Of a DNA stretch of 64,000 nt, positions 1 through 64,000 are shown piece by piece. Position 1 is the stretch's first letter, and each line of letters opens with the position of its first letter. The notes under the pieces were generated by a model. That model did no database searches and was not told the DNA's origin. It worked only from the letters and a program-made list of their open reading frames with translations. Source of the DNA: Chelatococcus sp. HY11. Lineage in GTDB: Bacteria > Pseudomonadota > Alphaproteobacteria > Rhizobiales > Beijerinckiaceae. Made by a program: the position numbers and the translations under genes. Location: assembly GCF_018398335.1 (NCBI RefSeq), contig NZ_JAHBRX010000001.1, forward strand, positions 1,798,001 to 1,862,000, given 5' to 3'.

Positions 1-119
1 TCCTGGTCACGCGCCTTCACGGTCGCGACCGCATCCTCGTCAGGCCCTGGCATCATCGGGATGAGACGCCGCACGTCGTCGAAAGGCAGGCCTGAAGCCG
101 ACATATCCATAACACCCAT
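1..119 (-). CDS. cobT: Nicotinate-nucleotide--dimethylbenzimidazole phosphoribosyltransferase, N-terminal fragment
   Basis: The reverse strand starting at 119 reads MGVMDMSASGLPFDDVRRL and continues to the window edge as LIPMMPGPDEDAVATVKARD. This matches the characteristic N-terminus of alphaproteobacterial CobT (called CobU in the Pseudomonas denitrificans scheme), which makes alpha-ribazole phosphate for the lower ligand of cobalamin. Only about 39 residues are inside the window. Starts at 119, 110 or 104 are all in frame; the family usually begins at or near MSASGLPFDD. It is divergent from cobS, which acts next in nucleotide-loop assembly, and that neighbour supports the call. The 116-bp divergent gap is too short for a full cobalamin riboswitch. 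Confidence 0.8.
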   Translation of the reverse strand, partial: MGVMDMSASGLPFDDVRRLIPMMPGPDEDAVATVKARDQ

Positions 120-235
120 GCTCCTCGGCCCGACTGTCTGAAGCATACGCCCGCCAAGCGAGCCGGGCTCGCCTGAGCGCGCGGAACATGCTCTAAGGCC
201 TCTTCCGGAGAGCTATACCGGTCGCAGAGCCGCGA

Positions 236-1090
236 GTGAAGCAGATGACTGGGCTGAATGACGATCGAGACGCGCGCCGCGTCGGCGGCTCCGCTGGATG
301 GCGCGGCCTTGTCGCCGATACGGCCGCCTGCCTCGTGTTCTACTCGCGTCTGCCGGTGCCGCAACGCTTCCTTCCCGACGGTGGCAAGGCCGCGCCGGAT
401 TTCGGCACCATGATCCGGGCCCTGCCGCTCGCGGGCGCCATCATCGGGCTTGGCGGCGGCCTCGCCATGGCCGCAGGCCTTTCCCTCGGCTTCGGCGCCC
501 TGCCTTCCGCCGTCCTCGCGGTCGCCGCGCTGACTATGATCACCGGAGCACTGCATGAGGACGGCTGGGCGGACACCGCCGATGGCCTCTTCGGCGGACG
601 AACACGTGAGCGACGGCTGGAGATCATGCGCGACAGCCGCATTGGCGCCTTCGGCGCGGCCGCGCTTTGCCTCGGGCTTCTGCTGCGTGTGGCGCTGCTC
701 GCCGAACTCGCCAGCCGCGCGCCAGCCCTGTCGGTCGCCGCCGCCGTCGTGGTCGCGGCGGCAATCTCCCGGACGGCCGGCCTCCTGCCGCTGGCGACCC
801 TGCCGCCAGCGAAGCCGGACGGTGCGGGCGCGAGCGCCGGACGCCCCGACGCGACCGCGCTCAGCATTGCCGCCTTGCTCTGCCTCATGCTGATCATCGC
901 CGCCGGCTTCGGCGCGGACGTCGGGATCGGCTCCGCGACTTTCGGCGCGCTCCTCGCCCTCGCCGCGGCCTGGGGAACAGCGCGGCTTGCCCGCGCCAAG
1001 CTCGGCGGGCACACCGGCGACATCGCCGGGGCCGCCCAACAGGCAGCCGAGATGGCCTTTTTCCTTGGTATGCTGGCTATGACTACCTAG
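236..1090 (+). CDS. cobS: Adenosylcobinamide-GDP ribazoletransferase (cobalamin synthase)
   Basis: This is the integral membrane enzyme that joins adenosylcobinamide-GDP and alpha-ribazole (phosphate) in the last steps of cobalamin synthesis. It has 284 residues, a little longer than the usual 250-270. The diagnostic family block ALHEDGWADTADGLFGG lies near residue 104, followed by RRLEIMRDSRIGAFG, and the C-terminal motif GGHTGDIAGAAQQ is present. The rest is strongly hydrophobic and alanine-rich, as expected for a multi-pass protein. The start used is GTG 236; ATG 245 is an equally possible start. It is divergent from cobT. Its stop codon sits inside the first copy of a 16-bp tandem duplication (1081-1112), so the C-terminus MLAMTT may have been altered recently. 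Confidence 0.95.
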   Translation: MKQMTGLNDDRDARRVGGSAGWRGLVADTAACLVFYSRLPVPQRFLPDGGKAAPDFGTMIRALPLAGAIIGLGGGLAMAAGLSLGFGALPSAVLAVAALTMITGALHEDGWADTADGLFGGRTRERRLEIMRDSRIGAFGAAALCLGLLLRVALLAELASRAPALSVAAAVVVAAAISRTAGLLPLATLPPAKPDGAGASAGRPDATALSIAALLCLMLIIAAGFGADVGIGSATFGALLALAAAWGTARLARAKLGGHTGDIAGAAQQAAEMAFFLGMLAMTT

Positions 1091-1112
1091 ATCTTGGACT
1101 ACCTAGATCTTG
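1081..1112. repeat. 16-bp perfect tandem duplication over the cobS stop codon
   Basis: The unit GACTACCTAGATCTTG occurs twice back to back (1081-1096 and 1097-1112). The first copy contains the TAG stop of cobS. A strand-slippage duplication is the simplest origin. Confidence 0.95.
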
Positions 1113-1153
1113 GCATATGTGGAGGTAACACGTTCCATGGCCAGAGCCACCCG

Positions 1154-1849
1154 ATGCGTTTGATCGTTCCCCTCGCCATCATTGGCGTTGCGCTCGTACT
1201 TCTCGTGCTGTTCAGCGGCGAGGAGACCATCGCCGGCATGGCGCCGGATCAGCTCGCGCGCTTCGCCACCTTGTCTGCTTTCGGAATCGTGATCCTCGGT
1301 TCGATGGTGGCCATGTTCCGCTCCAACTGGTCGCGGGCCGCGCAGGCACTCGCCTTCTGGATGGTCGCGCTCGTTGGCCTGGTCGGCCTCTACAGCTACC
1401 GCGACGACGTCACCCTGTTTGGCCATCGCATCCTCGGCGAGCTGACGCCTGGCCGGGTCGTCCCCGGGCCCTCGGGCGAGGTCTCCGTCGTGCGGTCGGG
1501 GAGCGGCAGCTTCGACCTCGAAGCCGAGGTCAACGGCCGCAGCGCGCGCTTCATCCTCGACACCGGCGCGAGCGTCGTTGTCCTTACGAGCGAAACCGCG
1601 GAGCGTATCGGCTTCGATATCGACCAGCTGGCTTTCAACCGTCCCGTCCGCACCGCGAACGGATCAACGATGGCGGCAGCGATCACCATCGACACGCTGG
1701 CCGTGGGGCCGATCGTGGAACGCCGCGTCCCGGCCCTCGTCGCCCGCAAGGGAAGCCTGTTCCAGAACCTGCTTGGCATGACGTTTCTGGAACGCCTCGG
1801 CTCCTACGAGGTCCGCGGCGACCGGCTGATCATGCGGCCGCAGAGCTAG
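1154..1849 (+). CDS. TIGR02281-like retropepsin-type membrane aspartic protease
   Basis: This 231-residue protein has two or three N-terminal membrane segments (about residues 3-22, 35-55 and 62-80), then a periplasmic single-domain aspartic protease of the clan AA retroviral type. The active-site motif FILDTGASVVVLT (Asp-Thr-Gly) is visible near residue 135, and the C-terminal LLGMTFLERLGSYEV block matches the family flap and hydrophobic-hydrophobic-Gly region. Such proteins act as homodimers; their substrates in alphaproteobacteria are poorly known. The start is ATG 1154. A strong GGAGGT at 1121-1126 is better placed for an out-of-frame eight-codon ORF at 1137-1163 that overlaps this start, so translation could be coupled. 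Upstream in-frame codons contain no better start than TTG 1094, which lies in the duplicated stretch. Confidence 0.85.
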   Translation: MRLIVPLAIIGVALVLLVLFSGEETIAGMAPDQLARFATLSAFGIVILGSMVAMFRSNWSRAAQALAFWMVALVGLVGLYSYRDDVTLFGHRILGELTPGRVVPGPSGEVSVVRSGSGSFDLEAEVNGRSARFILDTGASVVVLTSETAERIGFDIDQLAFNRPVRTANGSTMAAAITIDTLAVGPIVERRVPALVARKGSLFQNLLGMTFLERLGSYEVRGDRLIMRPQS

Positions 1850-1871
1850 AAGCAACCGGCCGATCCACGGT

Positions 1872-1911
1872 GTCATCCCCGGCGGCAGCGGAGCGGCCCG
1901 CCGGGGATGAC
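1872..1911. terminator. 14-bp-stem hairpin between converging genes
   Basis: A perfect inverted repeat, GTCATCCCCGGCGG at 1872-1885 pairing with 1898-1911, is followed on the + strand by AAAAAT. It lies between the convergent protease and dusA genes and may terminate one or both. It also belongs to a GTCATCCC-type dispersed palindrome family seen again at 24045-24271. Confidence 0.6.
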
Positions 1912-1954
1912 AAAAATCCCTTGGGCCATTCCTGAATGTCGGTGGCCAAAGCCC

Positions 1955-2989
1955 TCAGACGGCACTTTCGAGCGCGGCGCGCTCGACCTGACGCGCTGAG
2001 GCTTCCGTCACATGGGCGACGGCGGCGCGCAGGACATCCACGCCGGCACCGGGCTTGACCGCCTCCGTGGCCAGATGCCGGCGGTAAAGCCTTGCGCCGG
2101 GCCGACCTGGAAACAGGCCGAGCAGATGCCGCGTCATCTGGTTGAGGCGATACCCCTCTGCGAGGCGGGCCTCGACATAAGGGATAAAGGCGTCGATCGC
2201 TTCTTCCGCCGAGCTGACCGGCGCCGGCTCACCATAAAGCAGCGGATCGACGGCCATCAGGATTTCCGGGTTCTGATAGGCCGCGCGGCCTAGCATCATC
2301 CCGTCGAGCTTGATGTCCTCTCCGCCAATCGCGGCAAGCCCCGCTTCCACATCGGCGAGACCGCCGTTGAGCGCGATCGGCAGATCCGGCCAGGATCGTT
2401 TCAGGCGATGCACGCGCCCGTAGTCGAGAGGCGGGATCTCCCGATTTTCCTTGGGCGACAAGCCTTGCAGCCACGCCTTGCGCGCGTGGACGACGAGCCC
2501 GTCGACGCCAACGGCCACAAGGCCACGGGTCAGGGTGCAGAGGGCCTCTTCCGGATCCTGGTCGTCAACGCCGATACGGCATTTGACCGTGACGGGGATA
2601 GCCACGGCCGCCTTCATCGCGGCGACGCAATCCGCCACCAGGGACGGCTCGCGCATCAGGCAGGCGCCGAAGCGGCCGTTCTGCACGCGATCCGAAGGGC
2701 AACCGACATTCAGGTTGATCTCGTCATAGCCGAAGTCTGCGCCGATGCGCGCGGCGGCGGCGAGTTCCACCGGGTCACTCCCGCCGAGCTGCAGCGCAAC
2801 CGGATGCTCTTCCGGGCTGAAGCCGATGAGCCGCTTGCGATCGCCATGGATGACGGCGCCTGTGGTCACCATCTCCGTGTAGAGCAGTGCCCGGCGCGTC
2901 AGAATGCGATGGAAGAACCGGCAGTGCCGGTCCGTCCAGTCCATGAGGGGGGCAACGGCGAAAGGGGCAGCGCGATAGGGCTTCATCAT
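1955..2989 (-). CDS. dusA: tRNA-dihydrouridine(20/20a) synthase DusA
   Basis: This FMN-dependent enzyme reduces U20/U20a in the tRNA D-loop with NADPH. From the chosen ATG (complement of 2987-2989) the protein has 345 residues and begins MMKPYRAAPFAVAPLMDWT, matching the family N-terminus. The TIM barrel shows APLMDWTDRHCR, INLNVGCPSDRVQNGRFGACLM (with the catalytic Cys of GACLM), the VHARKAWL phosphate-binding block, NGGL and DGMMLGRAAYQNP. An upstream in-frame start at 3127 would add 46 unconserved residues and is not preferred. It is divergent from the SDR at 3207. Confidence 0.94.
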   Translation of the reverse strand: MMKPYRAAPFAVAPLMDWTDRHCRFFHRILTRRALLYTEMVTTGAVIHGDRKRLIGFSPEEHPVALQLGGSDPVELAAAARIGADFGYDEINLNVGCPSDRVQNGRFGACLMREPSLVADCVAAMKAAVAIPVTVKCRIGVDDQDPEEALCTLTRGLVAVGVDGLVVHARKAWLQGLSPKENREIPPLDYGRVHRLKRSWPDLPIALNGGLADVEAGLAAIGGEDIKLDGMMLGRAAYQNPEILMAVDPLLYGEPAPVSSAEEAIDAFIPYVEARLAEGYRLNQMTRHLLGLFPGRPGARLYRRHLATEAVKPGAGVDVLRAAVAHVTEASARQVERAALESAV

Positions 2990-3206
2990 CTCGTAACGGC
3001 ATTCGGATGGGCGCCTTATAGCAAAGGATTGTGGTGATCGCCATGCGGGGTCGCCGGCTTCTCCTCTCGCAGCTGTCAAGGTATCCGAAATGATCACTTC
3101 CGGCGGAAACCGGTATCCATCCCGCACCCTGATGCTCTAAATAGCACCCTGCACATGCAGCATATCCACCGGCGTCCTTAAGCCGGCAGAGAAGGAGTGA
3201 GTTGGT

Positions 3207-3950
3207 ATGGCGTTCGATCTCACCGGCAAGACCGCGCTCATCACGGCGGCGGGTCAGGGTATCGGCTTTGCTTCGGCGGTGGCATTGGCCGAAGCGGGTG
3301 CCAAAGTCTTCGCCACGGATATCAACGAGACCACCTTCGCGGCGCTTGAAAAGGCCCATCCGGGCATCGAACCTTTCCGGCTCAATGTTCTCGACGACGC
3401 CGATGTGCAGGCCGCCGCAGAACGCACGGGCCCGATCGACATTCTCTTCAACTGCGCCGGCGTCGTGCACAACGGCACGATCCTGGAATGCCCGCCCGAG
3501 GACATCACCTTCGCGCTGCAACTCAACGTGATGGCCGCATACCGCGCCATCCGCGCCTATCTGCCCGCCATGCTGGACAAGGGCGGCGGGTCGATCATCA
3601 ACATGTCGTCGGTGGCCTCCAGCGTGAAGGGCGTGCCCAACCGTTTCGCCTACAGCGCCTCCAAGGCCGGCACCATCGGCCTGACGAAATCCGTCGCGGC
3701 GGATTATGTGGCGCGTGGCATCCGCTGCAACGCGATCTGCCCCGGCACGGTCCAGTCTCCCTCACTCGACGACCGCCTACGCGCGCAGGGCGACTACGAG
3801 GCCGCGCGCAAGGCCTTCATCGCGCGCCAGCCGATCGGCCGTATCGGCAAGCCGGAGGAAATCGCCGCGCTGGTGCTGTATCTCGCAAGCGACGAGGCGT
3901 CCTATACGACCGGCCAGATCCACGTCATCGACGGCGGCTGGACGGCCTGA
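3207..3950 (+). CDS. SDR-family dehydrogenase, BDH2 / 2-keto-3-deoxy-L-fuconate dehydrogenase-like
   Basis: A classical NAD(P)-dependent short-chain dehydrogenase of 247 residues. The cofactor motif TAAGQGIG is near residue 13, NCAGVVHNG near 90, the catalytic Ser lies in INMSSVASSVKGVPNRF, and the Tyr-Lys pair is YSASK near residue 150. ICPGTVQSPSL and the C-terminal GQIHVIDGGWTA complete the fold. The ASP residue in FATDI after the second strand suggests NAD preference. The SSVKGVPNRF and CNAICPGTVQSPSL blocks resemble 3-hydroxybutyrate dehydrogenase type 2 and 2-keto-3-deoxy-L-fuconate dehydrogenases, so a hydroxy-acid or sugar-acid substrate is likely but unproven. A GAAGGAG ribosome site lies about 10 bp before ATG 3207. 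Confidence 0.85.
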   Translation: MAFDLTGKTALITAAGQGIGFASAVALAEAGAKVFATDINETTFAALEKAHPGIEPFRLNVLDDADVQAAAERTGPIDILFNCAGVVHNGTILECPPEDITFALQLNVMAAYRAIRAYLPAMLDKGGGSIINMSSVASSVKGVPNRFAYSASKAGTIGLTKSVAADYVARGIRCNAICPGTVQSPSLDDRLRAQGDYEAARKAFIARQPIGRIGKPEEIAALVLYLASDEASYTTGQIHVIDGGWTA

Positions 3951-3968
3951 CAGCGTGGTGGGCCGCCT

Positions 3969-4841
3969 ATGAACAGCCAAGCCTGCGCGGAAGGGGCCGA
4001 TATCTTCGCCCCCTTCCTCACGCGCTGGAATCTGGCAGCGGATGGCAATCCGGTCGCGACCCATTCAAGCCGCCTCCTGCCCGTGCGCCAGGGGACGACC
4101 CCGGCGATGCTGAAAATTGCGCTGGAACCGGAGGAACAGGCCGGCTGCGCGGTCATGGCTTGGTGGAATGGCCGGGGCGCGGCGCCTGTGCTGGCCTATG
4201 ATCCATCCGGCGCGCTCCTCATGGAACGGGCCGGCGGCGCCCGTTCCCTCGCGCAATTCGCAAGGACCCGCCGCGATGCGGAAGCGACCCGCATCCTGTG
4301 CGGAGCGGTGGCAAGGCTCCATCGCCTTTCCCTTGGCCATTCCACTGGCGGGTTATCGAGACCGTCCCGCCCGCAGAACCTCGTGCCGCTGGACATCTGG
4401 TTTCAGGATCTCGCCCCGATCGCCCGCATGCAAGGCGGCATTCTCGGCGAATGCCAGCGGGTCGCGGACAGGATATTGCCCGTCCAACGGGATATCGTCG
4501 TCCTGCACGGCGACATTCACCACGACAATGTGCTTGATTTCGAGGCGCGCGGCTGGCTGGCGATCGATCCGAAACGCCTGATCGGCGAGCGCGCCTTCGA
4601 CTATGCCAATATCTTCTGCAATCCCGATCCTGATTGGGATATCGAGACCGCCCCCAGGCTGTTTGACCAACGCCTGGAGATCGTCCTCGATGAGACGGAC
4701 CTCGATCGCCGCTGGCTGGTATCCTGGATCATGGCCTGGGCCGGCCTCTCCGCAGCCTGGTTCATCGGCGACAACCAATCCGGCGCGGTCGACCTGGCGA
4801 TCGCCCGATTGGCGGCAGCGGAACTTGCACGCCTGAGCTGA
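3969..4841 (+). CDS. APH(6)/hydroxyurea-phosphotransferase-like kinase
   Basis: This 290-residue protein belongs to the aminoglycoside/hydroxyurea antibiotic resistance kinase family (StrB/APH(6) type, APH_6_hur). The ATP-binding half has MLKIALEPEEQAGCAVMAWW near residues 47-66. The catalytic loop is VVLHGDIHHDNVLDF with the metal-binding AIDPK that follows (about residues 177-200), and FDYANIFCNPD is also typical. Known members phosphorylate streptomycin or hydroxyurea, but chromosomal homologues in environmental Proteobacteria often have no tested substrate, so resistance cannot be asserted. It begins 18 bp after the SDR stop and may be cotranscribed with it. It is convergent with the LLM gene 13 bp away. 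Confidence 0.85.
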   Translation: MNSQACAEGADIFAPFLTRWNLAADGNPVATHSSRLLPVRQGTTPAMLKIALEPEEQAGCAVMAWWNGRGAAPVLAYDPSGALLMERAGGARSLAQFARTRRDAEATRILCGAVARLHRLSLGHSTGGLSRPSRPQNLVPLDIWFQDLAPIARMQGGILGECQRVADRILPVQRDIVVLHGDIHHDNVLDFEARGWLAIDPKRLIGERAFDYANIFCNPDPDWDIETAPRLFDQRLEIVLDETDLDRRWLVSWIMAWAGLSAAWFIGDNQSGAVDLAIARLAAAELARLS

Positions 4842-4854
4842 GGCGGCAGCGTCC

Positions 4855-5871
4855 TCACGCCAGATCGCGCGCGATCTCCGACAGGATCTCGTAGGATTTC
4901 AGCCGCGCACCGTGGTCATAGATCATGGCGGCAACCATCACCTCGTCCGCGCGGGTTTTCTCGAGGAACTCACCGAGCGCACGGCGGACGGTTTCCCGAG
5001 AGCCGACGAAGGAGCAGGCGAGCATGCGCGAGGCCTGCACCTTCTCGCTCGGGCTCCAGTAGGCCTCGATATCATCGATCGGCGGCGGCAACAGGCCACG
5101 CGTGCCACGGAAGATATCCGCGAAGCGCTGTTGGGCGGAGCTGAAGAGCCGGCGCGCTTCCTCATCCGTGTTGGCGACGAAGACATTGGCTCCGACCATC
5201 GCATAGGGCTTCGGGTTACGCGCCGAGGGCTCGTAGCGCTCGCGATAGACGGCGAGCGCATCCATCAGCGCATCCGGGGCGAAATGCGAGGCAAAGCCAT
5301 AGGGAAGCCCAAGCATGGCAGCGAGTTGCGCGCCGAAAAGGCTGGAGCCAAGGATCCACAACGGCACGTTCAGGCCCGTTCCGGGCACCGCCTGCACGAC
5401 CTGTCCCGGCTGCAGCGGGCCGAGCAGCGCCTGCAGTTCCAGCACGTCCTGCGGAAAATTCTCAGCGGAAGAATAGTCACGGCGCAAGGCGCGCAACGTG
5501 CGCTGGTCCGTTCCGGGCGCACGGCCGAGGCCGAGGTCGATGCGGCCGGGATAAAGCGTCTCGAGCGTGCCGAACTGCTCGGCGATCACCATCGGCGAAT
5601 GGTTCGGCAACATGATGCCACCGGCGCCGACGCGGATGCTCTGTGTGCCTCCCGCGATATAGCCGATGACGACCGATGTCGCGGCGCTCGCGATACCGGT
5701 CATATTGTGATGCTCGGCCACCCAGAAGCGCTTGTAGCCCCAGCGCTCCGCATGCTGCGCCAGATCAAGCGAGTGGTGCAGCGCGTCGGCGGGAGACGAG
5801 CCCTCCGTCACAGGCGCGAGATCGAGGACAGAGAACACCGGCATCACCCAACTCCCAGCACGAACCGTCAT
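4855..5871 (-). CDS. LLM-class flavin-dependent oxidoreductase (luciferase-like)
   Basis: A 338-residue single-domain TIM-barrel protein of the bacterial luciferase-like monooxygenase superfamily. It has the family pattern [12 protein letters not shown] at the N-terminus, [18 protein letters not shown] (about 45-62), [41 protein letters not shown] (about 85-125) and [28 protein letters not shown] (about 175-202). These blocks place it with the large alkanal-monooxygenase-like subgroup (E. coli YhbW type), whose members use FMNH2 and whose substrates are mostly unknown. It lies downstream of dps on the same strand with a hairpin between them, so it is probably a separate unit. Confidence 0.9.
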
Positions 5872-5965
5872 GCGTCAGATGGGGATGAGGTGGTACGCTT
5901 GGGGGCCATGCGCAAGCGCAGAGCTCGCGCTCCATCCATGCCGTGGATGCAACGCCCAGACTCCA

Positions 5966-5993
5966 CCCCTGATCAGGCGAACCGGATCAGGGG
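5966..5993. terminator. 9-bp-stem hairpin between LLM gene and dps
   Basis: CCCCTGATC (5966-5974) pairs perfectly with GATCAGGGG (5985-5993) around a 10-nt loop. It lies in the 225-bp gap upstream of the LLM gene and downstream of dps (both on the minus strand). No clear U-tract follows on the minus strand. Otherwise the gap holds nothing recognised. Confidence 0.45.
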
Positions 5994-6096
5994 CTCAACG
6001 TGTTGTTTTGACGCGACATTCCTTCAACGCGGCGTGGCATCTTCGCGAACAATGCAACGGCGTGCTGTTTCTACCCGACAGGCAGCCGCGCGAGGG

Positions 6097-6699
6097 TCAG
6101 TGACCGGTGCTGTCGCCCGACCGGCTCGCCTCGAATAGGAACCATACGCGCTTCTCGGTCGCGTCGATGACGTTCTCGAGCAGGCTCGCGGTCGCGACAT
6201 CCTTGTATTCGTCGGCGACGTCATGCGCCTTGCGCAACGTCGTGACCATGGCCTTGTTGTCCGCCACGAGCTCGCGCAGCATGTCGGCGGCCGAGACGAA
6301 CGGCGCGTCGTTGTCGGCGATGCTCTGCAGCTTCGCGATATGTCCGATGGACCGCAGCGTGGTGCCACCGATCTTGCGGACGCGCTCGGCCACGTCGTCG
6401 GTCACGCCGATGATGTCGGCGCCCTGATCATCGAACAGGAGATGATAGTCACGGAAATGCGGGCCGCTGACGTGCCAATGGAAGTTCTTCGTCTTCAAGT
6501 AGAGCGCGAAAGCATCCGCGAGAACAGCATTGAGCGCCTCTGAAATGGCTGCGACAGCGCCCTGCGAGAGGTCTGTCGGTGTGTGCAGCACGGGCGTCGT
6601 GGCGGCAGCGGCGCTCCGCGCGGGCGCCGGTTTGGCCTTCGGCTTGGCGGCCGTCTTTTCTGATGCTTTCGGGGAGGCTTTGGCAGTTGCTCGGGCCAT
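6097..6699 (-). CDS. dps: DNA starvation/stationary-phase protection protein Dps
   Basis: A ferritin-like dodecameric protein that oxidises and stores iron and coats DNA. The core from about residue 40 shows the Dps ferroxidase signature KNFHWHVSGPHFRDYHLLFDDQ with His and Asp ligands. The first 35 residues (MARATAKASPKASEKTAAKP and onward) form a long Lys/Ala/Pro-rich tail of the kind that binds DNA in E. coli and mycobacterial Dps. The start at 6699 is preceded on the minus strand by GAGAAGGAGC, a good ribosome site; an earlier in-frame start at 6789 would add 30 unconserved residues. The protein has 200 residues, longer than the usual 160-170 because of the tail. Confidence 0.93.
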   Translation of the reverse strand: MARATAKASPKASEKTAAKPKAKPAPARSAAAATTPVLHTPTDLSQGAVAAISEALNAVLADAFALYLKTKNFHWHVSGPHFRDYHLLFDDQGADIIGVTDDVAERVRKIGGTTLRSIGHIAKLQSIADNDAPFVSAADMLRELVADNKAMVTTLRKAHDVADEYKDVATASLLENVIDATEKRVWFLFEASRSGDSTGH

Positions 6700-7018
6700 T
6701 GCACGGCTCCTTCTCGGTATCGCATCGCGACCATCGGCCTGGACCGGCTTCCCGTGGGGCCCGTGGGGGGTCCGCAGGACGACGGCCAAAGTATCAAGAT
6801 CCGTAAGTTTAGACGCCAGGTCGGACGCGCGATGTCAGGTCAGAGAGATAGAACAGCGACAGATCTTGCTTCAACCGGTGCCGTTCTACCACAGACCACG
6901 CTGCTGGTCAGCGCAATCGACGGCGATGTCTCAAGATGCTTAATGTCGCGATCCCCGTGGCTCCGTCACACGTCAAGTGTGGCGGAGGGGGCGGTTCTCA
7001 CATACCGCGGACGGGGTT
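6700..7018. other. 319-bp intergenic region upstream of dps
   Basis: This gap holds the dps promoter, which I cannot place exactly, and the 3' end of the LOG gene unit. An imperfect hairpin, CTCCGTCACAC / GTGTGGCGGAG at 6961-6987, could mark the end of the minus-strand LOG transcript, though no U-tract follows. No gene is convincing here. Confidence 0.4.
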
Positions 7019-7837
7019 TCAGCCTTGTCGCGCCGCGGTCACGACATTCAGCCCGAGCCGCAGCAGCTCGGACCAAGTCGCCTCCGCCGTGTCCGCAAAG
7101 CCGAACAGCTCGCAGTCAGCAGCACTGATCATGCCCTCGTCCACCATCGCCTGGAAATTGATGACGGACGTCCAGTAAGCCTTGTCGTACAGGACGATTG
7201 GCACCGGGGGCGCCTTGTGCGTCTGCCGCAATGTCAGGATCTCGAAGAGTTCGTCGAACGTGCCGAAGCCGCCGGGAAAAACAACGAGGCCGTTGGCGCG
7301 CATCGCCAGATGCATCTTGCGCATCGCAAAATAGTGGAAGCGGAAGGTCAGATCCGGTGTCGAATAGGCATTCGGCTCCTGCTCATGCGGCAGGGTGATG
7401 TTGAAGCCGATCGAGGGGGCACCGGCGTCAAGGGCGCCGCGATTGGCGGCCTCCATGATGCCGGGGCCGCCACCGGTGGCGATGACATTGTCGCGCTCAT
7501 TATCATTGGGGCAAAGCGCGCCGCCGCGCTCGGACGCGATCCTTCCGAATTCACGCGCCGCGGCATACCAGTCGGCATGGCGCCCGCCGCCATTCTCGCC
7601 CACGCGTGCGCTGCCGAAGACGACGATCGTCGAGCGGACGCCCCAAGCGCGCAGCGCTTCCTCCGCCTTTGCGTATTCCAGGAGGAAGCGCACCCCGCGC
7701 ATGGAATCGCCGAGCAGGAAATCCTGATCCAGCGCGGGAAGGCGGTAGGAGGGCGAAGCGGACTGAGCCGCATTGGGAGCGGCGGGAACGGTCGTTGCGC
7801 GGGTGGGCGTGGACGGTGAAGCAGCCATGATATCCAA
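7019..7837 (-). CDS. LOG-family protein (TIGR00730-like, cytokinin riboside phosphoribohydrolase fold)
   Basis: This 272-residue Rossmann-fold protein has the lysine-decarboxylase-like/LOG signature PGGFGTFDELFEILTLRQTHK (about residues 190-210) and the nucleotide-binding ATGGGPGIMEAANRGALDAG (about 120-140). Small LOG proteins release nucleobase from nucleoside 5'-monophosphate; this is a longer version with a 30-residue Ala/Pro/Thr-rich N-terminus and a helix RGVRFLLEYAKAEEALRAW before the core. Its exact substrate is not predictable. ATG 7837 and ATG 7828 are both plausible starts. It begins only 3-4 bp downstream of the GNAT gene, so the two are very likely one operon. Confidence 0.88.
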   Translation of the reverse strand: MDIMAASPSTPTRATTVPAAPNAAQSASPSYRLPALDQDFLLGDSMRGVRFLLEYAKAEEALRAWGVRSTIVVFGSARVGENGGGRHADWYAAAREFGRIASERGGALCPNDNERDNVIATGGGPGIMEAANRGALDAGAPSIGFNITLPHEQEPNAYSTPDLTFRFHYFAMRKMHLAMRANGLVVFPGGFGTFDELFEILTLRQTHKAPPVPIVLYDKAYWTSVINFQAMVDEGMISAADCELFGFADTAEATWSELLRLGLNVVTAARQG

Positions 7838-7840
7838 AAA

Positions 7841-8413
7841 TCAGCGGTGAATGGTCTGTGGCAACGTCGTCTGACCTTCGCCAAGCGAACGCTGCATGAG
7901 CACGCTATCCACCCAGCCGCCAAATTTGAAGCCGACGGCAGGCAATGTACCTATGAACGTGAAGCCAAGGCTCGTGTGGAGCCCGATGGAGCCCGCGTTG
8001 CGGGAATCGCCGATCACCGCCAGCATCTGGCGCCATTGTCCGGCCTCGCAGCGCGTGATCAGCTCACGCAGCAGCGCGCGGCCAATGCCCTTGCCGCCGA
8101 GCCCGTCGGCGACATAGATCGAATCCTCGACAGTGAAGCGATAAGCGACGCGCGGGCGATAGGTCGTCGCATAACTGTAGCCGACCACCTTGCCCGCGCT
8201 CTCCGCGACGAGATAAGGCAAGCCGAGCTTAAGAACCTCCTGCCGTCGCCGCTGCATTTCCGCGACGTCGGGCGGCACCTCCTCGAATGTGGCGAGCCCC
8301 TTGAGGACATGATGCTCATAAATCGCCTGCACGGCGGCCATGTCGGCCTCCTCCGCGTCACGCACGCCGGGGGCCTCCACCCCGACTATGCTGGCCATGC
8401 CCCGGTCGTCCAT
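7841..8413 (-). CDS. GNAT N-acetyltransferase, phosphinothricin/methionine-sulfone acetyltransferase-like
   Basis: This 190-residue acetyltransferase matches the PAT/MddA-like group. It shows VRDAEEADMAAVQAIYEHHV near the N-terminus, YSYATTYRPRVAYRFTVEDSIYV with the acetyl-CoA loop GGKGIGRALLRELI (about residues 108-122), and AVIGDSRNAGSIGLHTSLGFTFIGTLPAVGFKFGGWVDSVLMQR at the C-terminus. Relatives acetylate phosphinothricin, methionine sulfone or sulfoximine. The start at 8413 has an AGAGGAG site about 7 nt upstream; an in-frame start at 8467 would add 18 residues without similarity. It is the first gene of a two-gene unit with the LOG-family gene. Confidence 0.88.
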   Translation of the reverse strand: MDDRGMASIVGVEAPGVRDAEEADMAAVQAIYEHHVLKGLATFEEVPPDVAEMQRRRQEVLKLGLPYLVAESAGKVVGYSYATTYRPRVAYRFTVEDSIYVADGLGGKGIGRALLRELITRCEAGQWRQMLAVIGDSRNAGSIGLHTSLGFTFIGTLPAVGFKFGGWVDSVLMQRSLGEGQTTLPQTIHR

Positions 8414-8742
8414 CCCATGCTCCTCTCTTGACCGCGTCGAGAAACGCCCTTTTTGCCCGTGCGGCAAGCGGCGGTTTCGACGCAGGCGCGGGATTCATTT
8501 GGCGTAGGATGGCTTGCCACGCGATGGAATAGCATGGGATCGGCTGGCATGAAGACAGGCCAACCCAAGGTGCGCGAAACACATCCCGTGGCATTGATGG
8601 AGATGACCCCAGTTTTAAATTCTTCTATTTAAGAACAGATCGTCCTGACGGTAATATTCGACATTCCACCACAGAGGTCTATTTCCTGAAAATCAGGCTA
8701 ATGCCCTCGACCTGCGCCGGCGTTCGGTATATTCATGCCTAC
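8414..8742. other. 329-bp divergent gap between the GNAT and TonB-domain genes
   Basis: No gene is convincing. The middle is AT-richer than its surroundings, with a short inverted repeat TTCTTCTATTTAAGAA at 8620-8635 (5-bp arms). This could be an operator or promoter element for the TonB-domain gene; the assignment is weak. Confidence 0.35.
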
Positions 8743-9375
8743 ATGATACCTTACCGCGCACCTCACGTCCTTATCGGGTTACTCGTACTCGGCTTTGCGG
8801 CAGCAAACGCATCCGGCGTTAAGGCACAGCAGCCCCAGGCCGGTGCGGGCGCCGCTCAGGCGGCCGTGGCACCTATCGTCCCGCCTCGCCCCAACCCCAG
8901 CGACGTGATGAAGAACTGGCCAGCCTATCCGGAAACCTTGCGCCAGACCGGCCAGCAAGGCACGGTCCTGCTGCAGGTGAGGGTCGACGAAGGCGGTATC
9001 CCGCGGCAGATCGGCATTGCGCGCAGCAGCAATGTCGCCCTGCTCGACGAGGCGGCGGTACTCGCAGTGCGCCGCTGGCGCTTCTCGCCGGCGAGCCAGG
9101 ACGGCAAGCCGATCGCCGCCACCGTAACCCTGCCCATCAATTTCCGGCTGAAGGATCCTGAACCCGTGCCGGCAGCGCCATCACCTGCCGCCGCGCCAGG
9201 AAAGCCCGCCGTCAAACAGCCAGCGAAGCCCGCGCCTGCGCCCCGCCGCCAACAGACCGAACGCACGGAGCCGCGTCGCCCGGCGGCGGCACGTCCCGCG
9301 CCCCAGCAGCGGCAGCCTGCGGCCCGGGAGGCACTTCAGACGCCGCCCTCGCTGACCCTGCCACCGCCCCAATAA
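8743..9375 (+). CDS. Exported TonB C-terminal-domain protein with proline/alanine-rich tail
   Basis: This 211-residue protein begins with a signal peptide or anchor (MIPYRAPHVLIGLLVLGFAA). A short spacer follows, then a TonB C-terminal domain at about residues 55-135: YPETLRQTGQQGTVLLQVRV, VDEGGIPRQIGI, DEAAVLAVRRWRFSP and the closing VTLPINFRL. About 75 residues rich in Pro, Ala, Arg and Gln come after it. Classical TonB has the reverse order (anchor, Pro-rich spacer, C-terminal domain at the very end). No exbB, exbD or TonB receptor lies nearby. Its role may be energy coupling or an envelope function; this is not resolvable. ATG 8743 is preferred over 8701 because it directly precedes the signal peptide. 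Confidence 0.8.
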   Translation: MIPYRAPHVLIGLLVLGFAAANASGVKAQQPQAGAGAAQAAVAPIVPPRPNPSDVMKNWPAYPETLRQTGQQGTVLLQVRVDEGGIPRQIGIARSSNVALLDEAAVLAVRRWRFSPASQDGKPIAATVTLPINFRLKDPEPVPAAPSPAAAPGKPAVKQPAKPAPAPRRQQTERTEPRRPAAARPAPQQRQPAAREALQTPPSLTLPPPQ

Positions 9376-9390
9376 TTATTCTCTGGTATC

Positions 9391-9414
9391 CGGAAGACGT
9401 ACTGAGGTCTTCCG
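9391..9414 (+). terminator. Hairpin after the TonB-domain gene
   Basis: CGGAAGAC (9391-9398) pairs with GTCTTCCG (9407-9414), starting 16 bp after the stop. No T-run follows, so intrinsic termination is possible but not typical. Confidence 0.4.
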
Positions 9415-9526
9415 CACCTCCCGGCCTCGCTCGTCCCAGGAATGGAGCGCCGGAGCGCGAGCCATGCTTGCGGAAAGTGCAGACGCAATCGCCGTCGGCC
9501 CAGATCTACTCAGGATCGTTCCAACG

Positions 9527-9561
9527 CAAAAGCCTGGGTTGGCCGATGGCCCACCCAGGCT
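9527..9561 (-). terminator. Rho-independent terminator of putA
   Basis: On the minus strand a perfect 9-bp stem, AGCCTGGGT / ACCCAGGCT (9553-9561 with 9531-9539), is followed directly by TTTTGCG. It lies about 26 bp after the putA stop codon. Confidence 0.75.
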
Positions 9562-9586
9562 CTCCCAATCAGGACCTTGAGAACGG

Positions 9587-12500
9587 TCAGCCGATCGTCA
9601 TGAGGCTCGCGTTGCCGCCGGCAGCCGCCGTATTGGTGCTGATGGACACTTCCTCCATCAACCAATCCAGACAGTAGTCCTCTGCGCCTGAGGCGAGCCC
9701 CGCCGTCGATGCGCCCTGGAGGCCGACGATCGCGCCGGCACGGGCCGCGAGCTCGCGGTTGACGGCCTGCAAGGCGTCGCTGTCGCCCTCGAACAGCATC
9801 GCCGCCATTTCGGCTCCCGCGAGGTCATCCGCGAGAAACACGCGGCGCTTCAGAGCCTCCGGCAAGGCGGCGATGCGCTTGATCCCCTCGCCTGAGTTGG
9901 CGCCCTCACCTGATTTCGCGATGACAGCGCTGCTGCCCGTCGCCAGTATGGCCCCAAGCTGCAGCATGAGCCCGCTCTCGGTCTGCGCGCGCGCCGCAAT
10001 GCGTCCGCGCGGCTTCAGCTTATAGACATTACGCTCCCCGACCGGGCCGCGGAGCTCGATGGATCCGCCGACCTGCGCCTGCTGGATATAGGCCGTGACG
10101 CGCGCGGCCTCCGTATTCAGGCCCTCGCTGGCCAACCAGTCCCGATAGCTGATCGCCCCCGCGTCCGGCTCACGCGTGCGCAGGATGGGCTGCGGCTCCG
10201 CCGGCCGAACGGCGAGCAGGCGGCCGAGATAGAGCGGGCCGCCGGCCTTCGGGCCGGTGCCGGAAAGACCGCATCCGCCGAACGGCTGCACACCCACCAC
10301 CGCGCCGATGATGTTGCGGTTGATATAGAGGTTGCCCGCCTCGATGCGGCTCGTCACCTGGGCGATCGTTTCATCGATGCGGGTGTGCAGGCCGAAGGTG
10401 AGACCATAGCCGGTGGCGTTGATGTCCGCGATGAGCCGGTCGATGTCGTCGCGCTTGTAGCGCAGCACGTGCAGCACGGGACCGAACACCTCACGCTCGC
10501 AATCGGCGATGCTGTCGATCTCGATCAGTGTCGGCGCCACGAACGTGCCATGCTTGGCCTCGTCCGAGAGCGCGCTCTCCTCGACGCGCCGGCCACGCTG
10601 CCGCATGGTGTCGACATGGGCGAGGATGTTGTCGCGCGCCTCCGCCGTGATCACCGGCCCGACATCCGTGGAGAGATTGTCGGGGTTGCCGATGGTGAGC
10701 TCCTTCAGCGCGCCCTTCAGCATGGTCAGGGTCCGGTCGGCGCCATCCTCCTGCAGGCAGAGAATGCGCAGCGCCGAGCAGCGCTGGCCGGCACTGTCGA
10801 AGGCGGACTGGATAACGTCGGTCACCACCTGCTCGGCGAGCGCGGAGGAATCGACGATCAGCGCGTTCTGGCCGCCGGTCTCGGCGATCAGCGGTACTGG
10901 CCGGCCATCGGGCAGCAGGCGCTCGGCCAATTGCCCCTGGATAAGCCGCGCCACCTCGGTCGATCCGGTGAACATGACGCCGCGCACATGGCTGTCGCCA
11001 ACTAGCGCCGCGCCCACCTTGCCATCGCCCGGCAGAAGCTGCAGCGCCGCTTCAGGGATACCCGCCGCGCGCAGGATGCGAATGGCTTCAGCGGCGATCA
11101 GAGGCGTTTCCTCGGCGGGCTTCGCCAGCACCGGATTGCCGGCCGCGAGGGCGGCGGCGACCTGGCCGGTGAAAATGGCGAGCGGGAAGTTCCAGGGGCT
11201 GATGCAGACGATCGGCCCGAGCGGGCGATAGTGGTTGCCATTCAGCCGGCTGCGGGCCTCGACGGCGTAGTAGCGCAGGAAATCCACCGCCTCACGGACC
11301 TCGGCGATCGAATTGGCGAAGGACTTGCCGGCCTCACGGACAATGAGGCCGATCAGCGTAGGCATCCGGCTTTCCATGATGTCGGCCGCCCGTTCAAGGC
11401 ATGCGGCGCGCTCGTCGGTCTGGGTCGCCTCCCAGATCGGCGCAGCCGCGGCCGCGAGTGCAGCGGCGCGTGCCGCCGTGGCGGCGTCCGCGTCGATCAC
11501 CGTGCCGACCTGGTCGCGCCGGTCGGCTGGATTGAGCACCGGCTGTGCCACGCCATCCACCGGACCGTCGCCGAGCATCGGCCGGGCGGTCCAGGCTGCC
11601 TCGGCACTGGAAAGGAGCGCCGCCGACAGAGAGGCAAGCCGCTGTTCGTTGGCGATGTCGAGGCCGGCCGAATTCGGACGCTCGCGGCCATAGAGCTCAC
11701 GCGGCGCCGCTATCTTGGCATGAGGCGCGCCAATCGGCTCGATGGCGCGCGCCTCCTCGACCGGATCGACGATGAGCTCATCCACAGGTACCGCCTTGTC
11801 CGCTATGCGGTGCACGAAGGAGGTATTGGCGCCGTTCTCCAGAAGACGCCGGACGAGATAGGCGAGCAGCGTCTCGTGCGTGCCGACCGGCGCATAGATA
11901 CGGCATGGCCGGTTGAGCTTCGCAGGGCCGACCACCTCGTCATAGAGGGGCTCGCCCATGCCGTGCAGGCACTGAAACTCGTACTGGCCGGCATAATAGT
12001 TCTCGCCGGCCATCGCCATGATGGTCGCCAGCGTGCGGGCGTTATGTGTCGCGAACTGCGGGAAGACAGCATCCGGCGCGGCCAGAAGCTTCTTCGCGCA
12101 GGCGACGTAGGACACGTCCGTGTGCACCTTGCGCGTGAAGACAGGGAACCCTTCCAGGCCGTTGACCTGGGCCGCCTTGATCTCGCTGTCCCAATAGGCG
12201 CCCTTCACCAGACGTACCATGATGCGGTGGCGGCTGCGGCGGGCGAGATCGATGAGATAGTCGATCACGAAGGGGCAGCGCTTCTGGTAGGCCTGCACCA
12301 CGAAGCCGATGCCGTTCCAGCCGGCGAGATCAGGATCGAAGCAGAGCGATTCCAGGAGGTCGAGCGACAGCTCCAGCCGGTCGGCCTCCTCCGCGTCGAT
12401 ATTGAGGCCGATGTCGTAGCCGCGCGCCAGCACCGCCAGCGCCTTCACGCGCGGCAGAAGCTCGGTCATCACACGGTCGGCCTGCGCGCGGCTATAGCGC

Positions 12501-13486
12501 GGGTGCAGGGCGGACAGCTTGATCGAAATGCCCGGCCCCTCATAGATGCCGCGCCGGTTGGAGGCCTTGCCGATGGCGTGGATCGCCTGCTCGTAGTCGG
12601 CGTAGTAGCGGGCCGCGTCCTCAGCCGTCGTCGCCGCCTCGCCCAGCATGTCGTAGGAATAGCGGAAGCCGCGCGCCTCCAGCGAGCGGCTGTTGGCCAG
12701 CGCCTCGCCGATAGTCTGGCCCGTGACGAACTGCTCGCCCATCAGGCGCATCGCCATGTCCACGCCCTTGCGGATCAGGGGTTCGCCGCCCCGGCCGATC
12801 AGACGGGTGAGCGCCGCCGACAATCCGCCCTCGCTGGTGGTCGACGTAAGCTTGCCGGTGACGACAAGGCCCCAGGTCGCGGCATTGACGAACATCGAAG
12901 GGCTCTGGCCGACATGGGTCTGCCAGTCGCCGGACGCGATCTTGTCGCGGATCAGCGCGTCGCGCGTCGGCTTGTCGGGAATACGCAGCAATGCTTCGGC
13001 CAGGCACATGAGGGCGACGCCCTCCTGGCTCGACAGCGAATATTCGTTGATGAGCCCCTTGACGCCGCCGCCGTCATTCTTGGCGCGCAATGCCAGCACC
13101 AGATCGCGGGCGCGTCCACGAGCGAGTTCGGCCGCCTGCGGCGACAAGGTGGCGCCGGCAATCAGCGCCGGCAGACATTCCGGCTCCGGCCGGCGATAGG
13201 CCGAGGTGATGGCGGCTCGCAGCACGCTTTGCGGCTGGATCGACTGCGCGAAGGCGATGAACGGGCGCGGGCCCTGCTCCGGCTCCTCAGGCGTATCCAA
13301 CACATCAAGCGCGAAGGGGGCCTCCGCGCCGAAATCGCGCAATTCCCCACGCTCGATGCGCTCGATCGTGGCGACCAGAGACTGCTTGATGAGCCAATGA
13401 GGAGAACGGCCAACCTGCTCGGCGGCGGCCTTGAGCCGCGACTTCAACTCGTCGCTGACCTTCACGCCTATGGTCGTATTCTGCAT
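9587..13486 (-). CDS. putA: Trifunctional proline utilisation protein PutA
   Basis: PutA oxidises proline to glutamate in two steps and, when trifunctional, also represses its own gene. The 1299-residue protein shows all three parts. The first 45 residues (MQNTTIGVKVSDELKSRLKA) form a ribbon-helix-helix DNA-binding domain. The FAD proline dehydrogenase barrel covers about 190-560, with MVRLVKGAYWDSEIK near 422 and RIYAPVGTHETLLAYLVRRL near 535. The P5C dehydrogenase covers about 640-1100, with Cys903 in SAGQRCSALRIL and PFGGCGLSGTGPKAGGP. A C-terminal degenerate aldehyde-dehydrogenase-like domain runs to the end. GGTTGCA-type boxes occur just upstream. It is divergent from the SDR of the aromatic-CoA island and ends at a good intrinsic terminator. 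Confidence 0.97.
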   Translation of the reverse strand: MQNTTIGVKVSDELKSRLKAAAEQVGRSPHWLIKQSLVATIERIERGELRDFGAEAPFALDVLDTPEEPEQGPRPFIAFAQSIQPQSVLRAAITSAYRRPEPECLPALIAGATLSPQAAELARGRARDLVLALRAKNDGGGVKGLINEYSLSSQEGVALMCLAEALLRIPDKPTRDALIRDKIASGDWQTHVGQSPSMFVNAATWGLVVTGKLTSTTSEGGLSAALTRLIGRGGEPLIRKGVDMAMRLMGEQFVTGQTIGEALANSRSLEARGFRYSYDMLGEAATTAEDAARYYADYEQAIHAIGKASNRRGIYEGPGISIKLSALHPRYSRAQADRVMTELLPRVKALAVLARGYDIGLNIDAEEADRLELSLDLLESLCFDPDLAGWNGIGFVVQAYQKRCPFVIDYLIDLARRSRHRIMVRLVKGAYWDSEIKAAQVNGLEGFPVFTRKVHTDVSYVACAKKLLAAPDAVFPQFATHNARTLATIMAMAGENYYAGQYEFQCLHGMGEPLYDEVVGPAKLNRPCRIYAPVGTHETLLAYLVRRLLENGANTSFVHRIADKAVPVDELIVDPVEEARAIEPIGAPHAKIAAPRELYGRERPNSAGLDIANEQRLASLSAALLSSAEAAWTARPMLGDGPVDGVAQPVLNPADRRDQVGTVIDADAATAARAAALAAAAAPIWEATQTDERAACLERAADIMESRMPTLIGLIVREAGKSFANSIAEVREAVDFLRYYAVEARSRLNGNHYRPLGPIVCISPWNFPLAIFTGQVAAALAAGNPVLAKPAEETPLIAAEAIRILRAAGIPEAALQLLPGDGKVGAALVGDSHVRGVMFTGSTEVARLIQGQLAERLLPDGRPVPLIAETGGQNALIVDSSALAEQVVTDVIQSAFDSAGQRCSALRILCLQEDGADRTLTMLKGALKELTIGNPDNLSTDVGPVITAEARDNILAHVDTMRQRGRRVEESALSDEAKHGTFVAPTLIEIDSIADCEREVFGPVLHVLRYKRDDIDRLIADINATGYGLTFGLHTRIDETIAQVTSRIEAGNLYINRNIIGAVVGVQPFGGCGLSGTGPKAGGPLYLGRLLAVRPAEPQPILRTREPDAGAISYRDWLASEGLNTEAARVTAYIQQAQVGGSIELRGPVGERNVYKLKPRGRIAARAQTESGLMLQLGAILATGSSAVIAKSGEGANSGEGIKRIAALPEALKRRVFLADDLAGAEMAAMLFEGDSDALQAVNRELAARAGAIVGLQGASTAGLASGAEDYCLDWLMEEVSISTNTAAAGGNASLMTIG

Positions 13487-13504
13487 GCTCTCACCCCAGG
13501 GAAG

Positions 13505-13569
13505 CGCAACCCAATTTTTCGATACGGGTTATACCCTCATGGCAGTCACGGTGCAACCCTAGTGCAACC
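13505..13569 (-). promoter_or_regulatory. Putative PutA operators (GGTTGCA repeats)
   Basis: TGCAACC, the complement of GGTTGCA, occurs at 13552-13558 and again 11 bp on at 13563-13569, on the same helix face. A one-mismatch copy, CGCAACC, lies at 13505-13511. E. coli PutA binds GTTGCA hexamers through its ribbon-helix-helix domain, and the protein encoded here carries that domain, so autoregulation is a reasonable inference. Confidence 0.65.
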
Positions 13570-13613
13570 CCAAGCGGCAAGGCTATAGTGCCGGCCCGGC
13601 GCCAGGGCGCAGC

Positions 13614-13636
13614 CAATTATTTTGAGCTTGAACTAT
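13614..13636 (+). promoter_or_regulatory. Putative MarR-family operator, copy 1
   Basis: A 23-bp AT-rich box begins CAATTATTTT and ends CTTGAACTAT. It matches the box at 19524-19546 at 18 of 23 positions. It sits about 50 bp before the SDR-MarR-hydratase-dehydrogenase operon, whose second gene encodes a MarR regulator. Confidence 0.6.
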
Positions 13637-13686
13637 TCAGATGCCGGTCTACACTTCGCGCCAATCAGCCGATAAACATTGGATGC

Positions 13687-14424
13687 ATGATGGCAAAGCG
13701 GCGCGCGCTGGTAACGGGGGGAAGTCGGGGCATCGGGCGAGCCATCGCCGCGGCGCTGACGGCGGCCGGCCACGAGGTCACCATTGTCGGACGCAACCGC
13801 GAGACACTGGACGCGGCCGTCGCCGAAGGTATCGCCGCGCGAGGCGAGACCCTTGACGTCACCGACGCGACACAGCTCGCCGCGATCGCCGGGAGCGGCT
13901 TCGATATTCTCGTCAACAATGCCGGCGGCGCCGGCACCGCACCTTTCCTGAAAAGCGACCGCGAACTCTTCCGGCGCATGATGGCGCTCAATGTGGAGAG
14001 CGCCGCCGAGGCGATGCGCGCCGCGATGCCCGGGATGGTGGAGCGCGGCTTTGGGCGCGTGATCAATGTCGCCTCCACGGCGGGCGTGAAGGGCTATGCC
14101 TATGTGTCCGCCTATGTGGCGGCCAAGCACGCCGTCGTCGGGCTGACACGCGCGGTTGCACTGGAAATGGCGAAGTCCGGAGTCACCGTGAATGCCGTCT
14201 GCCCCGGCTATACGGATACGGATCTGGTAGCCGACAGCGTCAAAAGCATCGTTGCCAAGACAAATCGCTCGCCCGAGGAGGCCAAGGCGCATTTCACGGC
14301 TTCCAATCCGATGGGACGTCTGATCAAACCTGAAGAGGTCGCGAGCGCCGCTGTCTGGCTCGCGAGTGACGGCGCGGCGGCCGTCACCGGGCAGTGCATC
14401 ATGATTGCCGGAGGTGAAGTGTGA
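13687..14424 (+). CDS. SDR-family dehydrogenase of the aromatic-CoA island
   Basis: A classical SDR of 245 residues starting at ATG 13687 (ATG 13690 is adjacent). It has ALVTGGSRGIGRAIA near residue 8, NNAGGAGTAPFL near 80, the catalytic Ser in INVASTAGVKGYAYVSAYVAAKHAVVG with the Tyr-x3-Lys motif, and VCPGYTDTDLV. The VGRN segment after the second strand favours NADP. In the 2-aminobenzoyl-CoA and related CoA-ester pathways an SDR-type 3-hydroxyacyl-CoA dehydrogenase follows hydration, which would suit this position; that role is inferred from context. It is the first gene of a tightly overlapping operon: its TGA overlaps the GTG of the MarR gene. An upstream extension to 13588 is open but unconserved. 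Confidence 0.85.
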   Translation: MMAKRRALVTGGSRGIGRAIAAALTAAGHEVTIVGRNRETLDAAVAEGIAARGETLDVTDATQLAAIAGSGFDILVNNAGGAGTAPFLKSDRELFRRMMALNVESAAEAMRAAMPGMVERGFGRVINVASTAGVKGYAYVSAYVAAKHAVVGLTRAVALEMAKSGVTVNAVCPGYTDTDLVADSVKSIVAKTNRSPEEAKAHFTASNPMGRLIKPEEVASAAVWLASDGAAAVTGQCIMIAGGEV

Positions 14425-14939
14425 GCACAACCGATGTCGAGCCCTGGATCGATGCCGAGACCAAGGTCGCGGAGGCCCCTGCCGACCATCGTGCCGAACT
14501 TCGCCTGTGGCTTCGCCTCCTGACCTGCACGACCCTGATCGAGAACGAAATCCGCAGGAAGCTGCGTGACGATTTCGACTTCACGCTGCCCCGCTTCGAT
14601 CTGCTCGCCCAGCTTGAAAAGGCTGAGGACGGACTGGTTCTCGGGGAGGTTTCCAAACGCCTCATGGTGTCAGCCGGCAATGTCACGGCTATCGTCGAGC
14701 GCCTGCTCGCCAGCGGCCACGTGACCCGCACGGCCCTGCCGCAGGACAGGCGCACGCAGATCGTGCGCATGACCGAGGAGGGACGCAGCACCTTCAAGGC
14801 CATGGCGGATGAACACGGTGAATGGATCGGCCGGATGTTCGATGATCTCGACCCGGCCGAGATCGATCAGTTGATGAACCTGCTCGGCAAGCTGAAGACA
14901 TCGGTCCGGGCGGGTATCAAGCGGGGAGAGGAACAATGA
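14421..14939 (+). CDS. MarR-family transcriptional regulator
   Basis: This 172-residue regulator has a central winged helix-turn-helix: [69 protein letters not shown]. It includes the DRR wing that is diagnostic for the family. The GTG start at 14421 overlaps the preceding SDR stop and has GGAGGTGA at 14411-14418. It ends in an ATGA overlap with the hydratase gene. MarR proteins in aromatic-CoA clusters usually repress until a CoA thioester intermediate binds. The paired boxes at 13614 and 19524 are the natural candidate targets. Confidence 0.9.
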
Positions 14940-15787
14940 CGGCGAGCGGTATAAGGCTTGGAGGTGCTGTTGTCGCAGGCCCCCTCTCCGCCTATCAGGC
15001 GGAGCATGTCTTGCTGAGCGTATCCGGTGGCATCGCGCGGGTCACGCTCAACCGGCCCGAGCGCAAGAACCCGCTGACCTTCGAGTCCTATGCCGAATTG
15101 ACGGCGATCTTCCGTGCCGCGCGCACGGACGACGAAGTCAAGGTCTTCATCGTCAGTGGCGAGGGTGGCAATTTCTCGTCCGGGGGTGACGTGCATGACA
15201 TCATCGGGCCGCTTGTCGCGATGAAGGCCGTGGATCTCCTGCGCTTCACGGAGATGACCGGCGATCTCGTCAAGGCCATGCGCGCCTGCCCGCAGCCGAT
15301 CATCGCCGCGGTCGATGGCATCTGCGTCGGGGCTGGAGCCATCATGGCGATGGCCTCGGATCTGCGCCTCGCGGCACCCGAAGCCAAGGTTGCCTTCCTG
15401 TTCAACCGCGTTGGCCTTGCCGGCTGCGATATGGGCGCCTGTGCCATTCTTCCCCGCATCATCGGCCAGAGCCGCGCCGCGGAGCTCCTGTTCACCGGCC
15501 GTGCCATGGGCGCGGACGAGGGTGAGCGCTGGGGCTTCTTCAGCCGCATCGTGCCGGCGGAAGAGCTCGACGATGCAGCGGCCCTGCTCGCGCAACGCCT
15601 CGTCGAAGGCCCCACCTTCGCCAATGGCATCACCAAGCGGATGTTGCATATGGAGTGGGCGATGAGTGTGGACGACGCCATCGAGGCGGAAGCGGTCGCC
15701 CAGGCGCTCTGCATGAAGACCGAGGATTTCGCCCGCGCCTATCACGCCTTCGTCGCGAAGGAAAAGCCGATCTTCAAGGGCGATTGA
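14936..15787 (+). CDS. Enoyl-CoA hydratase/isomerase family protein
   Basis: This 283-residue crotonase-fold protein shows [20 protein letters not shown]-like family residues (read here as [16 protein letters not shown]), the oxyanion-hole segments [19 protein letters not shown] and [28 protein letters not shown], and a C-terminal ring interface. The catalytic region reads [19 protein letters not shown] rather than the common PEINLG-PGAGGTQRL, so classical hydratase chemistry should not be assumed; relatives in aminobenzoyl-CoA clusters are similarly divergent. ATG 14936 overlaps the MarR stop, and the gene ends 1 bp before the dehydrogenase start, indicating one operon. Confidence 0.85.
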
Positions 15788-15788
15788 G

Positions 15789-16964
15789 ATGGTCGATACG
15801 CGTTTTCTCGACTGGCCGTTCTTCACGCCCTCCCACCGTGCGCTTCGGGATGAGATCGCGACCTTCGCCAGGGAGACCGTGCCCGGCCTCGTCGATCACC
15901 ACGAGGTGGATGGCTCCTGCCGCCGGCTGGTGGATGCGCTCGGCCGCGCCGGCATCCTGCGCCATGCCGTCATCGCCCCACATGGCGGCAAGGCCGAGAC
16001 GCTCGACGTGCGTTCGCTCTGTCTCATCCGCGAAACGCTGGGCCATGCCGATGGCCTCGCGGACTTCGCCTTCGCCATGCAGGGCCTCGGCTCAGGCCCC
16101 ATCTGCCTGTTCGGCACCGATGAGCAGAAATCCCGCTACCTTCCGCGCGTCGCCGCCGGCGAGGCGATCGCCGCCTTCGCGCTGACCGAGCCGGTCGCCG
16201 GCTCCGACGTCGCGGCGCTGGCTACGACCGCCGAGCCGGACGGCCCCGACCATGTGCGGATCACCGGCGAGAAGACCTGGATTTCCAACGGCGGGATCGC
16301 CGACCAGTATGTCGTCTTCTGTCGCACCGGCGAAGGCCCTGGTACGAAGGGTATGTCGGCTTTCGTGGTGGAAGCGGGCACGCCGGGCTTCACCATCGCC
16401 GAGCGGCTGGACACCATAGCTCCCCATCCTCTCGCTCGCCTCGCCTTCGACGGCTGCCGCGTGCCGGTGGCCAATCGCATCGGCAAGCCGGGCGAGGGCT
16501 TCAAGATCGCCATGGCAACGCTCGACGTGTTCCGTTCGACAGTCGGTGCCGCGGCGCTCGGCTTCGCACGCCGGGCACTCGACGAGACGCTGCAGCGGGT
16601 GACGACACGCCAGCTCTTCGGCGGCCCGCTCGCGGATCTGCAGATGGTGCAAGGCACGATCGCCGATATGGTGACGGATGTGGAAGCGGCCGCGCTGATG
16701 GTCTATCGCGCCGCCTGGACCAAGGACAACGGCGCCGCGCGCATCACCCGCGAGGCCTCCCTCGCCAAGCTCGTCGCGACCGAGAACGCTCAGCGCGTCA
16801 TCGACGCGGCCGTGCAGCTGCATGGCGGTGACGGCGTGCGGGTGGGCTCGAAGGTCGAGGAACTCTACCGCGACATCCGCGCGCTGCGCATCTACGAGGG
16901 CGCGAGCGACGTGCAGAAAGTCATCATCGCTCGCCAGACGCTGGCAGATTTCGCGGCGGGATAG
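15789..16964 (+). CDS. Acyl-CoA dehydrogenase family protein
   Basis: This 391-residue flavoprotein has the usual three-domain ACAD fold. [17 protein letters not shown] is near residue 130, [22 protein letters not shown] near 155, and [40 protein letters not shown] at the C-terminus. The catalytic base is the Glu in RIYEGASD. It probably oxidises a ring-derived acyl-CoA formed from the product of the monooxygenase/reductase encoded opposite, but short-chain or branched acyl-CoAs are equally possible. It is the last gene of the SDR-MarR-hydratase operon and is convergent with the monooxygenase gene across a repeat-filled gap. Confidence 0.9.
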
Positions 16965-17013
16965 GCCTGACATCCCTGCCGTCCGGATCCCCGCGACAGC
17001 TCTCGTGAGCGTC

Positions 17014-17112
17014 CCTTCTCCCCGGCGGGGAGAAGGACAGGATGAGGGGGGACGGCAGTCACCATCCCCCCTCCCGGCCCTGCGTGCCGACCTCTCCCCG
17101 CCGGGGAGAGGT
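17014..17112. repeat. Pair of CTCTCCCCG palindromes between convergent genes
   Basis: Two perfect 10-bp-stem hairpins occur. CCTTCTCCCC (17014-17023) pairs with 17027-17036. ACCTCTCCCC (17090-17099) pairs with 17103-17112. They belong to a dispersed family seen again near 22290, 29456, 32582, 34488 and 36590. Between two convergent genes they may also stop transcription from both sides. Confidence 0.75.
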
Positions 17113-17123
17113 GAAACCGCGCC

Positions 17124-19493
17124 CTACTCCGCGGCGAGCGACCGCTCCTCGCTCTCCGGCCGCGCATGGCGGGCGGGCCGCGCCTTGATCTGGAGAGCGA
17201 TCTGCTTCTCGCGGGTTTTCTCCATCTCGCGATGGGCCTGGTTGCGGCCGGCGAGATAGGGCTTCGGCCAGAACTGGTTGCGCGCGGCGTACCAGGCCTC
17301 GGCCTGATGGGTGAAGTAGGGGTTCCACAAATGCGGGCGCGCCAGCGCCACGAGGTCGGCCCGCCTGGTGTGGAGAATGGTATTGATCTGGCCCGGCTCG
17401 GTGATCGCGCCGACCGCCATGGTCGCCATCTGCGGCACATTGCGGATCGCCTCCGCGAACTGCACCTGGAACATGCGGCCGTAGACCGGCTCCTGGTCCG
17501 GCACCGTCTGGCCGGCAGAGACGTCGATCAGATCACAGCCGGCGTCGCGGAAGCCCTCGGCGATCGCGAAGGTGTCCGCCTCCGAGATGCCCCCGTCCTT
17601 CCAGTCGGACGCGGAGATCCTCACCGACATCGGCCGATCCTCCGGCCAGACGGCCCGCATGGCAGCAAAGACCTCCAGCGGATAGCGCAGGCGGTTTTCG
17701 ATGGAACCGCCATATTCGTCCGTGCGGTGGTTGGTCAACGGCGACAGGAAGGACGCGAAGAGATAGCCGTGAGCACAGTGCAGCTCCAGCATGTCGAAGC
17801 CCGCGCGCGCCGCGCGCTCGGCGCCCTGCACGAAATCCGCCTTGATACGGTCCATTGTGGCACGGTCCAGCGCCTCCGGCGCCTGGCTGATCCCATCGAA
17901 CCACGGCAGCGCTGAAGCGGAGTAGAGTGGCCAGTTGCCCTCGGCCAGCGGATAATCGGGCTTTTCCCAGCCGAGCTGGGTCGAGCCCTTGCGGCCGGCA
18001 TGGCCGAGCTGCATCACGATCTTGGCGGCGGAATGCGCGTGGACGAAATCAGCGATGCGCTTCCACTGCGCCTCGTGCTCATCCGTCCACAGCCCGGGAC
18101 AGCCAGGGGTGATGCGCGCGTCCGGCGACGGACAGGTCATCTCCACGAAGATCAGCCCCATGCCACCCAGCGCGTGTGACGTGTAGTGGACGAGATGCCA
18201 GTCGGTGAGATTCCCGTCTACATCGGCCGAATATTGCGCCATCGGCGCCATGACCGCGCGGTTGGGCACTTCCATGCCGCGTAGGCGGAATTTGGTGAAC
18301 ATCGGCGTGGGGCGGCTCTTGCGATAATCGTCACCGGTCTCGCGATAGAGCCGCTCGTAGAACTCGGTGTCAGCCTTCTCCACGAAGGTGGGGTCGCGCA
18401 CGATGAGGTTGTCGTAGGTGATCGATTTCGCCCGGCACATCACCACCATGGCGAACTGCATCGGCTCCATGTCGAACGCGCGGTTCATATGCTCGAACCA
18501 GGCGAGCGACACATCGGCGTTGTGCTGCACGATCTGGCAAGGGGTGCGCCGCGTCGCGTCATAGGCCTTGAAAGCCTTTTCCACGCTTTCCTCGGCATGG
18601 GCGAGAATGGCATCCGACAGGCCGATGGCGCATTCCATGGCGAGCTTGGTGCCGGAGCCGATGGAGAAATGGGCCGAGGCCTTGGCATCGCCGAGGATGA
18701 CGATGTTATCGTGCCACCAATTCTCGCAGAAGATGCGCGGAAAGCGCCGCCAGTTCGAGCGGTTGAGCAGGAGCGGATGGCCCTGGAGTTCCTCGGCGTA
18801 GATGGCCTCGAGCTTCGCCTTTGACCCCTCCTCGTCGAATTCCGAGAAGCCGTGCCCCTGCCAGCAGGCCTCGTCCATCTCGAACACCCAGGTCGAGCGG
18901 CCCGCCTCATACTGGTAGGTGTGGGCGCAGATGACGCCGTGCTCGGTTTCCCGGAAGAAATAGTTGAACTCGTCCATGGGACGCGTCGAGCCCATCCAGC
19001 AGAAGCGGTTGGATTTCAGCGTCGTGCTGGGCTGGAAGGAATCGCGGAAATGCTCGCGGATCGGCGAATTGATGCCGTCGGCCGCGATGATGATGTCAGA
19101 GCCCGCGAAACGTGTCTTGAGATCGGCCGGATCGATGCGTTCGGAGAAGGTGAGCGCGATGCCTTCCTCGCGGCAGCGCTGCTGTAGAAGGGAGAGCAGT
19201 TCCTGGCGCGAGATGCCGCAGAATCCGTTGCCGGCGCAGCGAATCTCGTTCCCTTTGTAGTGGATGGCGACGTCGTCCCAATAGGCGAAATGGTCCCGGA
19301 TCCGCTCATAGGACTGCGGATCGCGCGAGAGGAATTCCTCCAGCGTGTCATCCGAGAACACCACGCCGAAGCCGAAGGTGTCATCCGCGCGGTTCTGCTC
19401 GAAGACCTCGATGGTCCAATCCGGCCGTGCCTTCTTGGTCAGAAGCGCACTGTACAGGCCACCCGGCCCGCCCCCCACTACCGTGATCTTCAT
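17124..19493 (-). CDS. Flavin monooxygenase / Old Yellow Enzyme fusion (salicylyl-CoA 5-hydroxylase or 2-aminobenzoyl-CoA monooxygenase/reductase type)
   Basis: This 789-residue protein joins two flavin domains. Residues 1 to about 385 are an FAD aromatic hydroxylase: MKITVVGGGPGGLYSALLTK, ADGINSPIREHF near 160 and ILGDAKASAHFSIGSGTKLA near 275. Residues from about 395 to the end form an FMN Old-Yellow-Enzyme domain: PMFTKFRLRGMEVPNRAVMA, QLGHAGRKGS, ELHCAHGYLFASFLSP and DEYGGSIENRLRYPLEV. This architecture is known from Azoarcus 2-aminobenzoyl-CoA monooxygenase/reductase and from proteins annotated as bifunctional salicylyl-CoA 5-hydroxylase/oxidoreductase. ATG 19493 starts directly at the dinucleotide fold; a start at 19526 would add 11 residues. 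No CoA ligase gene is in the window, so the substrate is unresolved. Confidence 0.92.
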   Translation of the reverse strand: MKITVVGGGPGGLYSALLTKKARPDWTIEVFEQNRADDTFGFGVVFSDDTLEEFLSRDPQSYERIRDHFAYWDDVAIHYKGNEIRCAGNGFCGISRQELLSLLQQRCREEGIALTFSERIDPADLKTRFAGSDIIIAADGINSPIREHFRDSFQPSTTLKSNRFCWMGSTRPMDEFNYFFRETEHGVICAHTYQYEAGRSTWVFEMDEACWQGHGFSEFDEEGSKAKLEAIYAEELQGHPLLLNRSNWRRFPRIFCENWWHDNIVILGDAKASAHFSIGSGTKLAMECAIGLSDAILAHAEESVEKAFKAYDATRRTPCQIVQHNADVSLAWFEHMNRAFDMEPMQFAMVVMCRAKSITYDNLIVRDPTFVEKADTEFYERLYRETGDDYRKSRPTPMFTKFRLRGMEVPNRAVMAPMAQYSADVDGNLTDWHLVHYTSHALGGMGLIFVEMTCPSPDARITPGCPGLWTDEHEAQWKRIADFVHAHSAAKIVMQLGHAGRKGSTQLGWEKPDYPLAEGNWPLYSASALPWFDGISQAPEALDRATMDRIKADFVQGAERAARAGFDMLELHCAHGYLFASFLSPLTNHRTDEYGGSIENRLRYPLEVFAAMRAVWPEDRPMSVRISASDWKDGGISEADTFAIAEGFRDAGCDLIDVSAGQTVPDQEPVYGRMFQVQFAEAIRNVPQMATMAVGAITEPGQINTILHTRRADLVALARPHLWNPYFTHQAEAWYAARNQFWPKPYLAGRNQAHREMEKTREKQIALQIKARPARHARPESEERSLAAE

Positions 19494-19523
19494 GGCTGAT
19501 GCCCCGCGTTCAAGCTGCGACGT

Positions 19524-19546
19524 CAATTATTTTATACTTAAAGTAT
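19524..19546 (-). promoter_or_regulatory. Putative MarR-family operator, copy 2
   Basis: A 23-bp box 30 bp upstream of the monooxygenase/OYE fusion. Its core ATACTTAAAGTAT (19534-19546) is a perfect 13-bp palindrome, and it is preceded by CAATTATTTT exactly as in the box at 13614. The two boxes share 18 of 23 positions, which links the two facing transcription units to one regulator. Confidence 0.65.
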
Positions 19547-19859
19547 CTCGCTGACAACGACCATCGATGGAGAAGGCACGCCAAAGCCGGCTAACTTCAG
19601 ATTTTGATTCAACCATGGCAGATTGCGGAATCAGTGGAGTCGGTTGGCGCCGCATGTTCAGATTCCGATTCAGCACCTCGCCTGCGCCCACAATGATTCA
19701 ACCTTCTCTTTCACGTCATTGAAACAAATGCCGATTTCGACCGTTACCCAGCGCGGGTCCGGCTGTTGCGCACCGGCCGGTTCACGAAAATGGGCTCGCG
19801 AAGACAAGCCTTTTCGGCGAAGCATTGCCCTCAGCCGGAAGACCCGTATTGATTGATCC
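19547..19859. other. 313-bp gap between the monooxygenase promoter and the photolyase gene
   Basis: This divergent gap is less GC-rich than the flanks and has no credible coding region. Short copies of GATTCA/GATTCC recur (for example around 19608, 19661, 19667, 19693) without forming a clear array. Promoters for both neighbours must lie here, but I cannot place them. Confidence 0.4.
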
Positions 19860-21356
19860 ATGTCATCCAACACGCCGTCATCCAGCAAAAAGCCCCCTGC
19901 CCTTCTGTGGTTCCGCAACGATCTGCGCCTCGCAGACAATCCGGCCCTGCGCAAGGCGCTCGATACGGGCGCGCCCGTCATCGCGCTCTATATTCTGGAA
20001 GAGGGCCTGGACGGACCGCGCCTGCCCGGCGCCGCCGCCCGCTGGTGGCTTCATCACAGCCTCGCGGCCCTCGCGGCTGCCATCGCCGACAAGGGGGGGC
20101 GTCTCATCCTGCGGCGTGGACCGGCGCGCGACGTTCTGACCGAACTCTGCGTGAAGGCGGGGGTGGCGTCCGTTTTCTGGAACAGGCGCTACGAGCCGAC
20201 TGCGGTGGCCGTCGACACCGCCATCAAGGCCGCGCTCACCGCGTTCGGCATCGAGGTCAGCAGCCTGCAGGCCAATCTTCTTGCGGAGCCCTTCGCCCTC
20301 AAGAACAAGTCCGGCTCGCCCTTCAAGGTCTACACCCCCTTCGCGAAAGCCCTCCGTGCCATGGGGCCGCCGAGGGCGCCGCTGCCGGCGCCCCGCCAGC
20401 TGTCGCCCGGGCCTGGTGGGATTGCCTCCGACCGCCTGGAGGACTGGGGCCTTATGCCTGGCCAAAAGCCCAATCCGGAGCCGGACTGGGCCCGCGGGCT
20501 GCGTGACGCCTGGTCTCCCGGTGAGGGAGGTGCGATCGCGCGTCTCAGCGACTTCATCGATGAAGGCCTCAGGGGCTATGCCGAGGGACGGGATTTTCCG
20601 GCCAAGAGTCACGTCTCCGGATTGTCCCCGCATCTCAGATCGGGCGAGATAAGCCCCTTCCAGATCTGGCATGCGACGGCTCATGCGCTTGAAGCCGGCA
20701 CGGTGCCGGGACGCGATATCGAGAAGTTTCTCTCGGAGCTGATATGGCGGGAATTCTGCGCCAGTCTTGCTTTTCACCAGCCGGATATCGCGAGCCGGCC
20801 TCTTGATGCCGCGTTCAACGCGATGCCATGGCGGCACGATGCCAAGGGCGAGGCGGCATGGCGGCGCGGACAGACCGGCTACCCCCTCGTCGACGCTGGC
20901 ATGCGCCAGCTTTGGCATGAGGGGATCGTCCATAACCGCGTGCGGATGGTGATCGCGTCTTTCCTCATCAAGCATCTTGGTATCGATTGGCGGCGGGGGG
21001 AGGAATGGCTTTGGGATACCCTCGTGGATGCGGACGCGGCGTCCAATCCCGCCAACTGGCAATGGGTGGCCGGTTGCGGCGCCGACGCGGCCCCCTATGT
21101 GCGCGTGTTCAACCCGACGCTTCAGGGTGAACGTTTCGACGCCCGCGGGGCCTATGTCAGGCGCTGGGTGCCGGAGCTCGCGGACCTCCCCGACACATGG
21201 CTGCACAAGCCCTGGGCGGCGCCGGCGGCAGTGCTGGAGAAGGCGGGCGTCGTCCTTGGTGAGAGTTATCCGCGCCCTATCGTCGACCACGATGCCGCGC
21301 GCAGGCGCGCGCTCGACGCCTATGAGCATGTGCGTGCGGAGAGAACCGGAGCCTAA
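19860..21356 (+). CDS. phrB: Deoxyribodipyrimidine photolyase, class I
   Basis: This light-dependent repair enzyme splits cyclobutane pyrimidine dimers using FADH- and an antenna cofactor. The 498-residue protein has the N-terminal antenna domain (LLWFRNDLRLADNPALRKAL near residue 13). The FAD domain shows KSHVSGLSPHLRSGEISPFQIWH near 253, WREFCASLAFHQP, and the strongly conserved block NRVRMVIASFLIKHLGIDWRRGEEW through LVDADAASNPANWQWVAGCG to FNPTLQGERFD. The conserved Trp residues of the electron-transfer chain lie in the last blocks. Its stop overlaps the convergent LysR gene by 4 bp. A cryptochrome-like role cannot be excluded without a phylogeny. Confidence 0.93.
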   Translation: MSSNTPSSSKKPPALLWFRNDLRLADNPALRKALDTGAPVIALYILEEGLDGPRLPGAAARWWLHHSLAALAAAIADKGGRLILRRGPARDVLTELCVKAGVASVFWNRRYEPTAVAVDTAIKAALTAFGIEVSSLQANLLAEPFALKNKSGSPFKVYTPFAKALRAMGPPRAPLPAPRQLSPGPGGIASDRLEDWGLMPGQKPNPEPDWARGLRDAWSPGEGGAIARLSDFIDEGLRGYAEGRDFPAKSHVSGLSPHLRSGEISPFQIWHATAHALEAGTVPGRDIEKFLSELIWREFCASLAFHQPDIASRPLDAAFNAMPWRHDAKGEAAWRRGQTGYPLVDAGMRQLWHEGIVHNRVRMVIASFLIKHLGIDWRRGEEWLWDTLVDADAASNPANWQWVAGCGADAAPYVRVFNPTLQGERFDARGAYVRRWVPELADLPDTWLHKPWAAPAAVLEKAGVVLGESYPRPIVDHDAARRRALDAYEHVRAERTGA

Positions 21357-22234
21357 GCGAACAGCCGTCGATTCGCCTTGACCTCGGCCGCGATAAAGTC
21401 CGCCACGGCGGCGACCCGGCGGAGTTTCTGGCCCTCGGCATGCATCACGAGCCAGTAGCTGCGGGAGAAGCGGATATCCGGCAGGACCCGCACCAGTTCG
21501 GGGTAGCGACGGGCCGCGTAGTCGTGAAGCACCCCGATGCCGACGCCCGCGCGGACGGCTTCCATCTGCCCGGTAACGCTCGCGCATTCGAAACGCCGTG
21601 AGGTAGCGGCGGCGAGGTCGGCGGAATAGTCCAGGGCGCGACTGAACATGAGGTCATCGACATAGGTGATCAGCGTATGGGCGGCGAGGTCCCCCTCGGC
21701 CGCGAGCGGTGGCGCCTTGTCCAAATAGCTGCGCGCTGCATAGACGCTAAGGCCGTAGTCGGTCAGGCTGCGCGATACGAGGCGGCCCTTCTCGGGGCGC
21801 TCGAGCGTAACCGCGATATCCGCCTCGCGCTTCGACAGGGAGAAGGTGCGCGGCAGCGGCACGAGCTGGATGATGAGATCCGGATGGCGCGCGATGAAGG
21901 GGCCGAAGCGCTCGGCGAGAAAATAGGTGCCGAAGCCGTCTGGAGCGCCGACGCGCACGGCGCCCGCCAGCGCGAGATCCGCGTTGGCGAGCGCTGCCTG
22001 CGCGTCCGCCATCTCATGTTCGACGCGCTCGGCCACGGTGAGGAAATGTTCGCCAGCCGGCGTCAGCACGCAGCCGAGCGTGCTGCGCTCGACGAGTTTC
22101 GTCTTCAAGGCCGTCTCGAGAGCCGCCAGCCGGCGGCTGACGGTGGCGTGGTCAAGCCCCAGCCGCCGGGCGGCGCCCAGCATCTGGCCCGACCGCGCCA
22201 CAGCGAGAAACACCCGTGCGTGGTCCCAATCCAA
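21353..22234 (-). CDS. LysR-family transcriptional regulator
   Basis: This 293-residue regulator begins MDWDHARVFLAVARSGQMLG, followed by a helix-turn-helix AARRLGLDHATVSRRLAALETAL and a periplasmic-binding-protein-like effector domain. It is of the short group that includes GcvA/AmpR-like proteins in Rhizobiales. It is divergent from mmsA across a 307-bp gap, so control of methylmalonate-semialdehyde dehydrogenase is the first hypothesis. Control of the photolyase gene is unlikely, since the two only share overlapping 3' ends. Confidence 0.9.
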   Translation of the reverse strand: MDWDHARVFLAVARSGQMLGAARRLGLDHATVSRRLAALETALKTKLVERSTLGCVLTPAGEHFLTVAERVEHEMADAQAALANADLALAGAVRVGAPDGFGTYFLAERFGPFIARHPDLIIQLVPLPRTFSLSKREADIAVTLERPEKGRLVSRSLTDYGLSVYAARSYLDKAPPLAAEGDLAAHTLITYVDDLMFSRALDYSADLAAATSRRFECASVTGQMEAVRAGVGIGVLHDYAARRYPELVRVLPDIRFSRSYWLVMHAEGQKLRRVAAVADFIAAEVKANRRLFA

Positions 22235-22541
22235 TCACCTGTCTCCTGAAGGTGTCACACATGTCCACCCCCCTCACCCGGCTCACGAGCCGACCTCTCC
22301 CCACCCGGGAGGGGTGACCCGCGCCCTACGATGCTCTCCGCTTAATGACTGGCGTCCCTCTCCCCGAGGGAGAGGGGGAGGGGAATCCCACCTTACGCCA
22401 AATTCTGCAATTTGAATGCGGAATATTCGCCATTGCTGTGCATGACTAGAGAGAGCAAGCTCCGATGCACGATTGGTGGCAGACTGGCGCGCTAGCGCCG
22501 TTCTGCCGGACGGATCTGGACAAATGATCGGGAGGAAACCT
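22235..22541. other. 307-bp divergent LysR/mmsA gap with palindromic repeats
   Basis: The gap carries two degenerate members of the CTCTCCCC palindrome family, CCTCTCCCCACCCGGGAGGGG around 22291-22312 and CCCTCTCCCCGAGGGAGAGGG around 22356-22377. The second is close to a perfect hairpin. The mmsA-proximal part (22390-22540) is AT-richer and should hold the promoter. A GGGAGGAA ribosome site lies just before the mmsA start. Confidence 0.6.
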
Positions 22542-24038
22542 ATGCGCATGATCGGACATTTCATCGGCGGGAAAAACGTGGCCGGCACGTCGGGGCGGAC
22601 CGCCGACGTCTACGAGCCGATGACCGGCGAGGTGCAGGCCAAGGTCGCGCTCGCCTCCAAGGCTGAACTCCGGGTCGCTGTCGAGAACGCCAAGGCCGCC
22701 CAGCCGGCGTGGGCCGCCACCAATCCGCAGCGCCGCGCCCGGGTGCTGATGAAATTCCTGGAACTTGCGCAGGCCGAATACGACAGCCTGGCGGAACTGC
22801 TGGCGCGTGAGCACGGCAAGACCATTCCCGATGCCAAGGGCGACATCCAGCGGGGCCTCGAGGTGGTGGAATTCGCCATCGGCATCCCGCATCTGATGAA
22901 GGGCGAATATACGGAGGGCGCCGGCCCCTCCATCGACATCTATTCGATGCGCCAAGCGCTCGGCGTCGTGGCCGGGATCACGCCCTTCAACTTCCCGGCG
23001 ATGATCCCGATGTGGAAATTCGCCCCGGCCATCGCCTGCGGCAACGCCTTCATCCTGAAGCCGTCAGAGCGTGATCCGGGCGTCCCGATGCGGCTCGCCG
23101 AACTGATGATCGAGGCCGGCCTGCCGGCCGGCATCCTCAATGTGGTTAACGGCGACAAGGAGGCGGTCGACGCCATCCTCGACGATCCCGATATCAAGGC
23201 CGTCGGATTCGTCGGCTCGTCCTCGATCGCCGAATATATCTACCAGCGCTCGGCCGCGACCGGAAAGCGCGCCCAGTGCTTCGGCGGCGCCAAGAACCAT
23301 GCCATCATCATGCCGGACGCGGACATGGACCAGACGGTCGATGCACTGATCGGCGCGGGCTATGGCTCGGCCGGCGAGCGCTGTATGGCGATCTCGGTTG
23401 CCGTGCCCGTGGGCAAGGCAACCGCCGACCGCCTCATGGACAAGCTGATCCCGCGCGTCGAGGCCCTGAAGATCGGCCCCTCGACCGACCTCTCCGCCGA
23501 CTACGGCCCGCTCGTCACCCGCGAGGCCCTGGAGCGCGTCAAGAACTACGTCGACATCGGGCTGAAGGAAGGCGCCACGCTCGCGGTCGACGGCCGCGAC
23601 TTCAAGATGCAGGGCTACGAGAACGGCTTCTACATGGGCGGCTGCCTCTTCGACAACGTCACCGAGGACATGCGCATCTACAAGGAAGAGATCTTCGGCC
23701 CGGTGCTCTCGGTGGTGCGGGCTAAGGACTATGCCGAGGCGCTGCGCCTGCCGTCCGAGCACGAATACGGCAACGGTGTCGCCATCTTCACCCGTGACGG
23801 CGACGCGGCTCGTGATTTCGCGGCAAAGGTCAATGTCGGCATGGTCGGCATCAACGTGCCGATCCCCGTTCCGATCGCCTATTACACCTTCGGCGGCTGG
23901 AAGCGCTCGGGCTTCGGCGATCTCAACCAGCACGGCCCGGATTCGGTCCGCTTCTACACGAAGACAAAGACCGTGACCTCGCGCTGGCCGTCCGGCGTCA
24001 AGGAAGGCGCGGAATTCTCCATTCCGACGATGGGGTGA
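22542..24038 (+). CDS. mmsA: CoA-acylating methylmalonate-semialdehyde dehydrogenase
   Basis: MmsA converts methylmalonate semialdehyde to propionyl-CoA (or malonate semialdehyde to acetyl-CoA) with NAD and CoA, in valine, thymine and inositol breakdown. The 498-residue protein starts MRMIGHFIGGKNVAGTSGR, as is typical. It has TPFNFPAMIPMWKFAPAIACGN near residue 148, KNHAIIMPDADMDQ near 250, and the catalytic Cys281 in GYGSAGERCMAISVAVP; the Arg of ERC is part of the MmsA signature. ATG 22542 is chosen because GGGAGGAA precedes it; an upstream in-frame start at 22473 would add 23 unconserved residues. No other valine or inositol genes are adjacent. Confidence 0.95.
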   Translation: MRMIGHFIGGKNVAGTSGRTADVYEPMTGEVQAKVALASKAELRVAVENAKAAQPAWAATNPQRRARVLMKFLELAQAEYDSLAELLAREHGKTIPDAKGDIQRGLEVVEFAIGIPHLMKGEYTEGAGPSIDIYSMRQALGVVAGITPFNFPAMIPMWKFAPAIACGNAFILKPSERDPGVPMRLAELMIEAGLPAGILNVVNGDKEAVDAILDDPDIKAVGFVGSSSIAEYIYQRSAATGKRAQCFGGAKNHAIIMPDADMDQTVDALIGAGYGSAGERCMAISVAVPVGKATADRLMDKLIPRVEALKIGPSTDLSADYGPLVTREALERVKNYVDIGLKEGATLAVDGRDFKMQGYENGFYMGGCLFDNVTEDMRIYKEEIFGPVLSVVRAKDYAEALRLPSEHEYGNGVAIFTRDGDAARDFAAKVNVGMVGINVPIPVPIAYYTFGGWKRSGFGDLNQHGPDSVRFYTKTKTVTSRWPSGVKEGAEFSIPTMG

Positions 24039-24044
24039 AGGCAT

Positions 24045-24271
24045 CCCCCGCCTCACGGCGGGGGTGACAACGCAAACCACGCTGGTCATCCCGGGGCTGC
24101 CAAAGGCCGGACCCGGGATCCATGATCACTGTATTGATCGACAGGCTAGCGCGATGTTCATGGATCCCCTTCCCGACCGGCTTCGCCGGTCGCCGGGGAT
24201 GAGACGGAAGCGCAGGTGGATCAGCAGGGTGTCATTCCCGGCGGCGCGTAGCGCCGGGAAGGGAATCCATA
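24045..24271. repeat. Composite palindromic repeat region after mmsA
   Basis: Several inverted repeats are nested here. CCCCCGCC (24045-24052) pairs with GGCGGGGG (24057-24064) directly after the mmsA stop. A larger structure begins GGTCATCCCGG with GGATCCATGA near 24090-24124, and an opposed copy TCATGGATCC with CCGGGGATGA ends near 24201. A third, TCATTCCCGGCGGCG / CGCCGGGAAGGGA, spans about 24230-24265. The GTCATCCC-type core recurs at 1872-1911. Confidence 0.7.
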
Positions 24272-24308
24272 AGCCCTACGCGCTATCGAGCACAGTGACA
24301 TAATTCTC

Positions 24309-24333
24309 CCGGCGCGGCCTTCGACCGCGCCGG
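24309..24333 (-). terminator. Terminator-like hairpin after gcvP
   Basis: CCGGCGCGG (24309-24317) pairs perfectly with CCGCGCCGG (24325-24333), ending about 31 bp beyond the gcvP stop. On the minus strand it is followed by GAGAATTAT, a weak A/T-rich tail. Confidence 0.55.
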
Positions 24334-24363
24334 CATGGCGCCGTGGCGCCGAACGTCCAACCC

Positions 24364-27237
<2,874 letters not shown>

Positions 27238-27382
27238 CAATAACACCTCGGGCGCAGGGTCAGGCGGCTCAGAATGGCGGACCCGGAAGGACCTCGCGCC
27301 TCAGGAAGCAAATCATGGACCGGAGATCACCGGGATCTCGCCGGACCATGGCTTACCGCCTTCGGCCTCGCGGCCTCCGTGG

Positions 27383-27560
27383 TGCCCCATCTGTTTCTTT
27401 GCCTGAGAGCGTTATCCCGTCGGCGGATGCACGAAGCGCTGGGCTCCGGGCCTCTCTTTCCAGATGTAGTCGCGCGGCAGCGGTCCTTTTGCCTGAGAGA
27501 TTCCGGGGCGGTTGCTCCTTCGGCGCTCGACCCAAAGGCCGAGTCTCTCCCGCTGCTGCC
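27383..27560 (-). promoter_or_regulatory. Tandem glycine riboswitch upstream of gcvP
   Basis: Read on the minus strand, aptamer 1 (about 27555-27485) has GGAGAG, then CGCCGAAGGAGCAACCG, then CTCTCAGGCAAAAGGACCG. Aptamer 2 (about 27462-27385) has GAGAG, then CGCCGACGGGATAACG, then CTCTCAGGCAAAGAAACAG. These are the conserved cores of the glycine aptamer, twice in tandem with a short linker. The 3' end lies about 145 nt before the gcvP start codon; I see no strong terminator in the expression platform. The 5' end lies only about 30 bp from the fbpB stop codon. Confidence 0.92.
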
Positions 27561-27590
27561 GGCTGCAAGCTACTCAAAACAGCCAGGAAG

Positions 27591-29387
27591 TCAAAAGCCA
27601 GGTTGGCGCCCGGCGGACAAGTCCCCATCAATATCGTCGGCACGACCCGATGTCGCACGGCGCGACCGCACAAAGCCATGACGGCTGAGCCGTGCCAGCC
27701 ACACCACCGGAAGGAAGCCGACAAGGACAATGAGAAGGGCCGCAATCGCCCCATCCTCATAGGTACCGCGTGAGGCCTCCGCGTAGAGCTGGGTTGCGAG
27801 CGTCTCAAAGTCAAGCGGCCGCAGCAACAGGGTGGCTGGCAGCTCCTTCATGCAATCGACGAAAATGAGAATGGCGGCGGAGGCGATCGCCGGCCACAGA
27901 AGCGGCAGATGAATGCGCCTGATCAGCCCGCCGGAATGGGCGCCAAGCGTTCGCGCCGCATCATCGAGGGTGAGCGGCACTTTCGCGAGCCCCGCCTCCA
28001 GTCCACCCACAGCGAGAGCGAGAAAGCGCGCGGCATAGGCATAGATCAGGGCAACGACCGTTCCCGAAAGGATCAGTCCCGTCGAAATGCCGAAGCTCGC
28101 GCGCAAAGCCGCGTCGATCGTGTTGTCGATGGTGGCGAGGGGCACCATCAGGCCGATGGCGAGGACGGTACCGGGCACCGCGTAGCCTAGGCTTGCGACC
28201 CGCGCCGCCAGCCCGGCGCGCCGCACGTCACTCGGGCTGCGGTGGGCGGCGAGCCGCAGCGCGACAATCACACAGGCGCCGAGCGCGAGTGTCACGGCGG
28301 TCGCGACGAGCGCGAGGGAGGCGGTATTGCGGATCGCATCCACGAGGCTGTGCGAGAAGCCAGCGAAACGCAGGCGCTTGTAGGCCTCGTTGCACAGGTG
28401 CAGCACGGGAACGACGAAGCCGACGAGGACCGGCAGCGCGGCGATGGACATCGCGGCCATGGCGGCCCACCCCGTGAGCTGCTTTGGCTTGAGCCTCCCG
28501 GGCTCGGCATCGGCGTAGTCGGCGTGCCGGCGAACGATGCGCTCGATCACGACGAGGGTGATGACGACGGCGAGCATGAACAATGCGATCTGCGCCGCGC
28601 CGGCGAGGCTCGAGCGGTTGATCCAGGTCGCGTAGATTGACACCGTCAGCGTTCTGACGCCGAGAAATTCCGACGCACCGATATCGTTCAGGGTTTCAAG
28701 GAGAGCAAGCGTGGCTCCCGCCACGATCGCCGGACGGGCCAGGGGGACCGCGATGGACAGGAAGGTTCGGAAACGTCCCGCACCGAGGGAATGCGAAGCC
28801 TCGACCACCCCGCCGGCCTGCACGAGGAAGGTCGCCCGTACCGAGGCATAGACATAGGGGTAGAGAACGAAGCTGAGGAGAATGATGCATCCGCCCATCG
28901 AGCGAACGTCGGGAAAGCTCAGATCGCGCGGGTTGGTGATCCCAAGCACCGTGCGCAGGACGCTCTGCACGGGGCCGATGGGGTGCAGCACGTCGAGATA
29001 GACATAGGCGACAATATAGGTCGGCATCGCGAGCGGCAGCAGCAGTGCCCATTCCAGCAAGCGGCGGCCGGGAAAATCATACGCGACGACGAGCCACGCG
29101 AGGCACGTTCCCATGACGATGACGAGGATACCGACCCCCGTCACCAGCATGGCCGTCTGGCGAATGGCCTCAGGCAAGACATAAGCAACAAGATGTGGCC
29201 AGACGCTCTCCGCCGCGCCGCCGGCAACCGCCACGATGGCAAGGATCGGGGCCAGCGCGACAAGAGCGACAGCCATCCCCGCGAAAAGCCAGCCGCGCCC
29301 GTGCGGCCCGCGCGTGCCGGCACGCGCCGCTGCCCGGCCGTATGTCACGCCGGTCCGATTGGTAGGTGCGGAAGACCCGATAAACAT
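27591..29387 (-). CDS. fbpB: Iron(III) ABC transporter permease, fused double-domain FbpB type
   Basis: This 598-residue membrane protein contains two tandem binding-protein-dependent permease domains, as in FbpB/SfuB/AfuB. Each has its EAA-type cytoplasmic loop: VVEASHSLGAGRFRTFLSIAVPLARPAI around residues 198-225, and LDDAARTLGAHSGGLIRRIHLPLLWPAIASA around 475-505. LETLNDIGASEFLGVRTLT and MKELPATLLLRPLDFETLATQLY are blocks typical of ferric-iron permeases. The first 30 residues are a basic cytoplasmic stretch. It follows fbpA on the same strand with a 100-bp gap. No ATP-binding subunit (fbpC) is adjacent, so it must be supplied from elsewhere. Confidence 0.9.
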   Translation of the reverse strand: MFIGSSAPTNRTGVTYGRAAARAGTRGPHGRGWLFAGMAVALVALAPILAIVAVAGGAAESVWPHLVAYVLPEAIRQTAMLVTGVGILVIVMGTCLAWLVVAYDFPGRRLLEWALLLPLAMPTYIVAYVYLDVLHPIGPVQSVLRTVLGITNPRDLSFPDVRSMGGCIILLSFVLYPYVYASVRATFLVQAGGVVEASHSLGAGRFRTFLSIAVPLARPAIVAGATLALLETLNDIGASEFLGVRTLTVSIYATWINRSSLAGAAQIALFMLAVVITLVVIERIVRRHADYADAEPGRLKPKQLTGWAAMAAMSIAALPVLVGFVVPVLHLCNEAYKRLRFAGFSHSLVDAIRNTASLALVATAVTLALGACVIVALRLAAHRSPSDVRRAGLAARVASLGYAVPGTVLAIGLMVPLATIDNTIDAALRASFGISTGLILSGTVVALIYAYAARFLALAVGGLEAGLAKVPLTLDDAARTLGAHSGGLIRRIHLPLLWPAIASAAILIFVDCMKELPATLLLRPLDFETLATQLYAEASRGTYEDGAIAALLIVLVGFLPVVWLARLSRHGFVRSRRATSGRADDIDGDLSAGRQPGF

Positions 29388-29455
29388 TCAGAGGGCTCTG
29401 ATACAGCACGAAGCCGCAGCCCTTGCGCAGGGCCGCGGCTTGAACATGGCGCGGC

Positions 29456-29477
29456 TCCCTCCCCGCAACAGGGAGGG
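29456..29477. repeat. Palindrome in the fbpA-fbpB gap
   Basis: CCCTCCCC and GGGAGGGG flank GCAACA, giving an 8-bp stem. It lies between the two genes of the iron transporter and could attenuate expression of the permease relative to the abundant binding protein. It resembles the CTCTCCCCG family found elsewhere in the window. Confidence 0.6.
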
Positions 29478-29488
29478 GCGCGTCACGA

Positions 29489-30526
29489 TCAGTTATCGAA
29501 GCCGACCTTGTCGGCGAGTTCGCTGGCGGCCTTGCGGTTCTTGCCGATGGCGGTGAGCTCGGCCGGATCGATCTTGAGCTCGCCGAAACTGGCGATGATC
29601 GGATCCGCCTTCACACCGGCCTTGACCGGGTACTCGAAGTTCGCCTTGGCATAGAGCTCCTGCGCGTCATCCGACGCCAGGAATTCGATGAGCTTCACGG
29701 CGTTGGCCGCATGCGGGGCGTTCTTGGCGACAGCCGCGCCGGACACGTTCACATGCGTGCCGCCCTTCTCGAAGGTCGGCAGGATGACGTTGATGGCTTC
29801 GCCCCACTTGACCTGGTCCGGCCCGCCGGCGCCCGAGCGCATCAGGCCGACATAATAAGAATTGGCGAGGCCCACATCACAGATGCCGCCGAGAATATCG
29901 CGTGCGACATCACGATCGCCGCCGCCGGCCTTGCGCGCGAGATTGGCCTTCACACCTTTCAACCATTCCTCAGTCTTCGCCGCGCCGTCCTTGGCGATCA
30001 TGTTGGCGATGAGAGCCGTGTTATAGGGATGCTGACCGGCGCGGATGCAAACCTTGCCCTTCCACTTGGGATCGGCCAGGTCCTCATAGGTGAACGACTT
30101 GAGATCCGTGCGATCCTTGGAGGCATAAAGCACGCGCGCGCGCGTCGACAGCGCGAACCAGCGGCCATCCGCGTCACGCAGATTGGCGGGGATCGCCGCA
30201 TTCAGCGCGTCAGACTTCACGGGCTGCACGACGCCCTTGTCGACGAGATCGATGAGATTGCCGAAATCGACCGTCATCAGGACGTCGGCCGGTGAGTTCG
30301 CGCCTTCAGTCGCCACGCGCTCAGCAAGGCCGTCCTTGACGAACAGCGTCTTGACCTGGATCCCGCTCTTCTCAGTGAAGGCGTCGAGCAGCGGCTTGAT
30401 CAGGCCGGGCTCACGGGTCGTGTAGAGCGTTACTTCTTCCGCAGCCGAAGCCGCCGTGGAGAAGCCTGCGGAAAGACCTGCAATGCCGGCGAGGCAAGCA
30501 ATCCTGGCGATCCGATTGATGGACAT
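29489..30526 (-). CDS. fbpA: Iron(III) ABC transporter periplasmic substrate-binding protein
   Basis: This 345-residue exported protein has a cleavable signal peptide (MSINRIARIACLAGIAGLSA, cut after ASAAEE-like residues). Class II extracellular solute-binding features of FbpA/FutA follow: EVTLYTTREPGLIKPLLDAF, VLMTVDFGNLIDL, and the adjacent tyrosines of ANSYYVGLMRSG (about residue 245), which ligate ferric iron in this family. The start at 30526 is fixed by a GGAGGAG ribosome site; an in-frame start at 30580 would place 18 polar residues before the signal peptide. It is the first gene of an fbpA-fbpB unit, with an Irr-type box 218 bp upstream. Confidence 0.93.
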   Translation of the reverse strand: MSINRIARIACLAGIAGLSAGFSTAASAAEEVTLYTTREPGLIKPLLDAFTEKSGIQVKTLFVKDGLAERVATEGANSPADVLMTVDFGNLIDLVDKGVVQPVKSDALNAAIPANLRDADGRWFALSTRARVLYASKDRTDLKSFTYEDLADPKWKGKVCIRAGQHPYNTALIANMIAKDGAAKTEEWLKGVKANLARKAGGGDRDVARDILGGICDVGLANSYYVGLMRSGAGGPDQVKWGEAINVILPTFEKGGTHVNVSGAAVAKNAPHAANAVKLIEFLASDDAQELYAKANFEYPVKAGVKADPIIASFGELKIDPAELTAIGKNRKAASELADKVGFDN

Positions 30527-30743
30527 GAACTCCTCCTGACTCTTTCCATTCCGCCGTTGATCCATGACTGCCGCCGCCAATTGCGCGACGACAGCCTCTT
30601 CTCACTTCACACTGACGCCGGTTGGGAATACGGCACCGAATCCCGGCCCCGCACCCGCAACGTCATCGCGCGCAAATCGGAAATGGTCATATTTCAAACG
30701 AGAAAGCAACGCGCCCATCGCAATAAAAAAAACTATACCCCAG

Positions 30744-30760
30744 TTTAGATAAATTCTAAA
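30744..30760 (-). promoter_or_regulatory. Irr-type iron control element (ICE motif)
   Basis: TTTAGATAAATTCTAAA is a 17-bp inverted repeat with 6-bp arms (TTTAGA / TCTAAA). It differs at one position from the rhizobial ICE consensus TTTAGAA-N3-TTCTAAA bound by Irr. It lies 218 bp upstream of fbpA, an iron(III)-binding protein gene, which supports the reading. Irr can repress or activate depending on site position; the distance here allows activation. Confidence 0.7.
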
Positions 30761-31158
30761 TTTACTCCGCGCATGCAAAATAATTATTCACCGATGTAAT
30801 AAACAAAATATCTCGGACAACACCGATATAAATACTTTATAATACGTTCAAGACAAAGATACTCCCGTTCGGCTACACGAGACCTCATGAGCAGGCCGCC
30901 CCCAACCTCGCGATCACAAATTCGTGTACGTACCTCTACCGGGTCGCTGTAATTGCCCAAAACTGCAGGTCTATCGTTGAGCTTACGCCCAAGCATCATC
31001 CAGAATGCATAATTTATAGTCGTTTTTTGTGCCTCAGATCGATGCTGCCTAAAATTCAGCCAAGCCAATTTACAGGTCGTTTCAGGGTTTGCCGCGCGAG
31101 CCGGCCGTGGACAGCATTTCCTATAGAAGAAGAGGCTCCACACCTATTTCCCATCCGC

Positions 31159-31173
31159 TGGCACAAGCCTTGC
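31159..31173 (+). promoter_or_regulatory. Sigma-54 (RpoN) -24/-12 promoter of urtABCDE
   Basis: TGGCACAAGCCTTGC matches TGGCAC-N5-TTGC exactly, with the GG and GC dinucleotides correctly spaced. It lies 44 bp before the urtA start codon, so transcription would begin near 31185. NtrC activation under nitrogen limitation is the expected mode for urea uptake. Confidence 0.82.
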
Positions 31174-31217
31174 GAGATTTCCCCCGCCAAACAATCCCGA
31201 GGTGGGAGACGTCAAAC

Positions 31218-32528
31218 ATGAAGAATGGCTTGAGACGTGCATGCGCCGCCCTTGCTCTTGCAGCAGGCCTGGCGATTTCAGGGGGAGCCCCTCACGCCGC
31301 AGACGACACCATCAAGGTCGGTGTCCTTCATTCCTTGTCCGGCACGATGGCGATCAGCGAAACGACGCTGAAAGACGTGATGCTGATGCTCATCGAAGAG
31401 CAGAACAAGAAAGGCGGGGTCCTCGGCAAGAAGCTGGAGGCGGTGGTCGTCGATCCCGCGTCGAACTGGCCGCTCTTTGCCGAAAAGGCCCGCGAACTTC
31501 TGACGAAGGACAAGGTCGCCGCAGTCTTCGGTGCCTGGACCTCGGTATCCCGTAAATCAGTTCTTCCAGTCTTCGAGGAACTGAACGGCATCATGTTCTA
31601 TCCGGTGCAGTATGAAGGCGAGGAATCCTCGCGCAACATCTTCTACACCGGCGCGGCCCCGAACCAGCAGGCCATTCCGGCTGTCGACTACCTGATGGAG
31701 AACGAAGGCGTACAGCGCTGGGTCCTGGCGGGCACGGACTATGTCTATCCGCGCACGACCAACAAGATCCTGGAGGCCTATCTCCAGCAGAAAGGCGTCA
31801 AGGCCGAAGACATCATGATCAACTACACGCCTTTCGGACATTCCGACTGGCAGACGATCGTGGCCGACATCAAGAAATTCGGCTCGTCCGGCAAGAAGAC
31901 CGCCGTTGTCTCGACGATCAATGGCGATGCCAACGTGCCGTTCTACAAGGAACTCGCCAACCAGGGCATCAAGGCGACGGACATTCCGGTCGTCGCGTTC
32001 TCGGTCGGCGAGGAAGAACTGGCCGGCATCGACACCAAGCCGCTCGTCGGCCATCTCGCCGCCTGGAACTATTTCCAGTCCGTCGACGTGCCGGAGAACG
32101 CCGCGTTCATCAAGGCGTGGAAGGCCTTCACCAAGAACGACAAGCGCGTGACCAACGATCCGATGGAAGCGCACTACATCGGCTTCAACATGTGGGTGAA
32201 GGCCGTCGAGAAGGCGGGTTCCACGGATCCGGACAAGGTCATCGATGCGCTCATCGGTGTGTCCGTGCCCAATCTCTCCGGCGGTTTCTCGGCGATGATG
32301 CCGAACCACCACATCACGAAGCCCGTACTGATCGGCGAGATCCAGGACAACGGCCAGTTCAACATCGTGTCGCAGACGCCCGGCCTCGTCGTCGGCGACG
32401 AATGGTCCGACTACCTCGAAGGGTCCAAGGACCTGATCTCCGACTGGAGAGCGCCCATGTCTTGCGGCAATTTCAACGTGAAGACAGGCAAGTGCGGCGG
32501 CCAGGGCGCCCAGGCCGCGGCGAAGTGA
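31218..32528 (+). CDS. urtA: Urea ABC transporter substrate-binding protein
   Basis: UrtA delivers urea to the UrtBC channel. The 436-residue protein begins with a signal peptide (MKNGLRRACAALALAAGLAI), then the type I periplasmic-binding fold: DTIKVGVLHSLSGTMAISE, VVVDPASNWPLFAEKARELL, AVFGAWTSVSRKSVLPVFEE, FYPVQYEGEESSRNIFYTGAAPNQQ and RWVLAGTDYVYPRTTNKILE. These blocks separate UrtA from branched-chain amino-acid binding proteins, as does MSCGNFNVKTGKCGG at the C-terminus. ATG 31218 lies directly before the signal peptide and after GGTGGGAG; an open frame runs upstream to 31089 but includes the sigma-54 promoter. It is first in urtABCDE. Confidence 0.96.
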   Translation: MKNGLRRACAALALAAGLAISGGAPHAADDTIKVGVLHSLSGTMAISETTLKDVMLMLIEEQNKKGGVLGKKLEAVVVDPASNWPLFAEKARELLTKDKVAAVFGAWTSVSRKSVLPVFEELNGIMFYPVQYEGEESSRNIFYTGAAPNQQAIPAVDYLMENEGVQRWVLAGTDYVYPRTTNKILEAYLQQKGVKAEDIMINYTPFGHSDWQTIVADIKKFGSSGKKTAVVSTINGDANVPFYKELANQGIKATDIPVVAFSVGEEELAGIDTKPLVGHLAAWNYFQSVDVPENAAFIKAWKAFTKNDKRVTNDPMEAHYIGFNMWVKAVEKAGSTDPDKVIDALIGVSVPNLSGGFSAMMPNHHITKPVLIGEIQDNGQFNIVSQTPGLVVGDEWSDYLEGSKDLISDWRAPMSCGNFNVKTGKCGGQGAQAAAK

Positions 32529-32581
32529 CCGGAACGCGCTCTCCCAATCGTGCAGGGGAGCGCATAGGCCGGAGCGGCTCT

Positions 32582-32725
32582 TCACCTCTCCCCGGCGGGG
32601 AGAGGGTCGGCCAAAAAGCGGCCGGGTGAGGGGAAATTCCCTCCGCAGAGAGACTTGTTCCCCTTCGCGGAAGGGCATGTTCCCCCTCACCCTGTCCCCT
32701 CTCCCCGCCGGGGAGAGGGAACCCA
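32582..32725. repeat. Palindromic repeats in the urtA-urtB gap
   Basis: The 251-bp gap holds CACCTCTCCCCGGCGGGGAGAG near 32583-32604 and CCCTCTCCCCGCCGGGGAGAGG near 32698-32720, both near-perfect hairpins. They flank smaller inverted repeats such as GGCCaaaaaGCGGCC and CCCCTTCGCGGAAGGG. The two ends are mirror-like, as for a mobile palindromic element, and could attenuate urtB expression relative to urtA. Confidence 0.7.
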
Positions 32726-32779
32726 AACTCTCCATGCGATGACGCTGCTATCCACGAAAGGCTGGGCGGGCTCGATCCC

Positions 32780-34381
32780 ATGTCGTCACTGATCAGGCTT
32801 TTATCGCTTCTTGGCATCCTCGTGGCCGCCATCGTGCAGCCGGCCTTGGCGCAGGAAACGCGCGCGGCCTTCGCCACTCTCGCCACAGACAACTACGGGG
32901 ATATTGAGAAAGGCGTCGCGGCCGTCGCCGAGAGCGGCGCACCAACCGCGGAAGCCGTGCTAAACGCGCTCGGCGACAACCGCCTGCTCTACCGTCCATC
33001 GGACAAGGCCGTCTTCTACAGGGATGCGAGCGGAACCTTCCGCGACGCGGCCACCGGCGACGCCGTGACACCGGCTCCGACCGGTCTCAGGCCTGTGCGT
33101 CTCAACAACCGCGTGCGGCGCGCGGTGGAGGCGGCGGTCGGCACGCTGACGCTGATGTCGCCGGAAGCGTCCAAACGGCGCCAGGCGGCCGAAGCCGTCT
33201 TCCGCTCCCGCGACGCGGCGACATTGCCCGCTCTCGCCAAGGCCATCGCGACCGAACGTGACAGCAGCGTGAAACAGGCGCTGCTTCAGGCCCAGGCCGC
33301 CATTTTCCTGACCGCCGACGGCATCGCGGATGCCGATCGCATCGCGGCCGTCGATATCGTCGCTGCGCGGGGCGACCAGGACGCGCGCTCCATGCTTACC
33401 CAGGTGGCGGGCCGCGGGTCGCCGGTGCTCAAGCTCGCCGCCGATACCGCCATCGCCGCCATCGACCGCCGGCTCGCCATCGCCGCCACCGTCCAGAACA
33501 TCTGGTACGGGCTGTCACTCGGCTCCGTCCTGCTGCTCGCCGCCATCGGCCTCGCCATCACCTTCGGTGTCATGGGCATCATCAACATGGCGCACGGCGA
33601 GATGGTGATGATCGGCGCCTACACCACCTTCGTGGTGCAGGAAATCTGCCGCACCCGTTTCCCGGGGCTGTTCGACTGGTCGTTGCCCGTTGCCCTGCCG
33701 CTCGCTTTCCTGGTCGCCGGCGGCGTGGGGGCGCTCATCGAGCGTCTGGTCATCCGCCATCTCTACGGCCGGCCGCTGGAAACACTGCTCGCGACCTGGG
33801 GCATCAGCCTCATTCTCCAGCAGGCCGTGCGCTCGATCTTCGGGCCGACGAACCGGGAGGTCGGCGCGCCCTCCTACATGGCAGGCGCCTTCGACGTCCT
33901 TGGCGTCACGATCACCTACGGCCGGCTGTGGATCGTCATCTTCAGCCTCTGCGTCTTCCTCGGCCTGATCGCCGTGCTCAAGCTGACGCCGTTCGGCCTC
34001 CGGATGCGCGCGGTGACCCAGAACCGCCGCATGGCGTCCGCGATGGGCATCCGCACGCCACGCGTCGACATGCTCGCCTTCGCGCTGGGTTCGGGGATCG
34101 CCGGCGTCGCGGGCGTGGCGCTGTCGCAGATCGACAACGTCTCGCCGAACCTCGGTCAGAGCTACATCATCGATTCCTTCATGGTGGTGGTGTTCGGCGG
34201 CGTCGGCAATCTCTGGGGGACCTTCGTCTCGGCGCTCACGCTCGGGGTCGCCAACAAGTTCCTCGAACCCTACGCGGGCGCCGTGCTCGGCAAGATCCTG
34301 CTCCTCGTCTTTCTGATCCTGTTCATCCAGAAAAGGCCCCGCGGGCTCTTCGCCCTCAAGGGCCGCTCGGTGGAAGCATGA
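32780..34381 (+). CDS. urtB: Urea ABC transporter permease UrtB
   Basis: This is the first of two LivH/LivM-type permeases of the urea transporter. The 533-residue protein has a signal peptide (MSSLIRLLSLLGILVAAIVQ, ending near ALAQE) and an extracytoplasmic alpha-helical domain of about 200 residues that is characteristic of UrtB (VAAVAESGAPTAEAVLNALG, ALGDNRLLYRPSDKAVFYRD). The permease core starts at about residue 235: WYGLSLGSVLLLAAIGLAIT, GIINMAHGEMVMIGAYTTF, VIRHLYGRPLETLLATWGIS and SYIIDSFMVVVFGGVGNLWG. A plain LivH permease lacks the long N-terminal domain, so this is not an amino-acid transporter. Confidence 0.95.
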   Translation: MSSLIRLLSLLGILVAAIVQPALAQETRAAFATLATDNYGDIEKGVAAVAESGAPTAEAVLNALGDNRLLYRPSDKAVFYRDASGTFRDAATGDAVTPAPTGLRPVRLNNRVRRAVEAAVGTLTLMSPEASKRRQAAEAVFRSRDAATLPALAKAIATERDSSVKQALLQAQAAIFLTADGIADADRIAAVDIVAARGDQDARSMLTQVAGRGSPVLKLAADTAIAAIDRRLAIAATVQNIWYGLSLGSVLLLAAIGLAITFGVMGIINMAHGEMVMIGAYTTFVVQEICRTRFPGLFDWSLPVALPLAFLVAGGVGALIERLVIRHLYGRPLETLLATWGISLILQQAVRSIFGPTNREVGAPSYMAGAFDVLGVTITYGRLWIVIFSLCVFLGLIAVLKLTPFGLRMRAVTQNRRMASAMGIRTPRVDMLAFALGSGIAGVAGVALSQIDNVSPNLGQSYIIDSFMVVVFGGVGNLWGTFVSALTLGVANKFLEPYAGAVLGKILLLVFLILFIQKRPRGLFALKGRSVEA

Positions 34382-34487
34382 TGATCGATACCTCCTATGG
34401 CATGCACCGTTCCATGAGCACCCCCTATCCAATCGAGACCGGTGGATTTGGCTTGCGTGAATTGCACTTGGAAGTGCTGCGCCGAGA

Positions 34488-34615
34488 TCCCTCCCCTCCA
34501 GGGGAGGGTGGCTCCGAGCAAAGCTCGGAGCCGGGTGGGGCCGATATCGCCCTGCCTGTCAGCCCCCCTCCGTCGCCGTTTCACGGCGCCACCTCCCCCC
34601 GGAGGGGGAGGATCA
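34488..34615. repeat. Palindromic repeats in the urtB-urtC gap
   Basis: The 265-bp gap carries TCCCCTCCAGGGGAGGG (about 34492-34509), GGCTCCGAGCaaaGCTCGGAGCC (about 34510-34532) and CTCCCCCCGGAGGGGGAGG (about 34592-34611). The middle one is a perfect 10-bp-stem hairpin with a 3-nt loop. It is a third insertion of this repeat type inside the urt operon region. Confidence 0.7.
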
Positions 34616-34646
34616 TGGCCGCGCTCGGCCATACGGGAGCGGCTTC

Positions 34647-35789
34647 ATGATCCGCCAGCCCTTCATCCTCACGCTGATCGACGGCAAGGGGCGGATCTTT
34701 CTCGCCATTCTCGCGGCCGTGACCGTGCTTGTCGCCGCCTCCAATCTCATGCTGCCGCCGACCTCGCCGCTGCATGTGCCGACCTACGCCGTCTCGCTGA
34801 TGGGCAAGTATCTCTGCTATGCCCTGCTTGCCGTCGCCCTCGATCTCGTATGGGGCTACTGCGGCATCCTTTCGCTGGGACATGGCGCGTTCTTCGCGCT
34901 CGGCGGTTATGCCATGGGCATGTATCTCATGCGCCAGATCGGCACGCGCGGCGTCTATGGCAATCCGGTGCTGCCGGATTTCATGGTGTTCCTGAACTGG
35001 CAGGAGCTGCCCTGGTACTGGTACGGCTTCTCGACCTTCCCCTTCGCGATGGTGATGGTGGTGCTCGTCCCGGGGCTGCTCGCCTTCGTCTTCGGCTGGC
35101 TCGCTTTCCGCTCGCGGGTCACGGGCGTCTATCTCTCCATCATCACCCAGGCGATGACCTTCGCGCTGCTGCTCGCCTTCTTCCGCAACGACATGGGTTT
35201 CGGCGGCAATAACGGCCTGACCGATTTCAAGGACCTGCTCGGCTTCAACATTCAGGCGCAGGGCATGCGCGTCACGCTCTTCGCCGTCAGCGCGCTGGCG
35301 CTGGCGCTCGGCTATCTCATCGCGCGGGTGATGGTGACCTCCACCTACGGAAAGGTGCTGGTGGCGATCCGCGACGCGGAATCGCGGGCGCGCTTCCTCG
35401 GCTATCGCGTTGAGCACTACAAGCTCCTCGCCTTCACCGTTTCGGCGATGATGGCGGGTATCGCCGGCGCGCTCTACGTGCCGCAGGTCGGCATCATCAA
35501 CCCGCAGGAGTTCGCGCCCGCCAATTCCATCGAAGCCGTGATCTGGGTCGCCGTCGGGGGGCGTGGCACGCTCGTCGGCGCGGCCCTTGGCGCGGTCGTC
35601 GTGAATTTCGCCAAGACCTGGCTCACGGGCGCCCTGCCGGAAATCTGGCTCTTTGCCCTTGGGGCGCTCTTCGTCGTTGTCACGCTCTATATGCCCAAGG
35701 GCATCCTGGGCCTCTTCCAGAAATTCAGCCGTCGCCGTGCCGATGATGGCGTGGCCGGCACGCCCGTGCCGCAACCGGCCGCGGAGTAG
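34647..35789 (+). CDS. urtC: Urea ABC transporter permease UrtC
   Basis: This is the second urea permease, LivM-like, with 380 residues and about nine membrane segments. Recognisable blocks are MGKYLCYALLAVALDLVWGYCGILSLGHGAFFALGGYAMGMYLMRQ, the UrtC-typical insert around residues 110-130 (VFLNWQELPWYWYGFSTF), GFGGNNGLTDFKDLLGF, AIRDAESRARFLGYRVEHYK and AVIWVAVGGRGTLVGAALGA. The short periplasmic insert and the NGLTDF block separate it from LivM. It begins at ATG 34647 and is followed after 2 bp by urtD, so the last three transport genes are closely packed. Confidence 0.95.
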   Translation: MIRQPFILTLIDGKGRIFLAILAAVTVLVAASNLMLPPTSPLHVPTYAVSLMGKYLCYALLAVALDLVWGYCGILSLGHGAFFALGGYAMGMYLMRQIGTRGVYGNPVLPDFMVFLNWQELPWYWYGFSTFPFAMVMVVLVPGLLAFVFGWLAFRSRVTGVYLSIITQAMTFALLLAFFRNDMGFGGNNGLTDFKDLLGFNIQAQGMRVTLFAVSALALALGYLIARVMVTSTYGKVLVAIRDAESRARFLGYRVEHYKLLAFTVSAMMAGIAGALYVPQVGIINPQEFAPANSIEAVIWVAVGGRGTLVGAALGAVVVNFAKTWLTGALPEIWLFALGALFVVVTLYMPKGILGLFQKFSRRRADDGVAGTPVPQPAAE

Positions 35790-35791
35790 AG

Positions 35792-36550
35792 GTGATGCTC
35801 AATACCACGCTGACCAGCGCGCTTCTCTACCTCGACGGTGTCAATGTCACCTTCGACGGGTTCCGCGCCCTGAACAACCTGTCGCTCGCGATGGCGCCCA
35901 ATGAAATGCGCGCCATCATCGGACCGAACGGCGCGGGCAAGACCACGATGATGGACGTGATCACCGGCAAGACACGGCCTGACGAGGGCGATGTCATGTT
36001 CGGCGGCACGGTCGATCTCACCAAGCTCGACGAGGCGGCCATCGCCGAGCTCGGTATCGGCCGGAAATTCCAGAAGCCGACGGTCTTCGAGAGCCACACC
36101 GTCGCGGATAACATCCGGCTCGCCCTGAAGGGTGAGCGGGGGCCCTGGTCAGCCTTGTTCGGCGCGCGAAACCATATCGCCGAGGACAAAATCGACCAGG
36201 TTTTGACAAAGGTCCGGCTGATCGACCATCGCGAACGGCCGGCCGCCGACCTCAGCCACGGCCAGAAGCAATGGCTCGAGATCGCGATGCTGCTCGCCCA
36301 GGATCCCAAGCTCCTCCTCGTCGACGAACCGGTGGCCGGCATGACGGATGCAGAAACCGAGGAAACCGCGCGCCTGCTGCGCGAGATCGCGCGTGATCAT
36401 ACGGTCGTGGTCGTCGAACACGACATGGCCTTCGTGCGCGATCTCGACTGCAAGGTGACCGTGCTGCACGAGGGGTCGGTGCTGGCCGAAGGCTCCATCG
36501 ATGCGGTCTCCGCGAATGATCGTGTCATCGAAGTCTATCTGGGACGGTGA
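35792..36550 (+). CDS. urtD: Urea ABC transporter ATP-binding protein UrtD
   Basis: A LivG-like ATPase of 252 residues. Walker A is IIGPNGAGKTTMMDVITGKT near residue 45. The signature segment LSHGQKQWLEIAMLLAQDPKLLLVDEPVAGMTDAETEETA near 150-190 contains the UrtD-type LSHGQKQWLEI in place of LSGGQ, then Walker B and the D-loop. The switch His is in VVVEHDMAFVRDLD. GTG 35792 or ATG 35795 can start it, right behind the urtC stop. Confidence 0.95.
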   Translation: MMLNTTLTSALLYLDGVNVTFDGFRALNNLSLAMAPNEMRAIIGPNGAGKTTMMDVITGKTRPDEGDVMFGGTVDLTKLDEAAIAELGIGRKFQKPTVFESHTVADNIRLALKGERGPWSALFGARNHIAEDKIDQVLTKVRLIDHRERPAADLSHGQKQWLEIAMLLAQDPKLLLVDEPVAGMTDAETEETARLLREIARDHTVVVVEHDMAFVRDLDCKVTVLHEGSVLAEGSIDAVSANDRVIEVYLGR

Positions 36551-36624
36551 GATGGCATTGACCGCAGACCGCCTCTTCCACCTCCCACACCTCCCCGCAA
36601 GGCGGAGGAGCGAAAGCGCCGGCC

Positions 36625-37320
36625 ATGCTCACCGTTAACGCCATCGACCTCCACTATGGCGCCGCCCAGGCTCTGCGAGGCGTCTCGCTCAGCGCGGCCG
36701 TCGGCAAGGTTACCTGCGTGCTTGGCCGCAACGGGGTCGGCAAGACCTCGTTGCTGCGCGCCATCGTCGGGCAGCAGCCGATTTCGCGCGGGAGCATCAG
36801 CCTCGACGGGCAGGATCTGAAACGTCTGCCGCCCTATGAGCGGGCGCGCCACGGCATTGCCTTCGTGCCGCAGGGGCGCGAAATCTTTCCGCTTCTCAGC
36901 GTCAAGGAAAACCTGGAGACGGGCTTCGCGCCTCTCAAGCGGCGCGACCAGACGATCCCCGAGGACATCTTCAACCTGTTTCCTGTGCTGAAAGACATGC
37001 TGCACCGGCGCGGCGGCGACCTGTCGGGAGGGCAGCAGCAGCAGCTCGCTATCGGCCGCGCCCTCGTGACCCGTCCACGGTTGCTCGTGCTCGACGAACC
37101 GACCGAAGGTATCCAGCCATCTGTCATCAAGGACATCGGCCGCGCGATCGACTATCTCAGGAACAAGGGAGACATGGCGATCCTGCTCGTCGAACAGTAT
37201 TTCGAGTTCGCACGCGATCTCTGCGACAGCTTCGCGGTGATGGAGCGCGGACAGGTGGTATTGGCGGGCACGCGCCCCGAGATGGTCGACACCGAGGTGC
37301 GCCAGAAGCTGTCCGTCTAG
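36625..37320 (+). CDS. urtE: Urea ABC transporter ATP-binding protein UrtE
   Basis: A LivF-like ATPase of 231 residues that pairs with UrtD. Walker A is VLGRNGVGKTSLLRAIVGQQ near residue 35, followed by GIAFVPQGREIFPLLSVKENLETG and the signature LSGGQQQQLAIGRALVTRPRLLVLDEPTEGIQPSVI. The EGIQPSVI ending of the D-loop is characteristic of UrtE. A 74-bp gap after urtD contains a short inverted repeat, CTCCCCGCAAGGCGGAG (about 36591-36607). It is the last gene of urtABCDE. Confidence 0.95.
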   Translation: MLTVNAIDLHYGAAQALRGVSLSAAVGKVTCVLGRNGVGKTSLLRAIVGQQPISRGSISLDGQDLKRLPPYERARHGIAFVPQGREIFPLLSVKENLETGFAPLKRRDQTIPEDIFNLFPVLKDMLHRRGGDLSGGQQQQLAIGRALVTRPRLLVLDEPTEGIQPSVIKDIGRAIDYLRNKGDMAILLVEQYFEFARDLCDSFAVMERGQVVLAGTRPEMVDTEVRQKLSV

Positions 37321-37381
37321 GCCACTTCGTGCTAGTCATGCCGCTGCCGCATGTCGATGCGGCCCAGCGAGCGGGTGACCG

Positions 37382-37741
37382 ATGAGCGAAACGCAGCATT
37401 TCGAGGGGCGCTGTCATTGCGGTGCCGTGCAATTCTCGACAGAAGCCGACCTGTCCAACGTCATCAGCTGCAATTGCTCGATCTGCTCGAAGCATGGGCT
37501 CATCCTGACCTTCGTGCCCGCGGATCAGTTCGCGCTCGCGGCGGGCGAGGACACGCTGAAGGACTATCAGTTCAATACCATGCGCATCCGCCATCGGTTC
37601 TGCGGCAACTGCGGTGTTGAGCCCTTCGCGGAAGGCGCAATGCCGGATGGGACGCCGATGCGCGCCATCAACGTGCGCTGCCTCGACGGTGTCGATGTCG
37701 CGGCCTTGAGCCCCGCGCCCTTCGACGGCCGCAGCCGCTGA
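37382..37741 (+). CDS. GFA-family (glutathione-dependent formaldehyde-activating enzyme-like) zinc protein
   Basis: This 119-residue protein carries the Cys pattern of the GFA/CENP-V fold: CHCGAVQF (residues 11-18), CNCSICSKHG (about 30-39) and FCGNCGVEPF (about 73-82), which bind two zinc ions. The family is named for S-hydroxymethylglutathione formation, but most small members have unknown substrates. It lies 61 bp after urtE and 43 bp before ureE on the same strand, so it may be cotranscribed with the urea genes. I see no formaldehyde-oxidation genes nearby. Confidence 0.88.
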   Translation: MSETQHFEGRCHCGAVQFSTEADLSNVISCNCSICSKHGLILTFVPADQFALAAGEDTLKDYQFNTMRIRHRFCGNCGVEPFAEGAMPDGTPMRAINVRCLDGVDVAALSPAPFDGRSR

Positions 37742-37784
37742 TACATCAGGTCCAAGAGACACAGGGTCCAAAGAGGTATAGGCA

Positions 37785-38489
37785 ATGACCAAGGCTACGG
37801 CCATCGTTCGCAAGGCAGCCGTGAAGGCTGAGCGCGTCGTCGATACGGTCACGCTCGACCATGTCGCGCGCGACAACCCTCCCGCGCATTTCACAGCAGC
37901 GGCCGGCCTGCATGTCCATCTCCACCTTCCCGACGGCTCGCAGCTCAATGACGGCGATGCGCTGAAGCTCGAGGACGGTGGCCTGGTCACGGTGAAGGCC
38001 GCGGACGAAAAGCTGATCGAGGCGAAAGCGGAAAATCCTCTCCGGCTGATGCGCGTGCTCTGGCATCTCGGTCAGAACCACACCGCCGTGGAAGTGACGA
38101 ACGACGCGATCTATGTGGCGGAGGACAATGCCGTTGCGGAACTGATCCGCGGTCAGGGATGCAGCCTTGCCTCCGTCGAGCGTCCCTTCCGGCCGGAGCG
38201 CGCGATCGCCGGCCACGACTGTGGACATGATCATCACGGACATCATCATCATGGTCATCACCACCACGATGATGATCATCATGACCATGGTCATAAGCAT
38301 CATGACCATCACGCGCATGAACACAAAGATGCTCACGCGCATCACGATCACGGGGCCTGCGGCTGCGGCCATGACCATGGCCATCACCATCACGATGACC
38401 ATGATCACCACAAGGATCATCACGGCGAAGAGCACGGCCACCGGCACCACAGCCACGCCCATCACGGACATGACCACGGCAAGGACTGA
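37785..38489 (+). CDS. ureE: Urease accessory nickel chaperone UreE with extended His-rich tail
   Basis: UreE delivers nickel to the urease active site through UreG. The 234-residue protein has an N-terminal peptide-binding-like domain (residues 1-75), then the metal-binding domain with RLMRVLWHLGQNHTAVEV, which contains the conserved central His. The last 90 residues or so, from AGHDCGHDHHGHHHHGHHHH, are about half histidine, mixed with Asp, Gly and a CGCG pair. Klebsiella-type UreE has a His tail of roughly 15 residues, so this is exceptionally long and could store nickel. Urease structural genes and ureFG are absent from the window. It is close behind urtE and the GFA gene. Confidence 0.92.
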   Translation: MTKATAIVRKAAVKAERVVDTVTLDHVARDNPPAHFTAAAGLHVHLHLPDGSQLNDGDALKLEDGGLVTVKAADEKLIEAKAENPLRLMRVLWHLGQNHTAVEVTNDAIYVAEDNAVAELIRGQGCSLASVERPFRPERAIAGHDCGHDHHGHHHHGHHHHDDDHHDHGHKHHDHHAHEHKDAHAHHDHGACGCGHDHGHHHHDDHDHHKDHHGEEHGHRHHSHAHHGHDHGKD

Positions 38490-38597
38490 CCGTAGGCCGT
38501 GACCGGATCGCCTCGTCTATGCAAATCAGCTGCGGACGAACGGGCACAACGCATTTCCGGGACCGATAGTCGATCCCGGACGTTGCGAGCCGGCGGA

Positions 38598-39362
38598 TCA
38601 GGGCATCAGCTGTCCGCCGTTGACCTCGATGACCTGGCCGGTGATGTAGCCGCTCGCGGACGCGGACGCGAGGAAGAGATAGGAACCCACACATTCCTCA
38701 GGCTTGCCGAGCCTGCCCATGGGAATGGTGAGCCGCATGGTTTCCAACTGCTCCGCTGTTGAGAAACGTTCGTGGAACGGCGTCAGGATGACACCCGGAG
38801 CCACAGCATTCGCGCGGATGTTATGAGGCGCGAATTCCTTGGCCATGTTGCGCGTGATATTGGCGACGAAGGCTTTCGCGCTTGCATAGAGGGCAGCACC
38901 CGGCCCGCCTCCGTTCCGCCCCGCGATCGACGCGGTGTTGATGATTGCGCCACCTCCTGCCGCCTTGAGGTGTGGAATGGCGGCCTGGGTCGCCGCGATC
39001 ACGGACCGGACATTCAGATCCAGCACCGTATCATAAAGAGCATCGTCGATCTCAAGAAGAGGCACGCGCTTGACCAAAGCGCCAGCGTTGTTGATGAGCA
39101 CATCGAGCCCGCCGAGCGCGGCGACCGCCCCATCGACGACTTGTCTCGCACTCGCGCTCTTAGCGACATCACCCAGCACGAGTTGAGCATCTCCGCCCTG
39201 ACCACGAATCGCCTCGACGACTGCATTCGCCTCTGCCTTGCTCGCATGGCCATGCACCACGACGCGCGCACCGGCCTCGGCAAAGCCACGGGCGACGGCC
39301 GCACCGATGCCGGTGCTCGAGCCAGTTATCAGTACCCGCTTGCCGGCCAGATCCTTGAACAT
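38598..39362 (-). CDS. SDR-family oxidoreductase
   Basis: A classical SDR of 254 residues: VLITGSSTGIGAAVARGFAEAGA near residue 10, NNAGALVKRVPL near 90, the catalytic Ser in INTASIAGRNGGGPGAALYASAKAFV with the Tyr-Ala-Ser-Ala-Lys motif, and the C-terminal GYITGQVIEVNGGQLMP. HGHAS after the second strand suggests NADP preference. Its substrate cannot be told from sequence. It is convergent with ureE and divergent from the membrane glycosyltransferase gene, with 212 bp between. Confidence 0.88.
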   Translation of the reverse strand: MFKDLAGKRVLITGSSTGIGAAVARGFAEAGARVVVHGHASKAEANAVVEAIRGQGGDAQLVLGDVAKSASARQVVDGAVAALGGLDVLINNAGALVKRVPLLEIDDALYDTVLDLNVRSVIAATQAAIPHLKAAGGGAIINTASIAGRNGGGPGAALYASAKAFVANITRNMAKEFAPHNIRANAVAPGVILTPFHERFSTAEQLETMRLTIPMGRLGKPEECVGSYLFLASASASGYITGQVIEVNGGQLMP

Positions 39363-39574
39363 GTCGCCTCCATCAGCGCTAGTAGATTACTTTCGTTCAG
39401 TCAGTGAGAAAAACACTGTCCGCCAGTCTATTGCGGGTGATCGCCTGCGGGAAGCCAGGGGCAATGGCATGGCTTCTGCTGATAGGCTGTACAGGACCAT
39501 GACGCCGTGCCATTTCGATACAGGATGTGCGCGCTTGCCCAACGCCACGCTAATGACCCAGACAGGATCGCGCG

Positions 39575-40822
39575 ATGACAGCCGCCGTTGATCAGCCCGC
39601 CAAGCGTGGCTTCACGCTCGACCGATGGACGCTCCTGACCCTGGCGGCGCTCGCCATGGCGGCGTTGTTCGTTACGGGCATACTGATGCGTGTCCTGCAG
39701 GAGAGCGGTGGCACCAACAGCTACGCACTTCTTGCCGAAGCCTTTCTCCATGGCCGCTTTGACGTCGATCGCTGCTTCGATGGCGACTGCGCCATGGTGG
39801 CCGGGCGAGGCTATGTGATCTTTCCGCCCGTGCCGGCCCTTGTCGCCATGCCCTTCGTGGCCCTGTTCGGCCCGCATTTCGCCGGCTTCATGATCATTGG
39901 CCTCCTGTTCTTCGCCGCGACGCTGGCCTTGTGGTGGCGTCTTTTCTCTGCCATGGGCGCCCGCGGCGACACCCGTCTGTGGTTGATGCTGGCGCTCGCC
40001 TTCGGCTCGCCGGTCTATTTCATCACGCTGCGGGCAGACGGCATCTGGTTCTTCGCCCAGGTCGTCGGGCTTTTCCTCTTGACGCTCGCCCTCCACGAAA
40101 CACTGAACAAGCGACTCGTCGCGGCGGGCATCGCCATCGGCCTCGCCTTTCTTTGCCGGCAGATGGCCATACTCGTCGTACCCTTCCTGTTCGTGCTGGC
40201 CCTCGACAAGGACGAGGGCCTGTTCAGTCTCAATCGTGCGAGCTGGTGGCGGAAGTTCATCGCGTTCGCCATGCCTGTCGCCATCGCGCTGATCGCCTAT
40301 TTCGTCTACAACGGCGTGCGCTTCGGCAATCCGCTCGAAACCGGCTACAGCTATATCGTCCCGGACGGACATAGCTATCTCGGCCAACGCATCGCGGAAG
40401 CCCTTTTCTCCCCGCGTTATGTGCTGTTCAACCTGTTCTATCTCTTCGTCCAGGGGTTCCACGCGGAGTTCACCGGCCCGCTGATGACGCGGCTCGCGGG
40501 CCTCGATTCCAACGGCACGTCCTTGTTGGCAGCGAGCCCTTTCGTGCTCTTCGCCTTCTTCCTGCCATGGCGGCGGGACGTGGTCATCGCCGGACTGACG
40601 GCGCTGGTCATCGGCGGGGCGACGCTGTTCTACCACTCCAACGGCTATTCCCAGTACAATGTCCAGCGCTACACGCTGGACTGGCTGCCTCTCCTGTTTC
40701 TCTTCCTGCCGCTCACATTGACGAGCGAGCGCCTACCGGTCTTCCGTCTGCTGGTGACCTATGCGCTTCTGCTCAATGTGGCGACGATGGGCGTGCTCGC
40801 CGTTACAAGCGGCGGCGCGTGA
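39575..40822 (+). CDS. Multi-pass membrane protein, GT-C-type glycosyltransferase-like
   Basis: This 415-residue hydrophobic protein has about ten predicted membrane spans. The first extracytoplasmic loop contains AFLHGRFDVDRCFDGDCAMVAGRGYVIFPPVPAL, with an Asp-x-Asp pair in the position where GT-C enzymes (which use polyprenyl-phosphate sugars) carry their catalytic acids. YSQYNVQRYTLDWLP near residue 350 is typical of alphaproteobacterial family members annotated as mannosyltransferase or dolichyl-phosphate-sugar transferase-like. It is close to gtrA and a UbiA-type polyprenyl-phosphate transferase gene, which suits use of a decaprenyl-phosphate sugar donor. The product is not known. Confidence 0.7.
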   Translation: MTAAVDQPAKRGFTLDRWTLLTLAALAMAALFVTGILMRVLQESGGTNSYALLAEAFLHGRFDVDRCFDGDCAMVAGRGYVIFPPVPALVAMPFVALFGPHFAGFMIIGLLFFAATLALWWRLFSAMGARGDTRLWLMLALAFGSPVYFITLRADGIWFFAQVVGLFLLTLALHETLNKRLVAAGIAIGLAFLCRQMAILVVPFLFVLALDKDEGLFSLNRASWWRKFIAFAMPVAIALIAYFVYNGVRFGNPLETGYSYIVPDGHSYLGQRIAEALFSPRYVLFNLFYLFVQGFHAEFTGPLMTRLAGLDSNGTSLLAASPFVLFAFFLPWRRDVVIAGLTALVIGGATLFYHSNGYSQYNVQRYTLDWLPLLFLFLPLTLTSERLPVFRLLVTYALLLNVATMGVLAVTSGGA

Positions 40823-40886
40823 CCCGAAGCGACTTCAGGGCGACCCGGGACGGTCGCGAACAAGCGCGCTTTGTTCGCGGGAACCG

Positions 40887-41268
40887 CTATCGGTCTCGGC
40901 TGACGGGCTCCGCGATCTCAATGAGGGTGAGATCCCGATCATGGATAAAGACCGACCGGATCGGCCCCGTTGCGTCACTGCGCTCAACTGACCCATCGAC
41001 GATCGTGACCACGCACACGGTCAGATGTCGTCAAGCCGCAGGTGCGACAGAAACGATAAATCTGCGGATCCCGGCGTGGGACGCTTCGCTTTCGCCTCAA
41101 ACTCTCAACCATGTTCGTGCAGGTTGATTTCCGATCACCAAACGCGAGCGCTTTGCGATCATCGCCGAAGGTCACCGCCCGCATACCAGGGACGTCAACA
41201 TAGAAAGCGATGCTGGTGTCGATGGAGTCGACCATCAGGACAATATGGTCGAGCCGCACGATATTCAT
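40887..41268 (-). pseudogene. Degraded VOC/glyoxalase-family gene
   Basis: The reverse strand opens intact with MNIVRLDHIVLMVDSIDTSI and reads to AFGDRK near 41140. The expected continuation INLHEHG then lies in another frame, consistent with a 1-nt deletion. In that frame a TGA follows INLHEHG, after which EFEAKAKRPTPGSADL is still recognisable. A later segment, ATGPIRSVFIHDRDLTLIEI ending AEPVSR, is again in a third reading before the TAG at 40887. A normal gene of this family would be about 125 codons, which matches the total span of 382 bp. The order and spacing of the remnants show one decayed gene rather than several small ones. Confidence 0.82.
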
Positions 41269-41318
41269 GTTTCACGCTCTGCAAAACGTGCTGCATGTGC
41301 ACGATACCAGCGTCGCTA

Positions 41319-41777
41319 TCACCCCTGCCTGAATGTCAGGAACTTGTGTCCCACATAGCTCGTCGCGGCGCCCACACCGATCGATACACCATGCGCGATA
41401 GCCTCATGCTGCCAGCCAAGGCCAAGCCAGGGCAGCAAGGCGGCGAGGCCCATGGTCATCAGCCAGACCTGCACCCCGCTGACGCAATTGACACCGACGA
41501 AGCGCATGATCTGGCGGCTGAGCGGCAGATCCGACGCCGGGAAAACATAGGCGCGGTACAGCGTGAAGCCGGCCGTCATGCCGATGATTTGCGCGAGGGC
41601 AACGGCGGCGCCGAAGGGCATGAACCACGAGAGGGGGAAGCGCACGAGCCAGTTGACGGCGGCGGCTGCGAGGCCAAGCACGAGGAAACGCACAAGACGC
41701 CGCAGCTCTTCCTGGCGCCCTTCCTCGCCGCGTGCTGGATCCGACGCGATCGCGGGCGCTGCGTCAACACCCGGCAT
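41319..41777 (-). CDS. GtrA-family membrane protein
   Basis: This 152-residue protein has four membrane segments in the GtrA pattern: LVRFLVLGLAAAAVNWLVRFPLSWF, AVALAQIIGMTAGFTLYRAYVFP, RFVGVNCVSGVQVWLMTMGLA and the closing GVGAATSYVGHKFLTF with the conserved Tyr-Lys-Phe-like end. GtrA proteins are thought to help flip or present polyprenyl-phosphate sugars. In mycobacteria a GtrA relative works with decaprenyl-phosphoryl-arabinose synthesis, and here the gene ends 3-4 bp after the UbiA/HAD gene, so the two are one operon. Confidence 0.9.
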   Translation of the reverse strand: MPGVDAAPAIASDPARGEEGRQEELRRLVRFLVLGLAAAAVNWLVRFPLSWFMPFGAAVALAQIIGMTAGFTLYRAYVFPASDLPLSRQIMRFVGVNCVSGVQVWLMTMGLAALLPWLGLGWQHEAIAHGVSIGVGAATSYVGHKFLTFRQG

Positions 41778-41780
41778 CGC

Positions 41781-43289
41781 TCAGACCATCCCGAGATGCG
41801 CGGCGAGAAACGCCAGGACCATGACACCGCCAAGCGCGATACTGGTGCGATCCTTCAGGGCGAACGCCACGGGATCATCCTTGAGTTCACCACGTTGGCA
41901 CAGTAGCCAGACGCGTCCGACCCAGAGGAAGAGGACGGCCGGGAAGGCCCACAGGAAGGCAGGCTTGGTGTAGTATCCCGCAGGGAAGGCCTCCTGGATC
42001 AGATAAAGCACCATGACGAGCACGGAGCCGACACCCGCCGATGCCCCGACTGCCAGGAGAAGCGGTCCATCGCCAGCGCGGTAGCCACGGCCGGCCGTCT
42101 TCTTGAGGCCATGCTGGACCATCCGCTCCACTTCCGTATGTCTCTTGGCGAAAGAGAGGGACAAGAAGAGGAACATCGAGAAGGTCAGCAGCCAGGGCGA
42201 TGTCACCACCTGCGCGAGCACGATGCCGAAGCCGAGCCGCAAGGTGAACAGGCAGGCCAGCACGAAGCCATCGACGATCGGCTCACGCTTCAAGCGTAGC
42301 GAGTAGGCCAAAGTCAGAGCGAGGTAGACGCCCAGCATAACAACCGCCGCAGGTCCGAGGGCGGCGCCGATACTGAAGCTCGCGGCGAGCCCGAGTGGCG
42401 CGAGGATCAAAGCCGTGCGGATCGGCAAGCTGCCCTTGGCCAGGGGCCGCTCACGCTTCGACCAGTGCCGCCGGTCATCGGGTAGATCGGTCAAGTCGTT
42501 CAGGAGATAAGTGGCAGAAGCCAGGAGCCCGAGCGCAAGGAACCCGGCTCCGGTCGTGGTCCATGCGCCCATATCGAATGTTTTGCCGCCGAGGATAAGC
42601 GGCACGAAAATGAGAAGGTTCTTCGCCCACTGATGAAGACGTAGTGCCTTCGCATAGAGCCGGAAACCCGTCGCGGATGGCGGAAAGACGGCCACGGGTT
42701 CGCCGATCGCGCGCGCCGCTTTCTCCACACCGGGCGACACGCCAACCAGCAGGATTTCACTGCTCTTGCGCCAAACCGCAAGATCGGCCCGGCAATCTCC
42801 GGCATAAGAGAAACCATCCGGGAACTGCACCGCGAGCGCCTCAGCCTTATGCGGGCCTTTGAGATTCGTCATCCCATCGCTGGCGATGATACCGGTCAGG
42901 AAGGGAAACCGGGCAGCGATCCGATGGGCAAGGTCTCCGTCGGCCGCCGTCGCGAGATAGACAGGACGGCCGGCCTCGCGGGCCTCGGCCGCATAAGCCG
43001 CGACCTCTTCATTCACCGGCAGGCTCTCGAGATCGAGCGGAGCGGCCTTCGCCAGCTCGCGCTTCAGGTTGGCCTTGCCTTTCGCAACCCAGCCAAAGAC
43101 CCGCCAGAAGCCGAACGGATTGTGTCTGAGATAGGCGACGAGGGACTCGTACAGCAGATCAGTGCGCAACAGCGTGCCGTCGAGATCAAGCACCAGCGGT
43201 GTACGGTCGGCGGCTGTCCCCGCTGACGCCGGAACGGCTTCGTCGGCGTGATCCGGGCTCCGATTCAGAAGCTGCAACGAGACCGACAT
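41781..43289 (-). CDS. HAD-UbiA fusion, decaprenyl-phosphate phosphoribosyltransferase-like
   Basis: This 502-residue protein joins two domains. Residues about 28-205 form a HAD phosphatase-like domain with PLVLDLDGTLLRTDLLYESL, and FSYAGDCRADLAVWRKS at the distal motif. Residues about 215-502 form a UbiA membrane domain with LRLHQWAKNLLIFVPLILGG, the Asp-rich YLLNDLTDLPDDRRHWSKRERPLAKG and a second Asp-poor loop. The same fusion is found in alphaproteobacteria and in NoeC-like proteins linked to arabinosylation, and the UbiA part resembles mycobacterial DPPR synthase. The HAD part could dephosphorylate the ribosyl product. ATG 43289 follows AAAGGAGATGCC; a start at 43334 would add 15 residues. 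DprE1/DprE2-type epimerase genes are not in the window. Confidence 0.87.
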   Translation of the reverse strand: MSVSLQLLNRSPDHADEAVPASAGTAADRTPLVLDLDGTLLRTDLLYESLVAYLRHNPFGFWRVFGWVAKGKANLKRELAKAAPLDLESLPVNEEVAAYAAEAREAGRPVYLATAADGDLAHRIAARFPFLTGIIASDGMTNLKGPHKAEALAVQFPDGFSYAGDCRADLAVWRKSSEILLVGVSPGVEKAARAIGEPVAVFPPSATGFRLYAKALRLHQWAKNLLIFVPLILGGKTFDMGAWTTTGAGFLALGLLASATYLLNDLTDLPDDRRHWSKRERPLAKGSLPIRTALILAPLGLAASFSIGAALGPAAVVMLGVYLALTLAYSLRLKREPIVDGFVLACLFTLRLGFGIVLAQVVTSPWLLTFSMFLFLSLSFAKRHTEVERMVQHGLKKTAGRGYRAGDGPLLLAVGASAGVGSVLVMVLYLIQEAFPAGYYTKPAFLWAFPAVLFLWVGRVWLLCQRGELKDDPVAFALKDRTSIALGGVMVLAFLAAHLGMV

Positions 43290-43445
43290 GGCATCTCCTT
43301 TTTCCCGCCGGCAAACCGTTCCAGATCGGGACAAATGATCGTGTCAGAGATACGCTGTGCAAACTTGGTGCCGTACAACCCTTGCTAGCCACCCGGCATG
43401 GGGACATTCCGTCGGCGACGCGTTGGAATGCCCCTCTAGGGAAGC

Positions 43446-44387
43446 CTATTTTCCTTTCAAGAATGCTTCGACGTCACGGCGATAGGGCAGCGGCGCGACC
43501 GCGCCCTTGCCGAGCGTCGACAGGGCAGCGGCGGCATTGGCGAACTCAGCGGCGGCGAAAGGATTGCCGCAGCGCAGCCACTCCGCGAGAAAGGCTCCTC
43601 CGAAAGCATCGCCTGCGCCACTCGCGTCGACCGCGTCGACCGTCTTCGACGCGATGACCTGGCGCTCACCGGGGATCGCGACCATGGCCCCCTCCTTGCC
43701 GAGCGTGAGCGCCACGATCCGGCATCCCAGATTGAGATAGAAGTCGCAGATGTCCTCGGCGCGATCGAGGCCGGTCAGTTGCTGTGCATCGTCCAGGCCG
43801 GGCCTTGCAATGTCTGACAGCGCGACCGCCGCGTGGATCACAGCGCGCGCGCGGTCGAGCGGCCACAGGCTCAAGCGGAGATTGGTGTCATAGCTCACGG
43901 TCGTGCCGTTCGCCTTCGCATGACGGATCGCGGCAAAACCCGCATCCGCCGCGGTCGTGGAGATGGCCTGGCTGATCCCGGAGAGATGGAGGATCTTCGT
44001 GGATGCGATGAGATCGAGCGGTAGATCAGCGGGTGTGACGAGGCTCGCGGCCGAACCCGCGCGATAGTAGCTGAACAGGTGGCCGTCGGGCCCGTAGCTG
44101 ATGACATAGACGCCCGTCCGGGTCCCCGGCACCGCCTTAACTCGGGAACGGTCAACGTTCTCCCGGTCCCAAAGGTCGAGGAATTTCTGGCCGAAGGCAT
44201 CGCTCCCGACAGCCGTGAAATAGCCCGCGCGCGCACCCATGCGCGCCGCCGCGATAGCCGCGTTCGAGGTGTCGCCGCCAAAACCCGGCAGGTAAAGCGC
44301 CTCACCCTGCCGCTCGGTCTCGGCGAATTCCATCAGAGGTTCGCCGAAAGCGAGAATATCCAATGCTTCGCGCTGCAACGATGCCAT
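43446..44387 (-). CDS. PfkB-family sugar kinase, 2-dehydro-3-deoxygluconokinase-like
   Basis: A ribokinase-fold enzyme of 313 residues. It has the N-terminal GFGGDTSNAAIAAARMGARAGYFTAVGSDAFGQKFLDLW block and the ATP/anion-hole motif DAVDASGAGDAFGGAFLAEWL near residue 250, with the catalytic Asp in GAGD. GVYVISYGPDGHLFSYYRAGSAAS resembles KDG kinases (KdgK), the most likely specificity, but other keto-sugars are possible. It lies upstream of the UbiA/HAD gene by 156 bp and downstream of the deaminase by 54 bp on the same strand. Confidence 0.87.
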   Translation of the reverse strand: MASLQREALDILAFGEPLMEFAETERQGEALYLPGFGGDTSNAAIAAARMGARAGYFTAVGSDAFGQKFLDLWDRENVDRSRVKAVPGTRTGVYVISYGPDGHLFSYYRAGSAASLVTPADLPLDLIASTKILHLSGISQAISTTAADAGFAAIRHAKANGTTVSYDTNLRLSLWPLDRARAVIHAAVALSDIARPGLDDAQQLTGLDRAEDICDFYLNLGCRIVALTLGKEGAMVAIPGERQVIASKTVDAVDASGAGDAFGGAFLAEWLRCGNPFAAAEFANAAAALSTLGKGAVAPLPYRRDVEAFLKGK

Positions 44388-44441
44388 CGCAATCCTCCCA
44401 CGCTTGCCCCTTTGCGATTCACGCGGTCAGGGCGCGCGCCT

Positions 44442-44921
44442 CTAATAAGCGATGCGATCCGCTTTCGCCAGCCAAGCCGCGAGGGTATCCGTCGCGGTTG
44501 CATTTGGACGATGTTCCATTGCCATGCTGCGCGCTTCAGGCTCCTTCGGGATCTCATCATAGATGAAGGCGTCATCGAAGCCGGCAGCGGCGGCCTCGGC
44601 CCGCGTCGCCGCGTAGACGATACGGGACACGCGTGCCCAATAGCAGGCGGCAAGGCACATCGGGCACGGTTCGCAGCTGGTGTAAACCGTCGCGCCAGCC
44701 AGGGAGAAGTTGCGCTCGGCGGTGCAGGCGGCGCGAATGGCGACCACCTCCGCATGTGCGGTGGGGTCATTGATGGCCGTGACGGCATTGACCCCCTCGC
44801 CGATGATGCGCCCATCGCGAACTACAACGGCCCCAAAGGGCCCGCCAACCGCTCCGCCCAGCGACCGGCGAGACAGCTCGGCCGCATATTGCAGAAAGTG
44901 CTCATCGCCGCTCATGGACAT
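44442..44921 (-). CDS. Nucleoside/nucleobase deaminase, guanine deaminase-like
   Basis: A zinc deaminase of the CDA fold, 159 residues. Zinc ligands and catalytic acid are visible in NDPTAHAEVVAIRAAC (about residues 48-63) and TSCEPCPMCLAACYWARVSRIVYA (about 80-103). The GGPFGAVVV segment and the C-terminal EPEARSMAMEHRPNATATDTLAAWL tail resemble Bacillus GuaD, where the swapped C-terminus closes the active site. Guanine to xanthine is the likely reaction, consistent with the many nitrogen-salvage genes here. tRNA adenosine deaminase (TadA) is less likely because the TadA C-terminal features are missing. Confidence 0.85.
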   Translation of the reverse strand: MSMSGDEHFLQYAAELSRRSLGGAVGGPFGAVVVRDGRIIGEGVNAVTAINDPTAHAEVVAIRAACTAERNFSLAGATVYTSCEPCPMCLAACYWARVSRIVYAATRAEAAAAGFDDAFIYDEIPKEPEARSMAMEHRPNATATDTLAAWLAKADRIAY

Positions 44922-44944
44922 CCCCTCGCGCAGCCCCCCGCCGA

Positions 44945-45991
44945 TCAGGCCGATTGGAACCGATACTCGCTGATCTGACGATAGACGTCGTCCGGTTGCA
45001 AGATGATGGAGGGGAAATGCGGGCGGTTGGGACTGTCGGGGAAATGCTGAGGCTCAAGGCACAGGCCCGAACTCGCCTTGTACACGGCCCCATCAAGGCC
45101 GGGCACCGGCACGTCAAGCTTGCGACCGTCATAGACCTGCACGCCCGGTTCGGTCGTCCACACGTCGAGCGCGAGCTTCGTGATCGGCGAAGAGAACTTG
45201 GCGGCGTGGGAGAGCCACAGACCGAGCCAACCGGCGGGCTCGATGCGATCGCGTCTCAGCACAAAATTCGCATCATAGGCATAGGGCGCGCCCGTCTCCG
45301 CATCGGGAAAACGCACGCTGCGGTTGGATCGGAAATCGTAAGGCGTGCCGCCGACCGACCGGACTTCACCGGTTGGAATGAGCTCAGCATCGGTCGGTGT
45401 GTAGAAATCAGCGGAAACCGTAAGACGGTGATCGAGGATCGACGGCGACCCGTCCAGGTTGAAGTAGGAATGATGGGCCAGATTGACGGGGGTTGGCGCG
45501 TCGGTAGTCGCTGTGAGCTCCACCCTAAGCGTGGCGGGCTCCACGAGGCGATAGATACAGGTCGTCGTCACCGTGCCGGGAAAGCCGCTGTCGCCGTTCG
45601 GCGAAACATGGGTCAGGGTCACGCTGGAACGATCGCGATGAGCGAGCTGCCACAGCGATTTGCCAAAACTCTTGCCGCTGTGGAGCGTATGCTTGTCGCG
45701 GAAGTTGCGCTCGAGCTCGTAGGTCGTGTCACCGATCTTGAAGCGGCCATTGCTGATGCGGTTGGCGCAACGCCCGGCAATCGCGCCCATATGCGGCGAG
45801 TGCGCGAGATAGTCATCGATGGTGTTCAGACCGAGAACGACGCGTTGCCTGGCGCCGGTCTGCAATGGCACCGTCATGTCGCGAACCACAGCCCCCCAGC
45901 TGAGGATCTTCGCTTCCGCCCCGGCGGCAGACCGAATCGTGATCTCCCAAACCGGCGCGCCCTCAATTTCACCAAATTGCCTGACGGACAT
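44945..45991 (-). CDS. galM: Aldose 1-epimerase (galactose mutarotase)
   Basis: This 348-residue beta-sandwich protein interconverts alpha and beta anomers of sugars. It shows HSPHMGAIAGRCANRISNGRF near residue 70, the catalytic His in LAHHSYFNLDG near 175, and the later catalytic Glu region TTEPGVQVYDGRKLD together with GLCLEPQHFPDSPNRPHFPSIILQP. The neighbouring kinase and deaminase suggest a small salvage/sugar cluster, but the native sugar is unknown. It is upstream of the deaminase gene by 23 bp and transcribed with it. Confidence 0.93.
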   Translation of the reverse strand: MSVRQFGEIEGAPVWEITIRSAAGAEAKILSWGAVVRDMTVPLQTGARQRVVLGLNTIDDYLAHSPHMGAIAGRCANRISNGRFKIGDTTYELERNFRDKHTLHSGKSFGKSLWQLAHRDRSSVTLTHVSPNGDSGFPGTVTTTCIYRLVEPATLRVELTATTDAPTPVNLAHHSYFNLDGSPSILDHRLTVSADFYTPTDAELIPTGEVRSVGGTPYDFRSNRSVRFPDAETGAPYAYDANFVLRRDRIEPAGWLGLWLSHAAKFSSPITKLALDVWTTEPGVQVYDGRKLDVPVPGLDGAVYKASSGLCLEPQHFPDSPNRPHFPSIILQPDDVYRQISEYRFQSA

Positions 45992-46184
45992 CCGCCCCCA
46001 CCCCTTTCATGAATGGCTCCCCGGAATCAAATCGTCGAACCCGACATCCCCCTGCCGGTCACATCGCCGCTACACCGCATGCGCGATCTCGCGGCGCTTC
46101 GGTGCAGTTAAAAACAAGGTCCGGTTGGGGAATACAGGAGCGCCCGTCAGCCCAGGCGGACACTCCCACCAACCCGGCGGCCTT

Positions 46185-46625
46185 CTACCATTTGCCTGTG
46201 TTCGGCATCGACGCCCATGGCTCTTGCGGAGGCAAGGCGTCACCTTCCTGCAGAATCTCGATCGAAATGCCTTCCGGCGACCGAACGAATGCCATATAGC
46301 CATCGCGCGGCGGGCGATTGATGGTGACGCCGGCCTTCATCAGCCGGTCGCAGAACGCGTAGATATCATCGACGCGGTAGGCAAGATGACCGAAATTGCG
46401 CCCGCCGGTGTAGACTTCCGAGTCCCAGTTGTAGGTGAGTTCCAGCTCCGGCGCGCGGTTCTTCTCGACAGCCGACTTATCACCCGGGGCCGCAAGGAAG
46501 ACCAGCGTGTAACGCCCCTTCTCGTTTTCCGTCCGGCGTGTCTCAACCAGGCCGAACTTGTTGCAATAGAAGTCGAGCGCGTCGTCCAGGTTCGCGACGC
46601 GAACCATTGTGTGCACATAGCGCAT
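46185..46625 (-). CDS. gloA: Lactoylglutathione lyase-like VOC protein
   Basis: A 146-residue VOC-fold protein of the glyoxalase I type. It begins [20 protein letters not shown] (His metal ligand in YVHTMVRV), continues with [23 protein letters not shown] (Glu-containing strand) and [28 protein letters not shown] (His ligand), and ends near [14 protein letters not shown] (Glu ligand). These four ligands are those of the Ni/Co-dependent short bacterial GloA. ATG 46625 has GGAGGGATG upstream; the longer frame to 46640 adds five residues. It is divergent from the CDF transporter gene across 77 bp. Confidence 0.85.
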
Positions 46626-46702
46626 CTGGCATCCCTCCAAAGAATCTGCACACAGGACAGCCTCGATGGCCTTCTGTCAAACTCCTCTCCGGTATAGGTG
46701 CC

Positions 46703-48160
46703 ATGAATAGGGCGACTGGAACTTCCATCTCGGCTGAGAGCGCGGCGCAAATCAGCGCCACCGAGCGGCGCAAGGAACGAGTCGCCCTCGTCTCGATCTT
46801 TGTGTCGGCGCTCCTCACAATTGCCAAAGGTTTTGCCGGCTTCACCACCGGATCACTGGCGCTCATTTCGGACGCAGCCAACAGCCTCCTCGATATCGCC
46901 GCGACGACGATGACATGGCTTGCCATCCGCGCCGCACACAAGCCGGCCGACGACGAGCATCATTACGGCCACGGCAAGTTCGAATCCCTGTCGGCGCTCA
47001 TCGAAACTGCCTTTCTGTTCCTTCTTTCCGGCGCCGTTGCCTATGAAGGAATTCGGCGGCTCATGAGCGGGCAAACCGAGATCCTGTTCTCATGGATCGC
47101 CATCGCCGTGCTTGTCGGCTCGATAATTGTGGATGGCTGGCGCTGGTGGACCCTGAGAAAGATTGCGGCGGAGACCAACAGCGAGGCGCTGGCTGCGGAC
47201 GCCCTGCACTTTTCCTCGGACCTCATCAATTCGATCTTCGTGCTGATCGCCATCGGCGCGGCCCAGCTCGGTTTCTCCCAGGCAGATCCGGTCATTGCGA
47301 TCGGCGTCTCGGTCTTCATCGCGATCGCCGCCTTCCGGCTTGCGCGGCGCACCATCAACACCCTGCTCGACACCGCACCTAAAGGCCTCGGCGACAGCAT
47401 CGCGGCCGAGGTGGAGGCCCTGCCCGGCGTGGTCGGTGTCGATCACGTCCGCGTTCGCCCGGCGGGCGGCCACGTCATCGGCGAGGTTGGGGTTCGGGTG
47501 TCGCGCACCCTGCCGCTGGAAGGTGTGCAGATCTTGAAGGATCGCGTGCGTGACGCTCTGGACAAGGAGCATCCTGGTTCGCTCTTCACCGTGACGACCA
47601 ACCCGGTGCAGCTCGATGACGAAACCGTGATGGAGCGCGTGATGCTGATCGCTGCGCGTCTGCGGGTCCCTCTGCATCACGTCACTGTGCAAAGCCTTGC
47701 ACGCCGCCTGTCGGTCAGTTTCGACCTCGAGGTCGATCAGCGCTTGACGCTGGGAGAGGCGCACAAGATCGCGAGCCGCGTCGAAATCGCAATCCGCGAA
47801 GAGCTGGGACCCGACGTCGAAGTGGAGAGCCATATCGAACCCCTGGTGCCACAACTCGATGGCCGCGAGGCGGATGCGGCAACGGTCGCACGCGTAGCAC
47901 TTGCACTGGCTGAGCAGGCGACGGCGACGGATGCCATCCGCGAGGTCCACAGCGTTCGGGTGCGCGAAACGCCAGCCGGCCTCGTGGTGAACTATCATTG
48001 CCGCGCGAACGGTGAACTCAATGTCGCGGAGGTCCATGAGCAGGTGGATGTGCTGGAAAGGCTTGTGCGTGCCGACCATCCGGAGATCTGCCGCGTGGTG
48101 GGCCATGCCGAGCCGCTCGCAAGCGAACCATTGCGCCTGACGATTGGACACCCGACCTAA
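46703..48160 (+). CDS. Cation diffusion facilitator with extended cytoplasmic tail
   Basis: A CDF metal/proton antiporter of 485 residues, against about 300 for FieF. Six membrane spans occupy residues 27-210. The TM2 site reads LISDAANSLLDIAATT, giving Asn60 and Asp64. TM5 reads DALHFSSDLINS, giving His169 and Asp173. So the site-A set looks like N-D-H-D rather than the DDHD of FieF or the HDHD of zinc exporters. About 270 residues follow, with three apparent ferredoxin-like stretches: HVIGEVGVRVSRTLPLEGVQ, RLSVSFDLEVDQRLTLGEAH and AGLVVNYHCRANGELNVAEV. ATG 46703 follows a weak GGTATAGG. Substrate metal is not decided; Mn, Fe and Zn are all possible. Confidence 0.9.
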   Translation: MNRATGTSISAESAAQISATERRKERVALVSIFVSALLTIAKGFAGFTTGSLALISDAANSLLDIAATTMTWLAIRAAHKPADDEHHYGHGKFESLSALIETAFLFLLSGAVAYEGIRRLMSGQTEILFSWIAIAVLVGSIIVDGWRWWTLRKIAAETNSEALAADALHFSSDLINSIFVLIAIGAAQLGFSQADPVIAIGVSVFIAIAAFRLARRTINTLLDTAPKGLGDSIAAEVEALPGVVGVDHVRVRPAGGHVIGEVGVRVSRTLPLEGVQILKDRVRDALDKEHPGSLFTVTTNPVQLDDETVMERVMLIAARLRVPLHHVTVQSLARRLSVSFDLEVDQRLTLGEAHKIASRVEIAIREELGPDVEVESHIEPLVPQLDGREADAATVARVALALAEQATATDAIREVHSVRVRETPAGLVVNYHCRANGELNVAEVHEQVDVLERLVRADHPEICRVVGHAEPLASEPLRLTIGHPT

Positions 48161-48204
48161 GGCAAGAGTTCCCCATCTGCCTCGTAGATCATTCGAGAAA
48201 CGAC

Positions 48205-50835
48205 ATGCGCACCGAGACCGCTCCGATCGTTCGCCTGGAAGACTATCGCCCCACCGATTTTCTCATCGATACGGTCGCGCTCGATGTCATTCTCGACCCG
48301 ACCGCGACGATGGTCCGCGCGGAACTGTCCTTACGCCGTAATCCCGACGGGCGCGCCGATGCGCCTCTCGTCTTGCAAGGCGATGAGCTAACACTCCACT
48401 CCATCGCACTTGATGGCACGCCGCTCGCGACGGAACTCTACCTGGCCGACCCCCAGGGCTTGACTATTCGCGGCCCCTTGCCCGCGAGCTTCAACCTCAC
48501 CGTCGAGACCGTGGTGAACCCATCCGCGAACACCAAGCTCATGGGGCTCTACCGGTCTGGCGGCAATTACTGCACGCAATGCGAGGCCGACGGCTTCCGC
48601 CGGATCACCTATTTCCTGGACCGTCCGGATGTCCTCTCGGTCTACACAACGCGCCTGGAGGCCGAACGCGACGACGCGCCCCTCCTTCTCGCCAACGGCA
48701 ATCTCGTGGAGAGCGGCGACATCCCGGGCGGCAGCCGTCACTATGCCGTCTGGCATGACCCGCACCCCAAACCCGCCTATCTCTTCGCGCTGGTCGGCGG
48801 CACGCTGGATACTGTCGCCGAGGATTTCGTGACGGCCAGTGGCCGCAAGGTCGAGATCGCCATCCATGTCGAGGCGGGCAAGCGCGATCGGGCGGCCTAC
48901 GCGCTTGATGCCCTCAAGCGCTCCATGCGGTGGGACGAGACAGCCTTCGGCCGGGAATACGATCTCGACGTGTTCAATGTGGTCGCCGTTTCCGATTTCA
49001 ACATGGGCGCGATGGAGAACAAGGGCCTCAATATCTTCAACGACAAATACGTGCTGGCGAGCAGCGATACGGCGACCGATGCCGACTATGCCGGCATCGA
49101 AACCGTCATCGCCCACGAATATTTCCACAACTGGACCGGTAATCGCATCACCTGTCGGGACTGGTTCCAGCTCTGCCTGAAGGAAGGGCTGACCGTCTTC
49201 CGCGATCAGGAATTCTCGTCGGACGAGCGTTCTCGCCCTGTCAAGCGCATCGCGGATGTCCGCACCCTGCGCACCCAGCAGTTCGCCGAGGATTCCGGGC
49301 CGCTCAGCCATCCCGTTCGCCCGAGAACCTATCGCGAAATCAATAATTTCTATACCGCCACCGTCTATGAGAAGGGCGCGGAGATCGTCCGCATGTTGCG
49401 TGGCTTGATCGGCGCCCCCGCTTTTCGACGCGGCATGGACCTGTATTTCGAGCGCTTCGACGGGACGGCCGCCACAATCGAGGATTTTCTCAGCTGCTTC
49501 GCCGAAGCCAGCGGCCAAGACCTCGCGCATTTCGCGCAATGGTACGAACAGGCCGGTACTCCGGTCGTCACGGCATCGGGGGAGTATGAGGCAGCGAGCG
49601 GTACTTACCGTCTCACCCTGCGACAGAGCACGCCGCCCACGCCCGGCCAGCCGATCAAGAAGCCGATGGTTATTCCGATCGCTCTCGGCCTCGTCGGCGT
49701 GTCCGGCGAAGCGCTGCCGATGGTGACCACGAACGAGGCCTCCGTGGATGACGGGCTGTTTGTGCTCGACACGGACGCCGCGACGATCACCTTCACCGGG
49801 CTCCCGGAACAGCCCGTGCCCTCGCTCTTGCGAGGGTTCTCGGCGCCTGCACGGCTCGAGGCCACCCTCAGCGATGATGAGCTCTTGGTTCTCTTCCGCC
49901 ACGACAGTGACCCGTTCAATCAGTGGCAGGCTGGCCAGACGCTGGCGACCCGCCACATCCGGGCGATGATGCGGGGCGAGCGTGTCGGGGCAGCCTTCGG
50001 CGAGGGGCTAGGGCATTTTCTGGACCGGTACGCTACGAATGATCCCGCCTTCGCCGCACAGGTCCTCGCGCTTCCAAGCGAGGCCGACATCGCCCGCGAG
50101 ATCGGCCGCGATATCAACCCGACAGCGATCCATGAAGCGCGGCTCGCTGTGAAGCGGGCGTTGGGCGCCGAGCTCGCGCCCCGCCTCAAGTCGCTCCATG
50201 CCGCGTTGCGGTCGGCTGACGCCTATAGCCCCGATGCGGCCAGCGCCGGGAGACGTTCCTTGCGCAACACGGCGCTCGACCTTCTCGCCGGCGGCGCGCC
50301 AGCCGAAGGCGAAACCCTGGCAGCTGCGCAGTTTGATCAGGCCGATAATATGACCGAGCGGTTCGGCGCCCTCGCTGTCCTTGCCCTGATCCCCGGACAG
50401 GCCCGCGAGGAAGCACTGGCCGCTTTCGCTTCACGCTATCGGGATAATCCGCTTGTCCTCGATAAATGGTTTGCGCTGCAGGCCGGAATCCCCGAAGAGG
50501 CTATCCTCGATCGCATCGCCGAGCTTGCCCGCCACCCAGCTTTCTCGATGGGCAATCCCAATCGCGTCCGGTCGCTCTACGGTAGCTTCGCAATGACGAA
50601 TGCGACACAGTTCAACCGTGATGACGGCCGCGGCTATGACCTTATCGCGGACACGGTGCTGGCGCTGGACCCGCGGAACCCGCAAATCGCCGCGCGTCTT
50701 CTGACCGCCTTCCGGACCTGGCGGATCCTCGAGCCTGTGCGTCGTGGCAAGGCGGAAGCGGCGCTTCGGCGTGTCGCCGCGACCCAAGGTCTATCCCCCG
50801 ATGTATCCGATATCGCCGGGCGTTCACTCGACTAG
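48205..50835 (+). CDS. pepN: Aminopeptidase N
   Basis: An M1 zinc aminopeptidase of 876 residues, the usual PepN length. Substrate-binding GAMEN occurs in FNMGAMENKGLNIFNDKYVL near residue 268, and the zinc motif HEYFHNWTGNRI (HExxH) near 303 with the downstream Glu in KEGLTVFRDQEFSSD. The C-terminal helical domain ends with MGNPNRVRSLYGSFAMTNATQFN, a signature of the proteobacterial PepN. It works in cytosolic peptide turnover. ATG 48205 follows 44 bp after the CDF gene; the pair could share a transcript. A good terminator follows. Confidence 0.96.
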   Translation: MRTETAPIVRLEDYRPTDFLIDTVALDVILDPTATMVRAELSLRRNPDGRADAPLVLQGDELTLHSIALDGTPLATELYLADPQGLTIRGPLPASFNLTVETVVNPSANTKLMGLYRSGGNYCTQCEADGFRRITYFLDRPDVLSVYTTRLEAERDDAPLLLANGNLVESGDIPGGSRHYAVWHDPHPKPAYLFALVGGTLDTVAEDFVTASGRKVEIAIHVEAGKRDRAAYALDALKRSMRWDETAFGREYDLDVFNVVAVSDFNMGAMENKGLNIFNDKYVLASSDTATDADYAGIETVIAHEYFHNWTGNRITCRDWFQLCLKEGLTVFRDQEFSSDERSRPVKRIADVRTLRTQQFAEDSGPLSHPVRPRTYREINNFYTATVYEKGAEIVRMLRGLIGAPAFRRGMDLYFERFDGTAATIEDFLSCFAEASGQDLAHFAQWYEQAGTPVVTASGEYEAASGTYRLTLRQSTPPTPGQPIKKPMVIPIALGLVGVSGEALPMVTTNEASVDDGLFVLDTDAATITFTGLPEQPVPSLLRGFSAPARLEATLSDDELLVLFRHDSDPFNQWQAGQTLATRHIRAMMRGERVGAAFGEGLGHFLDRYATNDPAFAAQVLALPSEADIAREIGRDINPTAIHEARLAVKRALGAELAPRLKSLHAALRSADAYSPDAASAGRRSLRNTALDLLAGGAPAEGETLAAAQFDQADNMTERFGALAVLALIPGQAREEALAAFASRYRDNPLVLDKWFALQAGIPEEAILDRIAELARHPAFSMGNPNRVRSLYGSFAMTNATQFNRDDGRGYDLIADTVLALDPRNPQIAARLLTAFRTWRILEPVRRGKAEAALRRVAATQGLSPDVSDIAGRSLD

Positions 50836-50871
50836 AACGGTTCCCTCCTGCGCATCACGTTGAGCACTTAG

Positions 50872-50900
50872 GCCCGGGGCACCGCTCCGGGCTTTTGTTT
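50872..50900 (+). terminator. Rho-independent terminator of pepN
   Basis: GCCCGG and CCGGGC (50872-50892) form a G/C-rich stem with an inner imperfect GGCACCGCT loop, followed by TTTTGTTT. It lies 36 bp after the pepN stop codon. Confidence 0.85.
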
Positions 50901-51021
50901 AAATCTATCAACACTTCATCAACCTCTGGACAAATTGCTCAGAGAGGATTCAGATAGGCGTGATTCGGAGAGATGCGGCACGTCGAACCGAAGCGACGAT
51001 TGGATTCCGAAAGGGTGAGGC

Positions 51022-53319
51022 ATGGCGCGTATCGACGCGACGTGCGTGCCTGCACGCGCGGGCACGATACTAGGGATAGCACGTTCAATTGCTAATCCCG
51101 CCTACAGGCGCCTGGCCAGGATGGAACCCTGGCTACGCCTCGCGGTGCCTGCCCTTCTCGGTATCTTTCTCACTTCCTTGATCGCTGGCGCCATTCTCCA
51201 GGCGCTTGATGCGCGCCGTGACGCCGTTCAGGACGCGACCCAGAACATCGCGCTTATCGCCGCCCTGACGGAAAGCTTCGTCGTCCAGCGGACGCCTGAT
51301 GTAACCCGCCTTGGTGAGACGGCCGTGGGCATACTTGCCAACGCCTTGCCGGATGCCGCAACCGATGACCAGCGCAACATCCTCGTTGCCAACAAGGACG
51401 GAAGCATCGTCGCGGCGTCCCATGTCGAGTTAGGCCAAAAAGCTTCGCTTATCGACATCCTTGGTCCTGGCCAGCCGCTCACGACCTTCACCGACCGTGC
51501 CGGCGTGATGCAGATCACGCTTCCCGATGGACAGGATGCGCTCGCCACAGCCCGTAGCCTGCCCGGGCTCGGGCAAATCGTCGTGGTTCAGCCCATGAGC
51601 GGCGTACTGGCCGGATGGAAGTCGCGGCTCTATGGGCAAGCCACGCTGCTGGCAGCCGCGGCATTCGTGCTCATCTCGATCGCCCTCGCCTATTTCATGC
51701 AGGCGGAACGAGCGCGTGCCGCCGACGAGGTCTGCGACCGCGTGAAGGACCGTGTCGACGCCGCGCTCAACCGCGGGCGATGTGGCCTGTGGGATTGGGA
51801 TATCGCGAGGGGCCGGCTCTACTGGTCGGACTCGATGTACGCCATGCTCGGCTACGAGCGCCGGAACGAATTCCTCTCGTTCGGCGAGGTGAACCGGCTG
51901 GTGCACCCGGACGACACGGACCTCTACGGCATGGCCGACCTGCTTGCCTCCTCTCAGGCCAGCGCGATCGACCATGATTTCCGCATCTGCAACGCGACTG
52001 GCGACTGGGTCTGGATCAAGGCGCGCGCCGAGATCGTCGAGGGCGAGGAAGGCGAAGGCCCGCATCTCGTCGGCATCGCTATGGACATCACGGAGCAGAA
52101 GCGTCTCGCCGAGCGCACCGCGACCGCCGACATGCGCCTCCGGGACGCGATCGAGACGATCTCCGAGGCCTTCGTTCTCTGGGATGCCGACAATCGGCTC
52201 GTGATGTGCAATTCAAAATTCCAGAGATTGCGTGACCTCTCCCCCGATGCCGTCATCACCGGCATGGCCTATCAGGATCTCATGGCTGCGAGCGATGCGC
52301 CGCTTGTCGCCACCCATCCCGTCGCCCATGACACGCCCAAGATTGGCGCCCGATCGTTCGAGGCAGAGCTCGGAGACGGACGATGGCTCAGGATCAACGA
52401 GCGTCGCACGAAGGACGGGGGCTACGTCTCCGTCGGCACCGATATTACCGACCTGAAGCGCCACGAAGAGCAGCTGATCGATTCTGAGCGCCGCCTGCTC
52501 CTGACCGTCTCGGATCTCCGTCGCTCGCGCCACAAGCTCGAGGCCCAGGCCACTCAGCTCGCGGACCTGGCGGAGCGCTATCTCGAACAGAAAGCGGCCG
52601 CCGAGAGCGCCAATCGCGCCAAATCGGAATTCCTGGCCAACATGAGCCATGAACTCAGGACGCCGCTTAATGCCATCATCGGCTTCTCGGAGGTCATGGA
52701 AAGCGGCATCTTCGGCGCCCTGGGAAGCCAGAAGTACAACGAGTACTGCCGGGATATCCGCCACAGTGGCCAATACCTCCTGAGCGTGATCACCGATATC
52801 CTCGACATGTCGCGCATCGAGGCGGGCCGCGTGCGCCTCGACAAGGAAGCCCTGACGGTCGACGACATTCTTGCCGACGCCGCACAAGCGGTGAGCAAAG
52901 ACGCCGAAACCAAGGACATAACGCTTGAGGTTGAGGCGCTACCTGGTGTTGGCCTGCAGGCCGATCGGCGCGCCATGCAGCAGATGCTGGTCAACATCCT
53001 GCGCAACGCCGTGAAATTCACGCCGGACGGAGGGCGCGTATCGGTCCGGGCCCGCCTCGCCGCCGAGTCGTTGAACATCTATATCGAGGACAACGGCATC
53101 GGCATTCCCGGCGAAGCCGTGAAGAAGCTGGGCCGCCCCTTCGAGCAGGTCGAGACTGAGATGTCCAAGACCTACAAGGGATCGGGGCTAGGCCTCGCCA
53201 TCGCGCGGTCGCTGGCGGAGCTGCATGGCGGCTCGCTCAAGATCCGCTCAAGCGTCGGCGCCGGCACGATCGTGCTGGTCCATCTCCCGCTGGAACAGAT
53301 GCGCCGTCGCGCCGCTTGA
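51022..53319 (+). CDS. Membrane PAS-domain sensor histidine kinase
   Basis: This 765-residue kinase has two membrane spans (about residues 37-60 and 210-232) around an extracytoplasmic sensor. Two PAS domains follow (about 255-365 with GLWDWDIARGRLYWSDSMYAMLGY, and about 370-490 with AFVLWDADNRLVMCNSKFQ). A coiled coil leads to a HisKA domain with His543 in SEFLANMSHELRTPLNAIIGFSEVM, then HATPase_c with NILRNAVKFTPDGGRVSV and YKGSGLGLAIARSLAELHGG. The GIFGALGSQKYNEYCRDIRHSG segment resembles PleC/PdhS-like kinases of alphaproteobacteria, though no receiver partner is adjacent. ATG 51022 is used; Met34 is an alternative start just before the first span. Confidence 0.88.
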   Translation: MARIDATCVPARAGTILGIARSIANPAYRRLARMEPWLRLAVPALLGIFLTSLIAGAILQALDARRDAVQDATQNIALIAALTESFVVQRTPDVTRLGETAVGILANALPDAATDDQRNILVANKDGSIVAASHVELGQKASLIDILGPGQPLTTFTDRAGVMQITLPDGQDALATARSLPGLGQIVVVQPMSGVLAGWKSRLYGQATLLAAAAFVLISIALAYFMQAERARAADEVCDRVKDRVDAALNRGRCGLWDWDIARGRLYWSDSMYAMLGYERRNEFLSFGEVNRLVHPDDTDLYGMADLLASSQASAIDHDFRICNATGDWVWIKARAEIVEGEEGEGPHLVGIAMDITEQKRLAERTATADMRLRDAIETISEAFVLWDADNRLVMCNSKFQRLRDLSPDAVITGMAYQDLMAASDAPLVATHPVAHDTPKIGARSFEAELGDGRWLRINERRTKDGGYVSVGTDITDLKRHEEQLIDSERRLLLTVSDLRRSRHKLEAQATQLADLAERYLEQKAAAESANRAKSEFLANMSHELRTPLNAIIGFSEVMESGIFGALGSQKYNEYCRDIRHSGQYLLSVITDILDMSRIEAGRVRLDKEALTVDDILADAAQAVSKDAETKDITLEVEALPGVGLQADRRAMQQMLVNILRNAVKFTPDGGRVSVRARLAAESLNIYIEDNGIGIPGEAVKKLGRPFEQVETEMSKTYKGSGLGLAIARSLAELHGGSLKIRSSVGAGTIVLVHLPLEQMRRRAA

Positions 53320-53342
53320 CGCGGTCGCCCGCCCCTCCCCCC

Positions 53343-56336
53343 TCACGTCTTTCGAGCGACCTTCCCGATAGGTCCGATGACCTGCTCGAAACTGTGGCGC
53401 ACGCGGGACCGCGTATCCTTGAGGTCACTCGCCAATACTTTCACATCCGGCACGCCGATGGCGGTCGCGATCCGCTTCACCACGGAAGGCGCCACCGCCT
53501 TGACATCGAAGGGGCCGTCGACAGTCAGCCGCTGCCATTGAAAGACATCCGAGAGCAGGACGTAGGACGCGCGCAGGTCCTCTCCCTGTTCCGGCGCGAC
53601 GAGGCCGTTGCGTGCCGCGAAGGCCAGCACCTCTCCGGTCCCGACGAGCCCGCTGATCGCGGGATTGGCGTGAGCATAGGCGAGAACGAGATATTGGGCG
53701 ATGAACTCGAGGTCGACCATTCCGCCTGGAGCCATCTTGAGATCCCACGGCCCGGTGTCGCCCTTCTCGGTGGCGATGAGATGACGCATGGACGCAACGT
53801 CATGGGCCACCGCAGCGGCGTCGCGCTTAGTCCGCAAGATGGACTGCATCGCCGCCGCCGCGTCTTCGGCAAGACCCGGGTCACCCGCAATGGGGCGGGC
53901 GCGCGTCAAAGCCATGCGCTCCCATGTCTCGGCCTCACCATCGGCATGATAAGCGAGGAAGCTGCGGAATTGCGTTGCGACCGGCCCCTTGTTGCCTGAC
54001 GGCCGTAACCGCATGTCCACCTCAAAGAGGCGGCCACGCCGCGTCGGCACGGTGAGCGCACTCACGAGCCGCTGGGTCAGGCGCGTGTAGTAGACGAGCG
54101 CCTCAAGCGGCCGCTCGCCATCGCTACGGCTGTTGTCCTGGTCGAAATCATAGAGCACGACGAGGTCGAGATCGGAGGTCGCCGTCATCTCGCGCGAACC
54201 AAGGCGGCCGAACCCGAACACCGCGGCGCGCCCACCCGGCACGCGACCGTGCTGCGCGGCGAATTCCGTCTCGACGGCCGAGAGGCAGAGGCGGACGACC
54301 GCCTGCGCAACGGCGGAATAGGCCTCGCCGACAGCCTTCGGCGACAAAATGCCGGTGAGGAACTGCGCTCCGACGAGAAAATTTTCCTGGCGCGCGGCGC
54401 CGCGAATCCGGTCGAGGAAATCCTCGAAAGACGCGGCCTCGCCAACGAGCCCCCTGAGGCGCGCTTCCGTTGATTCTTCGCTACGGGTGGGGTCCAGGAA
54501 GGCCGGATCAATCACCGCGTCGAGCACGTGCGGGCTTGATGCGACGACATCGGCAAGCCGCGGCGCGCTGCCGAGAAGATCCGCGAACAGCGTCAGGAGC
54601 CGCTCGCTGGAGCGCAGCATGGAGAGCAGTTCGACGGCCGCCAGCATATGCCCGAAGGCCTGATCCAACGCCGCGAGCGCGGCATCTGGATCGGCACTGC
54701 GACCAAGCGCGGTCAGGAGTGCCGGCGTCAGCTCGGTGAGCACCTCGCGCGCGCGAGCGGTGCGCACGGCAGGGCGGCGCCCGAAATGCCAGCCGCGGAT
54801 CGTTTCGGCAACACGTGATGGATCCTGGAAGCCAAGCGCGCGCAAGGTCTCCAGGGTCTCTGGATCATCGCTTGTGCCGGTAAAGACCAGGCTCCCGACA
54901 TCGCTCGCCAGCTCTGGCGCCTCCTCGAACAGGAGCGCGTAGTGCTTTTGCACCGCCTGCGCCTCATGGGTGAGCGCATCTGCGAAAGCCGCTTCATCTT
55001 GGAAACCACAGAACCTGGCGAAATCGTTGAGATCGCCGGCTTCGCGCGGCAGGCGCTGGGTCTGCTCGTCGGCAACCATCTGCAGGCGATGTTCAACCAT
55101 GCGCAGGAAGCGGTAAGCCGCGGCAAGATCATCGCGCGCCTGCGCCGTGATCCATCCCTCGGTCACGAGCGCGTCGAGCATCTCCAACGTGCGCCTGCCC
55201 CGCAACGCCGGGCGCCGTCCGCCGAACACAAGCTGCTGCGTCTGCACGAAGAATTCGATCTCACGGATCCCGCCACGCCCGAGCTTGATGTCGTGGCCCG
55301 CGACGGCGATCGCCTCGTGACCACGCGCCGCGTGGATCTGCCGCTTCATGGCATGGATGTCGGCAATCGCGGCGAAATCGAAATATTTCCGCCAGATGAA
55401 CGGTGTGAGATCCGCGAGGAAGCGCTCGCCGCGCGCGATGTCACCCGCGATCGCGCGGGCTTTGATGAAAGCAGCCCTTTCCCAGTTCTGGCCGACTGTT
55501 TCGTAATAGGTGAAGGCAGAAGGAAGGGAGACAGCAACGGCGGTTGAGCCCGGATCAGGGCGAAGCCGCAGGTCGACCCGGAAGACATAACCATCTCCCG
55601 TGCGCTCCTGCAGGAGCTTCACGAGGCCCTGCGCCAGCTTGATGGCGAAGGACGGCGGCTCGGCGCGACCCGCCACGGGGACGTTGTCGGGATCGTAGAA
55701 AACGACCAGATCGATGTCGCTGGAGTAGTTGAGCTCGCCCGCGCCATGCTTGCCCAGAGCCAGGATGACGACGCCGCAGTCCTTCTCCGGATGCTGGGGA
55801 TCGACCGGCGCAAAGCGACCGGCAACCGTCGCCTCCTTCAGCAGAAAGCGCACCGCGGTGCCGACGGCCGCGTCGGCGAAGTCTGTGAGTGCCCCCGTCG
55901 TCAGTTCGAGCGGCCAGAGGCCACCGCAATCCGCCAAGGCCACCAGCAAGGCATGCTCGCCGCGCAGGTGACGCAGACGCTTCATAAGCGCCGCCTGATC
56001 CTCCGCGTCCTGCCAGCATGTGCTGACCTCCGCCAGGATGCGCTGCCGGCGGGTCTCCGGATCGTCGTTGAGGAGGCCGAGCAGCCTCGCCGGATCAGCC
56101 GTGGCGAGAGACCAGAGGAAGGAGGAATGGTCGGCGAGCGCCAGCAGCATGTCGCGGGCGCTGGGCCATTGTGTCAGGCGCTCGGCGAGTTGAAGCGAGG
56201 GGACATGCCGCGCCACGTCCGCGATGAGATCATCAAGGCGACGCCCGGCGGCCTCGGCGTCAAAAGGTATCCGCCCGGGCGCGAGCATCGCCGCCAGCCC
56301 TTCCGCCGTTTCCCCGCTCTGCCCGCGCTTGGCCAT
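53343..56336 (-). CDS. glnE: Bifunctional glutamine synthetase adenylyltransferase/deadenylase
   Basis: GlnE adenylylates and deadenylylates glutamine synthetase under control of PII. The 997-residue protein contains two nucleotidyltransferase halves. The N-terminal deadenylase site is LGKHGAGELNYSSDIDLVVFYDPD (near residue 200) and the C-terminal adenylylase site is FGRLGSREMTATSDLDLVVLYDFD (near 720), each with G-G/S and D-x-D. DLRLRPDPGSTAVAVSLPSAFTYYE and DMRLRPSGNKGPVATQ are further landmarks. ATG 56336 is chosen over a TTG at 56354. It lies next to a two-component pair in the order found in other Rhizobiales. Confidence 0.96.
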   Translation of the reverse strand: MAKRGQSGETAEGLAAMLAPGRIPFDAEAAGRRLDDLIADVARHVPSLQLAERLTQWPSARDMLLALADHSSFLWSLATADPARLLGLLNDDPETRRQRILAEVSTCWQDAEDQAALMKRLRHLRGEHALLVALADCGGLWPLELTTGALTDFADAAVGTAVRFLLKEATVAGRFAPVDPQHPEKDCGVVILALGKHGAGELNYSSDIDLVVFYDPDNVPVAGRAEPPSFAIKLAQGLVKLLQERTGDGYVFRVDLRLRPDPGSTAVAVSLPSAFTYYETVGQNWERAAFIKARAIAGDIARGERFLADLTPFIWRKYFDFAAIADIHAMKRQIHAARGHEAIAVAGHDIKLGRGGIREIEFFVQTQQLVFGGRRPALRGRRTLEMLDALVTEGWITAQARDDLAAAYRFLRMVEHRLQMVADEQTQRLPREAGDLNDFARFCGFQDEAAFADALTHEAQAVQKHYALLFEEAPELASDVGSLVFTGTSDDPETLETLRALGFQDPSRVAETIRGWHFGRRPAVRTARAREVLTELTPALLTALGRSADPDAALAALDQAFGHMLAAVELLSMLRSSERLLTLFADLLGSAPRLADVVASSPHVLDAVIDPAFLDPTRSEESTEARLRGLVGEAASFEDFLDRIRGAARQENFLVGAQFLTGILSPKAVGEAYSAVAQAVVRLCLSAVETEFAAQHGRVPGGRAAVFGFGRLGSREMTATSDLDLVVLYDFDQDNSRSDGERPLEALVYYTRLTQRLVSALTVPTRRGRLFEVDMRLRPSGNKGPVATQFRSFLAYHADGEAETWERMALTRARPIAGDPGLAEDAAAAMQSILRTKRDAAAVAHDVASMRHLIATEKGDTGPWDLKMAPGGMVDLEFIAQYLVLAYAHANPAISGLVGTGEVLAFAARNGLVAPEQGEDLRASYVLLSDVFQWQRLTVDGPFDVKAVAPSVVKRIATAIGVPDVKVLASDLKDTRSRVRHSFEQVIGPIGKVARKT

Positions 56337-56378
56337 TCTCTCGATCCCCGGCAATGCCTACCCATCTCAGCGCCCTTT

Positions 56379-57794
56379 TCAGGGAGCCTTGGCAGGCAGA
56401 GCTAGCACGGCTTTCAAGCCGGGAGAATTGTCCTCAAGCCGTAATTCGCCACCATGCAGGCGCGCGACGGCGGCAACGAGGCTGAGTCCGAGACCAAATC
56501 CGGGCCGCGATCGCGCGGCCTCCAACCGGGCGAAACGCTCCAGCACATGCCCGCGCGCACTTTCGGGAATGCCCGGACCATGGTCGGCGACCGCGATCTC
56601 GACGTGATCGCCCTGACGTCGGGCGGCGATGGTGATTGAGGGCGGCGTGCCCGCCGCATCGTCCGCTGCCACACCGTATTTAAGGGCGTTGTCGAGAAGA
56701 TTGGCCAAGGCTTGGCCAACCAGTTCGCGGTTGCCGTGCAGAGACAGGTCCGGCTCGATATCAACCTCAAGGGGAATCGATGCCTCGTCCGCGACGGCGT
56801 CGTAAAGTTCCGCGACACTGTGGGCCACTTCGCTGAGATCGAAATCCGCCATCGTCGCCGCGGCATTCCCGGCCTCCAGGCGCGCGATCATCAGAAGCGC
56901 ATTGAAGACCCGGATGAGATTGTCCGATTCATCGATGGTGCCCTCCAACGCGCGGGCATAGTCCTCGGGTGTCTTGGCCGTGCGCAACGCCTCTTCCGCG
57001 CGGTTGCGCAGCCGGGTCAGGGGCGTTTTGAGGTCATGGGCGATGTTGTCCGAGACCTCCTTCATGCCCGACATGAGTTCGCCGATACGGTCCAGCATGG
57101 CATTGAGATTGGTCGCCAGGCGATCAAGCTCATCGCCATTGCCGCTGACTGCCAGCCGCCCATCCAAGTCTCCAGCCATGATTGTGCGCGTCGTTTCCGT
57201 CATGGCATCGACGCGTTTCAGCACACGCCTCGTGACGAACCAGCCACCGAGACAGGCGAGTATCGTGACGAGGCCGAGTGACAGGCCGAGCGCCTGCCGG
57301 ATGACAGCGCCGAGCCGCTCCCGTTCCTCGACATCGCGGCCAACGAGCAGCCTGAAGCCGCCAGGCAGAATGAAGACACGCACGAGGGCACGGCGGACTT
57401 GCGCGTCTGGTTCGTCGCTCTGGCGATAGTCCGTCTCGCGGACGCCCGGATCGTCCAGCACGCCTGCCGGCAGGCTGCCGACATTGCCCGCCAGGCGCTC
57501 GCCGGCATTGGTGGTGACGAGATAAAGGGAGGCGCTCGGCTCGCGTGTGCGGCGGTCGATGACGCCGACGAGGCGACGGATGCCGCCGAGGCGATACTGT
57601 TCGGCGAGCCCGGTGATCTCGGCCTCGATGGTGCCTTGGATCTGGTCGTCGAGGACCTGGCGCGCGTTCCACGCCACGTAGCCCAGGATGAAGCCCGCGA
57701 AGAGCGCGAAGACGAGAAGATAGGCGACGGAGAGCCGGAACGCCGTTGCGCGGAATAGCTTAGTGAGCGCTGTCACGAACCATGTATCCCGCAC
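56379..57794 (-). CDS. Two-component sensor histidine kinase
   Basis: A 471-residue kinase with two membrane spans (about residues 16-40 and 168-190), an extracytoplasmic sensor of roughly 125 residues, then HAMP (RRVLKRVDAMTETTRTIMAG), HisKA with His253 in VSDNIAHDLKTPLTRLRNRA, and HATPase_c with LVGQALANLLDNALKYG and SRPGFGLGLSLVAAVARLHGGEL. The IAHDLKTPLTRL box is of the CusS/QseC type. It overlaps the response-regulator gene by 35 bp with GTG 57794, or 14 bp with GTG 57773, indicating translational coupling. An envelope-stress role is plausible because degP lies upstream. Confidence 0.92.
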   Translation of the reverse strand: MRDTWFVTALTKLFRATAFRLSVAYLLVFALFAGFILGYVAWNARQVLDDQIQGTIEAEITGLAEQYRLGGIRRLVGVIDRRTREPSASLYLVTTNAGERLAGNVGSLPAGVLDDPGVRETDYRQSDEPDAQVRRALVRVFILPGGFRLLVGRDVEERERLGAVIRQALGLSLGLVTILACLGGWFVTRRVLKRVDAMTETTRTIMAGDLDGRLAVSGNGDELDRLATNLNAMLDRIGELMSGMKEVSDNIAHDLKTPLTRLRNRAEEALRTAKTPEDYARALEGTIDESDNLIRVFNALLMIARLEAGNAAATMADFDLSEVAHSVAELYDAVADEASIPLEVDIEPDLSLHGNRELVGQALANLLDNALKYGVAADDAAGTPPSITIAARRQGDHVEIAVADHGPGIPESARGHVLERFARLEAARSRPGFGLGLSLVAAVARLHGGELRLEDNSPGLKAVLALPAKAP

Positions 57795-58443
57795 CCCGGA
57801 TGGTCTGGATCAGCGGGCGCTCGTGGCCTTTGTCGATCTTGGAGCGCAGGCGCGAGACATGCACGTCGATGACATTGGTCTGCGGATCGAAATGGTAGTC
57901 CCAGACATTCTCGAGCAGCATGGTGCGCGTCACCACCTGCCCCGAATGGCGCATCAGATATTCAAGCAGGCGAAACTCGCGCGGCTGCAGGACGATTTCC
58001 TGGCCGGACCGCGTGACCCGATGTGACAGACGGTCGAGTTCGAGATCCCCGACCCGATAGGTCGTCGCCTCGCCAGTCGGCGCCGCGCGGCGGCGGGACA
58101 AGACCTCGATACGCGCGAGAAGCTCGGAAAAGGAGTAAGGCTTCGGCAGGTAGTCATCGCCACCGGCCCTGAGGCCCTTGACGCGATCATCGACCTGTCC
58201 CAGCGCCGAGAGGATGAGAACCGGCGTGTCGACATGCTGCTCACGCAGCGATCTGATCACCGACAGGCCATCAAGCTTCGGCAACATGCGGTCGACGATG
58301 AGCACGTCGTAGCCACCCTCGCGGGCGAGGGCATAGCCTTCCAGCCCGTCCGGCGCGAGGTCCGCGACGTGGCCGGCTTCGCGCAGCGCCTTCGCGAGAT
58401 AGGCGGCCGCTTCCTGATCATCTTCGATAACGAGAATCCGCAT
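57760..58443 (-). CDS. OmpR-family response regulator
   Basis: A 227-residue regulator: receiver domain with acidic pocket VIEDDQ at the start, phosphoacceptor Asp51 in VLIVDRMLPKLDG, Lys in YLPKPYSFSELLARIEVLSRR, then a winged-helix DNA-binding domain (LDRLSHRVTRSGQEIVLQPREFRLLEYLMRHSG and NVIDVHVSRLRSKIDKGHERPLIQTIRGAGYMV). The start at 58443 begins directly at MRILVIEDD; a longer frame to 58521 adds 26 unconserved residues. It partners the overlapping kinase gene. Its targets are unknown; degP is the obvious neighbour to test. Confidence 0.94.
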   Translation of the reverse strand: MRILVIEDDQEAAAYLAKALREAGHVADLAPDGLEGYALAREGGYDVLIVDRMLPKLDGLSVIRSLREQHVDTPVLILSALGQVDDRVKGLRAGGDDYLPKPYSFSELLARIEVLSRRRAAPTGEATTYRVGDLELDRLSHRVTRSGQEIVLQPREFRLLEYLMRHSGQVVTRTMLLENVWDYHFDPQTNVIDVHVSRLRSKIDKGHERPLIQTIRGAGYMVRDSAH

Positions 58444-58528
58444 GAAGTCGAGTGTAGGCGAAGAGTCGTGTTTAGGGAGCGGAAATATCTGCATTTTCGC
58501 CTCTTCGCGCCACGCATTCACAAGAAGA

Positions 58529-58614
58529 GCGGCAGGCTGGCTGATGGCTGCCGGCCTGCCGCGTTGTGGAGAGCCGGTACGCGGTCACGGTCCCCGGCAG
58601 GGGTCCGGCTCTCC
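58529..58614 (-). terminator. Two hairpins between degP and the response regulator gene
   Basis: GCGGCAGGC (58529-58537) pairs with GCCTGCCGC (58554-58562), and on the minus strand TCTTCTTG follows, so this may terminate the degP transcript. A second perfect 10-bp stem, GGAGAGCCGG (58568-58577) with CCGGCTCTCC (58605-58614), lies just before it. The remaining 339-bp gap (58444-58782) is very GC-rich, with no credible gene; it must also hold the promoter of the two-component operon. Confidence 0.6.
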
Positions 58615-58782
58615 GGGGATAGGGTGTGGGTGTGGACTGGCCGCCTGTCGCCGGGACCCGCACCGTCACGGGCCGCGCCGTCTCCGGCGGTCAGGCCGGG
58701 TTTCGCGGCTGGCGGGATTTCGGGCGTGGCGAAGGGGGCCGACACGCCGCCTGCGCGGCGCGCCGTCCTCCCCCGTCAAGCC

Positions 58783-60384
58783 TTACGCCACCGGCAGGGC
58801 GACGAAGCGTGAGCCGTCCTCGGTCTTCAGGCGGAACAGCACCGCCTTGCGGCCTTCCTTCTTGACGTCGGCGATCACCTTGGTGATGTCGGCCGGCCGC
58901 TCGACCTTGCGGCCCGAGGCCTCGACGATGACGTCGCCGGTCTTCAGGCCCCGCTCCTCGGCGGGCGAGCCGGGCTGGACGCCCATCACCACCACGCCGT
59001 CCTGGCCGGCACCGCCGACGCTGGCCGCGGGCGCCAGTTGCAGCCCGAGCTTGGCCTGGCCGGCGCCCTGCTCCTCGCCCAGCGCCGCCGTCTTCTCACC
59101 CGGCATCGTCGCCAGCGTCAGCGCGATCTTCTGCGTCTTGCCGTCGCGCCACACCGTCAGGTCGAGCTTGGAGCCCGGCGCATGGCCGGCGATCTCCCGC
59201 GACAGGGCGCGCGCGTCACTGACCGTCTTGCCATCGAGCGCCACGATCGCATCGCCCGTCTTCAGGCCCGCCTTGGCCGCCGGACCATTGTCCTCGACGC
59301 GCGCCACGATCGCCCCTTCCGCCTTGTCCAGCCCGAGGCCCGCCGCGATATCCGCCGTCACCGGCTGGATCTGCACGCCGATATAGCCGCGGCTCACCGC
59401 GCCCTTGTCCTTCAGCTGCTGCACCACCGACTGCACCGTCTCGGACGGGATGGCGAAGGCGATGCCGACATTGCCGCCCGACGGCGAGGCGATCGCCGTG
59501 TTGACGCCCACCACCTGGCCGGACAGGTTGAAGGTCGGGCCACCGGAATTGCCCTTGTTGATCGGCGCGTCGACCTGGATGAAGTCGTCATAGGGACCGG
59601 CCCCGATGTCACGGCCACGCGCCGAGACGATACCCGCCGTCACCGTGCCGCCAAGCCCGAAGGGATTGCCGACCGCCACCACCCAGTCGCCGACCCGCGG
59701 AGCAACCCCCGCCAGCGGCACATAGGGGAACGGACCCGCCTCGTCGACCTTCAGGAGCGCCAGATCCGTCTTCGGATCGGTGCCGATCACCTTGGCCGAC
59801 AAGCTGCGCCCGTCATCCATCTTCACCTGGATCTCGCTGCCCTTCTCAACCACATGGTTGTTGGTGACGACATAGCCGTCCTGGCTGATGAAGAAGCCCG
59901 AGCCCTGCGCCTCGCCGAAGCGGCGCGGCTGCTGGCGCTGGCCGCCCTGCGGCCCGCCCTCGCCACCGAAGCGGCGGAAGAACTGCTCGAAGGGGTTGTT
60001 GGGGCCACCCATGCCAGGACCCATGCCAGGACCCATGCCGGGACCACCGAACTGTTCACCGCCCTGGCCGCCGAAGCGCTGCATGCCGCCGTCATCGCGG
60101 ACATTGTCGATCGCCACCTTCACCTGCACCGACACGACAGCCGGCTTCACCCGGTCGACGAGATCGGCGAAGGAGGCCTGGCCGGGCACCGTCACCGCCG
60201 GCGCCGGCGCGATCTGCTGCGCATAGGCCGGCCCATAGGGCGGGGCCACCAGACCCTGCAGCACACCCGCCGTGCCCAAGGCCGCCAGCGCAACCGCGCC
60301 CAGCAACAGCGACTTGCGCGGGCTCGACTTGCGGAGGTTCGACCGCGGCGTGGCAGGGCTCTGCGAATTCTTGTCCATCATCAT
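58783..60384 (-). CDS. degP: Periplasmic serine protease/chaperone DegP (Do/HtrA family)
   Basis: A 534-residue envelope protease. It has an N-terminal basic segment and a hydrophobic signal/anchor (KSLLLGAVALAALGTAGVLQ, about residues 24-44). The trypsin-like domain carries the catalytic triad His in VVTNNHVVEKG, Asp in TDPKTDLALLKVD and Ser280 in INKGNSGGPTFN. Two PDZ domains follow (about 350-435 and 460-534, with GVQPGSPAEERGLKTGDVIVEASG). An insert after the leader holds GPGMGPGMGPGMGG encoded by 12-bp repeats. Among three adjacent ATG codons, 60384 is the first; an open frame reaching 60627 would add 81 unlikely residues. It lies between the ccm genes and a two-component system. Confidence 0.94.
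   Translation of the reverse strand: MMMDKNSQSPATPRSNLRKSSPRKSLLLGAVALAALGTAGVLQGLVAPPYGPAYAQQIAPAPAVTVPGQASFADLVDRVKPAVVSVQVKVAIDNVRDDGGMQRFGGQGGEQFGGPGMGPGMGPGMGGPNNPFEQFFRRFGGEGGPQGGQRQQPRRFGEAQGSGFFISQDGYVVTNNHVVEKGSEIQVKMDDGRSLSAKVIGTDPKTDLALLKVDEAGPFPYVPLAGVAPRVGDWVVAVGNPFGLGGTVTAGIVSARGRDIGAGPYDDFIQVDAPINKGNSGGPTFNLSGQVVGVNTAIASPSGGNVGIAFAIPSETVQSVVQQLKDKGAVSRGYIGVQIQPVTADIAAGLGLDKAEGAIVARVEDNGPAAKAGLKTGDAIVALDGKTVSDARALSREIAGHAPGSKLDLTVWRDGKTQKIALTLATMPGEKTAALGEEQGAGQAKLGLQLAPAASVGGAGQDGVVVMGVQPGSPAEERGLKTGDVIVEASGRKVERPADITKVIADVKKEGRKAVLFRLKTEDGSRFVALPVA
60007..60042. repeat. Three 12-bp tandem repeats inside degP
   Basis: Units close to ACCCATGCCAGG repeat three times (the last differs by one base) and encode the Gly-Pro-Gly-Met repeats of the LoopA-like linker in DegP. 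Copy number is likely to vary between strains. Confidence 0.85.
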
Positions 60385-60580
60385 CGTCTTTCCAGTCACG
60401 CTCGCACCAGGCCCAATCCCCCAGGGTTCCGGTGCGGGGACGCGGATATCGCGCCCCTCTTCGCTACAGACAATGACAAACCCCCGATTACAGCACCCTC
60501 TCAAACCCATGAATTCTTCGTAAGATTCACGCGCCCATCGGACAGGCAAAAAGCGCAAGCCTTTCCACCGCCTAAACGCC

Positions 60581-61114
60581 TCAATCGGCGCCGAGTGCAG
60601 CCTCCAGCCGCGCTTTCTCCTCGTCACTCAGGGGAACGGCGAGAGCCTGCCGGCGTCGACGTCTGACGCCAAGCGCGATGGCGATAGCTCCACAGCCAAG
60701 GATGAGAAACGGTGCGCCCCAGAGCAGCACCGTCGTCGTCGTCACCGGCGGCCTGAGCAGCACGAACTCTCCGTAGCGCGCGACCAGGAAGGTCCTGACC
60801 TGCTCGTCGCTGTCCCCCGCCTTCAGACGCTCACGGACGAGAATACGCAGGTCACGTGCAAGCGGCGCATTCGAATCATCGATGGACTGATTCTGGCAGA
60901 CAAGACAGCGCAGGCCGGACGAGATCGCGCGTGCCCGCGCTTCCATGGCCTTGTCCGGCAAGATCTCGTCAAACTCGACGGCGCGCCCCACCGAAAGCCC
61001 CCCCGCCAGGAATACGAGGAGAGCCATCAGGACACCAAAGGCAGCCCCCCCACGCCGCGCCCGGTCGCGCGGGCCAGAGACAGTGATAGGGGCTGCAAGC
61101 AAGAGGCCGCGCAT
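60581..61114 (-). CDS. ccmH: Cytochrome c-type biogenesis protein CcmH (CycL)
   Basis: CcmH keeps apocytochrome haem-binding cysteines reduced for haem attachment in the periplasm. The 177-residue protein has a hydrophobic leader (about residues 27-44), the redox motif GLRCLVCQNQSIDDSNAPLARDLR (Cys-x-x-Cys, about 68-91), ARYGEFVLLRPP and a C-terminal membrane anchor TTVLLWGAPFLILGCGAIAI. The start at 61114 lies 4 bp downstream of the ccmF stop codon, showing one operon. It is the short form; the C-terminal TPR domain is encoded separately as ccmI. Confidence 0.95.
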   Translation of the reverse strand: MRGLLLAAPITVSGPRDRARRGGAAFGVLMALLVFLAGGLSVGRAVEFDEILPDKAMEARARAISSGLRCLVCQNQSIDDSNAPLARDLRILVRERLKAGDSDEQVRTFLVARYGEFVLLRPPVTTTTVLLWGAPFLILGCGAIAIALGVRRRRRQALAVPLSDEEKARLEAALGAD

Positions 61115-61117
61115 CCC

Positions 61118-63094
61118 CTACTCCGCGGGCACGGCAGCGACATCCAGGCGGCGGCGTGGAACGCCGACACGGATGCGCCGATCGGTCAGGGACAACGCCC
61201 CGCCTGCGGCCATGATGATAGAACCGAGCCAGATCAAGGTCACATAAGGCTTCCAATAGGCCCGCAGGCCAATGGCTCCTTCGGCTTCATTGTCGCCGAG
61301 GCTCACATAGAGCTGTCCAAGACCGATCGTCCTGATACCAGCCTCGGTCGTCGGCATGCCGCGCGTCGTATAAAGGCGCTTGGACGCCTCCATGGTGCCG
61401 AGATCGCGACCGTGACGCGAAAGCGTGAAACGCGCGACGTCCTCGCGATAGTTGTTGGCGGCCCTAGGAAACACACCGTCCAGGCGCAGGGTATAGGGAC
61501 CGGTCTGGACGGTTCCGCCCGGCTTTACCAGCGCGATGTCCTCGGTGCTCCAGGCCGAAGCAGCGATGCCGATCACCACCACGCCAACCCCGGCATGCGC
61601 CAGGGTCGTCCCCCATGCGGAGCGCGGCAGGCCAACGGCACGACGCCAGACAACGCCGAGCTGTGCGCCCTTCGGCCAGCACCGCGTGAGCGTATCGGAC
61701 AGGGAGCCGAAGATGATGAAAAAGCCGAGGCCGATGCTCACGACGGCCAGGACCGGGCCGCCCTCGGTGATCGCGATCACAGCCAGAGCCACCGCGATGG
61801 CGAGTGCGAAGGCCCCCATCAGCCGCTGGGCCGCTCCCAGCAGATCCCCGCGCTTCCACGCCAGTGTCTGGCCAACAGGAATGATGAAGAGCAGCGGCAG
61901 CATGATCGGCAGGAAGGTCGCCTCGAAATAGGGCTCGCCGACCGAGATCTTCTCGCCCGTCAATGACTCGAGAGCGAGCGGATAGAGCGTGCCGATGAAG
62001 ACCGTCGCGCAGGCTGTCGCGAGGAAAAGGTTGTTGAGGACGAGGGCCCCCTCGCGCGACACCGGCGCGAAAATCCCCCCTTGCCGCAGCAACGGGGCAC
62101 GCCACGCAAACAACGCGAAGGCGCCGCCAATGAAAAAGATGAGGATGCCGAGGATGAAGGCGCCGCGCGCGGGATCGGTCGCGAAGGTGTGCACGGAGGT
62201 CAGCACGCCTGAACGGACGAGAAAAGTACCGAGCAACGAGAGCGAAAAGCTGACAATCGCGAGCAGGATCGTCCAGACTTTCAACGCATCCCGCTTCTCC
62301 ATGACGACCGTGGAGTGAAGCAGCGCCGTCGCGGCCAGCCAGGGCATGAAAGACGCGTTCTCGACCGGATCCCAGAACCACCAGCCTCCCCAGCCGAGCT
62401 CGTAATAGGCCCAGTAGGAGCCCATCGCGATGCCGAGCGTGAGAAAGACCCACGCCGTCAGGGTCCAGGGCCGCACGGCCCTCGCCCACAGCGCATCGAT
62501 ACGCCCTTCCACGAGGGCGGCGGCGGCGAAGGAGAACGTTATCGAGATGCCGACATAGCCGATGTAGAGGAGCGGCGGATGAATGGCGAGACCGATATCC
62601 TGAAGGATCGGGTTGAGATCCTGCCCCTCGAAAGGCGCCGGGCTGATCCGAGCGAAGGGATTGGAGGAGGCCAGAAGGAAAAGCAAGAACGCACTGGCGA
62701 TCAAGGCCTGGAAACTCAGCGTCAAAGCCTTGAGGCGCAAGGGCAGCGAGTGACGGGCCATGGCGACGAGCGCCGCGAAGAGCACGAGGATGAAGATCCA
62801 CAGCAGCATGGAGCCTTCATGGTTTCCCCACACACCGGTGATCTTGTAGAGCATCGGCTTCAACGTGTGCGAATTCTCGACCACGTTGAGAACGGAGAAA
62901 TCCGACGTGACGTAGGCATATGTGAGCGCAAGGAAAGCGAAACCGACCGCGACGAAAGTGCCGAGGGCCGCTGGAGCGGCGACGTTCATCAGGGGCTCGT
63001 CGTTAGCAAGAGCCCCCCAGAGCGGCAGGACGAATTGCACCAGCGACAACGCGAAAGCGAGCGTGAGCGCGAAATGGCCGAGTTCGACTATCAT
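61118..63094 (-). CDS. ccmF: Haem lyase CcmF (CycK)
   Basis: CcmF is the multi-pass membrane component that takes haem from holo-CcmE and attaches it to apocytochrome c. The 658-residue protein has the usual 14-15 spans, the tryptophan-rich motif [20 protein letters not shown] near residue 230, and the periplasmic conserved His regions ([10 protein letters not shown]-like [14 protein letters not shown] near 90). The ATG at 63094 overlaps the ccmE TGA (63091-63093), typical of this operon. In rhizobia the gene is named cycK. Confidence 0.97.
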
Positions 63095-63555
63095 TGCGTC
63101 GCCCCGGCCTGACCTGCCTCACCCGTATGTTGCCAAAGCCCCTGCTGCTTCAGGGCGTCGGCGACCTCGCGGGGCATATAGCGTTCATCATGCTTGGCAA
63201 GGACGCTGTCTGCCGTGAAGCGCCGGTCCGCGCCGAGCACGCCCTCCGCCACCACGCCCTGCCCCTCACGGAAGAGATCAGGGAGCAAACCCGTGTAGTT
63301 GACGGTGATGGCGTGGTTGGCGTCCTTCACAACAAAAACGACCCGCTGCCCGGGCTCACGCATAATGGAGCCCTCCGCTACCAGCCCCCCAAGGCGCAGG
63401 CGCGTACCGGGCTTGATATCCATGCTCACGATGTCGCTCGGCGCACGGAAGAATACGATCGTATCCCGCATCGCGACCAGGACGAGCGCCAGCGCCATGG
63501 CGATGACCGCACCGCCGGCAACGATCAGGGAAAGGCGGCGTTGCTTACGGGTCAT
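63091..63555 (-). CDS. ccmE: Haem chaperone CcmE (CycJ)
   Basis: CcmE binds haem covalently in the periplasm and passes it to CcmF. The protein has 154 residues with an N-terminal anchor ([20 protein letters not shown]), the OB-fold core [27 protein letters not shown] and the covalent haem-binding His122 in [18 protein letters not shown] 63555 is preferred; a GTG two codons upstream (63561) is also open. A 156-bp gap separates it from ccmI. Confidence 0.96.
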
Positions 63556-63561
63556 TGGCAC

Positions 63562-63711
63562 TCACGAGGATCGCGGCTCTAATTTTTAGACTCGCGGAGA
63601 GGCTATGCAACCTCCACCGCATACACACTTCCGGCATCCCCCCCTCGGGGAGCCAACGCCAGGAGAGCCAACGTCTGGAGATCCAACGCCCGGGGACTCG
63701 TCTCTTGGGCA
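63562..63711. other. Gap between ccmI and ccmE with short tandem repeats
   Basis: Three imperfect 15-bp units, of the form GAG(A)GCCAACG-CTG/CAG, lie back to back at about 63648-63692. The rest of the 150-bp gap has no gene. It is unusual because ccm genes are normally tightly packed or overlapping. Confidence 0.6.
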
Positions 63712-64000
63712 TCATGGCGACTTATCCGATGACGACTGAAGCGCGTCCGCAAGAGGAGCGAGCCGCGCCAGCGCGGCCTCGTCGTCCTTGAAGCGCTCCC
63801 GGGCCTTGGTGAGCGCGGCCAGAGCCTCTGCCCTCGCGCCAAGCACGATCTGTGACCGGACAAGCCTGACCCAATCCTCGATGCTGCCGCCGTCAGCCTC
63901 CAGACGTGCCGCAAGGCCGGCGACCATGCCCCGGATGGCCTCGTCACGTTCGGCATCTGGCAAGCGAGCGATAGCCTCGGCGGGCGCATTGCGCTGCAGT
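63712..64000 (-). CDS. ccmI: Cytochrome c maturation protein CcmI (CycH), C-terminal fragment
   Basis: The reverse strand from the window edge reads LQRNAPAEAIARLPDAERDEAIRGMVAGLAARLEADGGSI and continues with EDWVRLVRSQIVLGARAEALAALTKARERF to DALQSSSDKSP and a TGA at 63712. This is the TPR-type C-terminal part of CcmI, the apocytochrome chaperone, including the conserved MIRGMV-like helix. Most of the gene lies outside the window. Its place ahead of ccmE-ccmF-ccmH agrees with cycHJKL order in rhizobia. Confidence 0.88.
   Translation of the reverse strand, partial: LQRNAPAEAIARLPDAERDEAIRGMVAGLAARLEADGGSIEDWVRLVRSQIVLGARAEALAALTKARERFKDDEAALARLAPLADALQSSSDKSP

Follow-up and report, generated by a model that had tools for sequence, protein, structure and literature searches.

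Glycine riboswitches at glycine cleavage genes

The gcvTHP riboswitch of the Hyphomicrobiales (Bradyrhizobium, Afipia, Xanthobacteraceae) lies before gcvT and in most cases has a TTGACA box upstream. The riboswitch described here, located in a stretch of 64,000 nucleotides of Chelatococcus sp. HY11 (the window), resembles it in its two aptamers, in the short P3b of aptamer 2 and in a similar spacing, but gcvT and gcvH are missing between the riboswitch and gcvP. According to PMC13104608, which cites Tezuka and Ohnishi (2014), the gcvTH operon and the gcvP of Streptomyces griseus stand apart, each controlled by a glycine riboswitch of its own, and a division of this kind is already known. The window shares with S. 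griseus, as described there, the split gcvTH and gcvP loci and the riboswitch on both; S. griseus, however, is actinobacterial, and a pattern search of the Streptomyces and Nocardiopsis gcvP loci that we examined showed a single aptamer core in each. The gcvT riboswitch of Neisseria gonorrhoeae is likewise tandem, with gcvP elsewhere. There, according to the same source, it acts as a translational ON switch on gcvT/gcvH and gcvP gives no robust glycine response, whereas the gcvP of the window has a riboswitch of its own.

In Pseudomonadota, 98% of the riboswitch-controlled glycine cleavage systems include gcvT and gcvH, as reported in PMC12452182, so that a riboswitch on gcvP alone is, on that figure, uncommon in this group. 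Among the papers listed in our literature search, none dealt with the replacement of gcvPA/gcvPB by a riboswitch-gcvP unit. The window locus is a real, slightly unusual case of interesting origin, and we consider it quite probable that it is a self-contained riboswitch-gcvP transcription unit, derived from a Bradyrhizobium-like gcvTHP operon and replacing gcvPA/gcvPB.

A tandem glycine riboswitch ahead of a lone gcvP

Aptamer 1 (27471-27562, minus strand) matched the full RF00504 model, positions 1-94, with 70.4 bits (E 1.2e-12), and aptamer 2 (27381-27473, minus strand) matched it with 37.9 bits in a whole-genome search, or with 32.4 bits when scanned alone from 27472 down; both reach the RF00504 gathering score of 32 bits. 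A 3-nt overlap with aptamer 1 kept aptamer 2 from showing in the window scan, the two abutting head to tail at 27471-27473 with gcvP as the next gene. The tandem riboswitch ahead of the lone gcvP, which an earlier sequence-only reading had recognised on this strand, is thus confirmed at the level of sequence by the covariance-model search, a check named beforehand as able to refute it; the same reading had placed the aptamer about 30 bp from the stop codon of the preceding gene, fbpB, and the computed gap is 28 nt (27563-27590). In an alignment of four genomes of the genus, aptamer 1 is invariant at 81 of 89 columns (27562-27474) and aptamer 2, whose P3b is short and of the CCGACGGGATAA type, at 71 of 93.

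The gene that follows, gcvP (24364-27237, minus strand), encodes a single-chain glycine dehydrogenase (NCBIfam TIGR00461 equivalog, 1451 bits against a cut-off of 859), the sole GcvP in its genome. Its open reading frame extends from a GTG at 27246, and the likely start is the ATG at 27237, with an SD-like GAGG at 27246-27249. The absence of gcvT and gcvH beside gcvP, also remarked on in the earlier reading together with the suggestion to look for them and for a second riboswitch, was borne out: both genes lie about 290 kb away (G000:C1:2115797-2117287), preceded by a tandem glycine riboswitch of their own, of which aptamer 1 scored 56.4 bits and aptamer 2 was read by eye. The locus consists of a riboswitch directly before gcvP, with gcvTH elsewhere under another one. 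All four genomes examined of the genus carry both riboswitches, the one before gcvP and the one before gcvT, and share the gene order fbpA-fbpB-riboswitch-gcvP.

Two further observations were made in these genomes. The gcvT leader contains, after aptamer 2 and 34 nt before gcvT, a 15-codon open reading frame, M(D/E)PVS(V/I)GTGCPFGQL (L084:7674-7721, equal to G000:C1:2115673-2115720, plus strand), which has three Gly codons, is found in all four genomes and varies among them only by synonymous or conservative changes. A third tandem glycine riboswitch is present in two of the four, the sister genomes G001 and G003 (L113, about 7106-7309, and L114, about 6793-6986, both minus strand); it precedes what we take to be a DadA-like FAD oxidoreductase, near presumably kbl-like and tdh-like genes, all named from their sequences.

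A candidate promoter at the end of fbpB

The sequence-only reading had offered two possibilities for the transcription of gcvP, a promoter inside fbpB or else read-through from the iron genes. This choice was not supported in that form: a candidate -35 box TTGACT (27589-27594, minus strand) overlaps the fbpB stop codon (27591-27593) and a candidate -10 box TAGCTT (27567-27572, minus strand) lies, after a 16-nt spacer, inside the 28-nt gap. The two boxes, which form a block TTGACT-N16-TAGCTT spanning 27594-27567, are invariant in all four genomes of the genus, and the gap as a whole is invariant at 26 of its 28 columns, whereas in the same four-genome alignment the stretch of fbpB before it is invariant at 44 of 81 third positions and the leader at 27342-27285 at 22 of 58 columns. 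The -10 candidate is weak, with three of six matches to TATAAT (the promoter and -10 motifs being those that we take to apply), and a strict scan of 27200-27900 for consensus sigma-70 promoters returned none, which leaves conservation and comparison as the basis of the promoter claim. In all four genomes TTGACA-N16-TATGAC stands upstream of the gcvT riboswitch. A TTGAC was found no more than 80 nt upstream of 32 of the 42 riboswitches extracted, compared with 2.3 expected from the local background; the 42 sequences are related, and the excess does not amount to 32 independent events. This set came from a riboswitch pattern that recovered 38 of the 65 loci tried, to which five were added before one duplicate was dropped. 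Judging from these sequences, the gcvP unit most likely has its own promoter.

Synonymous-site conservation along fbpB was also tried as promoter evidence. It was raised over the last ~125 codons (0.48-0.55, compared with 0.38 overall) without a clear peak at the end, and for this reason it was left out.

The iron uptake genes and the Irr-type box

The gene upstream of the riboswitch, fbpB (27591-29387, minus strand), encodes a ferric iron ABC permease with two stretches of Pfam BPD_transp_1. No NCBIfam equivalog exceeded its cut-off for this protein, which owes its name to its neighbour FbpA (29489-30526, minus strand), a ferric iron-binding protein of convincing identity, closest in the PDB comparison to solved ferric-binding proteins (1y9u, E 6.7e-141; 1q35 FbpA, E 3.6e-87). 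Directly behind fbpA and fbpB (27591-30526) we noticed no fbpC, the gene of the ATPase, and the set of transporter genes appears incomplete here.

An Irr element at 30744 had been pointed out in the earlier reading, and an Irr-type box, TTTAGAATTTATCTAAA, does lie upstream of fbpA at 30744-30760 (no strand assigned), with one mismatch to what we take to be the consensus, TTTAGAAnnnTTCTAAA; a box of the form TTTAGAAnnnATCTAAA is found before fbpA in all four genomes of the genus. Two of the four Fur-family proteins in the genome look like Irr, by a motif that we presume to be diagnostic. The combination of a box at the promoter and an Irr-like protein in the genome was found for fbpA only, and between the Irr box and gcvP we found no tie except adjacency. 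The Irr-type box belongs to fbpA.

The earlier reading had gone further and suggested that read-through would link glycine cleavage to iron status. If so, the fbpA promoter, controlled by Irr, would be the main source of the gcvP transcript, with the riboswitch gating that transcript. Such an arrangement would fit the shared strand, the 28-nt gap, the lack of a strong terminator, the Irr-type box and gene order kept throughout the genus and the two Irr-like Fur proteins, but we judge it improbable, as it is opposed by the invariant promoter candidate at the gap, by related stand-alone cassettes that occur without fbp genes and with a divergent upstream gene (see below), and by a terminator-like hairpin near the 3' end of fbpB. 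This hairpin (27597-27614, minus strand) lies within the coding sequence of fbpB, is followed by TTTT and is weak (-8.8 to -10.4 kcal/mol), and it is present in all four genomes; the terminator scan gave two sites on both strands, compared with 0.6 expected in shuffles. With a likely promoter of their own for switch and gcvP, the iron uptake genes fbpAB are probably bystander neighbours and not regulators of gcvP.

Stand-alone riboswitch-gcvP units in other genomes

We scanned 80 named loci around relatives of GcvP upstream with a riboswitch-core pattern, and a riboswitch-like core was present in 48. At 44 of these it lies 1.3-2.0 kb from gcvP, which leaves room for gcvT and gcvH; at the other four, an Acidobacteriaceae MAG, two Streptomyces and one Nocardiopsis, it is within 300 nt of gcvP. 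Within the window's own family, 298 genomes were searched at the DNA level, which led to two more cases, G234 and G216, both of another genus. In these the riboswitch immediately precedes the gene for a GcvP that shares 73-75% identity with that of the window. Only these two of the 17 genomes of their genus have a single-chain GcvP, the other 15 giving split-type matches. In G234 and G216 the upstream gene is divergent and the 10 kb that we inspected showed no fbp genes, and the riboswitch-gcvP of the Acidobacteriaceae MAG also has a divergent upstream gene; with such neighbours there can be no read-through in these three genomes, and an own promoter is required.

Ancestry of GcvP and of the riboswitch

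GcvP matches were obtained in 48 of 60 sampled genomes of the family. By a manual count of the table, 42 of the 48 gave matches of the split, two-subunit GcvPA/PB type (one of them, G027, also has a full-length GcvP), five gave full-length GcvP alone and one nothing but weak matches. For phylogeny, rows were chosen by hand from 84 pattern-extracted sequences to give trees of 45 and 31 rows, with G234 and G216 added to the latter; G027 was not among the extracted sequences, and neither tree includes L037. The GcvP of the window genus falls together with those of Nitrobacteraceae and of the Acidobacteriaceae MAG in the 45-row tree (86 and 94 SH-aLRT) and again in the 31-row tree (91/93, for the group as a whole), while the GcvP of G234 and G216 is sister to that of Nitrobacteraceae (100/99, 31-row tree). 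A single GcvP clade of the window genus with G234 and G216 was rejected (p-AU 0.007), which makes at least two acquisitions likely. It is thus likely, as far as the trees indicate, that the window genus and the second genus of the family acquired riboswitch-gcvP separately.

A different case was observed in G011 (L177), of another genus of the family, whose riboswitch and GcvP are Methylobacterium-like with 100/100 in both the GcvP and the riboswitch trees. Its riboswitch and gcvP lie in a gcvT-containing operon, apparently a separate transfer of a whole operon.

The riboswitch could instead be a local duplicate of the gcvT riboswitch of the genus, set before an acquired gcvP. Both are of the same RNA class and occur in one cell, and a clade of all family riboswitches was not rejected (p-AU 0.29). 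Nevertheless, we regard local duplication as very unlikely, because the gcvP and gcvT riboswitches of the genus as one clade were rejected in two tests (p-AU 0.013 and 0.019) and because the P3b of aptamer 2 is short in the gcvP riboswitch, matching the Bradyrhizobium/Hyphomicrobiales type, and long in the gcvT riboswitch. The riboswitch tree, which has 40 rows (the 42 sequences less four long-branch rows, plus two added), was considered as sole proof of transfer and dropped in that role, given the family origin at p-AU 0.29; for the same reason the riboswitch backs transfer less firmly than GcvP does.

The leader of gcvP and the mode of control

Behind aptamer 2 lies a short open reading frame of 26 codons (27269-27349, minus strand) with an SD-like AAGGCGGT at 27355-27362. 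The columns from the end of aptamer 2 to its ATG (27343-27380) are invariant at 33 of 38 positions in the four genomes of the genus and the next 58 columns (27342-27285) at 22. The SD-like box and ATG (27347-27362) sit where gcvT begins in L037 and may, from this placement, be what remains of the start of a gcvT that was lost. The riboswitch might then act first on this frame, with its translation coupled to gcvP, a scheme that agrees with the position of the box and ATG and with their strong conservation over that of the following 58 columns. We think it unlikely nonetheless, since the peptide is unconserved, its length is 26 or 11 codons among the four genomes, the frame ends 30-75 nt before gcvP, and its ATG stays paired in the folds whether the aptamers are free or forced.

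When the aptamers were left free in folding, the SD of gcvP paired with the core of aptamer 2 with a probability of about 0.6-0.99 in the window, G002 and G003, and not in G001. Forcing both aptamers cost 9-19 kcal/mol, freed the gcvP SD in none of the four genomes and opened the gcvP ATG in three. These folds are ambiguous and give no clean switch, so that the mechanism is one that we infer. Tandem glycine riboswitches on glycine cleavage genes are ON switches according to PMC13104608 and PMC6944388, and by analogy the gcvP riboswitch is likely an ON switch.

A proposed riboswitch-gcvP unit and its meaning

We propose that transcription would start near 27562, at the base of aptamer 1, from a housekeeping promoter that spans the stop codon of fbpB, and that glycine on both aptamers would raise gcvP expression, probably at translation, in a response running parallel to that of the gcvTH operon under its own riboswitch. 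The self-contained unit would go back to a riboswitch-gcvTHP operon of Hyphomicrobiales type (Bradyrhizobium-like) from which gcvT and gcvH disappeared, and the acquired unit would have displaced the gcvPA/gcvPB pair usual in the family. The link between iron and glycine, attractive but unsupported, is thereby removed.

More broadly, we see about an even chance that riboswitch and single-chain gcvP constitute a transferable unit repeatedly displacing native gcvPA/gcvPB, which would leave one complex (P with T and H) under two glycine riboswitches of different ancestry; the two acquisitions, likely separate, in a single alphaproteobacterial family (the one-clade rejection given above) fit this reading. 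A regulatory RNA would apparently have moved together with a single enzyme gene and replaced a differently built native enzyme, and two sensor copies of different ancestry would tune the parts of one complex.
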